From Rhodobacter aestuarii (GTDB lineage: Bacteria; Pseudomonadota; Alphaproteobacteria; Rhodobacterales; Rhodobacteraceae): a DNA stretch of 64,000 nucleotides. The stretch is taken from positions 1 to 64,000 of the forward strand of contig NZ_FTOG01000009.1 of the NCBI RefSeq assembly GCF_900156655.1. Reading direction: 5' to 3'. A program made the position numbers and the translations under genes. Positions 1-64,000 of the stretch are shown piece by piece. The notes beneath the pieces are model-generated. The model was not told the origin of the DNA. It did no database searches and saw only the letters and a list, made by a program, of their open reading frames with translations. The stretch's first letter is position 1; every line of letters begins with the position of its first letter.

Positions 1-82
1 CTTTCAGGTAGAAGCCTTGCAGGTCGGCAGGCTGGTCGAGCCCGAAATCCTTGCCTTCCTTGATGTCGTCGAGATCGGCCAT
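1..82 (-). CDS. lsrF: LsrF, AI-2 phosphate thiolase (partial, N-terminus only)
   Basis: Only the first 27 codons are in the window; the gene continues beyond the left edge. The visible N-terminus begins MADLDDIKEGKDFG, which matches the characteristic start of enterobacterial LsrF. LsrF is known to be the cytosolic class I aldolase-like thiolase that acts last in phospho-AI-2 breakdown, on 3-hydroxy-5-phosphonooxypentane-2,4-dione. It lies directly after lsrB in the same direction, as in the E. coli lsrACDBFG order. An SD-like AAGGAACC precedes the ATG. The catalytic lysine region is not visible, so the call rests on the N-terminus plus context. Confidence 0.85.
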   Translation of the reverse strand, partial: MADLDDIKEGKDFGLDQPADLQGFYLK

Positions 83-141
83 GAGGGGTTCCTTTCGCTG
101 GCGCGTTGTCGCCGGCGCCAAAGCACCGGCCTTCTTGAGTA

Positions 142-167
142 CGCGCGCCCTTCAAAAAGGGCGCGCG
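142..167 (-). promoter_or_regulatory. Intercistronic hairpin between lsrB and lsrF
   Basis: A perfect 9-bp GC stem (CGCGCGCCC / GGGCGCGCG) with an 8-nt loop sits just after the lsrB stop and before lsrF. No U-tract follows it in the direction of transcription. It therefore looks more like an mRNA 3'-end stabiliser or partial attenuator that raises binding-protein mRNA over downstream mRNA than like a full terminator. The role is inferred from position; such elements are known downstream of other binding-protein genes. Confidence 0.55.
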
Positions 168-179
168 CGTGTGTTTCGC

Positions 180-1214
180 TTAGAAATCGTAGTCGTCGAT
201 GTTTTCAGCGGTGAAGACGGTGCGTTCGGGCAGCAAGATCACGCCGCTGCCTTCGGCTTCATAATCATAGCCTTGCACGGCATTAGGGCTCACTTCGACG
301 GTGCCGATGCCGGGAACGTCGATCGTGTCGCCCACTTGCCACGTCGCCCCATTGGCGAGTTGGTCGGCGATATAGACCGAGAGTTTGCCCTGCGTGACCA
401 CGTCCCACAGACCGAACTGCGCAACCGTGCCCGATTTCACATATTGGCGCATCGTGTTCGGCGTCGAGAAGCCGGTGACGATGATTTTGCCCGCAAGACC
501 AAGGTTTTCAGCCGCTTGCGCCGAGCCTGGAAGGGCGTTCGCATCGGGGCAGATGATCGCGTCAAGATCAGGATAGGTCTGATAAAGCGCGGTCGGCACC
601 TGCACGGCTTTTTGCGCATCTTGGTTCGAGAACTCGGTCGCGACGATTTCCCAGCTCGGATATTCTTTCGCGATCAGCGCCTTGGCTTCTTCGGCCCATT
701 GGTTTTGGTCGGTCACGGTCGGCGAGGAATAGTGGAAAGCCACTTTCTTCGGCGCGGTCGGATCATCCATTTGATCGGCCGTCATCTGCACCAAGAGTGC
801 CCCCAATTGCGCGGGCGTGCCTTGGTCAATGTAATAGCTGCGGCATTCCGGGTTCACGTCGCTGTCCCAGGTCAGAACCTTGACGCCCTTGTCCATCGCG
901 CGTTTGAGCGATTCACACAGGCCTTCGGGCGAGAGCGAGGAAATCGCGATCGCGTTGTAGCCTTGGTTGACGAAGTTGTTGATAAACTCGACCTGACCCG
1001 AGACAGAGGCTTCGCTCGGCCCGTCGTATTTCACGTCGATCCCAAGCTGTTCGCCCATCGCAAGCGCACCTTTACCACCGCTTTCGAAGAAGCCGACACC
1101 GGTCAGTTTCGGAATGAAAGCGACGCGTGCACCGTCAGCGCTGGCCGCGAAAGTGGTGAGCGCCGTGGTGAGCGATGCAATCGCAAGCCCCGTCACGATA
1201 CGTCCGAAAGTCAT
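180..1214 (-). CDS. lsrB: LsrB, periplasmic AI-2 binding protein
   Basis: A 344-aa periplasmic solute-binding protein that captures AI-2 for the LsrACD ABC importer. It has a Sec signal peptide with predicted cleavage after ASA (residue 26). The sequence is close to enterobacterial LsrB along its whole length, for example [26 protein letters not shown] and PDANALP. Positions reported to contact AI-2 in Salmonella LsrB appear conserved: K36, D117, D169-Q170 and the P223-x-A225 pair. That favours true AI-2 binding over a pentose or rhamnose binder. It lies in the minus-strand lsr operon, 75 bp after lsrD, and is followed by a strong hairpin. Confidence 0.95.
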
Positions 1215-1289
1215 GGTAGTTCCTCCACTTAGTTCTTCCCACCGAGGCGCCGCGCGCCCCGGCCTCTTTAGCCACGCCCACCACGGGCG

Positions 1290-2339
1290 TTAGCCATTCG
1301 CGACCGCCGCGCGCTCGGTCTCATAGGCCAAGCGGTTGGCGCGACGGGTGCCCAGCACACCCATGCCGATCTTCAGCGCGACCGATCCGATCAGAAGCGC
1401 GCCGACGATCACCGGCACCACATCGGAGCTGATGCCGAGTGCCAGCAAACCTTGCCGCAGGAAGCCCAGCACCAGCCCCGCAAGGAAGGTGCCCAGCACC
1501 GAGCCCTGCCCGCCGTAGATTGACGAGCCGCCCAGAACCACGGCGGTGATGATGTTCAAAAGTGCCTCGGCCCCAAGGTCAGAGCGCGCCGAGGTGAAGT
1601 AAGCCGTCAGCACTAGCCCCGCGACAGCCGCCGCAAAGCCATTGAGCGCATAGACGGTGACAAGCGTGCGCGTGACCGGAACGCCGGTGAAGCGCGCCAC
1701 ATCAGCACTAACCCCAATCAGCTTCAAAAACCGGCCAAAGCGGGTGCGGTGCATGAGATAAGTCGCCCCGGCCGCGATCACCACGGTGATGATCAGCGGC
1801 ACCGGCACCCAGCCCAAAGCCCCTGTGCCAATCCAAGTGAAGCTTTTCGGCAGGCCCGAGATACCCTCATATTGGTAAGCCTCAAAGCCCCCGGCCCCGG
1901 CAACCGCAAAGCCCATCATATCGAGCAGCGTGGGCAGGCCAGAGGCGACACCCGCGTAGAAGAAGAGCATCGCGAGCGTGATGACGAGCGGGTTCACGTC
2001 GGTCTTCGCGATCACCGTGCCGTTGAAAGCCCCAGCCCCCACACCAACGGCAAGCGCCAGCACCGCGCAAGCGCCGATCGGCACGCCCGCCACGAAGGAC
2101 AGCCCCAGCACGATCGAGGCAAGCCCCATGATCGACACGCCCGAAATATCCATCCCTCCGGTCATGATGACCAGCGTCAACCCCACGGCCGCGATGATCA
2201 CATGGACAAAGTCCGAGGTGGAAAAGAGCAGGTTTTCGATATTGAGGAAGGCCGGGTTGATCAGACCAAGCACGATCAGTTCCACCACCAGCACAGCCGC
2301 CAGCATGAATTCCCAGCTTTTAAAGACAGAAGCTTTCAC
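1290..2339 (-). CDS. lsrD: LsrD, AI-2 ABC transporter permease
   Basis: A 349-aa inner-membrane permease of the ribose/AI-2 (BPD_transp_2) family with about nine hydrophobic segments. Family signatures include GGMDISGVS near residue 60, TDVNPLVITLAM, and ARSDLGAEAL...AVVLGG in the C-terminal half. These match LsrD better than LsrC. It pairs with LsrC to form the channel. The start overlaps the lsrC stop by 4 nt (ATGA), implying translational coupling. No truncation relative to the usual 330-350 aa. Confidence 0.93.
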   Translation of the reverse strand: MKASVFKSWEFMLAAVLVVELIVLGLINPAFLNIENLLFSTSDFVHVIIAAVGLTLVIMTGGMDISGVSIMGLASIVLGLSFVAGVPIGACAVLALAVGVGAGAFNGTVIAKTDVNPLVITLAMLFFYAGVASGLPTLLDMMGFAVAGAGGFEAYQYEGISGLPKSFTWIGTGALGWVPVPLIITVVIAAGATYLMHRTRFGRFLKLIGVSADVARFTGVPVTRTLVTVYALNGFAAAVAGLVLTAYFTSARSDLGAEALLNIITAVVLGGSSIYGGQGSVLGTFLAGLVLGFLRQGLLALGISSDVVPVIVGALLIGSVALKIGMGVLGTRRANRLAYETERAAVANG

Positions 2340-3367
2340 GATGCCATCTCCCGCGTTTCGGTGGTGTTGGTGGAGCGGTCTTGGTCGGCCTCTGCGCGGC
2401 GCATTTCGGCAGCGCGGGCAGCCAGTTGGCGGTTATGCACGGTGCGGCGGATCAGGTAGTCAAAGACCACGATGCCCAGAAGCACGGCACCTGCGACGGC
2501 ATTGTTCCAGCTTCCCGGCACATGCAGGAAGATCATCATGCTATCGACCGCCGTGAGGAACAGAGAGCCAATGACGGCGGACCAAATGGACCCCGTGCCG
2601 CCCATCAGGCTGACCCCGCCCAAAACCACCGCCGCGATGGCTTTCAGCTCTTGGCCGTTGCCGGTCTGCATTGGCACAAAGCCAATTTGGCCGACAAAGA
2701 CGATGGCCGCAGCCCCCGCGAAAAGGCCCGAAAGCGTGAAGGCGGCAAAGCGCGTGGCCTTCACATTGATGCCCAGCAGGTAAGCGCCATCGGCATTATC
2801 GCCCACGGCATAGAAGTTGCGCGCGGCGCGGATACGCCACAACAGCACGGCCACCACGATCACCAGCACCGCCACGGCCCAAACCATCAGCGGAATGCTC
2901 ATGTAACGGGTCACGGCGAAGCTTTTGATGTTTTGCGGGATCGATTCAATCCAGCTGCCACCCGTCAGCACCCGCATGAAGCCGCGATAGGCCCCTAAGG
3001 TCCCAAGCGTCATGATGATCGGCGGAATGCCAATGAAGACCACGCCCACAGCGTTCACCGCGCCCGCCAAGGCCCCGGTGATAAGTGCGCAGATCATCGC
3101 CAGCGGCAAAGGCATCCCGGCATTCAGCGCAAAGCCAAAGATCACGGCAGACAGGCCCGCAATCGCACCGACCGAGACGTCAATGCCCCGTGTTTGCACC
3201 ACAAACATCTGCCCCACAGCGATCAGCATCAGGAACAAAGACGAGTTCACGATATTGATCAGCGTGAACGGATAGAGCACCGCTTTGTTTTGCGTGGCGA
3301 CGGCTAAGATCATCGCCACCAGCAAAAACAGAACCAGAAGCTCACGGCTTTTGAGAATTTTCATCAT
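2336..3367 (-). CDS. lsrC: LsrC, AI-2 ABC transporter permease
   Basis: A 343-aa inner-membrane permease, the second channel subunit of the AI-2 importer. Diagnostic stretches are RGIDVSVGAIAGL, GTLGAYRGFM, YAVGDN and QTGNGQELKAIAAVVLGG. Two consecutive ATGs (3367 and 3364) open the frame. It overlaps the end of lsrA by 4 nt and the start of lsrD by 4 nt, so lsrA-lsrC-lsrD form a translationally coupled unit in the same order as in Enterobacteriaceae. Confidence 0.93.
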   Translation of the reverse strand: MMKILKSRELLVLFLLVAMILAVATQNKAVLYPFTLINIVNSSLFLMLIAVGQMFVVQTRGIDVSVGAIAGLSAVIFGFALNAGMPLPLAMICALITGALAGAVNAVGVVFIGIPPIIMTLGTLGAYRGFMRVLTGGSWIESIPQNIKSFAVTRYMSIPLMVWAVAVLVIVVAVLLWRIRAARNFYAVGDNADGAYLLGINVKATRFAAFTLSGLFAGAAAIVFVGQIGFVPMQTGNGQELKAIAAVVLGGVSLMGGTGSIWSAVIGSLFLTAVDSMMIFLHVPGSWNNAVAGAVLLGIVVFDYLIRRTVHNRQLAARAAEMRRAEADQDRSTNTTETREMAS

Positions 3368-4860
3368 GCCCCTGCGCCTCCGGTCGCATCGAAGGTGGCA
3401 GCCGAGATTTGCTCGACCCCCGTGACACCGGCGGCCAATTCGACCAGTCGCCCGCGTTTCATAATCAGCACCCGGTCGCTCACCTCCGAGATTTCCCCCA
3501 CTTCCGAGGAAATCACGACCACCCCCACGCCATCGGCGGTGAGGTCACGAATGATGCGGTAAACGTCTTGGCGCGCGCGCGCGTCGATCCCGCGGGTGGG
3601 TTCGTCCAAAATCACCACGCGCGGTTCTGGCGCGAGAGTTTTGGCCAGCACGATCTTTTGCTGGTTGCCGCCCGAAAGCGTTTTGGCCGATTGCATCGGT
3701 GACGAGAGCTTGATGCGCAGCTTGTCGATAAAACGGGTCGCAAGGTTGCGTTCTTCCGCACTCGACATGAAGCGGCCTTCGGGCATCGACATCACGCCAG
3801 AAGAAATGGTCTGCGCCGAAGGCAGTGCCAAAAAGATGCCATGCGCGTGCCGATCCTCTGGCACGTAAGACAGACCCATCTCTTGGCAGATCTGCGGCGA
3901 GCGTTCGGGGGCGGGCTTGCCCGCAATCACCACCTCGCCCGTGGCTTCGGTATCAATGCCAAAGATCGCCTCGGCAAATTCGGTGCGGCCAGAGCCGACC
4001 ACGCCCGAAATCCCCACAACCTCACCGGGATAGACGTCAAAGTTGACATCGCGGAAGGCTTGGCCCGACAGATGCCGCACTTGCAGCACCGGATGCGCGC
4101 CTTCGATGCGGTAGCATTTGCGGGCATCGGCATCATGGGGCGTGAAATCTTCGGGCAGCATCGCCTCGACCAATTGCTCGGCGGTCAGCTCTGAGGCCGG
4201 ACGCGAAAGCACAAAATGCCCATCACGCAGAACGCTGACGCGATCCGAGAAATCGAGCACTTCATTCAGGCGGTGCGAGATGAACAGGATGCCGATCCCC
4301 TGCGCGGTCAGATGTTTGATCTGCGCCGCAAGGCTCGCCACTTCGCGCCGCGTGAGCGACGAGGTGGGTTCATCCAAAATCAGCACATGGGCGTTGCGCA
4401 AAAGCCCCCGCACGATCTCGACCAATTGCTGGTTGGCAATTGAAAGCTCGCCACCGGGGGCGGAGAAATCCGCCTCGAGCCCGATTTCCTGCGCGGCTTT
4501 TTCGGCCCGGCGCGCGTTCTCCGCCCGGTCGCCCGCCAGCCCCATGGTCAGGTTTTCCAAAACCGTAAGATTGGGGAAGATATGCGGCTCTTGCGGCACC
4601 ATATAGATGCCTTTTTCATGCGCATCGGAGGGCTTTTTCAGCGCCACCGGCGTGCCATTCACCTCAACCGTCCCAGCGGTCGGCGTGTAAGCGCCCGAGA
4701 TGATTTTGACGATGGTGGATTTGCCCGAGCCATTGCCGCCCAAAAGCGCATGCACCTGACCGGGGGCGATTTCAAAGTCGATCCCGCGCAAAACGGTGAC
4801 GCTTTCAAACACCTTCCAGATGCCACGCAGCGCCACAAGTGGGGGAGTTGTGTCAGTCAT
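3364..4860 (-). CDS. lsrA: LsrA, AI-2 importer ATPase (two fused ABC domains)
   Basis: A 498-aa cytoplasmic ATPase with tandem ABC modules that powers AI-2 import through LsrCD. The first module has Walker A GGNGSGKST (residues 41-49), signature LSIANQQ and Walker B LILDEPTSSL. The second module has a degenerate P-loop (GVVGSGRTE) but an intact LSGGNQQK signature and VILDEPTRGID. This asymmetry is normal for the sugar/AI-2 family. The start MTDTTPP at 4860 overlaps the lsrE stop by 8 nt. A longer in-frame upstream extension runs antisense-like through lsrE and is rejected. Confidence 0.94.
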   Translation of the reverse strand: MTDTTPPLVALRGIWKVFESVTVLRGIDFEIAPGQVHALLGGNGSGKSTIVKIISGAYTPTAGTVEVNGTPVALKKPSDAHEKGIYMVPQEPHIFPNLTVLENLTMGLAGDRAENARRAEKAAQEIGLEADFSAPGGELSIANQQLVEIVRGLLRNAHVLILDEPTSSLTRREVASLAAQIKHLTAQGIGILFISHRLNEVLDFSDRVSVLRDGHFVLSRPASELTAEQLVEAMLPEDFTPHDADARKCYRIEGAHPVLQVRHLSGQAFRDVNFDVYPGEVVGISGVVGSGRTEFAEAIFGIDTEATGEVVIAGKPAPERSPQICQEMGLSYVPEDRHAHGIFLALPSAQTISSGVMSMPEGRFMSSAEERNLATRFIDKLRIKLSSPMQSAKTLSGGNQQKIVLAKTLAPEPRVVILDEPTRGIDARARQDVYRIIRDLTADGVGVVVISSEVGEISEVSDRVLIMKRGRLVELAAGVTGVEQISAATFDATGGAGA

Positions 4861-5575
4861 TGGCTTGCTCCGCTGCCGCTTGTCCGGCTTGGCGCACCGC
4901 TTCAAGCTGCGCCAGCATGGCCGAAGGATCGGCAGCTTTGAAAATCGCAGAACCCGAAACCACCAGATCAGCCCCGGTGGCACAGGCGTCTTTGATGCTG
5001 TCGGCGGTGATGCCGCCATCAATCGCCATTACGGGGGCGAAATCGGCGCAAAGCGCGCGCAATTGCGCCAACCGCTCGGCCGCGGCGGGCACATCCGCCG
5101 GCGCACCATCGCGCGGATCAATCGCCAGCACCAAGATCACATCAGGCTTTTGCGCCAAAAGCGGTGCCAAGCTTTCGAGCGAAGTGCCGGGCATCACGCC
5201 CAGCCCCGCAAGGATCGGCCTTTCCAAACAGGCGCTTGCCGCCCGGATTGCAGCCAGTGCCCCGGCCGCATTCAGCGCTTCGGCATGAACGGTGATCAAA
5301 TCGGCGCCCGCTGCGGCAAAAGCATCAATCTGGTTTTCCGGTTCCGCCACCATCAGATGGACATCCAAGAACCCTTGCCCCCGCAGCGCAGAGACAAAGC
5401 CCGGCCCGCCGGTGAATTGCGGCACCCAGACCCCATCCATAATGTCGAAATGCAGCACTTCGGCAGCTTGAAGCGCCTCAAGCGCCGCGCCGATCGCCAT
5501 GGCAGGCGCAGCAAAGATCCCGACCCCGATGCCTTTGGCACGGGCCTGTAGCGCAGCGCGCTCAACGCTATCCAT
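4853..5575 (-). CDS. lsrE: LsrE-like epimerase (ribulose-phosphate 3-epimerase family)
   Basis: A 240-aa TIM-barrel protein of the Rpe family. The metal and catalytic positions are kept: H42 and D44 in LHFDIMDG, H73 in DVHLM, and Asp in AIDGGI. However, the phosphate-side loop usually reading PGFGGQ is replaced by a PRDGAPAD-like segment. In Salmonella the lsr operon ends with lsrE, an Rpe homologue of unclear role, so a specialised AI-2-phosphate role is more likely than pentose-phosphate epimerisation. It sits between lsrG and lsrA. The substrate is unproven. Confidence 0.8.
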   Translation of the reverse strand: MDSVERAALQARAKGIGVGIFAAPAMAIGAALEALQAAEVLHFDIMDGVWVPQFTGGPGFVSALRGQGFLDVHLMVAEPENQIDAFAAAGADLITVHAEALNAAGALAAIRAASACLERPILAGLGVMPGTSLESLAPLLAQKPDVILVLAIDPRDGAPADVPAAAERLAQLRALCADFAPVMAIDGGITADSIKDACATGADLVVSGSAIFKAADPSAMLAQLEAVRQAGQAAAEQAND

Positions 5576-5580
5576 GGGAC

Positions 5581-5898
5581 TTACTCCCCGGCCAGCGCCG
5601 CAGCGTGATCGGGCATGACCATGCGGAAGAATTGTTTTTCGCGTCCACCGATTTGAATCTCGGCAAGGCCCTTCACCACTTCGGCGTAATGGGCGGTTTT
5701 GCGGTGCTCATCGACCGCAGCTTCATTCACGAAGCCCTCATAGATGACGAAGTGATGATCGTCCTCGGGGTCTTGCAGCACGTCGAACCGATAGTTGCCG
5801 GGTTCGGCGCGGGTGCCTTCAAAATTGACACGAAACACTTCGAGAAACCGCTCTACACAGCCCGGTTTCACCCGAATGTGGACAAGTTGAACGAACAT
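5581..5898 (-). CDS. lsrG: LsrG, phospho-AI-2 isomerase
   Basis: A 105-aa ABM (antibiotic biosynthesis monooxygenase-like) fold protein. It shows the LsrG pattern: MFVQLVHIRVKPG at the start, EPGNYRFDVLQ in the centre, VIYEGFVNEAAVDEHRKTAHY after it. In the known pathway LsrG isomerises phospho-DPD to the diketone cleaved by LsrF. The start at 5898 has a strong AGGAGGAG SD; longer upstream extensions lack one. It is the first gene of the minus-strand lsr operon here, whereas in E. coli it is last. Confidence 0.92.
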   Translation of the reverse strand: MFVQLVHIRVKPGCVERFLEVFRVNFEGTRAEPGNYRFDVLQDPEDDHHFVIYEGFVNEAAVDEHRKTAHYAEVVKGLAEIQIGGREKQFFRMVMPDHAAALAGE

Positions 5899-5990
5899 CG
5901 CACTCCTCCTTATGCGAGTCCCTCCTCCTAATTTCCGGCTCCCCGGAAGATCGGCGGCAGGCCTGCGGCCCGGGACTCGTTTGCCGATCA

Positions 5991-6019
5991 TTTGTTCCAT
6001 GGAAAACCTTTTGAACAAA
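5991..6019. promoter_or_regulatory. Candidate LsrR operator (inverted repeat TTTGTTC-N15-GAACAAA)
   Basis: A perfect 7-bp inverted repeat, TTTGTTC (5991-5997) and GAACAAA (6013-6019), lies in the divergent lsrG/lsrR intergenic region. The same core recurs on the minus strand at 6127-6138 (GATCATTTGATC, compare GATCATTTGTTC at 5986-5997). SorC-family repressors such as LsrR bind inverted repeats between lsrR and the lsr operon, so this is the natural operator candidate. Assignment is by position and symmetry only. Confidence 0.5.
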
Positions 6020-6112
6020 CCTGTCAAGCAGCGAAAAGCGCTAACATTTCTTTCTGCACCTGCAAAATAAGGGAAATTATTGCGCATTCACACATCGGGC
6101 CATGCTTGGCGG

Positions 6113-6138
6113 TTGACAGAATGACGATCAAATGATCC
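6113..6138 (+). promoter_or_regulatory. Possible lsrR promoter -35 (TTGACA) with adjacent operator-like half site
   Basis: TTGACA at 6113-6118 is a consensus -35 box about 45 bp before the lsrR start. The -10 is not convincing (TCCCTT at 17 bp spacing). GATCAAATGATC at 6127-6138 overlaps the spacer and -10 area and repeats the core of the upstream inverted repeat, so a bound repressor here would block lsrR itself (autoregulation). Weak promoter evidence. Confidence 0.35.
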
Positions 6139-6162
6139 CTTGTGCGCCAGGAGGAGGCAGCC

Positions 6163-7119
6163 ATGAGCCAGGTCTCTACGCCACAAGACAACGGCTTTTT
6201 GCTCGATGCCGAGGAGGTCGAGCAGATCAGTCGCGCCGCTTGGTACTATTATAATGATGGGCTGACCCAAAATCAGATCGCCGATCTGGTGGGGGTTTCG
6301 CGTATCAAGGTCTCGCGCCTTTTGGAAAAGGGGCGACAGGCCGGGTTGATCGAATTGCGCATCAACTCCCCGCATGAGGGCAGCCTTGGCCTGCAAGAGG
6401 AACTTGTCAGCGCTTTTGGGCTAACGCAGGCGCGTGTTGTGCCGCAAGCAGAGGGCTTGGCGGCGGGCCCGCGCATCGGTCGCGCGGCGGCAAGCCTGCT
6501 CACGCAAGGGCTTTGCCCCAATGATCTGCTGGCAATTGGCTGGGGCGAAGCGGTTTCGACCACCTTGCGCTATATGGCGCCGGTCTTTCCGCAAAATAAC
6601 ATCTCGCTTGTCAGCCTGACGGGCGGCGTCTCGGCCTATATCGGCAATACCGGGCTTTACGGCCCGCAGGGCTTTGCGCATCTGATCCCCACGCCGCTGC
6701 GCGTTTCCTCGACCGAATTGGCCGAGATGCTGCGGCTTGAACCCTATGTGCGCAATGTTCTTGATATGGCGCTGACCGCCAAAACCGCGCTGATCGGCGT
6801 GGGGTCGGTGGCGCGTTCGGCGACCTTGGTGCGCTATGGCTACTGCACCGGTGCCGAGATCGAACTTTTCACTCGGCGCGGCGCGGTGGGCGATGTGCTG
6901 GGCTATTTCTACGACCGTGACGGGCAGATTCTCGACCTTGATGTGCACCGCCATGTTGTGGCCGTCACGCCCGATGACCTGCGCCAGATCCCTTCGGTGA
7001 TCGGCGCGGCGGCGGGGCCGGAGAAAGTGGAAGCTATCCTTGGTCTGTTGCGCGGAAGGCTCGCCAATATTCTGGTGACCGACGAACCAACAGCAAGGGA
7101 ATTGTTGCGGAGGAAATGA
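6163..7119 (+). CDS. lsrR: LsrR, phospho-AI-2-responsive repressor
   Basis: A 318-aa SorC/DeoR-type regulator. An N-terminal helix-turn-helix (about residues 33-56, LTQNQIADLVGVSRIKVSRLL) is followed by a sugar-phosphate-isomerase-like effector domain containing GWGEAVSTTLRY and SLTGGVSAYIG. LsrR represses lsr genes until phospho-AI-2 binds. I chose the ATG at 6163 because AGGAGGAGG lies about 7 nt upstream; the in-frame GTG at 6142 precedes that SD. It is divergent from lsrG and overlaps or abuts lsrK. Confidence 0.93.
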   Translation: MSQVSTPQDNGFLLDAEEVEQISRAAWYYYNDGLTQNQIADLVGVSRIKVSRLLEKGRQAGLIELRINSPHEGSLGLQEELVSAFGLTQARVVPQAEGLAAGPRIGRAAASLLTQGLCPNDLLAIGWGEAVSTTLRYMAPVFPQNNISLVSLTGGVSAYIGNTGLYGPQGFAHLIPTPLRVSSTELAEMLRLEPYVRNVLDMALTAKTALIGVGSVARSATLVRYGYCTGAEIELFTRRGAVGDVLGYFYDRDGQILDLDVHRHVVAVTPDDLRQIPSVIGAAAGPEKVEAILGLLRGRLANILVTDEPTARELLRRK

Positions 7120-8684
7120 TGTCCACTCACCTGCTAGTTCTGGATGCCGGCACCGGCTCCGGGCGCGCTGTGATTTTTGATCGTGAAGGGCGCCAAGTTG
7201 GCGTGGCACAGGAAGAGTGGCGGCATTTGCCCGAAGAGGGTGTTCCCGGCTCGATGGCCTTTGATATCGAGGGCGGCTGGGCTTTGCTGCGCCGCTGCAT
7301 CAAAGGCGCGCTGGAAAGCTGCGGGCTGAAAGGCAGCGATATTGCCGCGATCAGTTCCACCTCGATGCGCGAAGCGATTGTGCTTTATGATGGCAAGGGT
7401 CAAGAAATTTGGGCCTGCGCCAACGTGGACAGCCGCGCCAGCGCCGAAGTGGCGGAATTGCGTGCGCGGTCAGACACTTTTGAGCGCGAGTTTTATGATG
7501 TCTCGGGCGAGGCTTTTGCTTTGGGCGCCCTGCCCCGGCTCAATTGGGTGCGCAAACACGCGCCCGAAATCTTTGCGCAGGTTCGCGCGATTTCCATGGT
7601 CAATGACTGGATCGCGAAACGGCTGACGGATGAGATCACGGTGGAACCGACGAATGGCTCCACCAACGGGCTGTTGGACCTCGCCACCCGGCAATGGTCC
7701 GATGAGCTTATCGCCAAGGCAGGGCTGGATCGCGCGATCTTCCCGCGCATCGTCGAACCCGGCACCATTGTGGGCCATGTCACGGGCGCGGCTGCCACCG
7801 ATACAGGGCTGGCCGAGGGCACCCCGGTGGTTGCGGGCGGTGGCGATGTGCAGCTTGGCTCCATCGGGCTTGGCGTGGTGGAGCTTGGCTCTGCCGCCGT
7901 TTTGGGCGGCACCTTCTGGCAGCAGGTGGTGAACATCCCCAAAGGTAAGGTCGATGACACGATGCGCCTTCGGGTCAATGCCGCGGCGCTCCCCGATATG
8001 AACCAAGCCGAGGCGATCAGCTTTTTTGTCGGTCTTACCGCGCGCTGGTTCCGCGACGCCTTTTGCCAAGAAGAAATGCGGATCGCCGCTGAAACGGGCC
8101 GCGATGCCTATGCGCTGATGGAAGAATTGGCGATGCAGGTGCCGCCCGGCGCCAATGGCATCATCCCGGTCTTCTCGGATGCGATGGATTTCGGCAATTG
8201 GTACCACGCCGCGCCTTCGCTTTTGAACCTGTCGATTGACCCCGCCGTCGCCAATAAAGGCTCGATCTTCCGGGCGATTCAGGAAAATGCGGCCATTGTC
8301 GCTGCGGTGAACCTTGCGCGGGTGGAGGCGTTTGCGGGCGTGGGCGGCACTGGGCCATTGATTTTGGCGGGCGGCGCGGCGAAAGGCGTGCTGTGGCCGC
8401 AAATTCTGGCCGATGTGACCGGGCGCGAGATCCACATTCCGCAAGTGCGCGAAGCCACCGCTTTGGGGGGGGCCGCCGCTGCGGCAACGGGTGTGGGCCA
8501 GTTTTCCAACATCGCCGAAGCGGGCCGCGCCTTTGTGCGCTGGGATCGCACGCTAACCCCCAATGCCGCGAACCGCGCGCTTTATGACGAGGCGCGCGAA
8601 CGCTGGCAGCAGGCCTATGCCGCACAAAAAGCGCTGGTGGATGCAGGGCTCACCACCTCGATGTGGCGCGCGCCGGGCAGTTGA
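7119..8684 (+). CDS. lsrK: LsrK, AI-2 kinase
   Basis: A 521-aa FGGY-family kinase that phosphorylates imported AI-2 (DPD), trapping it and creating the LsrR inducer. Near-diagnostic LsrK stretches are LDAGTGSGRAVIFD, SSTSMREAIVLYD, ANVDSRA, GGGDVQLGSIGLGVVE, GGTFWQQVVN and a tail of LTTSMWRAPG. Tandem ATGs occur at 7116 and 7119; 7119 gives a 5-nt spacing from GGAGG against 2 nt for 7116. The start overlaps the lsrR stop (TGA/ATG), so lsrR and lsrK are co-translated. Confidence 0.95.
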   Translation: MSTHLLVLDAGTGSGRAVIFDREGRQVGVAQEEWRHLPEEGVPGSMAFDIEGGWALLRRCIKGALESCGLKGSDIAAISSTSMREAIVLYDGKGQEIWACANVDSRASAEVAELRARSDTFEREFYDVSGEAFALGALPRLNWVRKHAPEIFAQVRAISMVNDWIAKRLTDEITVEPTNGSTNGLLDLATRQWSDELIAKAGLDRAIFPRIVEPGTIVGHVTGAAATDTGLAEGTPVVAGGGDVQLGSIGLGVVELGSAAVLGGTFWQQVVNIPKGKVDDTMRLRVNAAALPDMNQAEAISFFVGLTARWFRDAFCQEEMRIAAETGRDAYALMEELAMQVPPGANGIIPVFSDAMDFGNWYHAAPSLLNLSIDPAVANKGSIFRAIQENAAIVAAVNLARVEAFAGVGGTGPLILAGGAAKGVLWPQILADVTGREIHIPQVREATALGGAAAAATGVGQFSNIAEAGRAFVRWDRTLTPNAANRALYDEARERWQQAYAAQKALVDAGLTTSMWRAPGS

Positions 8685-8712
8685 TTCCAGCCAGCGCCTC
8701 CGAAAACAAGAC

Positions 8713-8748
8713 GGCCCTGCCCCAGATCGGGACGGGGCCCTTCTTCTT
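8713..8748 (+). terminator. Probable terminator after lsrK
   Basis: An imperfect GC stem (GGCCCTGCCCC with GGGACGGGGCC, one mismatch and one wobble) with a short loop, followed by TTCTTCTT. It lies 28 bp after the lsrK stop. Confidence 0.55.
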
Positions 8749-8769
8749 GCAGCCCTTCGCGCTAGAAGC

Positions 8770-8791
8770 TTGCGTCAAAACGCAAATTTTT
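8770..8791 (+). terminator. Second hairpin with T-run before the TRAP genes
   Basis: A perfect 6-bp stem TTGCGT-CAAA-ACGCAA is followed at once by ATTTTT. It may be a back-up terminator for lsrRK or a leader element of the TRAP operon. The stem is AT/GC mixed and short, so strength is uncertain. Confidence 0.4.
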
Positions 8792-8901
8792 CGGAGATTG
8801 TTCGGCCCAGAGGGCCCTTTCAGCCGCCTTTCACGGGTTGCGGTTTTGCCGCAGATAGCGGTAGCATCCGCCATCTAAAAAACAGCAGGAAGGATCTGCC
8901 A

Positions 8902-9906
8902 ATGAAACATACCAAGCTCTTTGCTGGCCTTGTGCTGGCCGCTGGCCTCGCCGCCCCGGTCGCGCAAGCCCAAGACATGTCCTTCTTCCGCATCGGCACC
9001 GGCGGCACCGCGGGCACCTACTACCCGATCGGCGGCCTGCTGGCGAATGCGATCTCCAACCCGCCCGGCTCGCGCCCTTGCGATGAAGGCGGCTCGTGCG
9101 GCGTGCCCGGCCTGATCGCCTCGGCGCTTTCGGCCAACGGCTCGGTTGCCAACATCAACGCCATTGCGGGCGGCTCGCTCGAATCCGGCTTCTCGCAATC
9201 CGACGTCGCCACCTGGGCCTATACCGGCACCGGCATCTGGGAAGGCAAACCGGCGGTCGACAAACTGCGCGCCATTGCCAACCTCTACCCCGAGAGCATC
9301 CACCTTGTGGCAAGCGCCGATTCCGGCATTTCGAGCGTGGCGGACCTTGCGGGCAAGCGCGTGTCGCTGGATGAACCCGGCTCGGGCACGCTGGTGGACG
9401 CGAAAATCATCCTCGCGGGTTATGGCCTGAGCGAAGATGAGATCGAAGAAGAATTCCTCAAGCCCGACCAAGCCGCCGACCGGATGCGCGATGGCGCGAT
9501 GGATGCGTTCTTCTTTGTGGGCGGCTACCCGGCTGGCGCGATTGCCGAGCTTGCCAGCCAACACGACGTGAAACTGGTGCCGATTTCGTGCGACGAGGCC
9601 CCCTCGATCTGCGCAGACTACAAATTCTTCGCCCCCGACACCGTTCCGGGCGGCACCTATGAAGGCAACCCCGATGACGTCGCGACCCTGTCGGTGGGCG
9701 CGCAATGGGTGACCAGCGCCGATCAACCCGAAGAGCTGATCTATGAGATCACCAAAGCCCTTTGGAATGCCAACACCCGCAAACAACTGGATGCGGGCCA
9801 TGCCAAAGGCAAAATGATCACCGCCGAAACCGCGCTTGACGGCATCGGCATCCCGCTGCATCCGGGCGCAGAAAAATTCTACAAGGAAGCGGGCCTGCTG
9901 CAATAA
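8902..9906 (+). CDS. TAXI-family TRAP transporter solute-binding protein
   Basis: A 334-aa periplasmic binding protein of the TAXI class. The signal peptide is predicted to be cut after AQA (residue 23). The mature start FFRIGTGGTAGTYYPIGG is the family hallmark, and FSQSDVATWA and LAGKRVSLDEPGSGT are typical later motifs. Two Cys-containing segments (PCDEGGSCG near residue 60; SCDEAPSIC near 235) suggest two disulfides, consistent with export. The ligand is not predictable; TAXI systems take up dicarboxylates, glutamate or related acids. The start at 8902 follows AGGA. The partner permease is the next gene. Confidence 0.93.
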   Translation: MKHTKLFAGLVLAAGLAAPVAQAQDMSFFRIGTGGTAGTYYPIGGLLANAISNPPGSRPCDEGGSCGVPGLIASALSANGSVANINAIAGGSLESGFSQSDVATWAYTGTGIWEGKPAVDKLRAIANLYPESIHLVASADSGISSVADLAGKRVSLDEPGSGTLVDAKIILAGYGLSEDEIEEEFLKPDQAADRMRDGAMDAFFFVGGYPAGAIAELASQHDVKLVPISCDEAPSICADYKFFAPDTVPGGTYEGNPDDVATLSVGAQWVTSADQPEELIYEITKALWNANTRKQLDAGHAKGKMITAETALDGIGIPLHPGAEKFYKEAGLLQ

Positions 9907-9937
9907 GCTGCCCCAAACCTTGACCCTATGACCTTCA

Positions 9938-9965
9938 GGGGGGCGCGAAGACCATCGCGCCCCCC
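9938..9965 (+). promoter_or_regulatory. Intercistronic hairpin between TAXI binding protein and permease
   Basis: A perfect 10-bp stem GGGGGGCGCG / CGCGCCCCCC with an 8-nt loop lies between the binding-protein stop and the permease start. There is no U-tract, so it is more likely a stability or attenuation element that keeps binding-protein expression above permease expression. It parallels the hairpin after lsrB. Confidence 0.55.
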
Positions 9966-9990
9966 TCGCCCAATGCGAAGGAGCGCGCCC

Positions 9991-12069
9991 ATGGCCGAAA
10001 ACCGCAACAGCGAAAGCGAAGAGATCCGTCATCTGAGCGCCGAGGAACTGAAGGCGATCGAGGAAAAATTCGACCCTGAATTGCGGTTTCGCGTTCTAGC
10101 GCGCCCCTTGATGGTGGCCTCTGCCGCCATTTTGTTTTTGCTATCGTGCTATCACTACTACACGGCGGGTTTTGGCATTCCGCAGGCGACGGTGCACCGG
10201 GGCTTCCACCTTGGCGTCACCATCTTGTTGGTTTTCCTCAGTTTTGCCGCGTTTGGCCGCAAACACCTGCGGCCCAGCGTGTTCGCTCCTTGGGGGCTAC
10301 CGTTAAGCGATTGGCTCTTGGGCCTCGCGGGGTTGGTGGCCGCACTTTACGTGCCGTGGATCTATAGCGATCTGGCCTTCCGGGTGGGCAACCCGCTGCC
10401 GATCGACATCATCATGGGCACGGTGCTGATCGGCGTGTTGCTGGAGGCCGTACGCCGCTCAATGGGCTGGCCGCTGCCGGTGATTGCGATTCTCTTTATC
10501 GCTTACGCCTATTTCGGCAAATCCATGCCGGGGATTTTGGTGCATCCGGGCGCAAGCTGGTCCAACATCGTCAACCACCTTTATCTGACCTCGCAGGGGA
10601 TTTACGGCACCGCGCTGGGGGTGATTGCGACCTATGTCTTCCACTTCGTGCTGTTTGGCGTGATGGCCACGCGCATCGGGCTGGGGCAACTTTTCATCGA
10701 CATCGCCTCGGCGCTTGCGGGGCGCTACGCCGGGGGACCGGCCAAAGTGTCGGTGCTCTCTTCGGCGCTTTTGGGCTCGATCTCGGGCTCCTCGATTGCC
10801 AATACCGTGACCACCGGCGCGCTGACCATTCCGGCGATGATCCGCATCGGCTACCCGCGCCATTTCGCAGCCGCTGTTGAAGCGGCGGCCTCCACCGGCG
10901 GGCAAATCACCCCCCCGGTGATGGGCGCGGTGGCGTTTTTGATGATCGAATATCTGGGCGTGCCGCTCACCACGATTTTGACCGCCGCCCTTGTGCCCGC
11001 CTTCATGCACTTCTTTGGGGTGCTGGTGCAGGTGCACCTTGAAGCGCGCCGTCTGGGCCTGCGCGGTCTGTCGGCGGCAGAACTGCCCAATGCGTGGAAA
11101 GTGCTGAAAAAGGGCTGGCTCTCGGTGCTGCCGCTCGCGGTTCTGGTCGCGGTGCTGCTCTCGGGCCGCACGCCCTTTGCCGCCGCTTTCTGGTCGATCT
11201 CGTCGTCGATCATCGTGCTGGCGATCCAGCAAGTGATGAAATCGGGCCTGCTTGAGGGCCTGCGCGGCACGCTTGATGGTGTGATTGAGGGCTTCATCCT
11301 GGGCGCCAAACAATCGCTTTCGGTCACCGCCGCCGCCGCGCTTGTGGGCGTGGTGATTGGCGTTGTGACACTCACTGGCGTGGGCTTCAAAATCGCCTAT
11401 ATGGTCACCTCGATTGCGCAGGGCTGGGCGGTATCGCTGCACGACACGCTGGCCTTCCTGCCCTTTGAAGTGATGACGGTGGCGGGGCTGACGCTGCTTT
11501 TCACGCTGATCCTCACCGCCATTGTCTGCATCTTGATGGGCTGCGGCATCCCGACGACCGCGAACTACATCATCATGGTGGCCGTGGCCGCGCCGATCTT
11601 GGGCATGCTGGGCGTGCAGCAGATGGTGGCGCATTACTTCGTCTTCTACTACGGGGTTTTGGCCGATGTGACACCACCGGTGGCAATGGCAGCCTATGCG
11701 GGCGCGGGCATTGCAGGCGCCAATGCGTTTAAGGCGGGCAATACCGCGTTCCGGCTCAGCATGGGCAAGGCGCTGGTGCCCTTTGTCTTTGCCTTCCAAC
11801 CGGCACTTTTGATCGTGACCGATGGCTTTACATGGCAGGCTTTCGCGCTCGCCTTCTCTGGCGCGGTCTTGGGCATTTGGGTGCTCGCCTCGGCAGTCTC
11901 CAACTGGCTTTTCGCGCCGCTTTACTGGTTTGAGCGGATCGTTTTGGTGATTGCCGCCTTCTTGCTGGTCGCCCCCAACCTTGGGGCCACGGCGGTGGGG
12001 CTTGCGCTGGTTGCGCCGATCATCGTCCGCCAAAAATGGCCACGCGGGCCGAACGCGGCCACCGCCTAA
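9991..12069 (+). CDS. TAXI-type TRAP transporter fused permease (DctQM)
   Basis: A 692-aa inner-membrane protein in which the small and large TRAP membrane subunits are fused, the usual TAXI arrangement. The N-terminal 40 residues are hydrophilic and acidic, then about four segments resemble DctQ (to about residue 170). The DctM-like part has GSISGSSIANTVTTGALTIPAM and GGQITPPVMGAVAF, and repeats the pattern in the second half with MGCGIPTTANYI and TPPVAMAAYAGAGIAG. The start at 9991 follows AAGGAG. Na+-driven uptake is the family norm. Substrate unknown. Confidence 0.94.
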   Translation: MAENRNSESEEIRHLSAEELKAIEEKFDPELRFRVLARPLMVASAAILFLLSCYHYYTAGFGIPQATVHRGFHLGVTILLVFLSFAAFGRKHLRPSVFAPWGLPLSDWLLGLAGLVAALYVPWIYSDLAFRVGNPLPIDIIMGTVLIGVLLEAVRRSMGWPLPVIAILFIAYAYFGKSMPGILVHPGASWSNIVNHLYLTSQGIYGTALGVIATYVFHFVLFGVMATRIGLGQLFIDIASALAGRYAGGPAKVSVLSSALLGSISGSSIANTVTTGALTIPAMIRIGYPRHFAAAVEAAASTGGQITPPVMGAVAFLMIEYLGVPLTTILTAALVPAFMHFFGVLVQVHLEARRLGLRGLSAAELPNAWKVLKKGWLSVLPLAVLVAVLLSGRTPFAAAFWSISSSIIVLAIQQVMKSGLLEGLRGTLDGVIEGFILGAKQSLSVTAAAALVGVVIGVVTLTGVGFKIAYMVTSIAQGWAVSLHDTLAFLPFEVMTVAGLTLLFTLILTAIVCILMGCGIPTTANYIIMVAVAAPILGMLGVQQMVAHYFVFYYGVLADVTPPVAMAAYAGAGIAGANAFKAGNTAFRLSMGKALVPFVFAFQPALLIVTDGFTWQAFALAFSGAVLGIWVLASAVSNWLFAPLYWFERIVLVIAAFLLVAPNLGATAVGLALVAPIIVRQKWPRGPNAATA

Positions 12070-12094
12070 CGAAACGAACCGAGAGAGGGATCAC

Positions 12095-12820
12095 ATGCGC
12101 ATTGGCGTGATTGGAACGGGCAGCATTGCCAGCGCCGTGGTGCGCGCGCTTGCGCCCGAGGGGCATGAGATTACGGTCTCGGAACGTGGGCGGGCCTATT
12201 CGGCGGCGCTGGCAGCAGAATTTGCCAATGTCACCGTTGCCGCCAATGCGCAGGTGGTCGAAGCCGCCGATCTGATCTTGATCGGCCTCTTGCCTGAGCA
12301 TGCCGAGGCCGCCCTTGGCACGCTCACCTTCCGCGAGGGGCAACAGGTGATCTCGCTCATGGCAGATGTGCCGCTCGATCAAGTGGCCACTTTGGTTGCC
12401 CCGGCCTCTGTCAAAACCGTGATGCTGCCCTACCCCAGCCTGCCCGCAGGCGGCACGCCGATCATGGTGCTTGGGGAAACGGCGCTGGTGGAAACGCTTT
12501 TGGGCGCACGCAACACCGTCTTTGCCCTGCGCGACCGGGCCGAGCTTGGCGCTTACCTTGCTGCGCAAGCGGTGCTTTCGCCCGCCACGCAACTCGTGGC
12601 CGAAGCCGCAAACTGGCTCGCGCCCCATTTGCAAGACCCCGCGCGAGGCGAGGCCTTCTTGCGGATGCTGGTCTCTTCAAGCCTTGCCGCAGGCCCGGGG
12701 GCGGAGCTGCTTGCGTCGCTCAATACCGAGGGCGGCTATAACCAAGGCCTGCGCCAGCATATGGAACGGGCGGGCATGGTGACGGCCCTGCATGAGGGGC
12801 TTGACGCGCTGACCCGCTAG
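12095..12820 (+). CDS. Pyrroline-5-carboxylate reductase-like NAD(P) oxidoreductase
   Basis: A 241-aa cytosolic protein with an N-terminal Rossmann fold (MRIGVIGTGSIASAVVRAL) and the NADP_oxidored/ProC-like layout, including ILIGLLPEHAE and VMLPYPSLPAGG. The C-terminal part contains NTEGGYNQGLRQHM in place of the usual ProC helix motif (typically PGGTT followed by A), so proline synthesis is doubtful. It starts 25 bp after the TRAP permease and probably acts on the imported acid or its product. The exact substrate is unknown. Confidence 0.75.
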   Translation: MRIGVIGTGSIASAVVRALAPEGHEITVSERGRAYSAALAAEFANVTVAANAQVVEAADLILIGLLPEHAEAALGTLTFREGQQVISLMADVPLDQVATLVAPASVKTVMLPYPSLPAGGTPIMVLGETALVETLLGARNTVFALRDRAELGAYLAAQAVLSPATQLVAEAANWLAPHLQDPARGEAFLRMLVSSSLAAGPGAELLASLNTEGGYNQGLRQHMERAGMVTALHEGLDALTR

Positions 12821-12844
12821 CCACTTCTTCGAAAAGGCCCCCGC

Positions 12845-13240
12845 TTACGCCGGATAAATCCCCCCGCCAATCGCGGTGGCGGGATCGGCTTCGAAGTCCT
12901 GCATAAAGAATGCGTGCCCTTTCAGCATGCTCAGCAAATCCGGGTCAAGCGCGGCGATCTCTTCTTCGCTGCGCACAGACACCACTTGCATGCGCGAAAT
13001 CAGGCAACTGGGCGGCTCCCATGCCCATTCATCTTCGATCTGGCCCGATTTGATCGCTTGTTCCATCAAAGCGCTTTCCTGCGCCAGATCGGCCTTTTGC
13101 ACATGGGCGAGCGCCTCTTTCGAGTTCTGCCCAATCGCCACCTGAAACGCGCGAAACTTCTCGCCGCTGCTGGTTTTGCTGCGCAGGCTCTCAATCACCC
13201 ACCATTTGCGATCTTCAGACAAGACGGGGAGTTCGGTCAT
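12845..13240 (-). CDS. Conserved-looking hypothetical protein (131 aa)
   Basis: I do not recognise this family. It is a soluble, acidic protein with no signal peptide or membrane segment. The start MTELPVL at 13240 has GGAGG 5 nt upstream. Visible features are an N-terminal KWWVIESLRSKTSSGEKFRAF, a Gln/Ala/Lys-rich helix, EWAWEPPS, and a C-terminal half ending GGGIYPA. It is convergent with the oxidoreductase (24-bp gap) and is the last gene before the AttH-like block on the same strand, separated from it by a probable terminator. Confidence 0.6.
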   Translation of the reverse strand: MTELPVLSEDRKWWVIESLRSKTSSGEKFRAFQVAIGQNSKEALAHVQKADLAQESALMEQAIKSGQIEDEWAWEPPSCLISRMQVVSVRSEEEIAALDPDLLSMLKGHAFFMQDFEADPATAIGGGIYPA

Positions 13241-13345
13241 CCTAGCCTCCATTGGCGGGGCGTGCATGGGTTGGGATAGTGCCGTGGAGATACCGCCCCA
13301 GCCAAACAGGGCAAGGCAGCGCCAGAAGCTTAGCGCAAGGCTCGG

Positions 13346-13371
13346 AAAAACGTCCCGCGTCGCGAAGACGC
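13346..13371 (-). terminator. Probable terminator after the AttH-like gene
   Basis: On the minus strand a GCGTC-TTCGC-GACGC hairpin (13357-13371), followed by GGGACG and TTTTT (13346-13350), lies just after the AttH-like stop. Confidence 0.5.
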
Positions 13372-13385
13372 AGGCCCAAATGCGC

Positions 13386-14435
13386 CTAATTCCCGTAACC
13401 CGTCATTTCCAAATAGCCCACACCTTCATGGCTGCCCGAGACCGTCACCGGCCCCTCCCAATACGGCACCGAGACCTCCATCCAAGCCTTTGGGTTTAAG
13501 GCTTGCACAGTGACGGCAACGCCCTTTTCGGGCAGGGTGATGTTCCATGAAACTGGCAGTTCTCGCCCTGCCACGCGGTGCAGTTTCAGCGCCGTGGCCT
13601 GAAACGCGCCATCTTTGAAAGCTGTGGGCGTGCCATCGGGGGCGATCCATGTGGCGGCGGTGAAATCCTGAGCCCCGCGCAACACAAAACCCATCAGCCG
13701 CGCACCATCTTTGAAACTGAGCGAGAACCAATCCCACCCGCTTTGATCTGCTGCGAGCGGTTGCGAGGACCATTCCCGGTCCAGCCAGGCCGTGCCAGTG
13801 ACGGGCACGCGCCCTTCCGGCAAGGTCAATTCCCCCGTCAGCGCATAAAACGGCTGGGAATAATAATAACTCGCCTGCCCCGCGCCGGATTTGACCGAAT
13901 AGCCCCCCTGCCCATGTTCGACAAGCGGGCCTTGGGCAGTCAGCCTGACATCATAAGCGAAGTCGTGACCCGAAGCCGTGAGCTGCAGATCATCCAGCCC
14001 CGGCCCCGCCATTTGCCAATCATCAATCCACGCTTCGAATGGGGCCGCAGTCACCCCCGCTTGCCCAATGCCGCCGCGCGCCAGCCGTTCGGCCACGTAA
14101 TGCGCGGAGGGCGTGGTAACCGCCGCATGCCCCATCCAAAGCTGTGGGCTCTGCCAGCCTTCGCGTTGATCTTCTGCTGGCTCGGGCGCGAGGGCAGAAC
14201 GGAAAAGCGTCCATTGCAAGCCGTAGGATGTGCCATCGGGGCCCGTCATATTCGCCGTGAGATACCACCACTCGATACGGTAATCGGGATGCGCGCCATG
14301 ATCTTGCGGGAAGGTCAAGGCCACTCCGGGCTGCGGGTAGGCAAAGCCATCGGCCTCAGCCCCAAGCCCGGCAAACCCCTGCGCGACGGCGGGGAGAGGC
14401 AGGAAAAGCGCGAAAAGCAAAGCCTTAGCGTTCAT
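13386..14435 (-). CDS. AttH/CrtC-like secreted lipocalin-fold protein
   Basis: A 349-aa exported protein; signal peptide predicted to be cut after AVA (residue 18). The sequence has the AttH/CrtC (predicted secreted hydrolase, lipocalin-like) hallmarks: FPQDHGAHPDYRIEWWYLTANM, LQWTLFR, MGHAAVT, YYYSQPFYALTGELTL and TAWLDREWSSQPLAADQSGWDWFSL. Enzymatic activity is undefined; relatives include carotenoid hydratase and Agrobacterium AttH. The start at 14435 overlaps the permease stop by 11 nt, so it is the third gene of the ABC export operon and is probably delivered to or matured by it. Confidence 0.85.
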   Translation of the reverse strand: MNAKALLFALFLPLPAVAQGFAGLGAEADGFAYPQPGVALTFPQDHGAHPDYRIEWWYLTANMTGPDGTSYGLQWTLFRSALAPEPAEDQREGWQSPQLWMGHAAVTTPSAHYVAERLARGGIGQAGVTAAPFEAWIDDWQMAGPGLDDLQLTASGHDFAYDVRLTAQGPLVEHGQGGYSVKSGAGQASYYYSQPFYALTGELTLPEGRVPVTGTAWLDREWSSQPLAADQSGWDWFSLSFKDGARLMGFVLRGAQDFTAATWIAPDGTPTAFKDGAFQATALKLHRVAGRELPVSWNITLPEKGVAVTVQALNPKAWMEVSVPYWEGPVTVSGSHEGVGYLEMTGYGN

Positions 14436-16820
14436 TGCGAAACACCCCCAAAAGCCGCGCAGGCGCCATCCGCGAAAGCTGCCACGCGGGCCAAAGCGCG
14501 GCCAAGCCCGCAGCCCCCAAGGAGAGCAGCGTGAGCCGCGCGTAATCGGCAGGAAAGAGATACATCGGCAAGCGCCAGCCAAAGGCTTCGACATTGACCA
14601 CCGCCAAAAGCGCCCAAGCCAGCGCCAGCCCCAAGGGCAGCGCCAAAACGCCCGTGAGCGCGGCCAACACCAAAGCGCGGAGCAAATCGAGCCCTGCCAA
14701 AGAGCGCCGCGTCAGCCCCAAAGCCCAAACCGGGGCGAGTTGTGGCAAGCGCATCGCGGCCAGCGTGAGCAGGCTCATCAGCATTGCAAACCCCGCGACC
14801 GCCAGCGTCAGCACATTGAGGGCCGCGGTAACGGCAAAGGTGCGTTCAAACACCGTGAGCGAGAGCGCCTTCAGCCCCGATTGGTCGATCATCGCATCTG
14901 GTGCGATGCCCCGTTCCTCCACCAGATGTCTGCGCACCGATGGCAGCTGATCGGGCGGCACCCGCAGGCCAAAACGGCGCGGCGCAACATCGGGAAAGGC
15001 GGCGCGGAAAAGCGGCTCCGAAAGGCTCACCTGCCCGACCGGATTGCCGTAATCGCCGTAAATCCCCAAGACGGGTAGGCGCAGCCCCGGCGCGATGGGG
15101 ATGGCGTCGCCCAAACCCAGCCCCGCGCGGCGGTAAAGCTGTTCGTTGATCAGCACCCCTTCGCCCTGTGCGAAAGCCCGCCAAACCTGCGGCACAGCGC
15201 GCAAAAACTGCCAATTATCCCGGTAGGTTGCATCATCGTGCAGCCCGTGAAGCGTGGCGGGCTGGCCGCTGATTTCGGTCTCCACACTCATCAACGGCAA
15301 CACCGCCCGCACCGGAGGACCAAGCGCCTCGATCGCGCGCGCGTGTTCGGGCGTCGCGGCGGTCACATAAAGCTCTGCCGCTAGGCGTTGGTCCAGAAAG
15401 GCGGTAAAGGTCAGCCGGAACGACGAAACCATGGTAGACACGCCCACATTCGCCGCCATCGCCAACAAAAGCGCCATCAGCGCGAGCGAGAGGCCGGGCA
15501 ATTGCGCGCGGCTATCGGCCCAAAACCATTGTGCCACCGGGCCTTGCGCACGGGATTGAGCAAGCCGCAGAAACTGCCCCAAAAGCGGCGGCAGCGCCAG
15601 CGCGCCGCCCAACAAAAGCGCGCCGAGCATGACAAAGCCCGCGCGCAAGCCATGGCCCCACAGCGCCAAACTGCCCGCAAGCAGCAAAAGCGCCACAGCA
15701 AGCGCGGCCAACCACGGGTCACGCCGCGCACGGGCGCGGGCTTGCGGCTGTACGCTCGCCAAAAGCGGCATACGCGCCAGCGAAATCAGCGCACCACCCC
15801 CCGCCAAGGCGGTGCCGCCCAAAGCAATCGCGAGCCCCGAAAGCCACCACGCGGGCCGCAAAGACAGGCTGCCCGAGACCTCGGCCCCGTAAAGGCCGCG
15901 CAGGCTGGCCGCCACATCGGGCAAAAGCGCCGCCGCCACCGCATAGCCCAAAGCCACGCCCAAAGCGCCCGCCACGATCGCCAGCAGTGCCAGTTCCGCC
16001 GCCATCAAGCCAATCAATCGCGTCAGCGGCACACCGAGCGCGCGCAGCGTGCGCACCATGGCCCGGCGCTGCTCAAAAGCGAGCCCAATTGCCCCATGCA
16101 CGATAAAAAGCCCCACCGCGAAGGACAAAAGCCCAAAGGCGGTGAGGTTGAGGTGAAAACTATCGGTGAGCCGCGCCATATCGGCCTCGGCCTGTGGGGC
16201 GACCTCGCTCAGCCCCGGCGCCACCTCGGCAAGCGAGCGACGCGTCAGCGGCTGATCGGATGCGACGAGTAGCCGATCCACTTCGCCCGCACGGTTCAAA
16301 AGCCTTTGCGCGAGCCCAATATCGGTCAGCACGGTGTTGGGAGCGATTTCGGGCACCGCGACACGCTGTGCGGTCACGGTATCAGGCAAGGCCGCCAAGG
16401 CCTCAGCCCGCCCAAAAACTTGGCCCGCGCCAGACATGAAGGGCAAAGGATCGGGGGCCACGCCATTGGGCATGGGGATAATGCCCGAAGGGGCGCTCAA
16501 CGGCTCAATCCCGACGATCCGCACCGTCTGTGCGCCGTGCCGCAAGCGCCCCTCGATCACCGGAGAGACCAGCCAGCCCGCGCGGCGCAAGGCGATATAG
16601 GTGGATTGCGCAATGCTCCCGCCCTGCGACGGGGCAAGACTTGCAAATTGCCCCTCCCCCAAAGTGGCGGCAGCCGCCGCATAACTCGCCCGCGCCTCGG
16701 CATTGATCGCTTGCACGCCGGACCAAAGCGCCGTGCCAAGCGCCAAACCTGCGAGCAGCGTGATCAATTGCAGCGGATTGCGCCGCCAATGCCCCAACAA
16801 AGCCGCCCAGATCGCGCGGG

Positions 16821-16824
<4 letters not shown>
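14425..16824 (-). CDS. FtsX/MacB-type ABC permease (fused AttF-AttG-like)
   Basis: A 799-aa membrane protein with an N-terminal segment (about residues 17-37), a large extracytoplasmic domain, and two clusters of four membrane helices (about 215-430 and 690-790). This duplicated FtsX layout would let one chain form the channel of a type VII (MacB/LolCE-like) transporter. It overlaps the ATPase gene by 4 nt and the AttH-like gene by 11 nt. Such systems move lipids, lipoproteins or peptides mechanically rather than importing solutes. In Agrobacterium the equivalent functions are on separate attF and attG genes. Confidence 0.87.
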
Positions 16825-17471
<647 letters not shown>

Positions 17472-17640
17472 GATCCCTCCTGCGCCTTCAAGATATGTCC
17501 CCGTGCCACAAGGAAAAGGCCCGCCTTGCGCAGTTTGCACGCTGTTAACCCTGCGTGTGAAAACCCCTGTTTGGTAACCTTTGTGTAACCTGTCGGGCGC
17601 ATCGTTTTCCTTGGGGGTATAGTAATGAGGAGAGTGGGGA

Positions 17641-18165
17641 ATGGACCGCATATCGGGGCTGATGCCCCAAACCGGATGGTCACCACTGCTAAGCGCAGTG
17701 GCACCGAAAAAACCGCCAGCAACCACGGTTGAACCGGCATCGAACGCCGCGAACACCAATTCGCAACTTGGCGCCGATGTCGATACCAGTTCGCAAGCGC
17801 AACGCGTGCAAGAGCTTAAAGCACGCAGCCGCGACGTGACGCTGGAAACGGCTGTGCTCGCACAAAGCCGCGCGCAGGCGATGCCTGACCCGGATGCGCC
17901 GACCGGCCCGCCGCCGACCTTCGACGTGACACCGCTTGAGGCGAAAGCCGCCGAACTGCGTTCTGTCCCGCGTCAAGGTACTGAGGTGGCCTACACCGCA
18001 GAAAGCGAAGACACGCGCGCCCCGGAAGCCGAACCGGAAGCCGCCGCAACGCAAGACGCGGCCCCCAAGGAAGCCGCGCCGGAAGCGCCGCCTGCACCGA
18101 TGCCGAGCACCGACTGGCAAGCGGGCAGTGACACCGCCGAACCGCATCTTGACGTGACCCGCTAA
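17641..18165 (+). CDS. Hypothetical low-complexity Ala/Pro/Glu-rich protein
   Basis: A 174-aa protein I do not recognise. It has no signal peptide or membrane helix and is dominated by Ala, Pro, Glu and Thr. A short helix-prone middle (SSQAQRVQELKARSRDVTLETAVLAQ region, about residues 50-80) precedes an acidic, disordered tail. The ATG at 17641 follows GAGGAGAGTGGGGA, a good SD. Codon usage fits its neighbours. It may be a flexible regulatory or scaffold protein, but there is no basis for a function. Confidence 0.65.
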   Translation: MDRISGLMPQTGWSPLLSAVAPKKPPATTVEPASNAANTNSQLGADVDTSSQAQRVQELKARSRDVTLETAVLAQSRAQAMPDPDAPTGPPPTFDVTPLEAKAAELRSVPRQGTEVAYTAESEDTRAPEAEPEAAATQDAAPKEAAPEAPPAPMPSTDWQAGSDTAEPHLDVTR

Positions 18166-18511
18166 GCGCGACGCTTGTCGCCGCGCTTAGTGTCGAGGGC
18201 GTTTGCGCCCTGCCCGGAGGCTGTCCCTCCGGATTGGTTTGCTGTGGCCGCCGATCGACCGATCGCGCGGCTTGTCGTGATCTTTGTATCTCGCACCCGG
18301 TTGGCGCGCCCCACGTCACCGCGCGTGCATTTTGTGCCCATTGCAGCGCTCGGCGCGCGGCAGTGGCTTTTGCCATGTCATGTGCCACGGCAGCGCAGTG
18401 CCCCTGCGTCATCCGTTCGCGCTTTCCTCCCCTGCGCGCCTCGCGTATAAGCGGCCAATGAAGACCGCCGCTGGCGCTGACCGCGGCATACCGAGAGACC
18501 TCGAGGACCGC
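18163..18511 (+). promoter_or_regulatory. Hairpin-rich gap and leader upstream of accB
   Basis: About 346 bases with no gene. Three stems follow each other at its start: TAAGCGCG/CGCGCTTA (18163-18189), GGGCG-TTTG-CGCCC (18197-18210) and CCGGAGG-CTGTC-CCTCCGG (18214-18232). None has a clear T-run. The remainder should hold the accBC promoter. AccB is often autoregulated, but I see no defined operator. No tRNA fold is visible. Confidence 0.4.
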
Positions 18512-19012
18512 ATGACCAAACAATCGCATGAAAACGACGTCGCCTTCATCCAGGCGTTGGCGGAACTTCTGAACCAAAACGAACTGACCGAAATCGCGGT
18601 GGTGCGGGAATACGGCGAAGATGACAGCCTTGAGGTGCGCGTGGTGAAACAAGCCACCGTTGTCGCCGCCCCGGCGCCTGTCTACGCTGCCCCGGCAGCC
18701 GCGCCTGCTGTGGCCGCTGCTCCGGCAGCAGCCTCGGCGGCAGCGGCCGCCCCGGCCAATGATGATCCGGCCAACCACCCGGGCGCCGTGACCTCGCCGA
18801 TGGTCGGCACCGCCTATCTGGCCCCCGAGCCGGGTGCGGACGCCTTTGTGAAAGTGGGCGATACGGTCAAAGAAGGCCAAACGCTCTTGATCGTCGAAGC
18901 GATGAAGACGATGAACCACATCCCGGCGCCGAAATCGGGCACGGTGAAACGCATTCTCGTCGATGATGGCGCGCCCGTCGAATTCGGCGCGCCCCTGATG
19001 ATCGTCGAGTGA
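18512..19012 (+). CDS. accB: Biotin carboxyl carrier protein of acetyl-CoA carboxylase
   Basis: A 166-aa cytosolic carrier for the biotin arm used in malonyl-CoA synthesis. It has an N-terminal domain, an Ala/Pro-rich linker (about residues 50-82), and a C-terminal biotinyl domain with [10 protein letters not shown]; the biotinylated lysine is K132. The motif reads AMKT rather than the common AMKM, still compatible with biotinylation. The start [10 protein letters not shown] at 18512 fits the family; the longer in-frame extension lies in the leader. accC begins 7 bp downstream. Confidence 0.96.
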
Positions 19013-19019
19013 GGCGCCC

Positions 19020-20366
19020 ATGTTCGACAAGATCCTGATCGCCAACCGGGGCGAGATCGCGCTGCGCGTGATCCGAGCCGCCCGCGAGATGGGGATCGCC
19101 TCGGTCGCGGTGCATTCCGTCGCGGACGCCGATGCGATGCATGTCCGCATGGCTGATGAAAGCGTCTGCATCGGGCCGAACCCGTCGTCGGAAAGCTATC
19201 TGTCGATCCCGGCGATTGTGGCGGCCTGTGAAATCACCGGCGCGCAAGCGATTCACCCCGGCTACGGCTTCCTTTCGGAAAACGCGACCTTCGTGCAGGT
19301 GCTTGAAGATCACGGCATCGCCTTCATCGGCCCCAAGGCGGAGCATATCCGCATCATGGGCGATAAGATCACCGCGAAAGACACGGCCAAGAAACTGGGT
19401 ATTCCGGTTGTGCCGGGCTCGGATGGCGGTGTGCCCGATGTCGAGGCCGCGAAGAAAGTTGCCGCCGAGATTGGCTATCCGGTGATCATCAAAGCCACCG
19501 CGGGTGGTGGCGGGCGCGGCATGAAAGTCGCGCTCAACGCCGATGAGATCGAGATCGCCTTCCGCACAGCGCGCTCGGAAGCGAAAGCCGCCTTCGGCAA
19601 TGACGAGGTTTACATGGAGAAATATCTCCAAAAACCGCGTCACATCGAGGTGCAGGTCTTTGGCGATGGCCGTGGCCGCGCGGTGCATTTGGGCGAGCGC
19701 GATTGCTCGCTGCAACGCCGCCACCAAAAGGTGTTTGAAGAGGCCCCCGGCCCTTGCATCACCCCCGAACAGCGCGACCGGATCGGCATGATCTGCGCCA
19801 ATGCGATGGGCGAGCTCGGCTATTCGGGCGCGGGCACGATCGAATTCCTGTTCGAAGATGGCGAGTTCTACTTCATCGAGATGAACACCCGTTTGCAGGT
19901 GGAACATCCGGTGACCGAGGGCATCTTTGGCGTGGACCTCGTGCGCGAGCAAATCCGCGTCGCGGCGGGCGAGGAAATGAGCTTCCGTCAAGAAGACCTG
20001 CAAATCCGCGGCCATGCGATTGAAGTGCGGATCAACGCGGAGCGGCTGCCGAATTTCGCGCCCTGCCCCGGCAAGATCACGCAATACCATGCCCCCGGCG
20101 GGCTGGGCGTGCGGATCGATTCGGCGTTGTATGACGGCTATAAAATCCCGCCCTATTACGACAGCTTGATCGGCAAGCTGATCGTGCATGGGCTTGATCG
20201 GCAAGAGGCTTTGGCGCGGCTCAACCGGGCCTTGGGCGAGCTGATCGTGGATGGCGTGGACACCACGATCCCGCTGTTCCGCCAGCTTCTGGAAGAGCCC
20301 GATATTCAGGGCGGCGACTACTCGATCCACTGGCTCGAGAAATGGCTCGCCCGCACCTACGGCTAA
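19020..20366 (+). CDS. accC: Biotin carboxylase subunit of acetyl-CoA carboxylase
   Basis: A 448-aa ATP-grasp enzyme that carboxylates biotin on AccB with bicarbonate and ATP, the first half of acetyl-CoA carboxylase. It starts [21 protein letters not shown] and shows [61 protein letters not shown] and a C-terminal biotin carboxylase domain. Length is normal. It forms an operon with accB and ends at a strong terminator. Confidence 0.97.
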
Positions 20367-20372
20367 CGAAAG

Positions 20373-20395
20373 CGCCCCCGAAAGGGGGCGTTTTT
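20373..20395 (+). terminator. Rho-independent terminator after accC
   Basis: A perfect 7-bp CGCCCCC/GGGGGCG stem capped by a GAAA tetraloop and followed by TTTTT, seven bases after the accC stop. It abuts the convergent methyltransferase stop and may terminate from both sides. Confidence 0.9.
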
Positions 20396-20396
20396 C

Positions 20397-21104
20397 TTAG
20401 GCTCTCGGGCGCAGATACGCTGTGCCGCGGCGCTTCGTTTCGGGGCGGTAATAATCAAAGACCGGCCCGCGCTTGCCCTGCGGCACCAGTTCCCAATCGG
20501 CCCATTCCACGGTGTAGCCCAAGACATCGGCCATCGCCTCCAGCGCCGTCACACTCGGGATGCCGATCAGCGCCTTTTCCTGTCCCTCGGTCTGCGGCAG
20601 CGCATTGAGGTCTTTCGATGGGTCTTCGCGGATCAGCATGATCACCTGACCGGGGCGCAGCGCAAATTCACTATCAATCACGATCAGCTTCGGCTTGAAC
20701 CGGGTCACCAACTGCAGCAGCCGGAAATGGTCCATGATGTGATAGAAAATACCCAAAACCCCAATCACATCATAGGCTTCGCCAGCCTTTAGCTCGGCTT
20801 CCAGCCCCTCGAAAATATCGCCGACGCGCAGATCAACACGATCCTTCGCCAACCCTTCGGGAAACTGCTGAAAGCGCTCCACCAGATGCGGGCGGCCCTC
20901 GATCCCCACCACCTCGCGCGCGCCCGCAGAGGCAAAAGCGTAAGACCAGCGCCCGTCATGGGCGGCAAGGTCCAGAACACGTGCGCCTTGCAACTCTTTG
21001 CGGATTGGTTCGATCAGGTAATCATGGCGCAGATTGAGCCGCTTAATCCCCGGCTTATCTTCGGCGTAACGGTCGAGACCCTGAAGAAAATTGAAAAATC
21101 CCAT
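20397..21104 (-). CDS. SAM-dependent methyltransferase (class I), substrate unknown
   Basis: A 235-aa soluble protein with a Rossmann methyltransferase core: motif I VLDLAAHDGRWSYAFASAGA (about residues 43-62), then VVGIEGRP and VGDIFEG. The central YDVIGVLGIFYHIMDHFRLLQ resembles tRNA U34 (CmoA/CmoB-like) and small-molecule methyltransferases, but I cannot name the substrate. It is divergent from aat (starts about 65 bp apart) and convergent with accC. Confidence 0.8.
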   Translation of the reverse strand: MGFFNFLQGLDRYAEDKPGIKRLNLRHDYLIEPIRKELQGARVLDLAAHDGRWSYAFASAGAREVVGIEGRPHLVERFQQFPEGLAKDRVDLRVGDIFEGLEAELKAGEAYDVIGVLGIFYHIMDHFRLLQLVTRFKPKLIVIDSEFALRPGQVIMLIREDPSKDLNALPQTEGQEKALIGIPSVTALEAMADVLGYTVEWADWELVPQGKRGPVFDYYRPETKRRGTAYLRPRA

Positions 21105-21168
21105 GGTATTGCCGCTTTTTCCTGTCTATTTCGGGAAGACTAGGGGCAACAGTGGCAATTGGCAACAA

Positions 21169-21807
21169 ATGGCGGTGAAGCTCAGCCCAGACCTTCTGAT
21201 CTCGGCCTATGCGCAGGGCATTTTTCCGATGGCGGCCGCGCGCGACGCGACCGAGTTGCATTGGTTTGAGCCGCGCCTGCGTGGGATCATTCCCTTGAAC
21301 AATCTCCACATTTCACGCTCGCTGGCCCGCGAAATGCGCCAGATGCCTTATACAATTCGCACCGACACCGCCTTTCGCGCCGTGGTGGAAGGGTGCGCGG
21401 AGCGCGACGAAACTTGGATCAACGACGCGCTGTTTGAGCTTTATGACGCGCTACACGCGATGGGCGCGGCCCATGCGCTTGAGGTGTGGGAGGGCGAAAC
21501 GCTCGTGGGCGGCATTTTCGGCGTCACCTTGGGCGGGGCCTTCTTTGGTGAAAGCATGTTCTCGCGCCGCCGCAGCGCCTCAAAAATCGCGCTCGCCTAT
21601 ACGGTGGACCGGCTGCTTCGCGCAGGCTTTGTGCTGTTTGATACGCAATATCTGACGCCGCATCTCAAAAGCATGGGCGGGGTGGAAATCCCCCGGGCGA
21701 TCTATCGCCAGCGGTTGGCAGAGGCACTGGCGGTGACAGCGGATTTCACCGCGCCCGAGATCCCCGATGTTCAGTCAATCTTGCAGCGCAGAACCCAAAC
21801 ATCGTAG
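21169..21807 (+). CDS. aat: Leucyl/phenylalanyl-tRNA-protein transferase
   Basis: A 212-aa cytosolic enzyme that adds Leu or Phe to N-terminal Lys/Arg of proteins, creating N-degrons for ClpS/ClpAP. Hallmarks are LLISAYAQGIFPMA, ELHWFEPRLRGIIPL, TWINDALFELY, GGIFGVTLGGAFFGESMFSRR and FDTQYLTPHLKSMGG. I start at MAVKLSPDLL (21169); the in-frame ORF reaches 21091 but that extension lies in the divergent promoter region. The last 37 bases overlap the convergent DUF2155 gene. Confidence 0.94.
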   Translation: MAVKLSPDLLISAYAQGIFPMAAARDATELHWFEPRLRGIIPLNNLHISRSLAREMRQMPYTIRTDTAFRAVVEGCAERDETWINDALFELYDALHAMGAAHALEVWEGETLVGGIFGVTLGGAFFGESMFSRRRSASKIALAYTVDRLLRAGFVLFDTQYLTPHLKSMGGVEIPRAIYRQRLAEALAVTADFTAPEIPDVQSILQRRTQTS

Positions 21808-22139
21808 CGCTGATGATCCAGCGCCGAAAGTGCCGGGTTTTGCGCGATCATCCAGCCCTGAAACACCACCTCATCAACCGAACGGTCGGTGATTTCCAAG
21901 TAGGCATAGGCGTTTGAGGCCGGGTCTTCTGCCGGGTAACGGCATTGCACCAAGCGCACCGACAGCGAGCCGTAATCGACCGTATCCCCCACTGAGAGCG
22001 TGATATCGCTCGCCGCAGCGGCGATTTTATCCAACCCGCGCAGATAGGCGCCGGGCGCATCGGCCAAGCCCTCGGGCGCCTCTTGCGCGCAAAGCGCAGA
22101 GCCCGAAAGAACAATCGCCATCAAGGCCTTGCGGATCAT
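21771..22139 (-). CDS. DUF2155 family periplasmic protein
   Basis: A 122-aa exported protein with a short signal peptide (cut near residue 18, LCA). The rest fits DUF2155: a beta-rich domain with LRGLDKIAAAASDITLSVGDTVDYGSL, RYPAEDPASNAYAYLEI, and a C-terminal VFQGWMIAQNPALSALDHQRYDVWVL. Function is unknown. It overlaps the mlaD stop by 4 nt, so it is the third gene of the NDUFA12-mlaD-DUF2155 operon, and it overlaps aat tail to tail. Confidence 0.87.
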   Translation of the reverse strand: MIRKALMAIVLSGSALCAQEAPEGLADAPGAYLRGLDKIAAAASDITLSVGDTVDYGSLSVRLVQCRYPAEDPASNAYAYLEITDRSVDEVVFQGWMIAQNPALSALDHQRYDVWVLRCKID

Positions 22140-22591
22140 TGGCTGTCCTCCGAGCCGCCGCCCGCAAATTTCATCAGCAGCCCGAGCGTCGAGACCGCGC
22201 CCTGCGTGTCGATCACCTCTTCGCCGGGGCCAAGGTTGATCAAGCTACCACCGGGCAGGATTTCGACGAAAGCGCCGCCCAAAAGCCCCTCAGAAGCAAC
22301 GATCACTTGGGAATCATCCGGGATCTCGATCCCGTCTTGCACGCTAAAGGTGGTGTCGGCAAAAAACGTCTGGGTGTTAAGCGCGATATCGGTGACCGTG
22401 CCGATCTTGACGCCCGCCATCCGCACATCGGTGCCAAGGCTCACCCCTTCCACCGAGCGGAAAGAGGCTTTCAGCGGATAACTCCCCGCCCCGGTCGAGA
22501 GCCCATGCCCCTGCCCGGCCCAAAGAAAAAAGCCGACCGCAACGGCCAAAACAGCCGCACCGGTCAGCACTTCGACGCGATTCTCGCTCAT
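22136..22591 (-). CDS. mlaD: MlaD, outer-membrane lipid asymmetry MCE-domain protein
   Basis: A 151-aa protein with one N-terminal membrane anchor (about residues 9-27) and a periplasmic MCE domain (about 38-118) including SFRSVEGVSLGTDVRMAGVKIG and GLLGGAFVEILPGG. In the Mla system MlaD hexamers ferry phospholipid between the MlaFEB complex and MlaC. The other mla genes are not nearby. Stop overlaps the DUF2155 start (ATGA). Confidence 0.9.
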   Translation of the reverse strand: MSENRVEVLTGAAVLAVAVGFFLWAGQGHGLSTGAGSYPLKASFRSVEGVSLGTDVRMAGVKIGTVTDIALNTQTFFADTTFSVQDGIEIPDDSQVIVASEGLLGGAFVEILPGGSLINLGPGEEVIDTQGAVSTLGLLMKFAGGGSEDSQ

Positions 22592-22612
22592 CTTAAAGAT
22601 CCTGTTGCCGGA

Positions 22613-22987
22613 TCACTCCGGCTGCCATGCCTCATAGTCGCGGCGCTCCACCGGCGCGGCGCGGCGCAGCGACCCCGGTGGAATATAGGCCGAGGCCAAA
22701 CCCGTTTGGTTTTCTTGGTGGGGCAGTTCCCACCCCTTATGCGCCAAGGGCTTGGTGGTCGGCGGCTCGTCCCAGGTGTGGTGCATCCAGCCATGCCAAT
22801 CCGGCGGAATGCGGCTGGCTTGGCATTCGCCATTGTAGATGACCCAGCGGCGCTTGCCGTCTTTGCTTTGGAAATAGCGGTTGCCTTCGGCATCTTCCCC
22901 GACCTTCACGCCGTTGCGGGCGGTATAGATCTGGGTGCCAAGGGTCTGGTCGTTCCACCAGGTCAGCAGGCGCAGCAGGAATTTCAT
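22613..22987 (-). CDS. NADH:ubiquinone oxidoreductase accessory subunit (NDUFA12/B17.2-like)
   Basis: A 124-aa soluble protein of the NDUFA12 family, an alphaproteobacterial and mitochondrial complex I accessory subunit. Typical parts are [58 protein letters not shown], and [24 protein letters not shown]. It sits away from the nuo cluster, as is usual. The start [11 protein letters not shown] at 22987 is preceded by GGGAGAGACG. It leads the mlaD/DUF2155 operon. Confidence 0.93.
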
Positions 22988-23057
22988 CGTCTCTCTCCCA
23001 GCATTTGCCCCCTTATAGCGGGTGCGACAATTACGTCCAGCCCCTCGCGCGGGCGGC

Positions 23058-23087
23058 AAAAACAAAGGGCGGGTTTCCCCGCCCTTT
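23058..23087 (-). terminator. Rho-independent terminator after clpX
   Basis: A perfect 10-bp stem (AAAGGGCGGG/CCCGCCCTTT, 23064-23087) is followed on the minus strand by GTTTTT. It lies 17 bp past the clpX stop. Confidence 0.85.
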
Positions 23088-23104
23088 TCCCCAAGCTTCG
23101 GGGC

Positions 23105-24376
23105 TTAACCAGCCGATTTCGGCTCTTTTTTCGCGTCGTCGGCGTAAATCAACAGCGGCTTGGCGCTGCCACCCACTTCGACGGCCTCTTCGTTGACCAC
23201 CACCTCTTGCACGTTTTCCATGCCGGGCAGTTCAAACATCGTGTCGAGCAGGATGTCTTCGAGGATCGAGCGCAGCCCCCGCGCCCCGGTTTTGCGTTGG
23301 ATCGCCCGCGCGGCAATCGCATTAAGCGCATCGGGGGTGAAGGTCAGCTTCACGTCTTCAATCTCGAAGAGACGTTGGTATTGCTTGACCAAAGCGTTTT
23401 TCGGCTCGGTCAAAATCGTCACCAGTGCCGCTTCATCAAGGTCTTCCAGCGTCGCAATCACCGGCAGACGGCCAACGAATTCCGGGATCAGGCCGAATTT
23501 CAGCAGATCTTCCGGTTCGAGCTCTTTGAACAGCTCGCCCGCACCACGCGATTCCGGATCTTTCACATCCGCGCCAAAGCCCATCGCCGAGCCTTTGCCG
23601 CGTTGCGCGATGATTCGATCCAAGCCAGCGAAAGCGCCGCCGCAGATAAACAGGATGTTGGTCGTATCCACTTGCAGGAATTCCTGCTGCGGATGCTTGC
23701 GGCCCCCTTGCGGCGGCACCGAAGCGACCGTGCCTTCCATGATCTTGAGAAGGGCCTGCTGCACGCCCTCGCCCGACACGTCGCGGGTGATCGAGGGGTT
23801 GTCCGACTTGCGGGTGATCTTATCGACCTCGTCGATATACACGATGCCGCGCTGCGCCCGCTCGACGTTATATTCCGACGCCTGCAGAAGCTTGAGGATG
23901 ATGTTTTCCACATCCTCGCCCACGTAACCCGCTTCGGTCAGCGTGGTGGCATCGGCCATCGTGAAGGGCACATCCAGAATACGCGCCAGCGTTTGCGCCA
24001 GAAGCGTTTTACCGCAGCCCGTCGGGCCGATCAGCAGAATGTTCGATTTCGCCAGTTCCACATCCTGCTTGGAGGCGTGGTTGAGACGCTTGTAGTGGTT
24101 GTGCACGGCCACGGCGAGCACGCGCTTGGCATGCATTTGGCCGATCACGTAATCATCAAGCACTTTGGCAATGTCGCGCGGGGTCGGCACGCCATCGGTG
24201 GCCTTCAGGCCGGTGGTTTTCGTCTCCTCGCGGATGATGTCCATACACAGTTCGACACATTCGTCGCAGATGAACACCGTCGGGCCGGCGATGAGTTTGC
24301 GCACCTCATGCTGGCTCTTGCCGCAGAACGAGCAGTAGAGCGTGTTCTTGCTGTCGGAGCCTTGATTGTTCGCCAT
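23105..24376 (-). CDS. clpX: ClpX, ATPase subunit of the ClpXP protease
   Basis: A 423-aa AAA+ unfoldase. The N-terminal zinc domain has C15, C18, C37 and C40; Walker A is GPTGCGKT (117-124); Walker B is GIVYIDEVD (about 178-185). The pore region and sensor segments ([27 protein letters not shown]) are intact. The length equals that of E. coli ClpX. I chose the ATG at 24376 because GAGG lies 6 nt upstream. It follows clpP on the same strand. Confidence 0.97.
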
Positions 24377-24410
24377 CGTCATCCTCAAAATGCCCCCAAG
24401 GGGCTGTGGT

Positions 24411-24438
24411 GGGCTGTCCTTAAAGTCTAGGGCAGCCC
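24411..24438 (-). promoter_or_regulatory. clpP-clpX intercistronic hairpin
   Basis: A 10-bp stem GGGCTGTCCT/AGGGCAGCCC (one G-T pair) with an 8-nt loop, in the 117-bp gap between clpP and clpX. No long T-run follows, so partial termination or RNA processing is more likely than full termination. Confidence 0.5.
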
Positions 24439-24493
24439 CACGTTGTTCTCAATCGTAAATTCCCCACTCCGGTTAAGGCGGGTCATCCTACTG

Positions 24494-25123
24494 TTACTTT
24501 TCGCCATCCAAGCCTGGGCGGGCGGCGAGAATTTCATCAATGTGGCCCCATTCCAGCGCCTCTTCGGGCGACATGAAGCGGTCACGTTCCAGAGCCTCAC
24601 CCACTTCTTCCATCGTGCGGCCGGTGTGCTTCACGTAGATTTCGTAGAGACGTTGGCGAATCTTTTCGGTTTCGCGCGCATGGATCATGATATCGGTCGC
24701 CTGACCTTGGAACCCGCCGGACGGCTGGTGCACCATGATCCGCGAATTCGGCAGCGAGAAGCGCATGCCCTTTTCGCCCGCGCAAGAAATCACCGAGCCC
24801 ATCGAAGCGGCTTGGCCAATCACCAGCGTCGACACTTTCGGGCGGATGTATTGCATCGTGTCATAGATCGCGAGACCCGAGGTCACAACGCCGCCGGGGC
24901 TGTTGATATACATCGAAATCTCTTTCGACGGGTTCTCGGCCTCAAGGAACAAAAGCTGCGCGCAGATCAGGCTCGACATGCCATCATGGAACGGGCCCGC
25001 AAGGAAGATGATCCGTTCCTTGAGCAGTCGCGAGAAGATGTCATAGGCCCGCTCGCCGCGCGAGGTTTGCTCGACCACCATCGGCACGAGCGTGTTCATG
25101 TAAAGGTCGACCGGATCTTTCAT
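24494..25123 (-). CDS. clpP: ClpP, proteolytic subunit of Clp proteases
   Basis: A 209-aa serine peptidase that forms the barrel used by ClpX and ClpA. The catalytic triad is S107 (GQAASMGS), H132 (MVHQPSGG) and probably D181 ([11 protein letters not shown]). Other marks are [28 protein letters not shown] and HTGRTMEEV. Full length. It is the upstream gene of the clpP-clpX pair and divergent from the periplasmic sensor protein; its promoter should lie in 25124-25342. Confidence 0.97.
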
Positions 25124-25342
25124 CTGCTGCCTCTCCTGATAATGCTCGCACAGCTTTAGCGCGAGATACTTACCTGAGTCTTAGTGTTGCCACGCCCACC
25201 CTGCAAGGGCGGCCACAGGAAAAGCGCATCCGCTCCCCCGCTTTGGAATGATTCTTGGCGATTCACGGCCCGTAAAGAGTTGCTGGCTAGTCTGTGCGAC
25301 AATTCTACACGGGGAATCCGTTCCCCAAACCGGAGCAACTGC

Positions 25343-25912
25343 ATGAAGACCCGTCTCTTCTCCCTTGCGCTGATCCTTGTGGCGGCGCCCGTACTGGCCG
25401 AAGATTTTTCGGCGCAGGTCGCGGCCACCGTCGAAAAAGACCTTCGCGGCTGGGCCAAAGATCCCGCTTTGATTGAGGCCGTCAAAGCCGCCAATGCCGA
25501 ACGCGGGGATATTCCGCAAGAAGAGATCGACGCGCTCGACCAAACATGGCGCGCCGAGATTGACGGGGCAGAACAACCGATGATCGACGCGATTCTGGCG
25601 CTGCCGGTGTCACTATCGCTGCGCGATAAGGTGCATGCATCGCGTGGCCATATCTCCGAAATCTTTGTGATGGACAAAAATGGCCTCAACGTCGTGCAAG
25701 CCATGCCCACCTCAGACTTTTGGCAGGGCGATGAGGCGAAATTCCAAGAAACCTACCCGAAAGGTGCCGGTGCCGTGCATGTCAGCGAGGTGGAATTCGA
25801 TGAATCCACGCAGACTTATCAGGTGCAGGCCTCCTTTACCGTCAACGACCCTGAAACCGGCGCGCCCATCGGCGCCATGACCGTCGGCCTCAACGCCGAA
25901 ATGATCGAATAA
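25343..25912 (+). CDS. Periplasmic Cache/PDC-like sensor protein (free-standing)
   Basis: A 189-aa secreted protein (signal peptide cut after VLA, residue 19). The mature part has a long helix, then a Cache/PDC-like beta scaffold with ISEIFVMDKNGLNVVQAMPTSDFWQGDEAKFQETYPKG and an end TGAPIGAMTVGLNAEMIE. Those phrases are typical of ligand-sensing PDC domains normally fused to receptors or kinases; here the domain stands alone. The chemoreceptor gene starts 19 bp downstream, so a soluble sensor acting with that receptor is likely. The Cache call is from pattern only. Confidence 0.75.
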   Translation: MKTRLFSLALILVAAPVLAEDFSAQVAATVEKDLRGWAKDPALIEAVKAANAERGDIPQEEIDALDQTWRAEIDGAEQPMIDAILALPVSLSLRDKVHASRGHISEIFVMDKNGLNVVQAMPTSDFWQGDEAKFQETYPKGAGAVHVSEVEFDESTQTYQVQASFTVNDPETGAPIGAMTVGLNAEMIE

Positions 25913-25931
25913 CTAGTACATGAGGCCAGCG

Positions 25932-28544
25932 ATGAGCGCCAAATCGACCGGATCCGTCCCGTTCTTTAATTCCAGCTTCTTCCGAGCGGCCCTTCTGGTG
26001 CTGCTGTCGGCCTCGGCCATCGTGGTTGCGATGACCTGGCTCAACCTCCGTTCGACCACCGATATTGCGATGCACCAGTTGCAAGATCAGGCGCATGGGT
26101 CGAGCGAGATCATCATCAAGCAGCTTGTCGCGCCCGTGCGCTTCGGCGATGGCGAGCGAATCTCGAATATCTTCACTTCGGTGATCGACGATCCCTCCAA
26201 CCCGGCGAACGGGATGATTGCCACCGATGCAGAAGGCAATGAACTCGCCAGCTACGTGATCCACGATTCCGATCTGGCACCGATGCACGCCTTGATCCAA
26301 GAATCGATCGCAACGGGAGAGGAAATCTTCTCAGACGATCACCTGACCAACGTCCATCCGGTCAAACTGCCCAATGGCACCACGGTGGGTTATTTCGCTT
26401 CGACCTGGTCGGATGACCCGACCGTCGCCGCGATTTCTGCCTCCATACGGCACAGCCTGATCGTGGCAATTTCGATTCTGGTCGTGGCGCTTGTCGCCAC
26501 CTCGCTCGTGTTCCGGTCGATGATCTCGACCCGTCTTGGTCGGATCACCAATGCCATGGCCTCTATCGCCGGGGGCGCGCTGCAAACCCAAGTGCCCGAG
26601 ACCAACGGCAAGGATGAAATCGGCAAAATCGCGCAATCGCTCGAATCGTTCCGCGAAAAACTCGCCAAGTCTGAGGAAGACAGCCGCGAGGGCTTGTTCC
26701 GCGGCGCGGCCTATAACTACTCCTCCGCGGCGATGATGCTGCTCGACGGCGAAGGCAATGTGAAAGCCACCAACCCCGCGTTGATGGCGCTTTTTGCCGA
26801 GAACATTGATGATTTCCGCTCCGTCAAACCGGATTTTGCCCCGGAAACACTGGTGGGCCGTCCCTTCACCTATTTCCACCGCGCAGGCTCCAAGCAGCAT
26901 ATGGCGCTGAATCCCGACAGAATGCCGATGTCGGGCGAGTTCCCGATTGGCAAAGGTTTTTACAGCCTGTCGATCAGCCTGATCCCGGATACCGATGGCT
27001 CTGTGCTCGGCTATGCGGTGGAGTGGAAAAATGTCACCGAAGAAAAACGCAACGCCGCCACCACCGAGGCGATCGACGCGACCCAGCTGCGGGTGGAATT
27101 CACCCCCGATGGCAAAATGACCGCTGCCAACGTCGCCATGTGCATGATGACGCAAATGGACGAAGCCGAGCTGATCGGGCAGGACTTCTCGCAAGGAATC
27201 ACCGTCGCCGCCACGGGCGAACCGGCCTTTGAGGTGATTGCGCGCGGCGAATCCGTGATTGGCCGCCTCAAAGTGGCACTGCCGATGGGCGAAGTGCTGC
27301 TTAACGGCGCCATGACCCCGGTGCGTGACCGCGCTGGCAAAATTCAGCGTGTCATTGGCATTGGCGCCGATGTGACCGATGTGGAAGCGCGCGAAACCCG
27401 TAGCCAAGCCGAACGCGAACGCGTCGTGGCCGAACAGCGCCGAGTCGTTGAGAAGCTGCGCGCCGCGCTCAATGCGCTGTCGAGTGGCGATCTGACGTAT
27501 AAAATCGCGGAAGCCTTCCCGGGCGACTACGAAACCCTGCGCCTCGACTTCAACGAAGCCACCGCGAAACTGCGCGATGCGATGCAGATCGTGATGGAAA
27601 ACTCGGAAACGATCCACACCGAGTCGGGCAGCATCTCGCGCGCCGCCGATGATCTGTCGCGTCGCACCGAACAACAGGCCGCCACGCTGGAAGAAACCGC
27701 CGCCGCGCTGAACGAACTCACCGCTTCGGTGAAATCGGCGGCCGAACGCACGCTCAAAGCCAATGACATGGTGACGAAAGCGCGCCGCAACACCGAAGAA
27801 AGCGGCCAAGTGGTGCGCGAAGCGGTGCAAGCGATGGGCGAGATTTCGGAAAGCTCGAACAAAATCTCCAAAATCACCTCGGTGATCGAGGAAATCTCGT
27901 TCCAAACCAACCTTCTGGCGCTGAACGCCGGGGTCGAGGCCGCCCGCGCGGGCGAGGCTGGGCGCGGCTTTGCCGTTGTCGCCTCGGAAGTGCGTGCGCT
28001 GGCGCAACGCTCCTCGGAAGCGGCGCGTGAAATTGCAGCGCTGATCTCTGACAGCTCGGCGCAGGTCAAACGCGGTGTGGATCTTGTGGGCCAAGCGGGC
28101 AATGCGCTTGAAGGCATTCAGGGCTCGGTCGGTTCGATCGTGACCTTCATGTCGGAAATCACCTCGGCCACCTCCGAACAATCGGCGGGCCTGAGCGAGG
28201 TGAACACCGCGATCACCCAGCTTGATCAGGTGACCCAGCACAATGCCGCGATGTTCGAAGAAACCTCGGCGGCCAGCCAATCGCTGGTGCGCGAGGCCGA
28301 TGGTCTGGCGATGACGATGGGCCGGTTCAACGTCGGGATGCCCGCGAACACGCCGAAAATGCCCGCGGCTGCGCCTGCTCCGGCCCCCGCAGCAGCGGCA
28401 GCCAAACCGGCGGCACCGCCTGCCCCGGCCAATAAGGCCCCGGCCCCGCCGCCGCCCGCACCGGCGCGCCGCGCTGGTGGCGGTGGCCTGACCGCTGTGG
28501 CGGTGAAATCCACCCCGGCTGAGGACAACTGGGAAGATTTCTAA
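25932..28544 (+). CDS. Methyl-accepting chemotaxis protein with PAS domains and CheR-tether-like C-terminus
   Basis: An 870-aa inner-membrane chemoreceptor. Order: TM1 (about 17-37), periplasmic ligand domain (38-172), TM2 (174-196), HAMP (198-250), PAS-like domain (258-370), second PAS-like domain (380-485), second HAMP-like segment (505-555) and the MCP signalling hairpin (560-795) with tip [25 protein letters not shown] at about 653-677. A Pro/Ala linker (803-848) and a short tail (849-865) end in NWEDF (866-870), which fits the CheR-binding pentapeptide (NWETF type). I use the ATG at 25932 with GAGG 6 nt upstream. Coupled to the sensor gene before it. Confidence 0.93.
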
Positions 28545-28550
28545 GCCGCG

Positions 28551-28907
28551 TCAGCTACCGCGATAGGTCGAATAGCCGTAAGGCGAGAGAAGTAGGGGCA
28601 CATGGTAATGTGCCCCTTCATCATTGATGCCAAAGCGAATGGGCACCACATCCAAAAACAGCGGCTCGGCCCCGCCTTGCCCGCTGCCGCGCAGGTAATC
28701 GCCCGCATGAAAGATCAGCTCATAGACCCCGCAGGCGAAGTCTTGGGCAGGCAAAATCGGTGTATCGGTGCGGCCATCGGCATTGCTGACCCGCTCGGCC
28801 AACACCTCGGCCCCGGTTTCCGTGATCCGGCTGAGCACGATGCGCAGCCCCGCCGCCGGGCAGCCCCGCGCCGTATCCAGCACATGCGTTGTCAGATATC
28901 CTGCCAT
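28551..28907 (-). CDS. uraH: 5-hydroxyisourate hydrolase
   Basis: A 118-aa transthyretin-related enzyme that hydrolyses 5-hydroxyisourate, the product of urate oxidation, to OHCU. Motifs: [15 protein letters not shown] at the start (catalytic His8), HAGDYL in the middle, and [21 protein letters not shown] at the C-terminus. The terminal YRGS tetrapeptide is diagnostic for HIU hydrolase rather than transthyretin. It is divergent from puuE-uraD, which carries out the next steps. Confidence 0.95.
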
Positions 28908-28916
28908 TGGGTCTCC

Positions 28917-28936
28917 TTTGCGCGCGCAAGCGCAAA
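28917..28936. promoter_or_regulatory. Palindrome in the uraH/puuE divergent promoter (TTTGCGC-N6-GCGCAAA)
   Basis: A perfect 7-bp inverted repeat separated by 6 bp, 10 bp from the uraH start. Its size and symmetry fit an operator for a dimeric regulator controlling both ureide transcription units. No regulator gene for it is in the window. Confidence 0.5.
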
Positions 28937-28974
28937 CTGTTGATTTCCTTTCCGAGAAAAACCTGAAATCCTCG

Positions 28975-28996
28975 CCACGGCAAGCGGTTGCCGTGG
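28975..28996 (+). promoter_or_regulatory. Hairpin overlapping the puuE-uraD ribosome binding site
   Basis: A perfect 9-bp stem CCACGGCAA-GCGG-TTGCCGTGG whose 3' arm ends in the GGAG Shine-Dalgarno (28995-28998) of the ATG at 29005. It could sequester the SD in RNA, or be a DNA operator. Function inferred from position. Confidence 0.5.
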
Positions 28997-29004
28997 AGAT
29001 AACA

Positions 29005-30420
29005 ATGACCCGATACGACAGAGACATGCGCGGTTACGGCGCCCATCCCCCCAATGCGCAATGGCCGGGGGGCGCAAAGGTCGCGATTTCGTTGGTTCTG
29101 AACTATGAAGAGGGCGGCGAAAACTGCGTGGCGCATGGCGATGCGGCCTCCGAAGCGTTTCTGAGCGATATTGCGGGCGCCGCGCAATGGCCCGGCCAGC
29201 GCCATTGGAATATGGAATCGATTTACGAATACGGCGCGCGCGCGGGCTTTTGGCGCCTGCACCGCCTGTTCACCGAGATGGGCCTTCCGATCACCATTTA
29301 CGGTGTGGCGACCGCGCTGGCCCGCAGCCCGGAACAGGTGGCCGCAATGAAAGCGGCGGGCTGGGAGATTGCCAGCCACGGGCTGAAATGGGTCGAACAC
29401 CGCGACATGCCCGAAGAAGAAGAACGCCGCCAGATTGCCGAGGCGATCCGCCTGCACGCCGAAGTGGTGGGCGAACGCCCGCGCGGCTGGTATACGGGGC
29501 GCTGTTCCTTCAACACCGTGCGGCTCACCGCCGAAGAAGGCGGTTTTGATTGGATTTCAGACACTTACGACGACGATCTTCCCTATTGGAAGCGCGTCGG
29601 CGACCGTGATCAATTGATCATCCCCTATACGCTGGAAGCCAATGACATGCGCTTTGCCACGGCCCCGGGCTATATTGAGGGCGAGCAGTTCTTCACCTAC
29701 CTGCGCGACGCCTTTGATACGCTTTATGCCGAGGGCGAGGCGGGCGCGGCGAAGATGTTCTCGATCGGGCTGCATTGTCGGCTGATTGGTCGCCCCGGCA
29801 AAGTGGCTGGCCTGAAGCGGTTCTTGGACTATGCCCGCAGCCATGAAGGCGTTTGGTTTGCCACGCGCGGCGAGATTGCCGCCCATTGGGCCGCGACCCA
29901 TCCGCCCAAAGCGCTCGACCGCCCCAGCAAAATGAGCCAAGCGGATTTTGTCCAAGCCTTTGGCGGCATTTACGAACATTCCCCTTGGGTGGCCGAGGTC
30001 GCGCATGGGTTGGAGCTTGGCCCCGCGCATGATTGTCATGAAGGCGTGGCGAGCGCGCTGGCCCGTGCCTTCCGCGCCGCGCCCGAAGACAAGCGCTTGG
30101 CCGTGTTGCAAGCCCACCCGGACCTTGCGGGCAAGCTCGCCCAGGCCAAACGACTGACAGCAGAAAGCACCGCCGAGCAAGCCTCCGCCGGGCTGGATGC
30201 GCTGACGGATGACGAGCGCGCCACCTTTGAGGGGCTGAATGCCGCCTATACCGCGAAACTCGGCTTCCCCTTCATCATCGCGGTGAAAGACAACACCAAG
30301 GCCACGATCCTTGCCGCCTTCCAACGCCGGCTCGAAAACGACCGCGCCACCGAATTTGCCGAGGCCTGCGCGCAAGTGGAGCGCATCGCTTGGCACCGCC
30401 TGAAAGAGGTTTTCGCATGA
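29005..30420 (+). CDS. puuE: Bifunctional allantoinase (PuuE) / OHCU decarboxylase (UraD)
   Basis: A 471-aa fusion. Residues about 1-305 are a polysaccharide-deacetylase-fold, PuuE-type allantoinase: [75 protein letters not shown]. Residues about 310-471 are OHCU decarboxylase: [29 protein letters not shown] and [22 protein letters not shown]. Together they convert OHCU to S-allantoin and then open it to allantoate, which explains the fusion. Start at 29005 with GGAGA. Overlaps allE by 4 nt. Confidence 0.95.
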
Positions 30421-31247
30421 GTGACTATTACACCCCCCCCGGCGGGCTGCCGCCGCAAACCGCGCTGATGACAGGCCGTGCGGTCTTCACCGAGGCCTAT
30501 GCAGTGATCCCGAAGGGCTGCTTTTCTGACATTGTGACCAGCTTCTTGCCGGGTTGGAGCGAAACGAAAATGTGGCTCATCGCCCGCCCGATGACCGGCT
30601 TTTCGGAAACTTTCAGCCAATATGTGATGGAAGTGGGCGCCGATGGCGGCTCTGACAGCCCCGAAACCGAAGAGGGCGTGGAGCATGTGCTGTTCATCAC
30701 CTCAGGCGCGATGTGGCTGTCCCTTGATGGGCAGGAGCATGAACTCTCGGCGGGCGGCTATGCCTATATTCCGCCGGGCTGCGACTGGGCGGTGAAAAAC
30801 GGCGCCGATGATCCTTTGCGCTTTCACTGGCTTCGCAAGCGCTACGAGCCCGTCAAGGGGATCGAGACCCCCGAAGCTTTCGTGACGAACGAGCGCGAAA
30901 TTGCCCCGGTGGCGATGCCCGACACCCAAGGCCGCTGGGCCACCACGCGCTTTGTCGACCCGACCGATCTGCGCCACGACATGCATGTGAATATCGTCAC
31001 CTTCCAACCCGGCGGGCTCATTCCGTTTGAGGAAACCCATGTGATGGAGCACGGGCTTTACGTGCTGGAAGGCAAAGCGGTCTACAAACTCAACCGCGAT
31101 TGGGTCGAGGTGGAAGCCGGCGATTTCATGTGGCTCCGCGCCTATTGCCCGCAGGCGTGTTACGCCGCCGGGCCCGGCCCGTTCCGCTACCTGCTTTACA
31201 AAGACGTCAACCGCCACGCCCGTTTGGGCGGTGTTTTGGGGCGGTAA
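30417..31247 (+). CDS. allE: (S)-ureidoglycine aminohydrolase
   Basis: A 276-aa double-cupin enzyme that releases ammonia from S-ureidoglycine to give ureidoglycolate, downstream of allantoate hydrolysis. It starts [32 protein letters not shown] and shows KGCFSDIVTSFLPGWSETKMW, GGYAYIPPGC, and a second cupin with FQPGGLIPFEETHVMEHGLYVLEGKAVYKLN and WLRAYCPQACYAAGPGPFRYLLYKDVNRH. The His/Glu/Gln positions for Mn2+ lie in the second cupin. The start overlaps the puuE-uraD stop (ATGA). The allantoate hydrolase gene is not in the window. Confidence 0.93.
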   Translation: MSDYYTPPGGLPPQTALMTGRAVFTEAYAVIPKGCFSDIVTSFLPGWSETKMWLIARPMTGFSETFSQYVMEVGADGGSDSPETEEGVEHVLFITSGAMWLSLDGQEHELSAGGYAYIPPGCDWAVKNGADDPLRFHWLRKRYEPVKGIETPEAFVTNEREIAPVAMPDTQGRWATTRFVDPTDLRHDMHVNIVTFQPGGLIPFEETHVMEHGLYVLEGKAVYKLNRDWVEVEAGDFMWLRAYCPQACYAAGPGPFRYLLYKDVNRHARLGGVLGR

Positions 31248-31252
31248 ACCTA

Positions 31253-31279
31253 TTGGCCCGGGCGACCAGTCCGGGCCAA
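31253..31279. terminator. Convergent-gene hairpin after allE
   Basis: A perfect 9-bp TTGGCCCGG/CCGGGCCAA stem with a 9-nt loop between the allE and lyxose-isomerase stops. No T-run on either side, so possibly a Rho-independent-like bidirectional stop of modest strength. Confidence 0.5.
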
Positions 31280-31286
31280 CCGCACT

Positions 31287-31973
31287 TTAGCCCAACCAAG
31301 CCTCGTAATCCGAAACCAGCAGGTAAAGCGGGTCTTCATCTTCCTCGATCTGGGCAAAGCGCCCGATCGGCTCGCGAAAGATATTGTCGGTGCGGTCGTC
31401 GTTGACGGTCGAAACCTCGCCAATCAGCACATCGCCGCCCTCGCCCCAGAACTTGTGCCAATTGCCGGGCATCAGCGTCACGCTTTCTCCGGGCGACAGG
31501 TAGAGCACCTCCCCCGCCGCAAGCCGCTTGGTGACGCCATCGCAGGCCACCAAAACTTCGGCCCCCGGATCAATCTGCCCCGCGGCATCGGAGGCAAACA
31601 TCTCAATCGCCAAACTGGCCCCGCCGCGGTTGATGATATCTTCCGCCTTCACAACGTGCCGATGCATAGGCGAGATCTGATTGTGCCGCGAAATCATGAT
31701 CTTCTCGGCGTAGCACATGCCAGACCCGCGCGCTAAATCCTCCGCGCGCCCGTTGCGGGTGGTGAACAAAAAGAGCCCCAGATTGGCAAAATCCCCCTGC
31801 CCGTAATCGGTGATGTCCCAGCCCAGTCGGGCCGAGACGATCCCCTCAATCTCGCCCCGCCGGGCCTGCATCTCTGCGGGCGAGAAATAGGCAAAGGGCG
31901 GCAAAATATAGCCAAAAGAACGGATAAACCGATCCGCATCGCGGATGATTTCATTGATTTCTGAGCGTTTCAT
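31287..31973 (-). CDS. D-lyxose isomerase-like cupin
   Basis: A 228-aa single-domain cupin resembling bacterial D-lyxose ketol-isomerases. Typical stretches: MKRSEINEIIRDADRFI at the start, SGMCYAEKIMISRHNQISPMHRHVVKAEDIINRGG (metal-binding His/Glu cluster, about residues 93-127), and GESVTLMPGNWHKFWGEGGDVLIGEVSTVNDDRTDN. It would interconvert D-lyxose and D-xylulose. No sugar transporter or kinase is adjacent, so it may serve another sugar. SD GGAGG precedes the ATG at 31973. Confidence 0.8.
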   Translation of the reverse strand: MKRSEINEIIRDADRFIRSFGYILPPFAYFSPAEMQARRGEIEGIVSARLGWDITDYGQGDFANLGLFLFTTRNGRAEDLARGSGMCYAEKIMISRHNQISPMHRHVVKAEDIINRGGASLAIEMFASDAAGQIDPGAEVLVACDGVTKRLAAGEVLYLSPGESVTLMPGNWHKFWGEGGDVLIGEVSTVNDDRTDNIFREPIGRFAQIEEDEDPLYLLVSDYEAWLG

Positions 31974-32021
31974 GGGGGCCTCCTTGGCACCAGCCTTGAC
32001 GAAAGCGCCCCGCCCCGCAAC

Positions 32022-32045
32022 AAAAAACGGGGGCCGAAGCCCCCG
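32022..32045 (-). terminator. Rho-independent terminator after the 5'-nucleotidase gene
   Basis: On the minus strand a 7-bp CGGGGGC-TTCG-GCCCCCG hairpin (UUCG tetraloop) is followed by TTTTTT, 22 bp past the nucleotidase stop. Confidence 0.88.
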
Positions 32046-32067
32046 CCTTTCAAGCCTTTGGAAAGGC

Positions 32068-33636
32068 TTATTTCTGGGTGATGCGGCCATCGGTATAGGG
32101 CGTGTAGGGCGCATGCGCGGCCAAATACTCCGCCGTGACATCGGCCAGATCAGGGCCAAAGTCATAGGCGTTCATCCCCTCGGTCGCGAACATCTTATAG
32201 CCGTCGCCACCGCCACGCATGAAGTTGTTGGTCACCACGCCATAGCTGGCCTCAAGGTCGAGCGGCGCCCAAGCCTCGCCCGCGCCCACCATCACATCGC
32301 TGATCCGGCTGCCTGCGGGGGCGGCGGGGTCAAAGCTGTATTTCAGCCCGGCCACCTGCGGAAAACGCCCTGCGCCTTCTTCAATTTCGCTCACCCCGTT
32401 TTCCAGCGCGGCCAAAATTACCGACCCTTTCGCCTCAAAGGTCGAAAGCGTGTTTTGGAACGGCAGAACGGTATACACCTCGCCCATCGTCACCGGCCCC
32501 GCGTCAATCGAGGCGCGCAGCCCGCCGCCATTGGCAATCGCGATGGAAATGCCTTGGTCTTTCACCCGGTCAAGCATCGCATCGGCCACAAGGTTGCCCA
32601 TCGCGCATTCGCCCGCACGGCAAACCTCGCGCGCGCCCTCAATCGCGGCGGCGGCCTCGGCCACCACTTCCTCGCGCACCTCGGCAATCGGCACCGCCAG
32701 TTCGGCCACCCGCGCCGCCAAAACCGGGTCCGGCGTCACCGAAGCATCAAGCAAAATCGGTTCGCCCGTGGCCGATTTCAGATGGCCCGCATCGTCAAAG
32801 GTCAGCACCAAATGGCCAAGGTATTTCGAATAGGCATAGGCAGAGACCACCGGCACATCGCCCACCATCGTCGGGTAAGCTTCGCCGCCCTCGCCAAACA
32901 GCGTGTGGCTATGCCCGCCCACCACCGCATCCAGCCCCGGCACGGCGGCGGCAATCTCTTGGTCTTTCACAAAGCCCGTATGCGGGATGGCGATGATTTT
33001 CGTCACGCCCTCGGCCTCAAGCGCAGCCACATCGGCCTTCAGGCTTTCAATCTCATCTTGAAAGAGCACATTCGGCCCCGGCGAAGAGGTCTCCACCGTA
33101 TCGGTTGCCAGCGCCGAGATAATGCCGATCTTCTCGCCGCCGACCTCCAGCACGTATGTGCCGTGAATGCGGTCTTTCAACAGATCAGATTGGCTCACAT
33201 CCAAATTGCCTGAGACCAGCGGGAACGGCACCGCATCCACAAAGGCCGCCAAAGCCTCTGGCCCATCGTCAAATTCGTGGTTGCCCACCGCCATCGCATC
33301 ATAGCCAATGGCGCTCATGAACTCGGCCGTGTCCTTGCCCTTATAGGTGGTGTAGAACATCGAGCCTTGGAACTGGTCGCCCGCATCAAGCAAGATCACA
33401 TTCTCGCCCGCAAGGTCCGCACGCATCTCGGCCACCTTGGCCGCCACCCGCGCAATACCGCCAAAGCATTTGCCCTCGGTCTCATCTTCTGCCGAGCAGG
33501 TACTGTCATATTTGTTGATCGATTCAATGCGGCTGTGCAGGTCATTGGTGTGCAGCACATGCAGCGTGTAATCGGCTTGCGCGGTGCCAGCCATCAGCAC
33601 CAGCGCTGCGGAACTCAGCAAAAGGCGGCGGGTCAT
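32068..33636 (-). CDS. Periplasmic 5'-nucleotidase / 2',3'-cyclic phosphodiesterase (UshA-like)
   Basis: A 522-aa exported metallophosphoesterase (signal peptide cut after AQA, residue 21). The dimetal motifs are all present: LHTNDLHSR, LLDAGDQFQGS, GNHEFDDG, IPHTGFVKD and GGHSHTLFGEGG. The C-terminal 5'-nucleotidase domain has GECAMGNLVADAM, IANGGGLRASID and NFMRGGGDGYKMF. It scavenges phosphate and nucleosides from periplasmic nucleotides. It may include an extra disulfide (CSAEDETEGKC) near residue 50. A single-gene unit with its own terminator. Confidence 0.92.
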   Translation of the reverse strand: MTRRLLLSSAALVLMAGTAQADYTLHVLHTNDLHSRIESINKYDSTCSAEDETEGKCFGGIARVAAKVAEMRADLAGENVILLDAGDQFQGSMFYTTYKGKDTAEFMSAIGYDAMAVGNHEFDDGPEALAAFVDAVPFPLVSGNLDVSQSDLLKDRIHGTYVLEVGGEKIGIISALATDTVETSSPGPNVLFQDEIESLKADVAALEAEGVTKIIAIPHTGFVKDQEIAAAVPGLDAVVGGHSHTLFGEGGEAYPTMVGDVPVVSAYAYSKYLGHLVLTFDDAGHLKSATGEPILLDASVTPDPVLAARVAELAVPIAEVREEVVAEAAAAIEGAREVCRAGECAMGNLVADAMLDRVKDQGISIAIANGGGLRASIDAGPVTMGEVYTVLPFQNTLSTFEAKGSVILAALENGVSEIEEGAGRFPQVAGLKYSFDPAAPAGSRISDVMVGAGEAWAPLDLEASYGVVTNNFMRGGGDGYKMFATEGMNAYDFGPDLADVTAEYLAAHAPYTPYTDGRITQK

Positions 33637-33783
33637 GAAATCCTCCGGAGTTGGGAATGGGCTGAGTGTGGCGTGAAGCCGCAGCGCTGTCAAAGCCCGT
33701 GCCAGCCACTGCCTGCCTTTTCATCTGCTGCCCAATGCATCGTCGGGATTGACGATTTTCAAGGCAAGGTCCATGAAAAGCCC

Positions 33784-34122
33784 ATGCTGATCTACAAGAT
33801 CTTCCGCCGCCCCGAATGGGATGCCCTTTGCGCCGCAGGTAAGACCTTAGGCGCGCCGATTGATTTGGCCGATGGGTTCATTCATTTCTCCACCGCCGCG
33901 CAGGTGGTGGAAACCGCCGCAAAACATTTCGCTTCCGAAAGCGATCTGGTTCTGGTGGCCGTCGCCGCTGAGCCTTTGGGCGCCGCGCTGAAATGGGAAG
34001 TGTCGCGCGGCGGCGCGCTTTTCCCCCATCTTTACCGGGCCTTGCGCCGCGAAGACGTGGCATGGGATACCGCGCTTCCGCTGGGCGTCTCGGGCCATAT
34101 TTTCCCCGAGGGCTTGCTATGA
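33784..34122 (+). CDS. DUF952 family protein
   Basis: A 112-aa soluble protein of the DUF952 family: [42 protein letters not shown], a beta strand pair, and [16 protein letters not shown]. Relatives resemble glutathione S-transferase-associated small proteins, with no established activity. The start at 33784 lacks a strong SD. Its stop overlaps the pyrD start by 4 nt, so the two are translationally coupled, as is often seen in Rhodobacteraceae. Confidence 0.87.
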
Positions 34123-35177
34123 GCATGATCGAGAAACTGGGTCTCAAGCTGATGCACCAGTTCGACCCGGAAACCGCGCATGGGCTGGCCCTTTCGGCGT
34201 TGCGCATGGGCGCGGTGCCGCTGCCCGGCCCGGTGACGGGCGCGCGGCTGGCCACCAAGCTTGCGGGGCTTGATCTGCCCAATCCGGTGGGACTTGCTGC
34301 GGGCTTTGACAAAAACGCCGTCGCGCTGCCTGCGCTGATGCGCGCGGGCTTTGGCTTTTTGGAAGTGGGCGCGGCCACACCGCGCGCGCAAGAGGGCAAT
34401 CCGCGCCCGCGCCTTTGGCGGCTGAGCGAAGATCGCGCGGTGATCAACCGTTTTGGCTTCAACAACGAAGGCGTGGAGCCAATCGCCACCCGGCTGTCCG
34501 CGCGGCCTGCGGGCATCCCGGTGGGGCTCAACCTTGGCGCCAACAAAGACAGCGCCGACCGCGCCGCCGATTTTGCGCAGGTTCTGACCCGCGCAGGCGC
34601 GCAGATCGACTTTGCCACGGCGAACGTGAGTTCGCCCAACACCGAGAAACTGCGCGATTTGCAAGGCAAAGACGCGCTTTCCGCGCTGCTTGCGGGGGTG
34701 ATCACCGCACGCGATGGTTTGGCCAAACCGATCCCGGTGTTTTTGAAAATCGCCCCCGATCTTGCCCCGGCAGAATTGGAAGATGTGGCCGAGGTGGCGC
34801 GCGCCTCTGGCATTGATGGGCTGATCGCCACCAACACCACGCTTTCGCGCGAAGGTTTGAAAAGTGCACATTCAAGCCAGATGGGCGGGCTTTCGGGCGC
34901 ACCTTTGTTTGAAAAGTCCACTCGCATCCTTGCGCAGCTGTCCAAACTGACCGAGGGAAAATTGCCGATCATCGGCGTGGGCGGCATTGGTTCAGCCGAA
35001 GATGCCTATGAAAAAATCCGCGCTGGTGCGAGCGCGGTGCAGATCTATTCTGCGATGGTCTATCACGGCCTAAGCCTTGCGGGCGATATTGCGCGCGGGC
35101 TTGATGCGCTGCTGGCCCGCGATGGTTTTGCCAATCTGTCTGAGGCGGTGGGGACCGGGCGCGACCGCTGGCTTTAA
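34119..35177 (+). CDS. pyrD: Dihydroorotate dehydrogenase (quinone), class 2
   Basis: A 352-aa peripheral membrane flavoenzyme of pyrimidine synthesis that passes electrons from dihydroorotate to ubiquinone. The N-terminal helix (residues 3-35) is the class 2 membrane/quinone segment. The FMN barrel shows [31 protein letters not shown], the catalytic serine region [25 protein letters not shown], and [31 protein letters not shown]. Full length. Confidence 0.96.
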
Positions 35178-35189
35178 GGCGCCGCGCCC

Positions 35190-37292
35190 CTAACCGTTCA
35201 GGTCTTTCAGCAAGCGCCCGTGTTTGCGCACCTCGGCCACCACATCGCCAAAGGTCAACAGCCCCCGCGATTTGAGCGCGGGCAGCAGTTTCAAAAACGC
35301 ATCCGCCGTGGCGACGGTATCGCCAATCGCGGTATGGCGCGCCTCTTCGGGGATGGTGATGCCGAGCCGATGGGTCAGCGCATCAAGGCTATGCACCTCT
35401 GACTGGCCAAACACCACCGCCGAAAGCAGCACCGTATCGAGCACGGGGTTGTCAAAACTCAGCCCAATCGCGCCCTCTTTGCGGCGCAAAAACTCCATAT
35501 CAAACGGGGCGTTATGGGCAATGAGCACGGCGCCTTCGGCAAATTTGTGAAACCGCCGCCCAACATCAATAATATCCGGGGCTTCGGCCACCATCGCATC
35601 GGAAATGCCATGCACCGCGGTCGAAACTTCGGGGATATGGCGGCCCGGATTGACCAAAGTGTCAAACACCTCGGTCTCGACCCGGCGGCCATTCACAATC
35701 CGCACCGCCGCGATTTGCACGATCTCATCGCCTTCGCTGGGCAAGAGCCCGGTGGTCTCGGTGTCAAAGACCACAAAATTCAGGTTCTCCAGCGGCGTCT
35801 TGGCCACCTCGCCCTCGCGCGCGCGGCCAAGCAGGTCAAAGTCATACACCACAGCGCGCGGCACCGGCGGCGGGCGTTTGGACACGCGGCGCGCCTCGCG
35901 CAATGGCAGGCAAATCCGCCCGCGCCCATCGCCCATATTTTCGGGCCAGATTTCAGAGGCATGGGCCGCAATCACCCGCCGCCCGGTGACATCTTCCATC
36001 CCCACTTGCAGCGGATCATCGAGCCAGCTTTCCAGCTCTGAAATCGGCACCTGGGGGCCGCGCCACTCCAGCGCGATCAACGCACCCGCGCCCTCTTCGG
36101 TGATCTCAAGGCGCATATCGCCCCGCTCCGGCCCCAGCCGTGCGACCAGCATGGCCAAAAGCGAGACCATCTCAAACCCTTCAAGCCGCAGCATCAAGGG
36201 CGCGGTCACCGCCATCAGATCGGGGCCCTCTTGCGCGGCGAGGCGCGCGCGCACCGCCTCGCCCAAATCGGAGGCGCGGATCATCGCAAGCGGCCACCAA
36301 TCGGCCCGCATCGCCTCGTGCCGCTCAAAAAGCGTGTGGATCGCCGCGCCAAGGTTGGCCGCTTCGGCCCGCGCCGCGCCACGAAATTGCGCGCGCGCCT
36401 CGGGTTCCGTCGGGCCATCATCGGCAATCAACACGCCAGTTAGCGATTGCAACGCGGCGGCAGGGCGGCGGATGCGGTCAAACAACTCATCCATCAGCGC
36501 TTCGCGGCTCGCATGGGCGCGCATGTCAGACGACACATCGCGCAACGTCAGCACATAGCCCGCGCGGCGGGTCACGTGATGGTCTTCGCCCTCAGAAATA
36601 AGCCGCATCCGCGCGGCAAGCGTTTTGCCATCCGCCACACTGGCACACAAAAGATCCGAGGCGGCATCCGGGTCATCGGTTTCCAAAAGCCGCTCATAGG
36701 CATGGCAAATCGGCGCGCGGTGCAAATAATCAAACACCCGGCGGTCAAGCCCCGGCGCATGGGTCCCGCCCAAAAGATCGGTCGCTTGGCCATTATAGAA
36801 AACAAGCTGGTGCTCGGCGGTGCAAAGCAGCACTCCCACCGGCACGTCGCTCAAGAGCGTTTCCAGCCGCTCTTTTTCCTGCGCAAGACGCGTCGTTTCG
36901 CGTTGCACGGATTCGGTCAGCGCAGAGCGCGTTTCGTTCAAATGCTGGGTGATCGCCGCCGCTGCCGGGGCCAAATCGCCCAAATAGCGCGCGGTTTCGG
37001 CATCAAGCTCGGTTTCCACCTGCGCATGGGTGCGCGCGCGAATGCCCCCCGCCAGCCGCTCAATCGGCTTGGCAAGGTTTTCATCGAACAAGAACCAAAC
37101 AGCGGTGATCAGCCCGGTGATCACAAAGCCCGCCACCACGCCACCAATGATGAACCCATCCAGCGCCTCTGGCTCGCCCAGCTTTTCAAAGCCAAAGACC
37201 AGCCCCGCTACCAGCGCCGCAATATTGCCCAAGGCGAGCGCCGCGAAAAACAAAAACACGCGCAGACGCAGGCTCAGCCGGGCAAGGTTCAT
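35190..37292 (-). CDS. Membrane-anchored PAS-pseudokinase-DnaQ exonuclease fusion
   Basis: A 700-aa protein. Two membrane helices (about 11-35 and 46-69), a HAMP-like coil (70-140) and a PAS-like domain (145-255) lead into a histidine-kinase-like DHp segment (262-325) in which the usual phospho-acceptor His is Asp (D272 in FDRIRRPAA), and a degraded HATPase-like region (330-470). The C-terminal domain (505-670) is a complete DEDDh exonuclease: D510 and E512 (VVFDTETTG), D598 (AHNAPFDMEF), H653 and D658 (HTAIGDTVAT). It should be a signal-responsive nuclease at the inner membrane. It starts 1 bp after the receiver gene stop. Substrate unknown. Confidence 0.85.
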   Translation of the reverse strand: MNLARLSLRLRVFLFFAALALGNIAALVAGLVFGFEKLGEPEALDGFIIGGVVAGFVITGLITAVWFLFDENLAKPIERLAGGIRARTHAQVETELDAETARYLGDLAPAAAAITQHLNETRSALTESVQRETTRLAQEKERLETLLSDVPVGVLLCTAEHQLVFYNGQATDLLGGTHAPGLDRRVFDYLHRAPICHAYERLLETDDPDAASDLLCASVADGKTLAARMRLISEGEDHHVTRRAGYVLTLRDVSSDMRAHASREALMDELFDRIRRPAAALQSLTGVLIADDGPTEPEARAQFRGAARAEAANLGAAIHTLFERHEAMRADWWPLAMIRASDLGEAVRARLAAQEGPDLMAVTAPLMLRLEGFEMVSLLAMLVARLGPERGDMRLEITEEGAGALIALEWRGPQVPISELESWLDDPLQVGMEDVTGRRVIAAHASEIWPENMGDGRGRICLPLREARRVSKRPPPVPRAVVYDFDLLGRAREGEVAKTPLENLNFVVFDTETTGLLPSEGDEIVQIAAVRIVNGRRVETEVFDTLVNPGRHIPEVSTAVHGISDAMVAEAPDIIDVGRRFHKFAEGAVLIAHNAPFDMEFLRRKEGAIGLSFDNPVLDTVLLSAVVFGQSEVHSLDALTHRLGITIPEEARHTAIGDTVATADAFLKLLPALKSRGLLTFGDVVAEVRKHGRLLKDLNG

Positions 37293-37293
37293 C

Positions 37294-37686
37294 TCACGCC
37301 CCCTCTGCGTCCAAAAGCCTATGCACCTCGTCGCGCAGTTCCTTGAGCTCAAAGGGTTTTGCGATGAAGCCATCGGCCCCAAGCGCCAAGCCTTTGCGCC
37401 GCTCCATCGCCGAGCCGCGCGCCGTCATCATCAGGATTTTCACATCTGCCAAGCCGCGATCCGCGCGCACTTCTTGGCAAATCTCATAGCCCGACACCTC
37501 GGGCAGCATCACGTCAAGCAGCACCAAATCGGGCTGTTCGGTGCGAATGCGTTCCAGCGCGCCTCGGCCACTTGCGATCCGGTCATGCTCAAACCCTTCG
37601 CGGCTCATCAGATAGTCCAGCGCAATCGCGATATTGTCTTCATCTTCGACAATCAAAACGCGCCGTTTTCTCCCCCCGTCTGCCAT
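37294..37686 (-). CDS. Stand-alone CheY-like response regulator receiver
   Basis: A 130-aa single-domain receiver with no output domain. Acidic pocket EDED (residues 14-17), phosphorylated D58 (LLDVMLP), switch Thr in MMTARG, and Lys in FIAKPF. The start MADGGRK at 37686 has GGAGG upstream. It lies between a small membrane protein and the pseudokinase-nuclease, 1 bp from the latter, so it probably acts with that protein. No true histidine kinase is in the cluster; the phosphodonor must be elsewhere. Confidence 0.92.
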   Translation of the reverse strand: MADGGRKRRVLIVEDEDNIAIALDYLMSREGFEHDRIASGRGALERIRTEQPDLVLLDVMLPEVSGYEICQEVRADRGLADVKILMMTARGSAMERRKGLALGADGFIAKPFELKELRDEVHRLLDAEGA

Positions 37687-37687
37687 C

Positions 37688-38215
37688 TTATCCTCCCGTG
37701 CAGGCGGCATTTAACCCCGCGTCTGGCATCGGCGCGGGCAACCATTCGCCTGCACTCAAAGACCCATCCGCGTTCACCGCCGCCTCTCCTCCCAGAATGG
37801 CTTGGCGGTGGCCGGTACACTCGTAAGCAACAGTGACAGGCTGGACCGGCCGCCAGCGCGCCACGAGGTAAAGATTGGCCACCACAACATCAGGGGCGGG
37901 CTTGGCCCGGTTGGCTGTATCAAGCGCAACAAAACGGTTCGTCACCGGCCAAATATAGCTCCACGGGCGCCAGGGCATCGATTCAGAGTTGGTTTGCAAC
38001 ACCACCGTGCCTTCGGGCAGGCCGTCGCGGGCTGCCGCGTACCAATTATATTCGCCCCAGATCGTGATGCCGAGCATCGCAAGGCCCGCGGCAGCAGGCA
38101 TGATCCATTTCGGCACCTCAAGGCGTAGCAGCTTGCGCGCGGAATGGCGGATCAAAAAGGCCATCAACCCCGCAAACGCACCTGCGGCGAGCATGATAAT
38201 GAAATCATTGGTCAT
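37688..38215 (-). CDS. Hypothetical two-TM protein of the acetate island
   Basis: A 175-aa protein I do not recognise. Two membrane helices near the N-terminus (about 5-22 and 38-54) precede a periplasmic part with an aromatic patch PWRPWSYIWPVTNRFVALDT and a C-terminal Cys pair (YECTGHRQA ... NAACTGG) that could form a disulfide. It is sandwiched between the DUF294 gene (1-bp gap) and the receiver gene, so probably co-expressed and possibly a membrane partner of the signalling proteins. Confidence 0.65.
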   Translation of the reverse strand: MTNDFIIMLAAGAFAGLMAFLIRHSARKLLRLEVPKWIMPAAAGLAMLGITIWGEYNWYAAARDGLPEGTVVLQTNSESMPWRPWSYIWPVTNRFVALDTANRAKPAPDVVVANLYLVARWRPVQPVTVAYECTGHRQAILGGEAAVNADGSLSAGEWLPAPMPDAGLNAACTGG

Positions 38216-38216
38216 T

Positions 38217-40043
38217 TCAGCTCACCACCGCCTTATTATGGCCCACGGCCGATTGCATCGTGCGCACCACGACAAAGGCATCGCGCAAATGCGCGCGCTC
38301 AAAATCGCTCAGATCAGAGGGTGCGAGGAAGTTATCCGGCGCGCGGCCCGATTTGATCAGCGTGGCTTGGTTTTCCAGCCGCATCGTCGCGATCAGATCA
38401 TAAGCCTCAATCAGATCGCGCGCACCCGAGGCTGAGATCACCCCTGTTGCTTCGGCGGCTTTGAGCCGCGCGCGGGTGTTGGCCTCGGTCAGCTTGCCTT
38501 GCAGCGCATAGACGCGGGCCAAATCGGCGACCGGCACCACGCCGTTCATCTTCAGGTCGATATGATTGCGATGCTCGCCCGAGCGGATCGTGGCAAAGCC
38601 GCGAATAAGGCCCAAAGGCGGAGTATGCTTGAGCGAATTGGAGATCATATGCGCGACGAAAATCGAATTTTTCGCCGCCATGCCAAGCGTTTGCGCATGT
38701 ATCTCTTCAAACATCGCAATGCCGCCACCGCCGATCGGGCGCAGGTCAAACATCACCGAAGCGAGCATCTGCGCCTCGGGGTTGGGCGTGTTGATCCAGC
38801 CGTTGAAATAGTCGCGCCAAACGCGGGCGGGCTGGCACCAGCGCGGGTTCGTCGCCATCATGTCACCGGGGCAATAGACATAGCCGCAGGTGTTGAGCCC
38901 GTCGCAGACGATCTTCGCAAGCGCTTGGAAATATTCCATATCCTCGGGCGTCGCGGCATCATCAATGATCAGGCAATTGTCTTGATCCGAGACCCCGGTT
39001 TGCTCTTGGCGACCTTGCGAGCCGCAGGCAAGCCACAGATACGGCACCGGCGGCGCGCCCAATTCACGCTCCGCCATCACCAGAAGGCGGCGGGTGACCG
39101 CATCGGCGATATCGGTGATCAGCCGCGTCACCACCTCATGGCTATGGTGCCCGCCCACCAATTGGGTCAGCAGTTGCGGAATGCGCGCGGTCACCGCCGC
39201 CATTTCCGATACATTGTCCGCGCTCACCACATCGCGGATCAGCACCGCCGAAGAAACGGCTTGGAAGCGCGTCAGGTCGGTTTGCGTAATCATGCCGACA
39301 AAGCGCCCCTCTTCGATGATCGGCAAATGGCCGATACGACGCTCGAGCATGATGTGCAAAATATCCGAGCCCAAAGCCGTCGGCGGCAGGCTCACCGGAT
39401 CGGGCGTCATCACCGCATTCACAGGCGTCGTGCCCGGCATTTCCCCCGCCAACACCTTATTGGCCAAGTCGCGCACGGTGATGATGCCATGCAGCTTTTT
39501 ATCGCCACCAACCACGCCCAGCGAAGACACATGCGCATCGCGCATCATTTGCGCCGCGCTCACAACCGTCGTTTCCGGCGGGCAAGACAGCGGCTTACGG
39601 GCGATGAGGTCAGCGACCTTTTGCGTGGCAATATCGTTGGAAACCTTTTCGCCGCGCTTGCGGTTGAAGAACCGCTCGAACGAGGGATAGGTCTCGATCA
39701 GCCGTTTGAACGTGGGGGTCGGCAGCACAAGGCAAACCGTCTGCTCGGTCGCTTTGGCCTGCGTCGCGGCCAAGCCGTCCCGCATGATGCCCCGCTCGCC
39801 AAAAGAGTTGCGCGGACCAAGCAGCGAGACCAGCCCGCCATTGCCATCGGTAATTTCAACCGCGCCTTGTTTGATCAGGTAAAGCCCGCCAATCGGCGTT
39901 TGATAAACATAGATCAGCGCTTCGGGGCGGAATTCCATGCGGCGGAAGGAACTGGCCACATCGACCAGCTCGTCACGCGGCAGGGTGTCGTAGGGGTGAA
40001 CCGTTTCGAGAAAGGCGATGATGGCCGCACGATCGGTTTCCAT
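38217..40043 (-). CDS. cNMP-binding / CBS / DUF294 putative nucleotidyltransferase
   Basis: A 608-aa soluble regulator. Domain order: cyclic-nucleotide-binding fold (about 1-115, with IYVYQTPIGGLYLIKQGAVEI and GPRNSFGERGIM), two CBS repeats (about 140-262), a DUF294 nucleotidyltransferase-like domain with G341-S342 and D353/D355 in CGSQGRQEQTGVSDQDN, and a DUF294 C-terminal helical domain (about 460-600). The GS...DxD pattern matches GlnD-type uridylyltransferases, so protein or nucleotide transfer in response to nucleotides is plausible but unproven. It commonly accompanies ActP-like symporters. Confidence 0.9.
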   Translation of the reverse strand: METDRAAIIAFLETVHPYDTLPRDELVDVASSFRRMEFRPEALIYVYQTPIGGLYLIKQGAVEITDGNGGLVSLLGPRNSFGERGIMRDGLAATQAKATEQTVCLVLPTPTFKRLIETYPSFERFFNRKRGEKVSNDIATQKVADLIARKPLSCPPETTVVSAAQMMRDAHVSSLGVVGGDKKLHGIITVRDLANKVLAGEMPGTTPVNAVMTPDPVSLPPTALGSDILHIMLERRIGHLPIIEEGRFVGMITQTDLTRFQAVSSAVLIRDVVSADNVSEMAAVTARIPQLLTQLVGGHHSHEVVTRLITDIADAVTRRLLVMAERELGAPPVPYLWLACGSQGRQEQTGVSDQDNCLIIDDAATPEDMEYFQALAKIVCDGLNTCGYVYCPGDMMATNPRWCQPARVWRDYFNGWINTPNPEAQMLASVMFDLRPIGGGGIAMFEEIHAQTLGMAAKNSIFVAHMISNSLKHTPPLGLIRGFATIRSGEHRNHIDLKMNGVVPVADLARVYALQGKLTEANTRARLKAAEATGVISASGARDLIEAYDLIATMRLENQATLIKSGRAPDNFLAPSDLSDFERAHLRDAFVVVRTMQSAVGHNKAVVS

Positions 40044-40083
40044 GACAGCTCCCTTGGTGAAAAGGCATTCGTTCGTAGAGGGT

Positions 40084-40109
40084 GCGGGCGAGGCAAACGC
40101 CCCGCCCGC
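40084..40109 (-). promoter_or_regulatory. Hairpin between symporter and DUF294 genes
   Basis: An 11-bp stem GCGGGCGAGGC-AAAC-GCCCCGCCCGC with one A-C mismatch in the 74-bp gap. On the minus strand no U-tract follows, so it may attenuate or protect the mRNA so that transporter expression exceeds regulator expression. Confidence 0.5.
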
Positions 40110-40117
40110 CTTGGTTT

Positions 40118-41875
40118 TTAGTGGCCGGTGGCCGCGCCAGCGCCTTTCGGCACGCGGATCGATTCCACCAGTTCGACCACATTGGCCGGGACCGGTTTGG
40201 TGATCGACGACACGATGAAGGCCACCGCGAAGTTGATCGCCGCACCCACGGCACCGAAGGAGGTCGATTTGATCGAAAGCAGCAGCGGGTCCGCATCCGA
40301 GAAGCTGGCGGTATCGGCGATGAAGAACCAGCCTTTGTGCAAGAAGATGTAGACAACGGTGGTCAACAGACCGGCGAGCATCCCCGCCACAGCGCCCACG
40401 TTGTTCACCTTCTTCGAGAAGATCCCCATCATCAGCGCCGGGAAGATCGAGGCAGCGGCAAGGCCGAAGGCCAGAGCCACGGTTTGCGCCGCAAAGCCCG
40501 GGGGGTTGAGGCCAAGGTAAGTGGCCACAGCAATCGCCACCGCCATCGCGACACGGGCAGCCATAAGCTCGCCTTTTTCCGAGATGTTGGGGTTGATTTG
40601 CCCTTTGATGAGGTCGTGCGACACGGCCGAGGAAATCGCCATCAACAGACCCGCAGCGGTCGACAGAGCGGCCGCAAGACCACCGGCAGCAACAAGCGCG
40701 ATCACCCAGCCCGGCAGACGGGCGATTTCCGGGTTAGCAAGCACGATGATGTCGCGGTTCACGGTCAGTTCGTTGGCATCGGCATTGCCGACATAGGTGA
40801 TCAGGCCGTCGCCGTTTTTGTCGTCGAAGGTCAGCAGGCCGGTTTTGGCCCAGTTGTTGACCCACTCCAGATCAGCGCCCGAAGCATCTTGACCGGCTTC
40901 GATTTCCGCCAGCGACAGAGCTTGGCCGTCAACCCCGTTAGGGTAGAAGGTGTTGATCAGGTTCAGACGCGCCATAGCCCCCACGGCCGGAGCCGTCAGA
41001 TAAAGCAGCGCGATGAAGACCAGCGCCCAGCCCGCCGACGAGCGCGCATCGGCCACTTTCGGCACGGTGAAGAAGCGCACGATCACGTGCGGCAGACCCG
41101 CGGTGCCGATCATCAGCGAAACGGTGAACAAGAACATGTTCAGCGTGGTGTCGGACTGTTCAAGGTAGGATTTGAAGCCCAGATCGGTGACAAGGCCCTC
41201 AAGCGTCGAGAGGATCGGCGCACCGGTCGAAACGTCGTTCGAGAACAGGCCCAGCGCCGGGATCGGGTTGCCGGTCAGGTTGAGCGAGATGAAGACCGCC
41301 GGGATCGTGTAGGCGATGATCAGCACAACATATTGCGCAACCTGCGTGTAGGTGATGCCCTTCATGCCGCCAAGAACGGCATACATGAACACGATCGCCG
41401 CACCGATGAAGAGGCCGGTGGTGTTCGACACTTCCAAGAAGCGCGAGAAGGCGACGCCCACACCGGTCATCTGACCGATCACATAGGTGATCGACGCGAT
41501 GATCAGGCAGACAACGGCCACAGTCCGCGCGGCTTGGCTGTAGAAGCGGTCGCCAATGAATTCCGGCACGGTGAATTTGCCGAATTTGCGCAGGTAAGGC
41601 GCAAGCAGCATGGCGAGCAGCACATAGCCGCCGGTCCAGCCCATCAGATAGGCGGAGGTGTCATAGCCACCAAAGGCGATGATACCAGCCATCGAGATGA
41701 AGGAGGCCGCAGACATCCAGTCCGCACCGGTGGCCATACCGTTGAGCACCGGGTGAACCCCTTGGCCCGCAGCATAGAACTCAGCGGTCGAGCCCGCACG
41801 GGCCCAGATCGCGATACCGATGTAAAGCGCGAAGGTCGCGCCCACAACGATCAGGTTAAGAACGAATTGATCCAT
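40118..41875 (-). CDS. Sodium:solute symporter (ActP-like, VC_2705 subfamily) with EF-hand-like loop
   Basis: A 585-aa inner-membrane SSS-family transporter, probably for acetate or similar monocarboxylates given acs downstream in the same island. About 13 helices; family stretches are AGQGVHPVLNGMATGADWMSAASF, MGWTGGYVLLAMLLAPYLRKFGKFTVPEFIGDRF, YVIGQMTGVGVAFSRFL and LGGMKGITYTQVAQYV. An inserted hydrophilic segment (about 305-385) carries D352-K-N-G-D-G-L-I-T, matching EF-hand positions 1-9. The small DUF4212 subunit is encoded just upstream. Confidence 0.92.
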   Translation of the reverse strand: MDQFVLNLIVVGATFALYIGIAIWARAGSTAEFYAAGQGVHPVLNGMATGADWMSAASFISMAGIIAFGGYDTSAYLMGWTGGYVLLAMLLAPYLRKFGKFTVPEFIGDRFYSQAARTVAVVCLIIASITYVIGQMTGVGVAFSRFLEVSNTTGLFIGAAIVFMYAVLGGMKGITYTQVAQYVVLIIAYTIPAVFISLNLTGNPIPALGLFSNDVSTGAPILSTLEGLVTDLGFKSYLEQSDTTLNMFLFTVSLMIGTAGLPHVIVRFFTVPKVADARSSAGWALVFIALLYLTAPAVGAMARLNLINTFYPNGVDGQALSLAEIEAGQDASGADLEWVNNWAKTGLLTFDDKNGDGLITYVGNADANELTVNRDIIVLANPEIARLPGWVIALVAAGGLAAALSTAAGLLMAISSAVSHDLIKGQINPNISEKGELMAARVAMAVAIAVATYLGLNPPGFAAQTVALAFGLAAASIFPALMMGIFSKKVNNVGAVAGMLAGLLTTVVYIFLHKGWFFIADTASFSDADPLLLSIKSTSFGAVGAAINFAVAFIVSSITKPVPANVVELVESIRVPKGAGAATGH

Positions 41876-41890
41876 GTTTCCGAGCCTCCC

Positions 41891-42148
41891 TTACTCATCC
41901 ACGCCGTGTTCACGGTCGAGTTTGTTCATGCGGAACGCGTAAGCGAAGATCAGCACGAGGAACACGAGGATCGAGCCTTGCTGGGCGAACCAGAAGCCAA
42001 GGTCGGTGCCGCCAATACCGATGCCCGCGAGCATCGGGCGCAGCAAGATGCCGAAGCCGAACGAACAGACGAACCAGATCACCAGAAAGACCAAGATCGT
42101 CTGGATGTTCGCTTTCCAATAGGCATTGGACGAAGAATTGTCCGCCAT
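41891..42148 (-). CDS. DUF4212 small subunit of sodium:solute symporter
   Basis: An 85-aa protein with two membrane helices (about 16-38 and 53-72) separated by GGTDLGFWFAQQGS. This matches DUF4212, the small protein paired with VC_2705-type SSS transporters (analogous to YjcH for ActP). The start NSSSNAYWKANIQ region is typical. It ends 15 bp before the symporter start. Confidence 0.9.
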   Translation of the reverse strand: MADNSSSNAYWKANIQTILVFLVIWFVCSFGFGILLRPMLAGIGIGGTDLGFWFAQQGSILVFLVLIFAYAFRMNKLDREHGVDE

Positions 42149-42212
42149 GAGCGTTACTCCCTGTTTTTATCTCTCCAGACGGGCCCCCTCCCGGAGCCCA
42201 TCCCTCCCCAAT

Positions 42213-42896
42213 TCAGGCCGAGACGCGTGTCACGATCGACCCAAGGTCAGAGGCAACCGTCGCGATGGGTGCCATCGCATCGACCGTCTCCAAAACGCCG
42301 AGCGCCCGATAATGGGCAATCAGCGGCGCCGTTTGCGCGTGGTAGGCCTCCAACCTGGCCCGCGCCGTCTCGGCATTATCGTCAGCGCGGCGTTTGAACA
42401 CCGTGCCGCCGCATTTGTCACAAGTGCCCGGCTCCACGGGCAGCTTGAATTGATCGTGATAGCCCTCGCTGCAAATGGCGCAGGTATAGCGCCCAGCCAC
42501 GCGGGCAATCATCGCCGCATCATCGACTTCTAGGCTGATCGCGGCGGTCACTCCCTGCCCCGCAGCGGCCAGCAAATCGTCAAGAGCGGCGGCCTGCCCC
42601 GCAGTGCGGGGGAAGCCATCCAAAATCACACCGGCTTTCACATCCGGCGCGGCCATGCGGTCTTGCAAGATCGCGAGCACAATCTCGTCACTGACAAGCC
42701 CGCCCGCTTCCATCACCGCTTTCGCCGCAAGGCCCGCGGGCGTGCCCGCGGCCACCGCCGCGCGCAACAAATCCCCGGTGGACAGCTGGATCAGGCCAAA
42801 GCGCTGTTCCAGCATCCGCGCCTGCGTGCCCTTGCCCGCGCCCGGAGGCCCGAGCAAGATCAGCACGGCGGGTTTGGTGGTCGCCTGTGCGTCCAC
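42213..42896 (-). CDS. adk: Adenylate kinase (zinc-LID type), acs-linked paralogue
   Basis: A 227-aa enzyme that converts AMP + ATP to 2 ADP. P-loop GPPGAGKGT (16-24), AMP site STGDLLRAAV, ILDGFPRT, and a zinc-type LID with C139, C142, C159 and C162. In most alphaproteobacteria the housekeeping adk lies in the ribosomal-protein operon, so this is probably a second copy. It starts 4 bp after the acs stop; Acs makes AMP, so coupling would recycle it. Confidence 0.92.
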   Translation of the reverse strand: MDAQATTKPAVLILLGPPGAGKGTQARMLEQRFGLIQLSTGDLLRAAVAAGTPAGLAAKAVMEAGGLVSDEIVLAILQDRMAAPDVKAGVILDGFPRTAGQAAALDDLLAAAGQGVTAAISLEVDDAAMIARVAGRYTCAICSEGYHDQFKLPVEPGTCDKCGGTVFKRRADDNAETARARLEAYHAQTAPLIAHYRALGVLETVDAMAPIATVASDLGSIVTRVSA

Positions 42897-42900
42897 CGGA

Positions 42901-44871
42901 TCAGCCCCGGTTCATACGGTTGTCGATCAGCTCTTGCACCACCGAGGGATCGGCCAAGGTGGAGATGTCGCCAAGCGCGCCATAGTCGTTCTCGGCGATC
43001 TTGCGCAGAATGCGGCGCATGATCTTGCCCGAGCGGGTCTTCGGCAGGCCCGGCGCCCATTGAATGAGATCCGGCGAGGCAATCGGGCCGATTTCGGTGC
43101 GGACCCATTTCACCAGATCTTTGCGCAGCTCATCGCTCGGTTCGACGCCGTTCATCAGCGTGACATAGGCGTAGATGCCTTGGCCCTTGATGTCGTGCGG
43201 GTAGCCCACCACGGCGGCCTCGGCCACTTGCTGATGCGCCACCAGCGCGCTTTCGACCTCGGCGGTGCCCATACGGTGGCCCGAGACGTTGATCACGTCA
43301 TCGACGCGGCCGGTGATCCAGTAGTAGCCGTCTTTGTCGCGGCGGCAGCCGTCCCCGGTGAAGTAGTAGCCGCGATATTGGCCAAAGTAGGTTTCTTGGA
43401 ACCGGTCATGGTCGCCCCAAACGGTGCGCATTTGGCCCGGCCAGCTATCGGAGATGCACAGCACGCCTTCGCATTCGACTTCGCCAATCCGCACAGCGGT
43501 TTGCGGGTCCAGCACGACCGGCTTCACGCCAAAGAACGGGTTGGTGGCCGAGCCCGGCTTGGTCGCCGTGGCGCCCGGCAGCGGCGTCAGCATGTGGCCG
43601 CCGGTTTCGGTCTGCCAGAAGGTATCGACGATCGGGCATTTGCCTTTGCCGACATAGGTATCATACCAAGTCCACGCCTCGGGGTTGATCGGTTCGCCCA
43701 CCGAGCCCAGCACTTTGATGCTGGAAAGGTCATATTTCTCAACCCATTCCGGACCTTGGCCCATCAGCGCGCGGATCGCGGTCGGCGCGGTGTAGAACTG
43801 GTTCACCTTATGCTTTTCACACACGGCCCAGAACCGGCCCGCATCCGGGTAAGTCGGCACGCCTTCGAACATCACCGTGGTCGCACCATTCGCGAGCGGC
43901 CCGTAGATGATGTAGCTGTGACCGGTGACCCACCCCACGTCGGCGGTGCACCAGAACACATCGCCGTCATGGTAGTCGAAGGTGTATTGATGCGTCATCG
44001 CGGCATAAACGAGATAGCCGCCGGTCGTGTGCACCACGCCCTTCGGTTTGCCGGTCGAGCCCGAGGTGTAGAGGATGAACAGCGGATCTTCGGCGTTCAT
44101 CGGGCGCGGCGGGCATTCGGGCGAGACGTGATCCATGAGGTAGAGCAGGTCAACGTCGCGGCCATGCACCCACGAAATTTGGTCATTGGTGCGTTTCACC
44201 ACCAAGCAGCGCACCTTGTCCGAGCAGTGCAGCAGCGCGGCATCGGTGTTGGCTTTGAGCGGCGTGCGGCGCCCCCCGCGCGGCGCGGTGTCAGCGGTGA
44301 TCACCAGCTTCGCGTTACAGTCGTTGATCCGGTTCGCCAGCGCGTCCGGCGAGAAACCCGCGAACACGATCGAGTGGATCGCACCGATCCGCGCGCAAGC
44401 CAGCATCGCATAGGCGGCTTCGGGGATCATCGGCAGGTAGATCACAACCCGGTCGCCGCGCATGATGCCTTGGCTGAGCAGCACGTTCGCCATCCGGTTC
44501 ACCTTCTCGGACAGCTCCTTGTAGGTGATGTGCTGGGCGGGCTCATTCGGATCATCGGGTTCAAAGATGATCGCGGTTTGCAGCGAGCGGTCTTTCAAGT
44601 GGCGGTCGATGCAGTTCACCGAGGCGTTCAGCACGCCATCTTCGAACCATTTGATCGAGACTTTGCCAAAGGTGAAATCGGTGTTTTTGACCTTGGTGTA
44701 AGGCGTCATCCAATCAAGACGCTTGCCTTCGCGGGCCCAGAAGGCGTCCGGGTTCTCGATCGATTCCCGATACATCTCCAGGTATTTCTGATGATCCGCA
44801 TGCGCGTTCTCGAACCCTGCCGGAACCTCGCGCATTTCGGGCGCGGTGATGGGCTGCGTCTGGGTGTTCAT
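42901..44871 (-). CDS. acs: Acetyl-CoA synthetase (AMP-forming)
   Basis: A 656-aa cytosolic enzyme making acetyl-CoA from acetate, ATP and CoA. ANL motifs: [76 protein letters not shown] and the C-terminal [14 protein letters not shown] with the catalytic, acetylatable lysine. Length equals that of E. coli Acs. The start MNTQTQPI at 44871 follows GGAGAG. It is followed at once by adk and then by the symporter pair. Confidence 0.97.
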
Positions 44872-45235
44872 GGCCTCTCCTCCCAAGATGATGCGGCCCG
44901 TGGCCGCCGTCTGCCGCAAGGTCACTCCCGCGGCGCTCTACCCCACACACACTGTAAACCAATTGTGAGCGTTCATGTAAGCCCCTACGTGCAATGACTT
45001 TTTTTGTAAATTTATTGACTGATAAGGCGATAAGCTTGTAAATTTTTTGAAAAGGCACAGAGATTTGGCATTGCGTTTCAACCCTTTGCCGTTTCGCCCT
45101 TCACGGGTGGCAAAAGTCGATAGCGCAACCGCTGCGATGCAGCACTGCATGTGCGGCAAACACAGTATCGCAGCCCCCGGCCAACCCCTATGGGGTGCGT
45201 GGCGGTTTTCCAGCAGATTCGCAGGTGATTCGGCC
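44872..45235 (-). promoter_or_regulatory. acs upstream region with a 15-bp direct repeat
   Basis: A 364-bp gap between the sulP stop and the acs start. An AT-rich island (44995-45055) carries two copies of TTGTAAATTT(A/T)TTGA at 45004-45018 and 45036-45050, in the same orientation with starts 32 bp apart, about three helical turns. That spacing would place two bound regulators on the same DNA face. Short-chain acyl-CoA regulators or a response regulator are candidates. No gene or tRNA seen. Confidence 0.55.
45004..45050. repeat. Tandem direct repeats TTGTAAATTTWTTGA
   Basis: Two 15-bp copies differing at one position (A or T at base 11), with starts 32 bp apart. They are the most AT-rich bases for kilobases around and lie about 130-180 bp before the acs ATG. 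Confidence 0.7.
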
Positions 45236-46882
45236 CTAGCCGTCGAGTTGCGCCAAGGCGGCCCCGGCATCGGCGCTGTAGCGCAAAGCGGGCTCTTCGA
45301 GCCCCTGCGCACGCATCGCCGCCTCAAGCCCGGGAGCCGCGCCCACAATGACCAAATGCCCGCCCTTGCGCGCCATCTTTTGCGCCAGTTGCAAGATCAT
45401 CCGCGCCCCAGTGCTATCGACAAAGCCGACCTCGGACATATCGAGCAAAATCGCGCGCGGGTGCTGCACGATCCGATCCAGCACAGAGCCAAGCCGCGCG
45501 ACCGAGCCAAAGAAAACCGCGCCGCGCAGGTGATAGGTCACCACATCCGGGCGCTGGGTCTCCGCATCGCTTGCATGGGTCGCGCCCTCGGCCAAAAGCG
45601 TCATCTCTGCCATATGCCGAATGAAGACGAGCCCGCCCAGCGCGAAGCCAATCACAATCCCTTCGGCCAGATCGCGGAAGGTCACCACCAAGAAGGTGAC
45701 GATCAGCACCAAAGCATCGCCGCGCGATGAACGGATCAACGCCGCCATCTCATGCCGCTCGATCATGTTCCAAGCGACAATGCCCAAAAGCCCCGCCAAA
45801 GCGGCAAGCGGAATATACCCCGCCAAAGGCGCGGCAATCAGCATGAAGGCGAGAATGAACAGCGCATGAAACACGCCCGCCACCGGCCCATGCGCGCCCG
45901 CACGCACATTGGTGGCGGTCCGCGCAATCGTGCCGGTGACGCAAAACCCACCAAACAGCGCCGCGCCCATATTGGCCACGCCCTGCGCGACAAGTTCGGT
46001 ATTGGAACGGTGCTGCGTGCCCGACATACCATCGGCCACAATCGCCGACAGAAGCGATTCAATCGCCCCCAGCAGCGTGAAACTCGCCGCCCAAGGCAGC
46101 GCGGCGCGCAACGCCTCAAGGCTGACATCAGGTAGGCTCGGCGCGGGCAACAAACGCGGCAAGGCGCCAAAGCGGGAATGGATCGTCTCAATCGGCAAAT
46201 GCAAAAGCGTCGCCACCACGGTGACCAGCGCAATCCCCAACAACAGGCTGGGCAGGCGCGGCGCAAAGCGCTTGATCGCCTCAATCACCACCACGGTCGT
46301 AAGCGCGACTCCAATCGCGGCGGGCGTCACGGTATCGCGCGCCGCCCAAAGCGCCCCCAGCTTTTCCAAAATCGACCCCGGCTCGCCGCCCGCCAGCGTC
46401 AGCCCCATCATGTCTTTGATTTGGCTTGCGAAAATAATCACGCCGATGCCCGCCGTGAAACCGACCGTCACCGGGTAAGGCATGTAGCGAATGGTCTGCC
46501 CAAGCCTTAGCAGCCCCAAAATCGCCAGCATAATGCCAGACAGAAAGGTCGCCAGCACCAGCCCGGACACCCCGGTTTGCGTCACACAGGCGAGCACCAA
46601 AACGATAAACGCCCCCGCTGGCCCGCCGATCTGAAAGCGCGACCCGCCCAGCGCGGAAATCAAAAATCCGCCCACAATCGCGGTGAAAAGCCCGCGCTCC
46701 GGCCCCACACCCGAGGCAATCGCAATCGCCATCGAAAGCGGCAGCGCCACAATTGCCACCGTCAACCCCGCCACCACGTCCTGGCGCAGCGCCGCCAGCC
46801 CATAGCCCTCGGCAAAAGCGGTAACAGACATCGGCAAAAGGGGCTCAACCCCAGCCTTGGCAGGCGAACGGGTGGTATGCAT
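45236..46882 (-). CDS. SulP-family anion transporter with STAS domain
   Basis: A 548-aa inner-membrane SLC26/SulP transporter. About twelve helices include the SulP signatures GLTVAIVALPLSMAIAIASGVGPERGLFTAIVGGFLISALGGSRFQIGGPAGAF and a later MSGTQHRSNTELVAQGVANMGAALFGGFCVTGTIARTATN. The C-terminal STAS domain (about 440-548) has AILLDMSEVGFVDSTGARMIL. Substrates of relatives are sulfate, bicarbonate or C4-dicarboxylates; nothing here decides. An alternative start MSVTAFAEG at 46831 is possible. It is upstream of acs on the same strand. Confidence 0.92.
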   Translation of the reverse strand: MHTTRSPAKAGVEPLLPMSVTAFAEGYGLAALRQDVVAGLTVAIVALPLSMAIAIASGVGPERGLFTAIVGGFLISALGGSRFQIGGPAGAFIVLVLACVTQTGVSGLVLATFLSGIMLAILGLLRLGQTIRYMPYPVTVGFTAGIGVIIFASQIKDMMGLTLAGGEPGSILEKLGALWAARDTVTPAAIGVALTTVVVIEAIKRFAPRLPSLLLGIALVTVVATLLHLPIETIHSRFGALPRLLPAPSLPDVSLEALRAALPWAASFTLLGAIESLLSAIVADGMSGTQHRSNTELVAQGVANMGAALFGGFCVTGTIARTATNVRAGAHGPVAGVFHALFILAFMLIAAPLAGYIPLAALAGLLGIVAWNMIERHEMAALIRSSRGDALVLIVTFLVVTFRDLAEGIVIGFALGGLVFIRHMAEMTLLAEGATHASDAETQRPDVVTYHLRGAVFFGSVARLGSVLDRIVQHPRAILLDMSEVGFVDSTGARMILQLAQKMARKGGHLVIVGAAPGLEAAMRAQGLEEPALRYSADAGAALAQLDG

Positions 46883-46977
46883 GGACGGTGCTTTCGTTCA
46901 GGATGGCGGGACCAAACGCCCCGCCCCCGCCCTTGTCAAGCACGCACAACTCACGCTTGCGCGATTATCTCGCCCGT

Positions 46978-49269
46978 TTAATTCGGCGTATCCATGCGGA
47001 TCACGGTGTTGATCTTGCCCTTCGCCGCCTCGGGCCACGTGACGGTGACCAAATCATGGTTCGCCCCTTGCTCCACAGTCACATAAGGCATCGCCGTCAC
47101 CCGCGCATTCGCCCCATTGGTCACCGCGCCCACCGCCACCAAGCTTTCGACATTGCGCGCCCAACCGCCAAAGGGCAAATAGGCCGCCGCATCCACCGTC
47201 CAAACCGCCTGCACGCTTGCCACAGTGGTCTGCACAAAGACCGGGTTCACCGTGATCTGGTTCACCGCGTTGAACATATTGTTTTCAAAAACAACGTTGC
47301 GCATCCGCCAATAGTCGAGCGTGGCAAAGCTGGTATCGACCTTCTCAATCCGGTCAATCGCCCCATTGAGCGATTTGAACACATTGCCCGTCACGCTCAA
47401 CCCATGCACGAAATGCCCGGTCCCATAGGGCTTGACCGAGAACCACGTCACCCAAGGCGCGCAGTTGATATGCACGAAGGTGTTGCCCGTCACCGTCAGC
47501 CCGCCAAAGGAATAATCCGTCCCCAGATCGGGCGTGGCGTCATATTCGTTCGTCCATTCAATGATGTTGTCGTCAATGTAATTGCCCGTCACCGCCGATT
47601 GCACATTGGTCTGGGCGAACACGAGCCCCGGCAGCCGGGTGGCATTGCTTTCATCATCGCCCTGAAACCAATGGTTCCCGATGATCAAATGCCCCGAGCC
47701 GTTGAAGATCATCGTCAGCCCAAAGCGCACAAAGACAGACTCGCGGATTTTCGCATCATTGGCGTTGACGTTCAGCGCAACGCTGGTGCGGTCCTGTGCA
47801 GGCACCGACATCTCGTTTGACAGGACATTGCACCGATCCACCGTCAGGTTCTGGCAGCCCCGCCCGGGCGAGCTAATCACCCGGTCTTTGGGCCGCACCA
47901 CCCAGCAATCGCGCATCTGAAAGTTTTCGCCATTGGGTGCCAGCATCACCACGCTGGCCCAGCCGTTGCACAAAAACTCGATATTATCGAGCGTGAAGCG
48001 CGACAGCGCATCAAAGCCGGAAAAATCAAAGATGTAGCGGTCGCGGGTAAAGGTCAGTGTCCGGGTGCCCGAGCCGCCGTAAAGCGGCTCCGACAAGGTG
48101 AGCGACCCCGCCCCCACATTGCGCGCCCGCACATAAACCTCGCGCCCAACGCCAGTGCCGGAGATCCGCGCCCCCACCGGAATATTGGAGATATTCGCAA
48201 CCCCGGTCAGTTGATAAGCCTGCGCGCTGTTATAGGTGGCCTGCGAGGTCACAACGCTCGACACCCAAGCCGGATCTTCAATCACATTGATCTGGCCATT
48301 GGTAATCACCCGGCGGTTCGCAAAACTCGTCACATCGGGGCAGATCGCGGCCACATCAATCGGCCCGCTCAATTCCACCCGGCGCCCGCACAGATCAAAG
48401 CTGTTGTGATCTGTATAGCCCAAAAGCGCCTGTATCCCCTTTTTCAGCGCCAGTTCCTCATCGCCAAAGGCGCGCGCATAGGTCGGGAAATCAAAGCTGC
48501 CCGCCAATGCAAGCCGCGCCGCATCGGGCATCACCAAAGTGCCGACAAACCGCATCGGCGCATTCAAAAACAGTGACGAACCGATGTAATAGCTCCCCTC
48601 CGGCACCAAAATTGCGCGCCCTGCGGCGGCAGCATCTGCGGCGGCAAAAGCCGCCCGATCATTGGTCACCCCATCTCCGACAGCGCCAAAATCGCGCACA
48701 TCGACCCAGTCCATCATCTCGCGCAAAAACGCCTCGGTGATGTCTTCAATCTCGATGTCTTCAATCCGTACCACGCCGTTGTTGAGCCCGGTAAGATCAA
48801 GCCCAAAATGGCCATAAGCCACCCCGGTGCCCCAGTTCATATCAACGCCGCCGCGCGCGCCGGTGCCGACAATCGCGCTCACCGTTTCAACCCGCCCATA
48901 GGCCGTCAGATCGACGCTTGGCCCCACCTCATCCAGCCCGCTGACATGGGTGCCCGATGCGCTCATCGCATAGCCCGCAATCCGCACTGAACAAAGGTTG
49001 CCCGAAACCGCCTTCACCTTGGCCGTGATCCGCAAATAAACGCCGGGCAGGATCGGCGTTTGCCCCATGTAGCGTAGCTTTTGCGTGGTTTGCGTCTTCA
49101 CCATCTCAAGGCAGGAGCCAAAATTGGCATCCGCCGCCACCAAAGCCGCATTGGCCGCCCCGGCATAAGTGGCCGACCCCGCCGTCCCGTTTTCGCTCGA
49201 CCAGTGATCAAGCCCCGCTTCAAACAGGGGCGGCATAAGGGTCACTCCGTCGGTAATCGCAATATTCAT
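46978..49269 (-). CDS. Right-handed beta-helix (pectate-lyase-superfamily) protein, possible GTA head spike
   Basis: A 763-aa protein without a signal peptide. Residues 1-170 form a carbohydrate-binding-like beta domain. From about 185 the text VDVRDFGAVGDGVTNDRAAFAAADAAAAGRAILVPEGSYYIGS is the classic pectate-lyase-superfamily start; many right-handed helix turns follow to about 690. Such proteins without Sec signals are often phage spikes. A similar protein (GhsB) is known on the R. capsulatus gene transfer agent, and the N-terminus looks like that Rhodobacterales family, but this is from memory and inference. A monocistronic-looking gene with GAGGAGAG SD and a palindrome upstream. Confidence 0.7.
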   Translation of the reverse strand: MNIAITDGVTLMPPLFEAGLDHWSSENGTAGSATYAGAANAALVAADANFGSCLEMVKTQTTQKLRYMGQTPILPGVYLRITAKVKAVSGNLCSVRIAGYAMSASGTHVSGLDEVGPSVDLTAYGRVETVSAIVGTGARGGVDMNWGTGVAYGHFGLDLTGLNNGVVRIEDIEIEDITEAFLREMMDWVDVRDFGAVGDGVTNDRAAFAAADAAAAGRAILVPEGSYYIGSSLFLNAPMRFVGTLVMPDAARLALAGSFDFPTYARAFGDEELALKKGIQALLGYTDHNSFDLCGRRVELSGPIDVAAICPDVTSFANRRVITNGQINVIEDPAWVSSVVTSQATYNSAQAYQLTGVANISNIPVGARISGTGVGREVYVRARNVGAGSLTLSEPLYGGSGTRTLTFTRDRYIFDFSGFDALSRFTLDNIEFLCNGWASVVMLAPNGENFQMRDCWVVRPKDRVISSPGRGCQNLTVDRCNVLSNEMSVPAQDRTSVALNVNANDAKIRESVFVRFGLTMIFNGSGHLIIGNHWFQGDDESNATRLPGLVFAQTNVQSAVTGNYIDDNIIEWTNEYDATPDLGTDYSFGGLTVTGNTFVHINCAPWVTWFSVKPYGTGHFVHGLSVTGNVFKSLNGAIDRIEKVDTSFATLDYWRMRNVVFENNMFNAVNQITVNPVFVQTTVASVQAVWTVDAAAYLPFGGWARNVESLVAVGAVTNGANARVTAMPYVTVEQGANHDLVTVTWPEAAKGKINTVIRMDTPN

Positions 49270-49290
49270 CCGCCTCTCCTCTTGCTTGGC

Positions 49291-49306
49291 TTTGCCAAAT
49301 GGCAAA
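49291..49306. promoter_or_regulatory. Palindrome upstream of the beta-helix gene (TTTGCC-AAAT-GGCAAA)
   Basis: A perfect 6-bp inverted repeat with a 4-bp spacer, 22 bp before the ATG of the beta-helix gene. It is in leader or promoter position, so it could be an operator (a lux-box-sized symmetric site if flanks are counted). Regulator unknown. Confidence 0.45.
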
Positions 49307-49534
49307 CGGCTCCGAGCGCGGCGCCACAGGGCCCCGCGCAGCCCTTTGGGCCACATCTGATCTGGAAATTTGCCGGGCGCACCCCGCCCTCGGCTCCAGC
49401 AGAACTAGCGAGAAAGGTTAAAGAACTTCTGAGACCAGCGTGCGCCTGCGGCCTTTGCGCATCTGTCGCGCGCTTGTCACATGAGCGTCACAGCGTCATG
49501 ATGGGGTCGCGCCAAAAGACCCAAGGATTGGTTG

Positions 49535-50407
49535 ATGGCCTTCGTTTTTACCCCCGATACGCACACGGTTTCCGACACGATCCGCGCCCTTGCCTGCACG
49601 GAACTGACCCTTGCCGCCAAGCGCGCGCGCAACGCCAAACCGAACAGCTCGCCGCTGCATCGGCTGCGCAAACATATCAAGAAAACCCGTGGCCTGTTGC
49701 GGCTCACCGCCCCTGCCTTCTCGGATTTCGACATCGAAAACAAAGCCCTGCGGGAGGCGGCAGCGGGCATCTCAAACCTGCGCGATGCAGAGGTGCTGCA
49801 TGTCACGCTCGGCTTTTTCATGGGCGATCCGGCAACCGACACGGCCGCGCGCAAGCTCTCGCGCGCCTTGCCCGCGTCGGTTACTGCCCCCGACCCGGAA
49901 GCCATCATCCAATTTGCCGAACAGGTTGAGGCGATCCAATCGCGCGTGAAATCGTGGGAATTTGAGGCAGAGGGCTGGGATCTGCTTTCCCAAGGGCTCA
50001 CCCGCACACTGCATCAAGCGCAACGCCGGATGAAAGTGGCGCGCAAGCACCCCACGGCCGAAAACCTGCATGCGTGGCGCTCGCGGGTCAAGCATCACTG
50101 GTATCACACACGGCTGCTCACGCCGATCTGGCCCGAGATGATGGCCGCCCAAGCCAGCGCTGCCGACACATTGGGCGAGGCTTTGGGCCTGCATCATGAC
50201 CTCTGCGCGCTGGAAGCCGCCCTCCCCGGCCCGCTGACCGAAGCAGAGGCCGCAGCCCTTGGCGCGGCAATCACCGCGCGCAAGGATATCTTGGAACTTC
50301 AAAGCTTTGCCATCGGCGCCCGGCTTTTTGCCGACCCGCCAGAGGCGCTCGCCGCGCGGTGGGGCAAATGGTACAAGCTGTGGCGGCGCGAAACCGCGCC
50401 GCGCTGA
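49535..50407 (+). CDS. CHAD domain protein
   Basis: A 290-aa all-helical soluble protein. The CHAD (conserved histidine alpha-helical) pattern is clear: SSPLHRLRKHIKKTRGLLRLTAP, ISNLRDAEVL, HAWRSRVKHHWYHTRLLTPIWP and LGEALGLHHDLCALEAALP, with conserved His/Arg/Lys for polyphosphate binding. CHAD proteins bind polyphosphate granules; no CYTH domain is fused. Start at 49535 (AAGGA 8 nt upstream) rather than TTG at 49532. Its stop touches the convergent lysS stop. Confidence 0.88.
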   Translation: MAFVFTPDTHTVSDTIRALACTELTLAAKRARNAKPNSSPLHRLRKHIKKTRGLLRLTAPAFSDFDIENKALREAAAGISNLRDAEVLHVTLGFFMGDPATDTAARKLSRALPASVTAPDPEAIIQFAEQVEAIQSRVKSWEFEAEGWDLLSQGLTRTLHQAQRRMKVARKHPTAENLHAWRSRVKHHWYHTRLLTPIWPEMMAAQASAADTLGEALGLHHDLCALEAALPGPLTEAEAAALGAAITARKDILELQSFAIGARLFADPPEALAARWGKWYKLWRRETAPR

Positions 50408-52015
50408 TCAGGCTTTATTCGCCAACTCACCCGCCAAAGCACGGCGCATCAGCGCAATGGTCTCATTCACGCCATAAAGCGCGATGAAGCCGCCAAAACG
50501 CGGGCCTTGGGATTGCCCCAGCAGCACCTCGTAAAGCGCGGTGAACCAATTGCGCAGCGGCTCAAACGCATGGTCTTTGCCCACGGCAAACACCATCGTT
50601 TGCAGCGCATCCGCCGGATCTTCAAACTGCTCATGCAGATCGGTCGCCGGCAATGCTTCAAGCCGGGAAAGCAGGTCTTCAATCGCCGCGCGCTCTTGGT
50701 CATTGGGCAGCCGGAAGGTCAGCGTCGGCGCCACGAAATCTTGGAAGTAGCGCACCGCATAGCCTGCGGCGGCGTCCAGATCGGGGTGGGTTTCGGGGCT
50801 GGCTTCGGGCGCATAGCGTTTGATAAAGCCCCAAAGCCCGGCCTTATCCGTCGCCCCCGCCACCGAGGCAAGGTTGAGCAGCATCGCAAACGGCACCACC
50901 ATATTCGACTCGGGCGGCTGGCCACCGTGAATGTGCCACACCGGGTTGTCGATTTGCTTGGCAACGTCCTGCGTCGGGAAGGCGCGGAGTTGCTGGTGGT
51001 ATTCATCCACCGCTTTCGGGATCACATCCCACCACAACCGTTTCGCGGTTTTCGGCTTTTGATACATGAAATAACCGAGGCTTTCCGTCGCCGCATAGCT
51101 CAGCCATTCATCAATCGTCAGGCCATTGCCTTTCGACTTGGAAATCTTCTGACCTTGGTCATCCAAGAACAGCTCATAGGTAAAGTGCTCCGGCGCACGG
51201 CCCCCCAGCACGCGGCAAATGCCATCGTAAATCGGCGTGTTGGTGGAGTGGTCCTTGCCATACATCTCGAAATCGACATCAAGCGCGGCCCAGCGCATGC
51301 CGAAATCGGGCTTCCATTGCAGCTTCACATTGCCGCCGGTGACGGGCAGCGTCCATTCGCGGCCTTCTTCATCGTCAAAGGTGATCTCGCCGTTTTTCGC
51401 ATCGACGTTCTTCATCGGCACGTAAAGCACGCGCCCCGTTTCCGGGTGGATCGGCAAGAAGCACGAATAGGTCTGCTGGCGTTCCTCACGGAGCGATTTC
51501 AGCATGATCGCCATGATCTGTTCATAACGCTCGGCACACAGCATCAGCATGTCATCGAACTTGCCCGATTTGTAGTAATCGGTCGCGCTCGCGAATTCAT
51601 ACTCAAACCCGAACGTATCCAAGAACCGGCGCAACATCGCGTTGTTATGGTTGCCAAAGCTGTCAAACTCGCCAAACGGGTCCGGCACGGCGGTCAGCGG
51701 CTTTTGGATATTGGCTTTCAGCAAATCCTGCTGCGGCACGTTTTCCGGCACTTTGCGCATCCCGTCCATATCGTCGGAAAAGCACAGAAGTTTGGTCGGA
51801 ATATCCGAGATAATCTCAAAGGCGCGGCGGATCATCGTGGTGCGCTGCACCTCCCCAAAGGTGCCAATATGCGGCAGACCCGACGGGCCATAGCCCGTTT
51901 CGAACAGAACATAGCCCTTCTTGGGCGGTTCCTTTTCGTAGCGTTTCAGCACCCGGCGCGCTTCCTCAAAAGGCCAGGCTTTGGAGTTCATCGCAGCGTC
52001 GCGCAGGGTGGTCAT
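50408..52015 (-). CDS. lysS: Lysyl-tRNA synthetase, class I (archaeal type)
   Basis: A 535-aa class I synthetase charging tRNA-Lys. HIGH variant HIGT (49-52), KMSKS variant KISKS (290-294), and class I LysRS phrases [51 protein letters not shown]-like [23 protein letters not shown] and [18 protein letters not shown]. Alphaproteobacteria commonly use this in place of class II LysRS. The C-terminal anticodon-binding helical domain is complete. Confidence 0.96.
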
Positions 52016-52118
52016 GGTCTATCCTCATACAGGCGCCCCATGCGCCTCGCGCTTGCACTATTGAACGGGCGCGCGAAGGTCAATAATTCTTGGGGACACA
52101 GCATAAGGATCAACGCCC

Positions 52119-52541
52119 GTGACCGACACCCTTCCCTCGCTTTCGCCGCAAGATGCGCTCGTCGCCGTGATGGTGGCGGTCTCGGTCTCCGACGAAGCGA
52201 TCCGCACCTCGGAACTGATCGCCATCGAGCGGATGGTGAACCACATGCCGATTTTCGCCAGCTACGACATCGATCGCATCCGCGTCGTTGCACAAACGGT
52301 CTATGCGCTGTTTGAAGAAGAAGAAGGGCTAGAGGCTTTGTTTGGCCTTGTCCGCGAAGCCCTGCCCGAAAAATACTTTGAAACCGCCTATGCGCTCGCC
52401 TGCGATGTTGCGGCGGCGGATGGTATTTTGCACCAGCCCGAATTGCGCATGCTTGAGGAAATCCGCTCTGAACTGGCGATTGATCGGCTGCATGCCGTGG
52501 CCATCGAATGGGGCGCGCGGGTGCGCCACATGAAGCTCTAA
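52119..52541 (+). CDS. TerB-like (tellurite-resistance-fold) protein
   Basis: A 140-aa all-helical acidic protein of the TerB fold. It opens with SPQDALVAVMVAVSVSDEAIRTSELIAIERM and repeats the motif at ACDVAAADGILHQPELRMLEEIRSEL, both with the Asp/Glu pattern of TerB metal sites. Likely cytosolic; role unknown (not by itself evidence of tellurite resistance). GTG start at 52119 with AAGGAT 8 nt upstream. Confidence 0.85.
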   Translation: MTDTLPSLSPQDALVAVMVAVSVSDEAIRTSELIAIERMVNHMPIFASYDIDRIRVVAQTVYALFEEEEGLEALFGLVREALPEKYFETAYALACDVAAADGILHQPELRMLEEIRSELAIDRLHAVAIEWGARVRHMKL

Positions 52542-52554
52542 GCACCGCTGCGCC

Positions 52555-52584
52555 CCTTGGTCCGGGCTCCCCTCCGGGCCAAGG
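52555..52584. terminator. Bidirectional hairpin between terB-like and tonB genes
   Basis: An 11-bp stem CCTTGGTCCGG/CCGGGCCAAGG (one G-T pair) with an 8-nt loop between convergent stops at 52541 and 52586. No T-run, so probably a modest terminator for both sides. Confidence 0.6.
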
Positions 52585-52585
52585 A

Positions 52586-53323
52586 CTAGCGTGCAAAGCT
52601 GATCGGCACGGCAAATCCGTAGCTGGGCTTGCTCAGCCCTTTGGGCGCGGCGGGAAACCGCCCCGCGCGTTTCACAGCAGAAAGCGCCGCCGTATCCAGC
52701 GCCGCATGGCCCGAACTGCGCGCGACCTGTGCCGCGATAAGCCGCCCATCGCGCCCTACCGTCACCTGCACCACCACCCGGCCGGAAGCGCGGCCTGCCG
52801 CTTTGGGGTAGCTTTTGCGCCGCTCAATCCGCGCGCGCAGCTCTGCGCCCCATTGCCGCAACAGGCTTTGCTCTTGCCCCGGCGCAAGGCTTGCGCGCGC
52901 GGCGGCAGGCGCCTTGCGCCCCGCTTGCACGCCACCGCCCTGCCCCGCAGCCCGACTTTCAGCACGCATTTCCGCCTGAATCTCGGGCTTTGCTCGGGGC
53001 TTTGGCATGGGTTTACGCGGCACTTCCTGCGCAGGTTCCGCCAGGCGCAAAGGATCGGGCGCGGCGACCACGGGCGGGGCAAGCGGCAAAACCATCGCTG
53101 GCGCGGGCAAGCGCATCTCGGGCATCAAATCAACAAAGGCCACTGCGGCAAGGCTGGCAAGCTCTGCACCGCCCGCGCCCGCCGCCTCGGCCCCCTCCGG
53201 CACCACGGTGCGCGCGCCAAACCCCGCCATCACCGCCCCATGCAGCGCAAGTGAAAGCCCCAGCCCCAAGAGCACGACCCGCCCACCGCTCGCAGGCCGC
53301 TCTGCGCCCAAAGCCAAACTCAC
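52586..53323 (-). CDS. tonB: TonB
   Basis: A 245-aa energy transducer with one N-terminal anchor (about residues 16-36), a Pro/Ala/Lys-rich periplasmic linker (about 75-165) and a C-terminal TonB domain (about 170-240: SYPKAAGRASGRVVVQVTVGRDGRLIAAQVARSSGHAALDTAALSAVKRAGRFP). It passes proton-motive energy to BtuB. It is the last gene of the B12 operon and overlaps exbD by 4 nt, which indicates a transporter-dedicated TonB. Confidence 0.92.
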   Translation of the reverse strand: MSLALGAERPASGGRVVLLGLGLSLALHGAVMAGFGARTVVPEGAEAAGAGGAELASLAAVAFVDLMPEMRLPAPAMVLPLAPPVVAAPDPLRLAEPAQEVPRKPMPKPRAKPEIQAEMRAESRAAGQGGGVQAGRKAPAAARASLAPGQEQSLLRQWGAELRARIERRKSYPKAAGRASGRVVVQVTVGRDGRLIAAQVARSSGHAALDTAALSAVKRAGRFPAAPKGLSKPSYGFAVPISFAR

Positions 53324-53721
53324 GGGGCCTGCTCCAACCCGACAAGGCCGATGCGGGTAAACCCCTCCGCCCGCAAGGTATCAAGCAGGCGCATCATTTC
53401 GCCATAGGGCACGGCTTTGTCGCCAGACACGTAGATCCGCGCCTCTGGGTCGCGCGCCATCGCCTCGGCCAGCCGCTTCGGCAAGTCCTCGGCGGTCACC
53501 AAATTCCGCCCCAGCATCAGTTGCCCATCCTCTTGCAGGCTCACCAGCACCGGCTCTGCCGGGCGCGGCATGGGTATGGCGGAAGCGGGGGGCAAATCAA
53601 CCGGCACATCCACGGTGGAAAGCGGTGCCGCCACCATGAAAACGATCAGCAATACCAGCATCACATCAATGAACGGCGTGAGGTTGATCCCCACCGAAGG
53701 AGAAAGATCGTCCTCCATCAC
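53320..53721 (-). CDS. exbD: ExbD
   Basis: A 133-aa subunit of the TonB motor with one membrane helix (about 15-35) containing the proton-path aspartate in [17 protein letters not shown]. The periplasmic domain has [31 protein letters not shown]. Overlaps exbB by 4 nt and tonB by 4 nt, so stoichiometric co-translation is likely. Confidence 0.94.
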
Positions 53722-54494
53722 TCTGCCACCAGATGCAGCGCAGCGGGGCGGGCGAGCATCCGCGCCCGGTCCAAATCCCGCGACAAGTGCTGTTCAACCA
53801 GCGCGCGACAATCGGCGAGCGCGACGCGATAACCGCCCAAAGCCCGCGTCAGATGGTTGTAAAGCAGCACCGCCGGGATCGCCGCCACCAAGCCCAAGGC
53901 GGTGGCCATCAAGGCTTCGGCAATGCCGGGGGCGACCACGGCAAGGCTTGAAGAGCCGCTTTGCGCAATCCCCACAAAAGCGCCCATAATTCCCCAAACC
54001 GTGCCGAAGAGCCCCACAAAAGGCGCAGTCGCCCCCACAGACCCCAGCACCGTTGCACCAGATTGCATCGCCCGCGCGGCCCCTGCCTCGATACGGGCGA
54101 GTTCGCTTGCCGCGCGGTCTTTCACCCCGACGCCGGGCAGCCCTTGCGAGGCGTGCATTTCCGCCTGCGCCGCCGTCAGCATCCGCGCCACGATCCCCCC
54201 GCGCGGCAAGCGCAACTCCAGCTGCAGCTGCCCCGCTTTGGCAAGCGCGCGATAATCCCGCGCCAGCGCGCGGCGCGCCATGGCGATCTGCAGCAGCTTG
54301 CCCGCCCAAAGCGCCCAGACCAGAACCGAGGCCGCGATCAGCCCCAGCATCACCAGTTGCACCAGATCACCCGCCGCCATGAACATCGCCAAGGGGGTGA
54401 GCGCCTCGGCCTCCTGCGCGCCGCGCAGGGCACTTGCCACGGCACCTAGGCCTAAACGCTCCAGAACCGCGATCAACATCATATCAACCGGCAT
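53718..54494 (-). CDS. exbB: ExbB
   Basis: A 258-aa pentameric motor scaffold (MotA/TolQ/ExbB family). Three membrane segments (about 42-66, 155-178 and 190-212) and the family motif [32 protein letters not shown] with [24 protein letters not shown]. Start overlaps the BtuD stop by 11 nt. With exbD and tonB it forms the motor for the adjacent BtuB receptor. Confidence 0.94.
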
Positions 54495-55248
54495 CGGAAC
54501 CCTCCTTCCACGTCAAATGGTTACAGCTCTCAAGCGGGTGCAGAACAAGACCACCCTCGACCGTGGCGATGTGGCAATGAATGCCAAAGACGCGGCCCAA
54601 CAGATCGGGCGTCAGCACCTTTTCGGGCGCACCATCGGCAACGATCTGGCCGTGATCTAGCACCACGATCCGCGCACAAAACCGCGCCGCCAGCCCCAGA
54701 TCATGCAGCGAGGCCATCACCACCCGCCCCTCTGCGGCGCGGGCGGCAAAAAGCTTCATGCAGGCAATCTGATGCGCCGGGTCGAGCCCGGCGATCGGCT
54801 CATCCGCCAGCAAAATCGGCGTGTCTTGCGCCAAAGCCCGCGCCATCAGCACCCGCGCCTGTTCCCCGCCCGAAAGCGCGGTGGCAGGCCGCTCGGCCAA
54901 ATGCGCCACATCCATTCGTGCCAGCGCGGCTTGCACCTGCGGCGCATCGCGACGCCCGTTTTGCGCCAAAGCGACAAGGTCAATCACCGGCATCGGCCAA
55001 GCGATCTCGCGCGCCTGCGGCAGCCATGCCGCGATGCGGGCGCGCACGGCAGGCGACAGGCGTGCAAGCGAGCTATGCCCCTCGGCCCCCACCAAGCCGA
55101 GCGCCGCGCGCAACAGCGTGGATTTGCCCGCACCATTCGGGCCGATCAGCCCAACAAACTCCCCCGGATGCAGATGCAAATTGGTCTGTTGGAGCACGCG
55201 CCGTTTGCCCCGCAAGACAGAGAGGTTTTCAAGCACCAGATCGGTCAT
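54484..55248 (-). CDS. btuD: Cobalamin ABC importer ATPase (BtuD)
   Basis: A 254-aa ATPase of the FecE/BtuD/HmuV family: Walker [10 protein letters not shown] (about 36-44), signature LSGGEQARV, Walker [13 protein letters not shown] and H-loop [13 protein letters not shown]. By itself it could serve heme or siderophore import; the riboswitch-controlled operon and the BtuF/BtuB neighbours decide for cobalamin. Start overlaps the btuC stop by 4 nt. Confidence 0.9.
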
Positions 55249-56228
55249 GCTGCCCCCCGCATTCGCCAGATCAGATGAAAGAAAACCGGCGCGCCGACCA
55301 AAGCCATCAAGACGCCAAGTTTCAGATCCTGCCCCGGCAGCACCTTGCGCACCGCTATATCGGCCGCGAGCACCAAAAGCGCCCCGCCCAAAGCCGAAGC
55401 TGGCAAAAGCCGCGCCGGGTTCGCGCCAACAAGCGGGCGCAGAACATGCGGCACCACCAGCCCCACAAAGCCCACCGTGCCCGCCACCGCCGTGGCCGCC
55501 CCCACTGCGGCTGCCGTGCCAAGGGTGATTGCCAGCCGCAACCGCCGAAGGTTCACCCCCATCGAGGCAGCCGCCTCTTCTCCCAAGGTCAGCGCCTCAA
55601 GCCCATGCGCAGACCGCGCCAGCAAAAGCCAGCCAAGCGCCATCACCGGAGCGGCAACCGCCACCTGCGTGAAAGAGGTATCGGCAAGCGAGCCCATCAT
55701 CCAAAACACGATGTCATGCGCGGCAAAGGGGTTGGGCGAGAGGTTAAGCACCAAAGCAGTCAGCGCCGAGGCGAGCGCCGAAAGCGCGATCCCGGCCAAA
55801 ATCAGCGCCAAAGTGCCGCCGCCTGCGCCCGCCAAAAACAAGATCGCGCCAACGCCAAGAAGCGCGCCCAAAAGGGCCGCCCCCGGCAAAGCGAGCGGTA
55901 CAGTGGCGGCCAGCCCGGTTTGCAGCGCCAGCACCGCCCCCAAAGCCGCCGCAGCGGAAATGCCGATCACCCCGGGCTCGGCCAAAGGGTTGCGCAAAAG
56001 CCCCTGCATCGCCGCGCCCGCCAAGCCAAGGCTCCCCCCCACCATCACCGCCAAAATCGCGCGCGGCAGCCGAATTTCGCGCATCACAATATCAAGCGGG
56101 CCTTCGCCGCCCCAAAAGAGCGCCTTCAGACTGCGGATCGGTCCAACATCGGCAACGCCTGTCAAAAGCGACAAAAGAAACAGCGCCAAAACAGCAAAGG
56201 TCAGCGCAGCCAAAAGCTTACGGTTCAC
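55245..56228 (-). CDS. btuC: Cobalamin ABC importer permease (BtuC)
   Basis: A 327-aa FecCD/BtuC family permease with about ten helices. Motifs: REIRLPRAILAVMVGGSLGLAGAAMQGLLRNPLAEPGVIGISAAAALGAV, FWMMGSLADTSF and FVGLVVPHVLRPLVGANPARLLPASALGGALLVL. I start at the GTG (VNRKLLAA) at 56228, which overlaps the btuF stop and has GGAGGG upstream; the longer ATG start would cover btuF. Pairs with BtuD. Confidence 0.91.
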   Translation of the reverse strand: MNRKLLAALTFAVLALFLLSLLTGVADVGPIRSLKALFWGGEGPLDIVMREIRLPRAILAVMVGGSLGLAGAAMQGLLRNPLAEPGVIGISAAAALGAVLALQTGLAATVPLALPGAALLGALLGVGAILFLAGAGGGTLALILAGIALSALASALTALVLNLSPNPFAAHDIVFWMMGSLADTSFTQVAVAAPVMALGWLLLARSAHGLEALTLGEEAAASMGVNLRRLRLAITLGTAAAVGAATAVAGTVGFVGLVVPHVLRPLVGANPARLLPASALGGALLVLAADIAVRKVLPGQDLKLGVLMALVGAPVFFHLIWRMRGAA

Positions 56229-57067
56229 TGTGCGCCCTCCTGCCCAGTGCGCAGCCCCTCGACCGCGTCCAAAACAGCAGGCAGGCCGCACACCCAATCG
56301 GGCGTTTGCACCGCAGCCTTGCGCCCGGTCAGCACATGCAACGCGGGATGGGCCAAGACCTCTTCTGAGCGGGCATGACCTGCGCGGCTATGCCCCTCAA
56401 TCACCAGATCGGGGTCGGCCAGCACCAAGGCCTCTAGCGGTAGAAAACTGCCCCCTTTGCGCCCCAAGCGTTCCGCCAAATGATCATATCCGGCGGTGGA
56501 AATGATCTCTGCCGCCAGACTTTGGCTGCCCGACATATAGCCCCGCGCCGACCAAGTCGCGGCAACCGGGCGCGGCCCCTCGGGCTGCTTGGCCTGCAAC
56601 TGCGCCAGCCGTGTGTCAAAAGCCGCCACGATCTCCGCCGCGGCCCGGTCACGCCCCAACACCTGCCCCATCTGCAGGATATCCGCGCGCAGATCGGCAA
56701 AGCTTTGCGCGGGTTCAAAAATCTCCACCCGGATACCCAGATCGCGCAGCATGTTGACGGTGGTTTGCGCGGTGTATCGCCCCGCCAGCACCAGATCGGG
56801 GCGGTCCAGATAGATCTCTTCCGCCTTGCCGTGGTTCACCTTGTAGCCCTGCGCCAGCTCGGCCAGCACCGAAACAGAGGGATCGCGCGCCAGCATCGTG
56901 ACCGAGCGCAATTGCCCCGGCGCAGCCAAAAGCATCGCCAATTGATCGGTGCACAGGTTGATGGAGACCACGCGCGCAGGCGCGGGCTCTGCCCAAGCGG
57001 GAACACTGGCGGCGAGCCCCGCCGCCAGCATAAAAGCCAAACTAGAACTGCGCACGGAAGCCCACAT
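56225..57067 (-). CDS. btuF: Periplasmic cobalamin-binding protein (BtuF)
   Basis: A 280-aa periplasmic class III binding protein (signal peptide cut after AWA, residue 26). It has the BtuF/FepB layout: RVVSINLCTDQLAMLLA, LYLDRPDLVLAG-like EIYLDRPDLVLAGRYTAQT, a long connecting helix, and DLVIEGHSRAGHARSEEVLAHPAL with PDWVCGLPAVLDAVEGLR. Overlaps the 3' end of btuB by 26 nt. Hands B12 to BtuCD. Confidence 0.9.
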   Translation of the reverse strand: MWASVRSSSLAFMLAAGLAASVPAWAEPAPARVVSINLCTDQLAMLLAAPGQLRSVTMLARDPSVSVLAELAQGYKVNHGKAEEIYLDRPDLVLAGRYTAQTTVNMLRDLGIRVEIFEPAQSFADLRADILQMGQVLGRDRAAAEIVAAFDTRLAQLQAKQPEGPRPVAATWSARGYMSGSQSLAAEIISTAGYDHLAERLGRKGGSFLPLEALVLADPDLVIEGHSRAGHARSEEVLAHPALHVLTGRKAAVQTPDWVCGLPAVLDAVEGLRTGQEGAQ

Positions 57068-58883
57068 ACACCGCCCGATCCGAGGTGCCGTACCCGCTAA
57101 TCGTTTGATATTCTTCGTCGAAGAGGTTTTCGATATGCAGATAGGCCTGTTTCCCGGCGCCAAAGTCATAGCGGACGCCTGCGTTGGCGACGGTGTAATT
57201 GGCCAGCGTGCCGGGCCGGTCGATCACCCGTTCAACCGTAAGAAGCCCGGTCCAGTCCGGCGTCAGCGCCATTTCGGCACTTAGGTTCAGATCATGGCGC
57301 GCAACGCCCGCCCAAGCATTGGCCGCCATGCCTGTGCCCGCGCTTTGGGTATAGGTGTAATTGCCCTTAAGCGTGAGCGGCTCGCTCACCGCCGCCTCGG
57401 CCTCAAGCTCTAGCCCGCTGCGCCGGGTGGTGCCGGGCACTTGCGCATAGCAACCAAAAGCCTGCCCGCAAGAGGTCGCGGCATAATCAAACCCAATCAG
57501 GTTTTTCGCCTCAAGCCAAAACGCGGTGGCCCTCAGGCTGGCCGCCTCTCCCCAGCGTTTTTCGACCCCAAGCTCGGCGCTGGTGCTTTTTTCAACCGCC
57601 ATCGCCGCATCGCCATAGGGGCCGTAAAGCTCATAAAGCGAGGGCGCGCGGAAACCGTTCCCCAGCGAAGCCCGCAACAGTAGATCTTCTTGCAGCCGAT
57701 AGACACCAGAGAGCCGCGCCGAGGTGAAACCGCCATAAGTTTCGTGATCGTCATGGCGCAGCGTGGCCGAAAGGTCGGCCCGGTCGCTCACCGCCCAGTT
57801 CAGCTCAGAAAACACGCCCAAAGTGGTGACGCTGCCCTCGCCTTCCACCGATTCCCGCTTGCGATCCGCCCCAAAGATCACCCGTGCAGAGGCGCCCAGA
57901 TCGGCCGCCCCCGTGTAAGACAGTTTCACCCGCTTGCCGTCAAAATCCGAAGGCGCTGTCGCCCCGTAAGAATAGCTTTGCCGGTCTGATCGGTAATAGC
58001 TCGCCTCGATCTTATGGTCGAAAGCGCCTGCGGTGATTTCGGTAAAAGCGCGCAACCCGGTGGCACGGCGGTCGGTGTAATCTTGGCCGATATTGGCTGC
58101 GGTATCGCCCGACCACACATCATTCTCGCCCCGGCTGTCTTCAAAAAAGCCGTTGAGCCCCACCGTCACCGCATCGGTCACCTGATATTGCCCAAAGAAG
58201 CCAATCCGGTTCGCACGGAAACCATCGGGCTCAAAATTCCCGTCGTTTTCCTCCTTGGCGGAAAAGCCGTTTGAAGACAGATGCGACAGCGTAACCGAAA
58301 CCTCACCCCGTTCGGTTTTGGCCGCATAGGCATAGCTGATCTTTTGCGTGGCATAGCTGCCGTATTCCACCGCAAAGCGCTGCGCGGTGCCAAGCTCTTG
58401 CGCGCGGAAGCTTGTCAGGTTGATCACCCCACCGACCGCATTTGACCCGTAAAGCGCCGATTGCGCGCCGGTCAGCACTTCGACACGGTCAATCCCTGCC
58501 ACCCCCAAAGTGCCAAAGTCAAAATCGCCCTTGCCTGCGGCGGGATCGCCCATGTCGATCCCATCCAGCAAAACAGGCACATATTGCGCCGGCGCGCCGC
58601 GCAAAGTGATGGTCGAAGCCGTTCCCGCCGGGCCGTTGGATTTGAAGCTGAGCCCCGGCATTTGCGCCAGCGCTGCACCAAGCCGCGTGTAAGGCGCCGC
58701 GGCCAAATCTTCGCCCGTTGCCACATGCACCGTGCTGCCCGAACGGTCCGGGTCGGTCGCCTCCAAATTGGCGCGCACCAAAATATCATCAAGCATCATA
58801 AAGTCTTGCGCCACCGCAAGCCCCGGCAAGCTTAGGCAGGTGGATACGCAAAGAAAGCGCCGAAGCGCTGGATAGAACGTCAT
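57042..58883 (-). CDS. btuB: Outer-membrane cobalamin receptor (BtuB)
   Basis: A 613-aa TonB-dependent receptor. Signal peptide cut after AVA (residue 25); a TonB box-like LDDILVRAN follows at about 31-39. The plug domain has QMPGLSFKSNG, TITLRGAPAQYVPVLLDGIDMGD and RVEVLTGAQSALYGSNAVGGVINL; the barrel carries GNGFRAPSLYELYG and ends with aromatic F (GFRAQF). The extracellular Cys pair SCGQAFGCY fits BtuB. It leads a seven-gene operon and is controlled by the upstream riboswitch. Confidence 0.94.
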   Translation of the reverse strand: MTFYPALRRFLCVSTCLSLPGLAVAQDFMMLDDILVRANLEATDPDRSGSTVHVATGEDLAAAPYTRLGAALAQMPGLSFKSNGPAGTASTITLRGAPAQYVPVLLDGIDMGDPAAGKGDFDFGTLGVAGIDRVEVLTGAQSALYGSNAVGGVINLTSFRAQELGTAQRFAVEYGSYATQKISYAYAAKTERGEVSVTLSHLSSNGFSAKEENDGNFEPDGFRANRIGFFGQYQVTDAVTVGLNGFFEDSRGENDVWSGDTAANIGQDYTDRRATGLRAFTEITAGAFDHKIEASYYRSDRQSYSYGATAPSDFDGKRVKLSYTGAADLGASARVIFGADRKRESVEGEGSVTTLGVFSELNWAVSDRADLSATLRHDDHETYGGFTSARLSGVYRLQEDLLLRASLGNGFRAPSLYELYGPYGDAAMAVEKSTSAELGVEKRWGEAASLRATAFWLEAKNLIGFDYAATSCGQAFGCYAQVPGTTRRSGLELEAEAAVSEPLTLKGNYTYTQSAGTGMAANAWAGVARHDLNLSAEMALTPDWTGLLTVERVIDRPGTLANYTVANAGVRYDFGAGKQAYLHIENLFDEEYQTISGYGTSDRAVYVGFRAQF

Positions 58884-59040
58884 AGACTATTCCCCCCGGG
58901 CCCCCAACGGCCCGACATGACAAGCGCAGGCCAAGGGCCTGCAATGCGAATGCTGCGGGGAAAAAACCCGCAGACGGCGACATGTCACCACTGCGGATCA
59001 AGCCGCTTCCATGGCACGCCCCGCGCCCGGAAAGGGTGAT
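58884..59040 (-). other. btuB leader between riboswitch and start
   Basis: About 157 nt between the riboswitch aptamer and the btuB ATG. It contains a GGGCC-rich inverted region near 58896-58913 (CCCGGGCCCCCAACGGCCCG) close to the start, which could act as an expression-platform stem masking the RBS. No gene seen. Confidence 0.4.
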
Positions 59041-59212
59041 CGCTCAAGCAGGTCTCCTGGCTCACGGGTCGTCGCTTCATCGGCCTTCCCGGGGCATTGC
59101 CCAGTGGCATGTCGATGTCGCTCACCGCTCACAGTTGCGGGGGCAGCCACGGCTTCGGCTTGGGGCCGTTCCGTGTTCCCTTTTCATCCGGCTCCCACCG
59201 GAACTTGAACGC
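59041..59212 (-). promoter_or_regulatory. Cobalamin (AdoCbl) riboswitch upstream of btuB
   Basis: Read on the minus strand: P1 5' arm CGTTCAAG (59211-59204), a G-rich segment GGTGGGAGCCGGATGAAAAGGG, the GGGGGCAGCC region in complement, GCCACTGGGC with CCCGGGAAGGC, the B12 box GAGCCAGGAGACCTGC (complement of 59046-59061), and P1 3' arm CTTGAGCG (59048-59041). The two P1 arms pair over 8 bp with one G-U. This is the conserved cobalamin riboswitch plan. It would shut off the btu operon when B12 is plentiful. Confidence 0.93.
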
Positions 59213-59220
59213 GCACAAGG

Positions 59221-59245
59221 GATAATAATTTACCGTTTCAGTCAA
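59221..59245 (-). promoter_or_regulatory. Probable btuB promoter
   Basis: TTGACT (59245-59240) upstream of the riboswitch and an AT-rich AATTATTATC (59230-59221). The spacing to the best -10 is not consensus (12-15 bp), so only the general location is supported. It lies immediately after the stop of the oxidoreductase gene at 59250. Confidence 0.45.
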
Positions 59246-59249
59246 GCGT

Positions 59250-60116
59250 TCACGGCTGCGACAGATTCTCCGCGCCGCGGTCATAGGCGAGCCAGATCAG
59301 ACGGGCGAGGTCTTGGTCAATCACCCCGGTTTCTGTGGCGGCCTCTTGCTCCGCTGCCAGCCGTTCAAGCGTGGGGGCCGTTAGCCCATGCGCCTGCACA
59401 ATCGCGCGGAAAAGCGCGTTGTCTTTGAAAACGCCACGGGCCGGAAAGCCCACCGCCTCATCTTCCCCCAGCACTTTGGGAAGACGGTCGCGCAAAGCGG
59501 GCATACCTGCCGGGCCACCCGCCAAGATATTCAGCACCGTTTCCAGCGGCAGCCCGGCACGCCGCGCAAGCGGCATCATATCGGCAAGGCCCGCCCAATA
59601 GGCTTGCAACATCCCGTTATTGATCACTTTCATCACCAGCCCCGCGCCCAAAGGCCCGGTGTGGAAGATGCGCGCGGAAAGCGGCGTCAGCACCGCGCGC
59701 GCGGCCTCTGCATCCGCCTCTGTGCCGCCAATGAAAATGCCGCAATTGCCCGCGCGCACCAGTTCCGGCCCGCCCGAAATTGGCGCATCGACCGCGCGCG
59801 CGCCTTTGGCGGCCAGCGCAGCGGCGCGGGCCTGTAGCACCTGCGGGTTCGCGGTGCTGGTGTCGATGATCAACCGCCCCTCCAGCGGCAGAGCCAAAAG
59901 CGCATCCAGCACCTCGCCCACGGCGGCATCGTCATAAAGGCTCAGCACCAAAACCGTGCTTTGCGCCACCAGATCGGCCAAGGTCTCGGCGAAGGGCACA
60001 CCCTCCACCGCGCGACCACTGCGGGTCCAGCCACAAACCGTGCCCCCCTGCCCCGCCAACCGTTCGGCAATGGCTGCGCCCATCCGGCCCAGCCCGATCA
60101 CACCAATCTTGTCCAT
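59250..60116 (-). CDS. 3-hydroxyisobutyrate dehydrogenase-like oxidoreductase
   Basis: A 288-aa NAD(P)-dependent beta-hydroxyacid dehydrogenase. Rossmann motif IGVIGLGRMGAAIAERL (3-19), the substrate loop VDAPISGGPELVRAGNCGIFIGG (about 120-142), and the catalytic lysine in GLVMKVINNGMLQAYWAG. Substrate within the family (3-hydroxyisobutyrate, tartronate semialdehyde, other) cannot be told. Start MDKIGVIG at 60116 with GGAGGGCAGG. It follows the dipeptidase by 68 bp on the same strand. Confidence 0.88.
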   Translation of the reverse strand: MDKIGVIGLGRMGAAIAERLAGQGGTVCGWTRSGRAVEGVPFAETLADLVAQSTVLVLSLYDDAAVGEVLDALLALPLEGRLIIDTSTANPQVLQARAAALAAKGARAVDAPISGGPELVRAGNCGIFIGGTEADAEAARAVLTPLSARIFHTGPLGAGLVMKVINNGMLQAYWAGLADMMPLARRAGLPLETVLNILAGGPAGMPALRDRLPKVLGEDEAVGFPARGVFKDNALFRAIVQAHGLTAPTLERLAAEQEAATETGVIDQDLARLIWLAYDRGAENLSQP

Positions 60117-60184
60117 CCTGCCCTCCATCGCTTCGATGCAGTGTGGCGCATGCGGGCGGCTGCGCCACACGACAGGGTGCCGCA

Positions 60185-61243
60185 TCAGGCGCCGAAGGTG
60201 CGCTCCAACACGCCAAGCCAGTTTTCATGGGCGATTTTGGTGATCAGCTCTTCGCCATAGCCATGTTCGCGCATCGCGCCAATCAGCCCTTGCAGCCCCG
60301 CCACATCACCCAGAACCTCGGCCACATCGGCCCCATCAAAATCGGAGCCAAGGCCCACATGATCCTCGCCCAGCCGTTCGAGCAGGTAATCAAGGTGGCG
60401 CAAGGTGGGCACCCAGCCGCGATCCGCCGCTTTCAGCCCATCTTCATTGAGGAAGTTGACCGCGTAATTCACCCCAACCATGCCGCGGCTTTCACGGATC
60501 ATCTCCAACTGCCGATCGGTCAGGTTGCGCGACGAGGGGCAGATTGCATGGGCATTGGAATGGGTGGCGACCAGCGGCGCATCAGAAAGCCGCGCCACAT
60601 CGTCAAAGCCTTTTTCGTTGAGATGGCTTAAATCCACCAAAACTTTGAGCGCATTGCATTCTTTGACAAGCCTTTTGCCTGCCTCGGTCAGCCCCGGCCC
60701 AGTATCGGGCGAGGAGGGGAAGCAAAACGGCACGCCGTGACCAAAGATCGTGGGCCGCGACCAGACGGGGCCGAGCGAGCGCAGCCCCATCGCATGGAAA
60801 CTGTGCAGCGCATCAAGGTCTTCATCAATCGCCTCGGCCCCTTCCATATGCATCAGGCCCGCAATCACCCCCTCAGCCATCGCGGCGCGGATCTCGCCCG
60901 CCGTGCGGCACAGCCGGAACGCGCCCTTCGCGGCGCGCTCCATCCACAAAAGATGCCCCGCCGCCGCAAACGCCACCGGAAGACCGCCCTCAAAATCAAT
61001 CAAATCGGGCAGCGGCAACGCATAGGGCGGGTTGTCCATCTGCGTCATGACCTCCGCAAAGTCATGCGAAACGGGGGACGGCACATAGATCGCAAAGAAG
61101 CCCCCCGCAAAGCCGCCTGCCTGCATCCGCGGCAGGTCGAGATGCCCTTTCCCCTCCCCCGTCAGCCAAATTTCCTCACGCTTTTCGGGCGCTTGCAGGA
61201 TGCGGTAGAGAATGTCGTTATGGCCATCAAACACGGGCGTCAT
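60185..61243 (-). CDS. Membrane-dipeptidase-family (renal dipeptidase, M19) peptidase
   Basis: A 352-aa zinc peptidase of family M19 without a signal peptide, hence cytosolic. Metal ligands: FDGHNDIL (His, Asp), MHMEGAEAIDED (bridging Glu), VDLSHLNEKGF and VATHSNAHA (His), and GLGSDFDGAD (Asp). It would cleave dipeptides, possibly with D-residues. Its start overlaps the ABC ATPase stop by 4 nt, placing it in the importer operon, so it probably processes the imported peptide. Confidence 0.92.
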   Translation of the reverse strand: MTPVFDGHNDILYRILQAPEKREEIWLTGEGKGHLDLPRMQAGGFAGGFFAIYVPSPVSHDFAEVMTQMDNPPYALPLPDLIDFEGGLPVAFAAAGHLLWMERAAKGAFRLCRTAGEIRAAMAEGVIAGLMHMEGAEAIDEDLDALHSFHAMGLRSLGPVWSRPTIFGHGVPFCFPSSPDTGPGLTEAGKRLVKECNALKVLVDLSHLNEKGFDDVARLSDAPLVATHSNAHAICPSSRNLTDRQLEMIRESRGMVGVNYAVNFLNEDGLKAADRGWVPTLRHLDYLLERLGEDHVGLGSDFDGADVAEVLGDVAGLQGLIGAMREHGYGEELITKIAHENWLGVLERTFGA

Positions 61244-62019
61244 GCGGTTTCCTTCGGGGGTGTTTCCAGCATCCGGTTTGCCGAAGCGGCAAAGAGGGAG
61301 CGGGCGTAGTCTGTCTTCATATTGGCGCTGGCAAGGTCTGCGCGGGCCAGTTCTTCCACCGCGCCGCCATGCTGCATGACCAAAATCCGGTCGCACATAT
61401 GGTCGATCACGGCGAGGTCATGGCTGACCATCAAGAAGGTCAGCCCATGTTCATCGCGCAGCCGATTAAGCAGGTTCAGCACTTCGGCCTGAACCGAGGC
61501 ATCCAGCGCCGAGGTCGGTTCATCGAGCAGCAAAATCTCTGGCTCCAGCATCAGCGCACGGGCAATCGCCACACGCTGGCGCTGCCCGCCCGAAAGCTGG
61601 TGGGGGTAGCGAAACCGGAACGAACTCGGCAGGCCCACATCTTCGAGCGCGCGCACCACGCGGGCATCGGAATTGCCGATCCCGTGGATCGCCAACGGCT
61701 CAGAAAGCGTGCGGTCAATCGTGTGGCGCGGATGCAGGCTGGCATAAGGGTCTTGGAACACCATCTGCACACGGGTGACGAAGTTTTTCGCCCGCTTCTC
61801 GGTCAGCTTTTCGCCCGCAATGCGAATTTCCCCGCCCGAAATAGGCGCAAGCCCGCAAATCGCGCGCAGGATGGTCGATTTGCCCGAACCGCTTTCGCCC
61901 ACAAGGCCAAAACTTTCCTTGGCACCGACGCTGAGGCTGACGTTTTTCACCGCCTGCACCTGCCGCCCCTTGGCCGCGAAGGTGACGGAGAGGTTGTCGA
62001 TCTCGATAAAATCAGACAT
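61240..62019 (-). CDS. Dipeptide/oligopeptide ABC importer ATPase (DppF-like)
   Basis: A 259-aa ATPase: Walker A GESGSGKST (about 38-46), MVFQDPYASLHPRHTI, signature LSGGQRQR, Walker B LLLDEPTSALDASVQAEVLNLL. Second of two ATPases of the heterodimer with the next gene. Overlaps that gene by 8 nt and the dipeptidase by 4 nt. It lacks the extended oligopeptide C-terminal cap typical of full DppF (usually about 320 aa), as many Rhodobacteraceae versions do. Confidence 0.92.
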   Translation of the reverse strand: MSDFIEIDNLSVTFAAKGRQVQAVKNVSLSVGAKESFGLVGESGSGKSTILRAICGLAPISGGEIRIAGEKLTEKRAKNFVTRVQMVFQDPYASLHPRHTIDRTLSEPLAIHGIGNSDARVVRALEDVGLPSSFRFRYPHQLSGGQRQRVAIARALMLEPEILLLDEPTSALDASVQAEVLNLLNRLRDEHGLTFLMVSHDLAVIDHMCDRILVMQHGGAVEELARADLASANMKTDYARSLFAASANRMLETPPKETA

Positions 62020-62845
62020 TGGCCCAGTCCCCCGTGCGGTCGAGCCCCGGCAAAGGCTCCCGGCTGCCGCCGATTTTTGGCAAGCAATTCAACAGCCCTT
62101 GGGTATAGGGATGGCGTGCATTCATCAGATCGCCCGCCGCCAATTCCTCGACGATACGGCCGTGATACATGACCAAAACCCGGTCGCAGAATTGCGCGAC
62201 AAGCCGCAGATCGTGGCTGATGAAAATCAGCCCCATGCCACGCTCGCGCACAAGATTGTCCAAAATTGCCATCACCTCGGCTTGCACCGTGACATCAAGT
62301 GCCGAGGTCGGCTCATCGGCAATCAAAAGGTCGGGTTCCGGGATCAGCATCATCGCAATCATCACGCGCTGGCCCATGCCGCCCGAAAGCTCATGCGGCC
62401 AAGCCTCCATCACCCGTTCCGGGTCGCGGATTTGCACGGCTTCGAGCGCGGCAATGGCTTTTTTGCGCGCCTCGGCCCGGCCCAGCCGGTCGCGGCGCAA
62501 AAGCCCCTCCATCAGTTGCGCGCCGACCCGCATCACCGGGTTGAGCGAATATTTCGGGTCTTGCATCACCATGGCCAAACGCGGCCCGCGCAGGGCGCGC
62601 ATTTGCTTTTCACTCGCGGTGGTCAGATCAATCCCATCAAAGACCATCCGATCCGCCTCAATCCGCCCCGGGGGCCGAATGAGCCGCAAAACCGACCGCC
62701 CGGTGATGGTTTTGCCGGAGCCACTTTCGCCCACGATCCCCAGCCGTTCGCGGCCAAGGCCAAAGCTGACGCCGCGCACCGCCTGCACCGGGCCAGTCTC
62801 GGTTTCAAAGGTGACGCGCAGGTTTTCAATCTCTAGCAAGCTCAT
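62012..62845 (-). CDS. Dipeptide/oligopeptide ABC importer ATPase (DppD-like)
   Basis: A 277-aa ATPase with GESGSGKTITGRS P-loop, MVMQDPKYSLNPVMRVG, signature ELSGGMGQRV, Walker B LLIADEPTSALDVTVQAE and the oligopeptide-family C-terminal HPYTQGLLNCLPKIGGSREPLPGL region. Start MSLLEIENL at 62845 overlaps the permease stop (ATGA); the longer frame extends through the permease gene and is rejected. Confidence 0.92.
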   Translation of the reverse strand: MSLLEIENLRVTFETETGPVQAVRGVSFGLGRERLGIVGESGSGKTITGRSVLRLIRPPGRIEADRMVFDGIDLTTASEKQMRALRGPRLAMVMQDPKYSLNPVMRVGAQLMEGLLRRDRLGRAEARKKAIAALEAVQIRDPERVMEAWPHELSGGMGQRVMIAMMLIPEPDLLIADEPTSALDVTVQAEVMAILDNLVRERGMGLIFISHDLRLVAQFCDRVLVMYHGRIVEELAAGDLMNARHPYTQGLLNCLPKIGGSREPLPGLDRTGDWANV

Positions 62846-63750
62846 CGCGAGGCACTCCGCGGGTCCAGCACATCGCGCAGACCGTCGCCCAGAAGGTTGA
62901 AGCCAAGCGAAACCGCAAAGATCGCAAGGCCCGGCATGGTGGCGACCCACCATTGCTCAAACAGGAACTTGCGCCCCGAAGAGATCATCAGCCCCCATTC
63001 GGGCAGCGGCGGCTGCACACCAAGGCCCAAGAAGCCAAGCCCCGCCGCGATCAAGATCACCCCCGCCATATCCAGCGTGACGCGGATGATGACGGACGGC
63101 AGACACATCGGCATCACATGGCCCCAAATGATCCGCCCCGCGCCCGCACCTTGCAGCCGCACCGCGGCGATGTAATCCGAATTGCGCACGGTCAGCGTTT
63201 CGGCCCGCGCGACACGGGCATAGGGCGGCCAAGCGGTGAGCGCGATGGCCAGCACGGCATTCACAATCCCCGGCCCCAGCACCGCCACGAGGGCAAGCGC
63301 CAAAATCAGCCGCGGGAAGGCCAGAAAGATATCGGTGATCCGCATCAAAACGGTATCGACGATGCCGCCGAAATAGCCCGCGACCGTGCCGATCAAAAGC
63401 CCAATCACCGGAGCCGTCACCGCGACCAGCGCAACGATGTAAAGCGTGATCCGCGCGCCATAAACGATGCGTGACCAGATATCGCGACCAAAATCATCGG
63501 TGCCGAGCCAATGGCCGGGCGTGCCCGGCGGCAACAGCCGTTGCGCGAGGTTTTGCACAAACGGGTCATGCGTGGCAAAGAGCGGCGCGAAAGCCGCCAT
63601 CGCGCACAAGAGCACGATGATGGCCAGCCCCAGCATCGCCAAATGATTGCGTTTTAGCCGCAGCCACGCGAGCCAAGCTTGCCCCAAACGGGCCTGCGCA
63701 CGCGAGGAAGGCGACGGGTCAGAGAGCCACTGAAAAAGCGATTGGGTCAT
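62842..63750 (-). CDS. Dipeptide/oligopeptide ABC importer permease (DppC-like)
   Basis: A 302-aa inner-membrane permease with about six helices. Signatures LLPPGTPGHWLGTDDFGRDIWSRIVYGARITL, GYFGGIVDTVLMRITDIFLAFPRLILAL, the EAA loop ARAETLTVRNSDYIAAVRLQGAG, and GLGVQPPLPEWGLMISSGR. Overlaps the upstream permease by 4 nt and the ATPase by 4 nt. Confidence 0.94.
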   Translation of the reverse strand: MTQSLFQWLSDPSPSSRAQARLGQAWLAWLRLKRNHLAMLGLAIIVLLCAMAAFAPLFATHDPFVQNLAQRLLPPGTPGHWLGTDDFGRDIWSRIVYGARITLYIVALVAVTAPVIGLLIGTVAGYFGGIVDTVLMRITDIFLAFPRLILALALVAVLGPGIVNAVLAIALTAWPPYARVARAETLTVRNSDYIAAVRLQGAGAGRIIWGHVMPMCLPSVIIRVTLDMAGVILIAAGLGFLGLGVQPPLPEWGLMISSGRKFLFEQWWVATMPGLAIFAVSLGFNLLGDGLRDVLDPRSASR

Positions 63751-64000
63751 GTGCGCGCCCTCGGGTCGACAAGGCGATAGACGATGTCAGACACCATGTT
63801 GAGCGTGACAAAAACCACCCCCACCACCACGGTGCCGCCCAGCACAGCGGGCATATCGGCGGCAAAAAGCGCATCTGTGATATAGCTGCCCAAGCCCGGC
63901 CACGCGAAAATCGTCTCGGTCAGCACCGAGCCCTCAAGCAGGTAGGCATACGAAAGCGCCACAACGGTGATCAGCGGCACCGAGACATTGCGCATCGCAT
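63747..64000 (-). CDS. Dipeptide/oligopeptide ABC importer permease (DppB-like), partial
   Basis: Only the C-terminal 83 residues are in the window; the gene runs off the right edge. RNVSVPLITVVALSYAYLLEGSVLTETIFAWPGLGSYITDALFAADMPAV and TLNMVSDIVYRLVDPRAR are standard DppB endings. The binding-protein gene, expected in such an operon, must lie further right. Confidence 0.92.
   Translation of the reverse strand, partial: AMRNVSVPLITVVALSYAYLLEGSVLTETIFAWPGLGSYITDALFAADMPAVLGGTVVVGVVFVTLNMVSDIVYRLVDPRART

Follow-up and report, generated by a model that had tools for sequence, protein, structure and literature searches.

Receiver domains are best known for their roles in transcription, second messengers and partner switching, and CbrB is an example of the transcriptional action found in systems with SLC5/STAC kinases. 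In Caulobacter, DivL carries a DHp-CA module that lacks the acceptor histidine and binds phosphorylated DivK (DivK~P). The substitution R553A, three positions after the acceptor, disrupts DivK binding, and lineages without DivK are often also without the DHp-CA of DivL (PMC4211667). In Pseudomonas putida, pp_0354/pp_0353 comprise an RNase_T protein in an operon with a CBS protein; ErdR binds the promoter, and the pair belongs to the MxtR/ErdR regulon (PMC9927547). There, pp_0353 is required for normal growth on pyruvate, not acetate, and a DNA-consumption test is negative; the authors propose mRNA as the substrate and regard the role of pp_0353 in pyruvate use as unclear (PMC9927547).

The window analysed here, meaning the whole stretch of 64,000 nucleotides from contig NZ_FTOG01000009.1 of Rhodobacter aestuarii, encodes a protein of 700 amino acids that is real and conserved and is probably a receiver-controlled membrane exonuclease. 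Like DivL, it consists of a membrane part, a PAS domain and a DHp-CA module without the acceptor histidine, with an arginine at acceptor +3 (R553 in DivL, R275 here). The DivL module is often lost together with its receiver, and here the DHp-CA co-occurs with a single-domain receiver (REC). Unlike DivL, which controls CckA, the protein has a fused DEDDh exonuclease as its output; it carries Asp or Glu in place of Tyr at the acceptor position, its N-box and D-box are replaced, and it lies in a different operon (PMC4211667). We put this likeness forward as one of apparent working principle, not of orthology. Among the papers listed in a literature search of open-licence texts, none was seen to describe a kinase-like exonuclease, which is not proof of absence.

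The pseudokinase-exonuclease gene occupies positions 35190 to 37292 and, like all window features given below with coordinates, lies on the minus strand; its domains were assigned from the translation, Pfam and an AlphaFold model. Two predicted transmembrane (TM) helices (residues 10-70, 37083-37265) are followed by a HAMP-like or coiled linker (residues 71-140, 36873-37082). The hydropathy profile contains hydrophobic segments at about residues 3-36 and 43-71, with a peak KD of 2.3-2.4, and one weak window in a CA helix; the corresponding model helices span residues 8-38 and 41-89. The start is sound because in 65 of 80 relatives (the best 80 of 247) the alignment begins at residue 1-6, and because the upstream TTG at 37382 falls within the REC gene, which rules out a mis-set start. 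The original prediction holds as an observation. In the same set, the closest relative is found in Rhodobacter sp. TJ_12 (93%). That prediction had also proposed a HAMP-PAS-DHp-HATPase scaffold, of which the PAS and DHp/CA folds are borne out by structure, as described below. Pfam HAMP gave no match in the window protein; the linker, mostly helical in the model, has P76 and a GDLA-like motif, GDLAPA, from which a HAMP domain is plausible by eye.

The C-terminal DEDDh 3'-5' exonuclease domain (residues 505-690, 35223-35780) matches Pfam RNase_T (PF00929) at residues 507-666 with E 3.6e-37 and resembles PolC/DnaQ structures with Z 20-23.6. Its catalytic residues D510, E512, D598, H653 and D658 are all present in the translation, as originally proposed, and complete the DEDDh set. 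Across the best 80 of 247 relatives, 78-79 conserve these residues, and the five-residue set (DEDHD) is complete in 193 of 194 homologous loci, the exception being an interrupted frame (L025). The fold and catalytic residues are those of the DnaQ/PolC/RNase T exonucleases; unlike these, the 700-aa protein is predicted to be membrane-tethered and to carry a sensor and a pseudokinase. When the whole chain was compared with known structures, the 50 matches listed were nucleic-acid enzymes alone, either exonucleases themselves or chains of polymerases and helicases that contain an exonuclease, and residues 71-478 were therefore folded and searched separately.

Predicted from 42 sequences, residues 71-478 reached a pLDDT of 82.4, and the AlphaFold model consists of helices, a PAS domain, a two-helix hairpin (residues 253-289 and 297-329) and a CA-type domain. 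Sensor kinases head the Foldseek matches to the PDB (9a5d, E 2.4e-16; 4i5s, E 2.0e-13), so that the comparison with HisKA/HATPase proposed at the outset returned histidine kinases. The PAS domain (residues 141-252, 36537-36872), for which Pfam matches fall under the cut-off, superimposes on that of PpsR with Z 12.5 and rmsd 2.7 over 109 residues. The degenerate CA/HATPase-like domain (residues 337-470, 35883-36284) matches the CA part of PrrB with Z 13.5 and rmsd 2.9 over 131 residues. Compared with DivL (4q20), residues 71-478 give Z 13.4 and rmsd 12.6, and a large rmsd in whole-kinase matches is as expected if the modelled domain angles differ.

The pseudo-DHp hairpin (residues 253-330, 36303-36536), assigned from predicted structure, structure comparison and profile alignment, contains D272 (codon 36477-36479) within LFDRIRRPAAAL. 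By ungapped counting from the first aligned residue, D272 falls on DivL 550 and HK853 260, whose acceptor status is taken from PMC4211667 and from a structure entry title, respectively. A structure-independent profile alignment (hhalign) with transporter-fused kinases, using 30 of 31 kinase loci picked by the pattern SHE[LM]RTP, covers 220 columns with a probability of 96.7 and E 3.5e-10. In it, D272 takes the column of the acceptor histidine, R385 that of the N-box Asn and W410 that of the D-box Asp; the G2 box (GxGLGL) is absent. This confirms the position assigned to D272 in the original prediction and extends its finding of no convincing N-box to the D-box and G2 box. A Pfam scan of the window protein that allowed E values up to 1 found neither HisKA nor HATPase, and neither is among the 12 families listed for 44 aligned members at E up to 0.1.

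In the best 80 of 247 relatives, residue 272 is Asp in 76, Glu in three and Ala in one, while R275 is present in all 80 and P277 in 79. None of 147 aligned long homologues has a histidine at this position, and W410 occupies the D-box place in 133 of 134 REC-linked long homologues; the module is thus a conserved pseudokinase and not a freshly decayed kinase. The earlier wording that the protein has lost its histidine holds for the absence of the residue, and a recent loss is contradicted by the same count. On alignment grounds, the 700-aa protein is an old, conserved pseudokinase in which the predicted DHp-CA fold persists and the acceptor His, N-box, D-box and G2 box are gone.

Directly upstream lies a single-domain receiver (37294-37710, PF00072) with D66, T96 and K118 intact; one base separates its stop from the exonuclease start. 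A full-length profile search at E 1e-40 matched at least 186 of 394 Rhodobacteraceae genomes, and two forms occur in this family: a long form of about 700 aa, and a short form, TM-PAS-exonuclease without DHp-CA, with open frames mostly of 470-500 aa. Since the best 80 of 247 relatives were kept, that set consists of long forms by choice. Further loci comprised 40 neighbourhoods selected to sample short forms, two others that turned out to be short (L200, L204) and 36 selected to sample long or divergent forms; at least 15 long forms among the matches listed were left out of the locus set. The search for REC extended to 2,500 bases upstream of the exonuclease gene. The 194 loci, some of them redundant, divide into 133 long forms with REC directly upstream, 12 long forms without adjacent REC, 45 short forms without REC, two broken frames and two with too little upstream sequence (L016, scored without REC, and L081, scored with it). 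REC is therefore absent from all 45 true short forms. The two broken frames (L025, L070), tallied as short with REC, belong to long genes whose reading frame is interrupted, either through assembly error or in reality; one of them comes from Rhodobacter maris JA276.

The DHp is shortened (occupancy 0.57-0.67) in nine of the 12 long forms that lack an adjacent REC; of the other three, L182 and L201 have lost R275, and L087 has a normal motif. In L087, a REC 50% identical to that of the window lies beside the kinase within the same cluster. L179 retains R275 although REC is absent and the DHp is shortened. Because some loci represent one gene taken twice, a non-identical set of 177 was used, in which 117 loci with REC carry the motif and one does not, and one locus without REC carries the motif and 56 do not. 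In aligned long homologues with REC, R275, W410 and W449 are each found in 133 of 134; without REC, they are found in 3, 5 and 2 of 13, respectively, the 13 including L016, whose motif is normal and whose upstream sequence is missing. Ten REC-less long forms (L087 and L201 left out) were compared with 22 divergent long forms that have REC and are similarly close to the window protein in the exonuclease domain (identity 0.63 vs 0.61). With gaps counted as mismatches, their DHp identity to the window protein is 0.14 and 0.29, respectively; TM, HAMP and PAS identity is not lower in the REC-less forms. Among the 133 REC-linked long forms, the receiver retains its D/T(S)/K residues in 131 and residue 272 is Asp or Glu in 129. 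Ala occurs at residue 272 in four rows, two of which (L073, L123) share motif and REC score and are probably one gene.

On a FastTree phylogeny, which carries a long-branch warning, REC changes nine times and the motif eight times. Of six supported independent pairs, four to five agree, none oppose and one to two are undecided (p 0.0625-0.125, median 0.0625). The covariation of REC and module is suggestive, not conclusive, the independent evolutionary events being few. As exceptions, L190 keeps REC with a degenerate motif, and L274, outside the non-identical set, has REC directly upstream and Ser at the R275 place (LDKFSSP, by eye). In L171, a REC gene without phosphorylation residues is present and the pseudo-DHp keeps E272 and R275. 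Residue covariation between REC and the exonuclease protein was uninformative, the top pairs lying largely at poorly aligned ends: the DHp held 4 of the top 20 pairs (2.4 expected) and 27 of the top 200 (23.9 expected), and the CA 70 of the top 200 (44.4 expected). Mirror-tree partial correlations (DHp 0.30, CA 0.27, TM 0.24, PAS 0.23, HAMP 0.14) differ too little to support an argument. The existence of short forms without DHp-CA shows that the module is not needed for the nuclease itself.

The exonuclease gene is the last in a minus-strand run. Upstream of REC, this run holds a 175-aa protein (37688-38215) conserved in Rhodobacteraceae operons, with no family over cut-off in profile searches, and a cNMP-binding/CBS/DUF294 nucleotidyltransferase-like protein assigned by Pfam (38217-40043). 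These are preceded by a VC_2705-family sodium/solute symporter (40118-41875; TIGR03648, 811.7 bits) and its DUF4212 small subunit (41891-42148, from profile matches). The setting is completed by adenylate kinase (adk, 42213-42896; TIGR01351, 230.3 bits, cut-off 168) and the acetate--CoA ligase AcsA (42901-44925; TIGR02188, 1025 bits, cut-off 725), whose gene opens the run. The 175-aa protein is membrane-looking and lies between DUF294 and exonuclease in both long- and short-form Rhodobacteraceae loci. In L089, L212 and L127-L166, the operon with the 175-aa protein, DUF294 and symporter is kept, and DHp-CA and REC are both absent.

A probable phosphodonor for this exonuclease-side REC is a transporter-fused kinase. 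In the distant clusters L208, L209, L273 and L274, REC and the pseudokinase-exonuclease are followed by a kinase of about 900 aa; the same order in L210 is cut by the contig end, and in L207/L319 REC lies beside the kinase on the opposite strand. The L274 cluster also holds AcsA-like and DUF294 genes. In two distant relatives with the short form, L211 and L271, the gene that follows REC directly is that of the kinase. The three kinases scanned (L274, L211 and window genome) exceed the Pfam HisKA and HATPase cut-offs. For the symporter family SSF, the L211 kinase scores above the cut-off (31.1 bits vs 22.8), and the Pfam scan reported no SSF match for the window-genome or L274 kinase; both align with the L211 kinase over almost its full length, that of the window genome being a 44% full-length homologue. 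With its symporter-like part and intact HisKA-HATPase, the probable phosphodonor resembles the SLC5/STAC kinases CrbS, CbrA and RpuS, except that the described members act on transcription (PMC5715377).

The kinase was found in 64 of 68 chosen genomes. In all 24 Rhodobacteraceae kinase loci, drawn from the best 30 matches and from long- and short-form genomes, it has its own REC at a separate locus, and the loss therefore concerns the exonuclease-side REC specifically. In the window genome, contig C6 carries the kinase together with its own 129-aa receiver and a ScfR/RamB-type fatty-acid regulator, so that its pairing with the window REC is inferred from the distant clusters. The regulator at this locus (L288, 3905-8757) has a ScfRs domain over cut-off and a RamB match under it, and is of acetate/propionate type.

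The features of DivL, namely the missing histidine, the docking arginine and the joint loss with a receiver, are thus repeated here with a C-terminal enzyme, and we therefore propose a path from kinase to REC to pseudo-DHp to exonuclease. In this DivL-like reversed arrangement, to which we assign a probability of roughly 0.57, the SLC5-type transporter-fused histidine kinase would phosphorylate the single-domain REC, and REC~P (or REC) would dock on the pseudo-DHp around D272/R275. Docked REC, together with the PAS/TM part, would then change the activity, oligomer state or access of the C-terminal exonuclease, in a direction and on a substrate (our guess is RNA) that we infer. The dead DHp-CA would in this way be the input port of a membrane-anchored DEDDh exonuclease serving acetate or pyruvate use. 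The original prediction had offered two readings, transmission of PAS or membrane signals to the nuclease, or binding of the neighbouring receiver without phosphorylating it. The second gains indirect support from the way REC presence tracks DHp-CA and R275/W410/W449 and from the gene order with the kinase, which suggests that REC may dock there to control the exonuclease. The probable cognate kinase, the covariation, the short form and the acetate/pyruvate setting go beyond that prediction.

Other readings give the module a different role. If DHp-CA were a dimerising spacer only, TM and PAS signals alone would control the exonuclease and REC would serve another purpose; in its favour, the 45 short forms scanned keep TM and PAS (occupancy >=0.92 and >=0.86), yet R275, W410 and W449 would be superfluous in a spacer, and there would be no reason for it to decay where REC is missing; we regard this reading as unlikely. 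Alternatively, the pseudo-DHp could contact and tune the transporter-fused kinase in the manner of RetS, with REC a substrate of the kinase only and the nuclease a passenger output. The reported GacS-RetS interplay is a precedent, and the kinase directly follows the exonuclease in the distant long-form clusters; against this, genomes with the short form, which lack the module, still carry the kinase, and it is REC that goes missing with the module. We therefore consider such tuning rather improbable. The acidic residue at the acceptor place (129 of 133) might suggest an active kinase phosphorylated on Asp, a reading with very little probability that we reject on motifs: the N-box Asn is replaced (R385), there is no G2 box, and Trp (W410) stands in the D-box place in 133 of 134. 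That the protein is a normal epsilon subunit of DNA polymerase III carrying an unusual N-terminal extension is scarcely credible, since the DnaQ/PolC-type domain scores only 112.6 bits with TIGR01406 against a cut-off of 222.7, and the genome has its own separate DnaQ (266.8 bits) on contig C14.

The DUF294 gene offers a further comparison. Of 51 loci outside Rhodobacteraceae (L215-L242, L248-L270), 36 have a DEDDh-like exonuclease domain in the 1.5 kb flanking DUF294, 32 of them on the same strand, and the pairing is therefore wide. In the flanks of the other 15, the TM-PAS-type N-terminus is partly matched in three (L227, L255, L267). The membrane-pseudokinase N-terminus occurs across part of the phylum. 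The P. putida pair pp_0353/pp_0354 (MxtR/ErdR = CrbS/CrbR regulon) is alike in its RNase_T and CBS operon and its link to actP and a transporter-fused kinase; unlike here, the available text reports no membrane or kinase-like part, and the known control is transcriptional (PMC9927547). One could speculate from the gene pairing that the DUF294 protein attaches nucleotides to a target, either RNA or protein, and that the REC-gated exonuclease removes them according to acetate or pyruvate supply, as part of a full two-component pathway ending in nucleolysis and not in transcription; we think this extension quite doubtful.

If the REC-docking reading is true, two-component signalling would have a fast post-transcriptional branch, in which a receiver docked on a dead kinase switches a nuclease. 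It would also suggest that the DivL-type reversal is a design used more than once, each time with an unrelated effector. Furthermore, the proposal gives testable content to pp_0353, a putative nuclease linked to pyruvate use.
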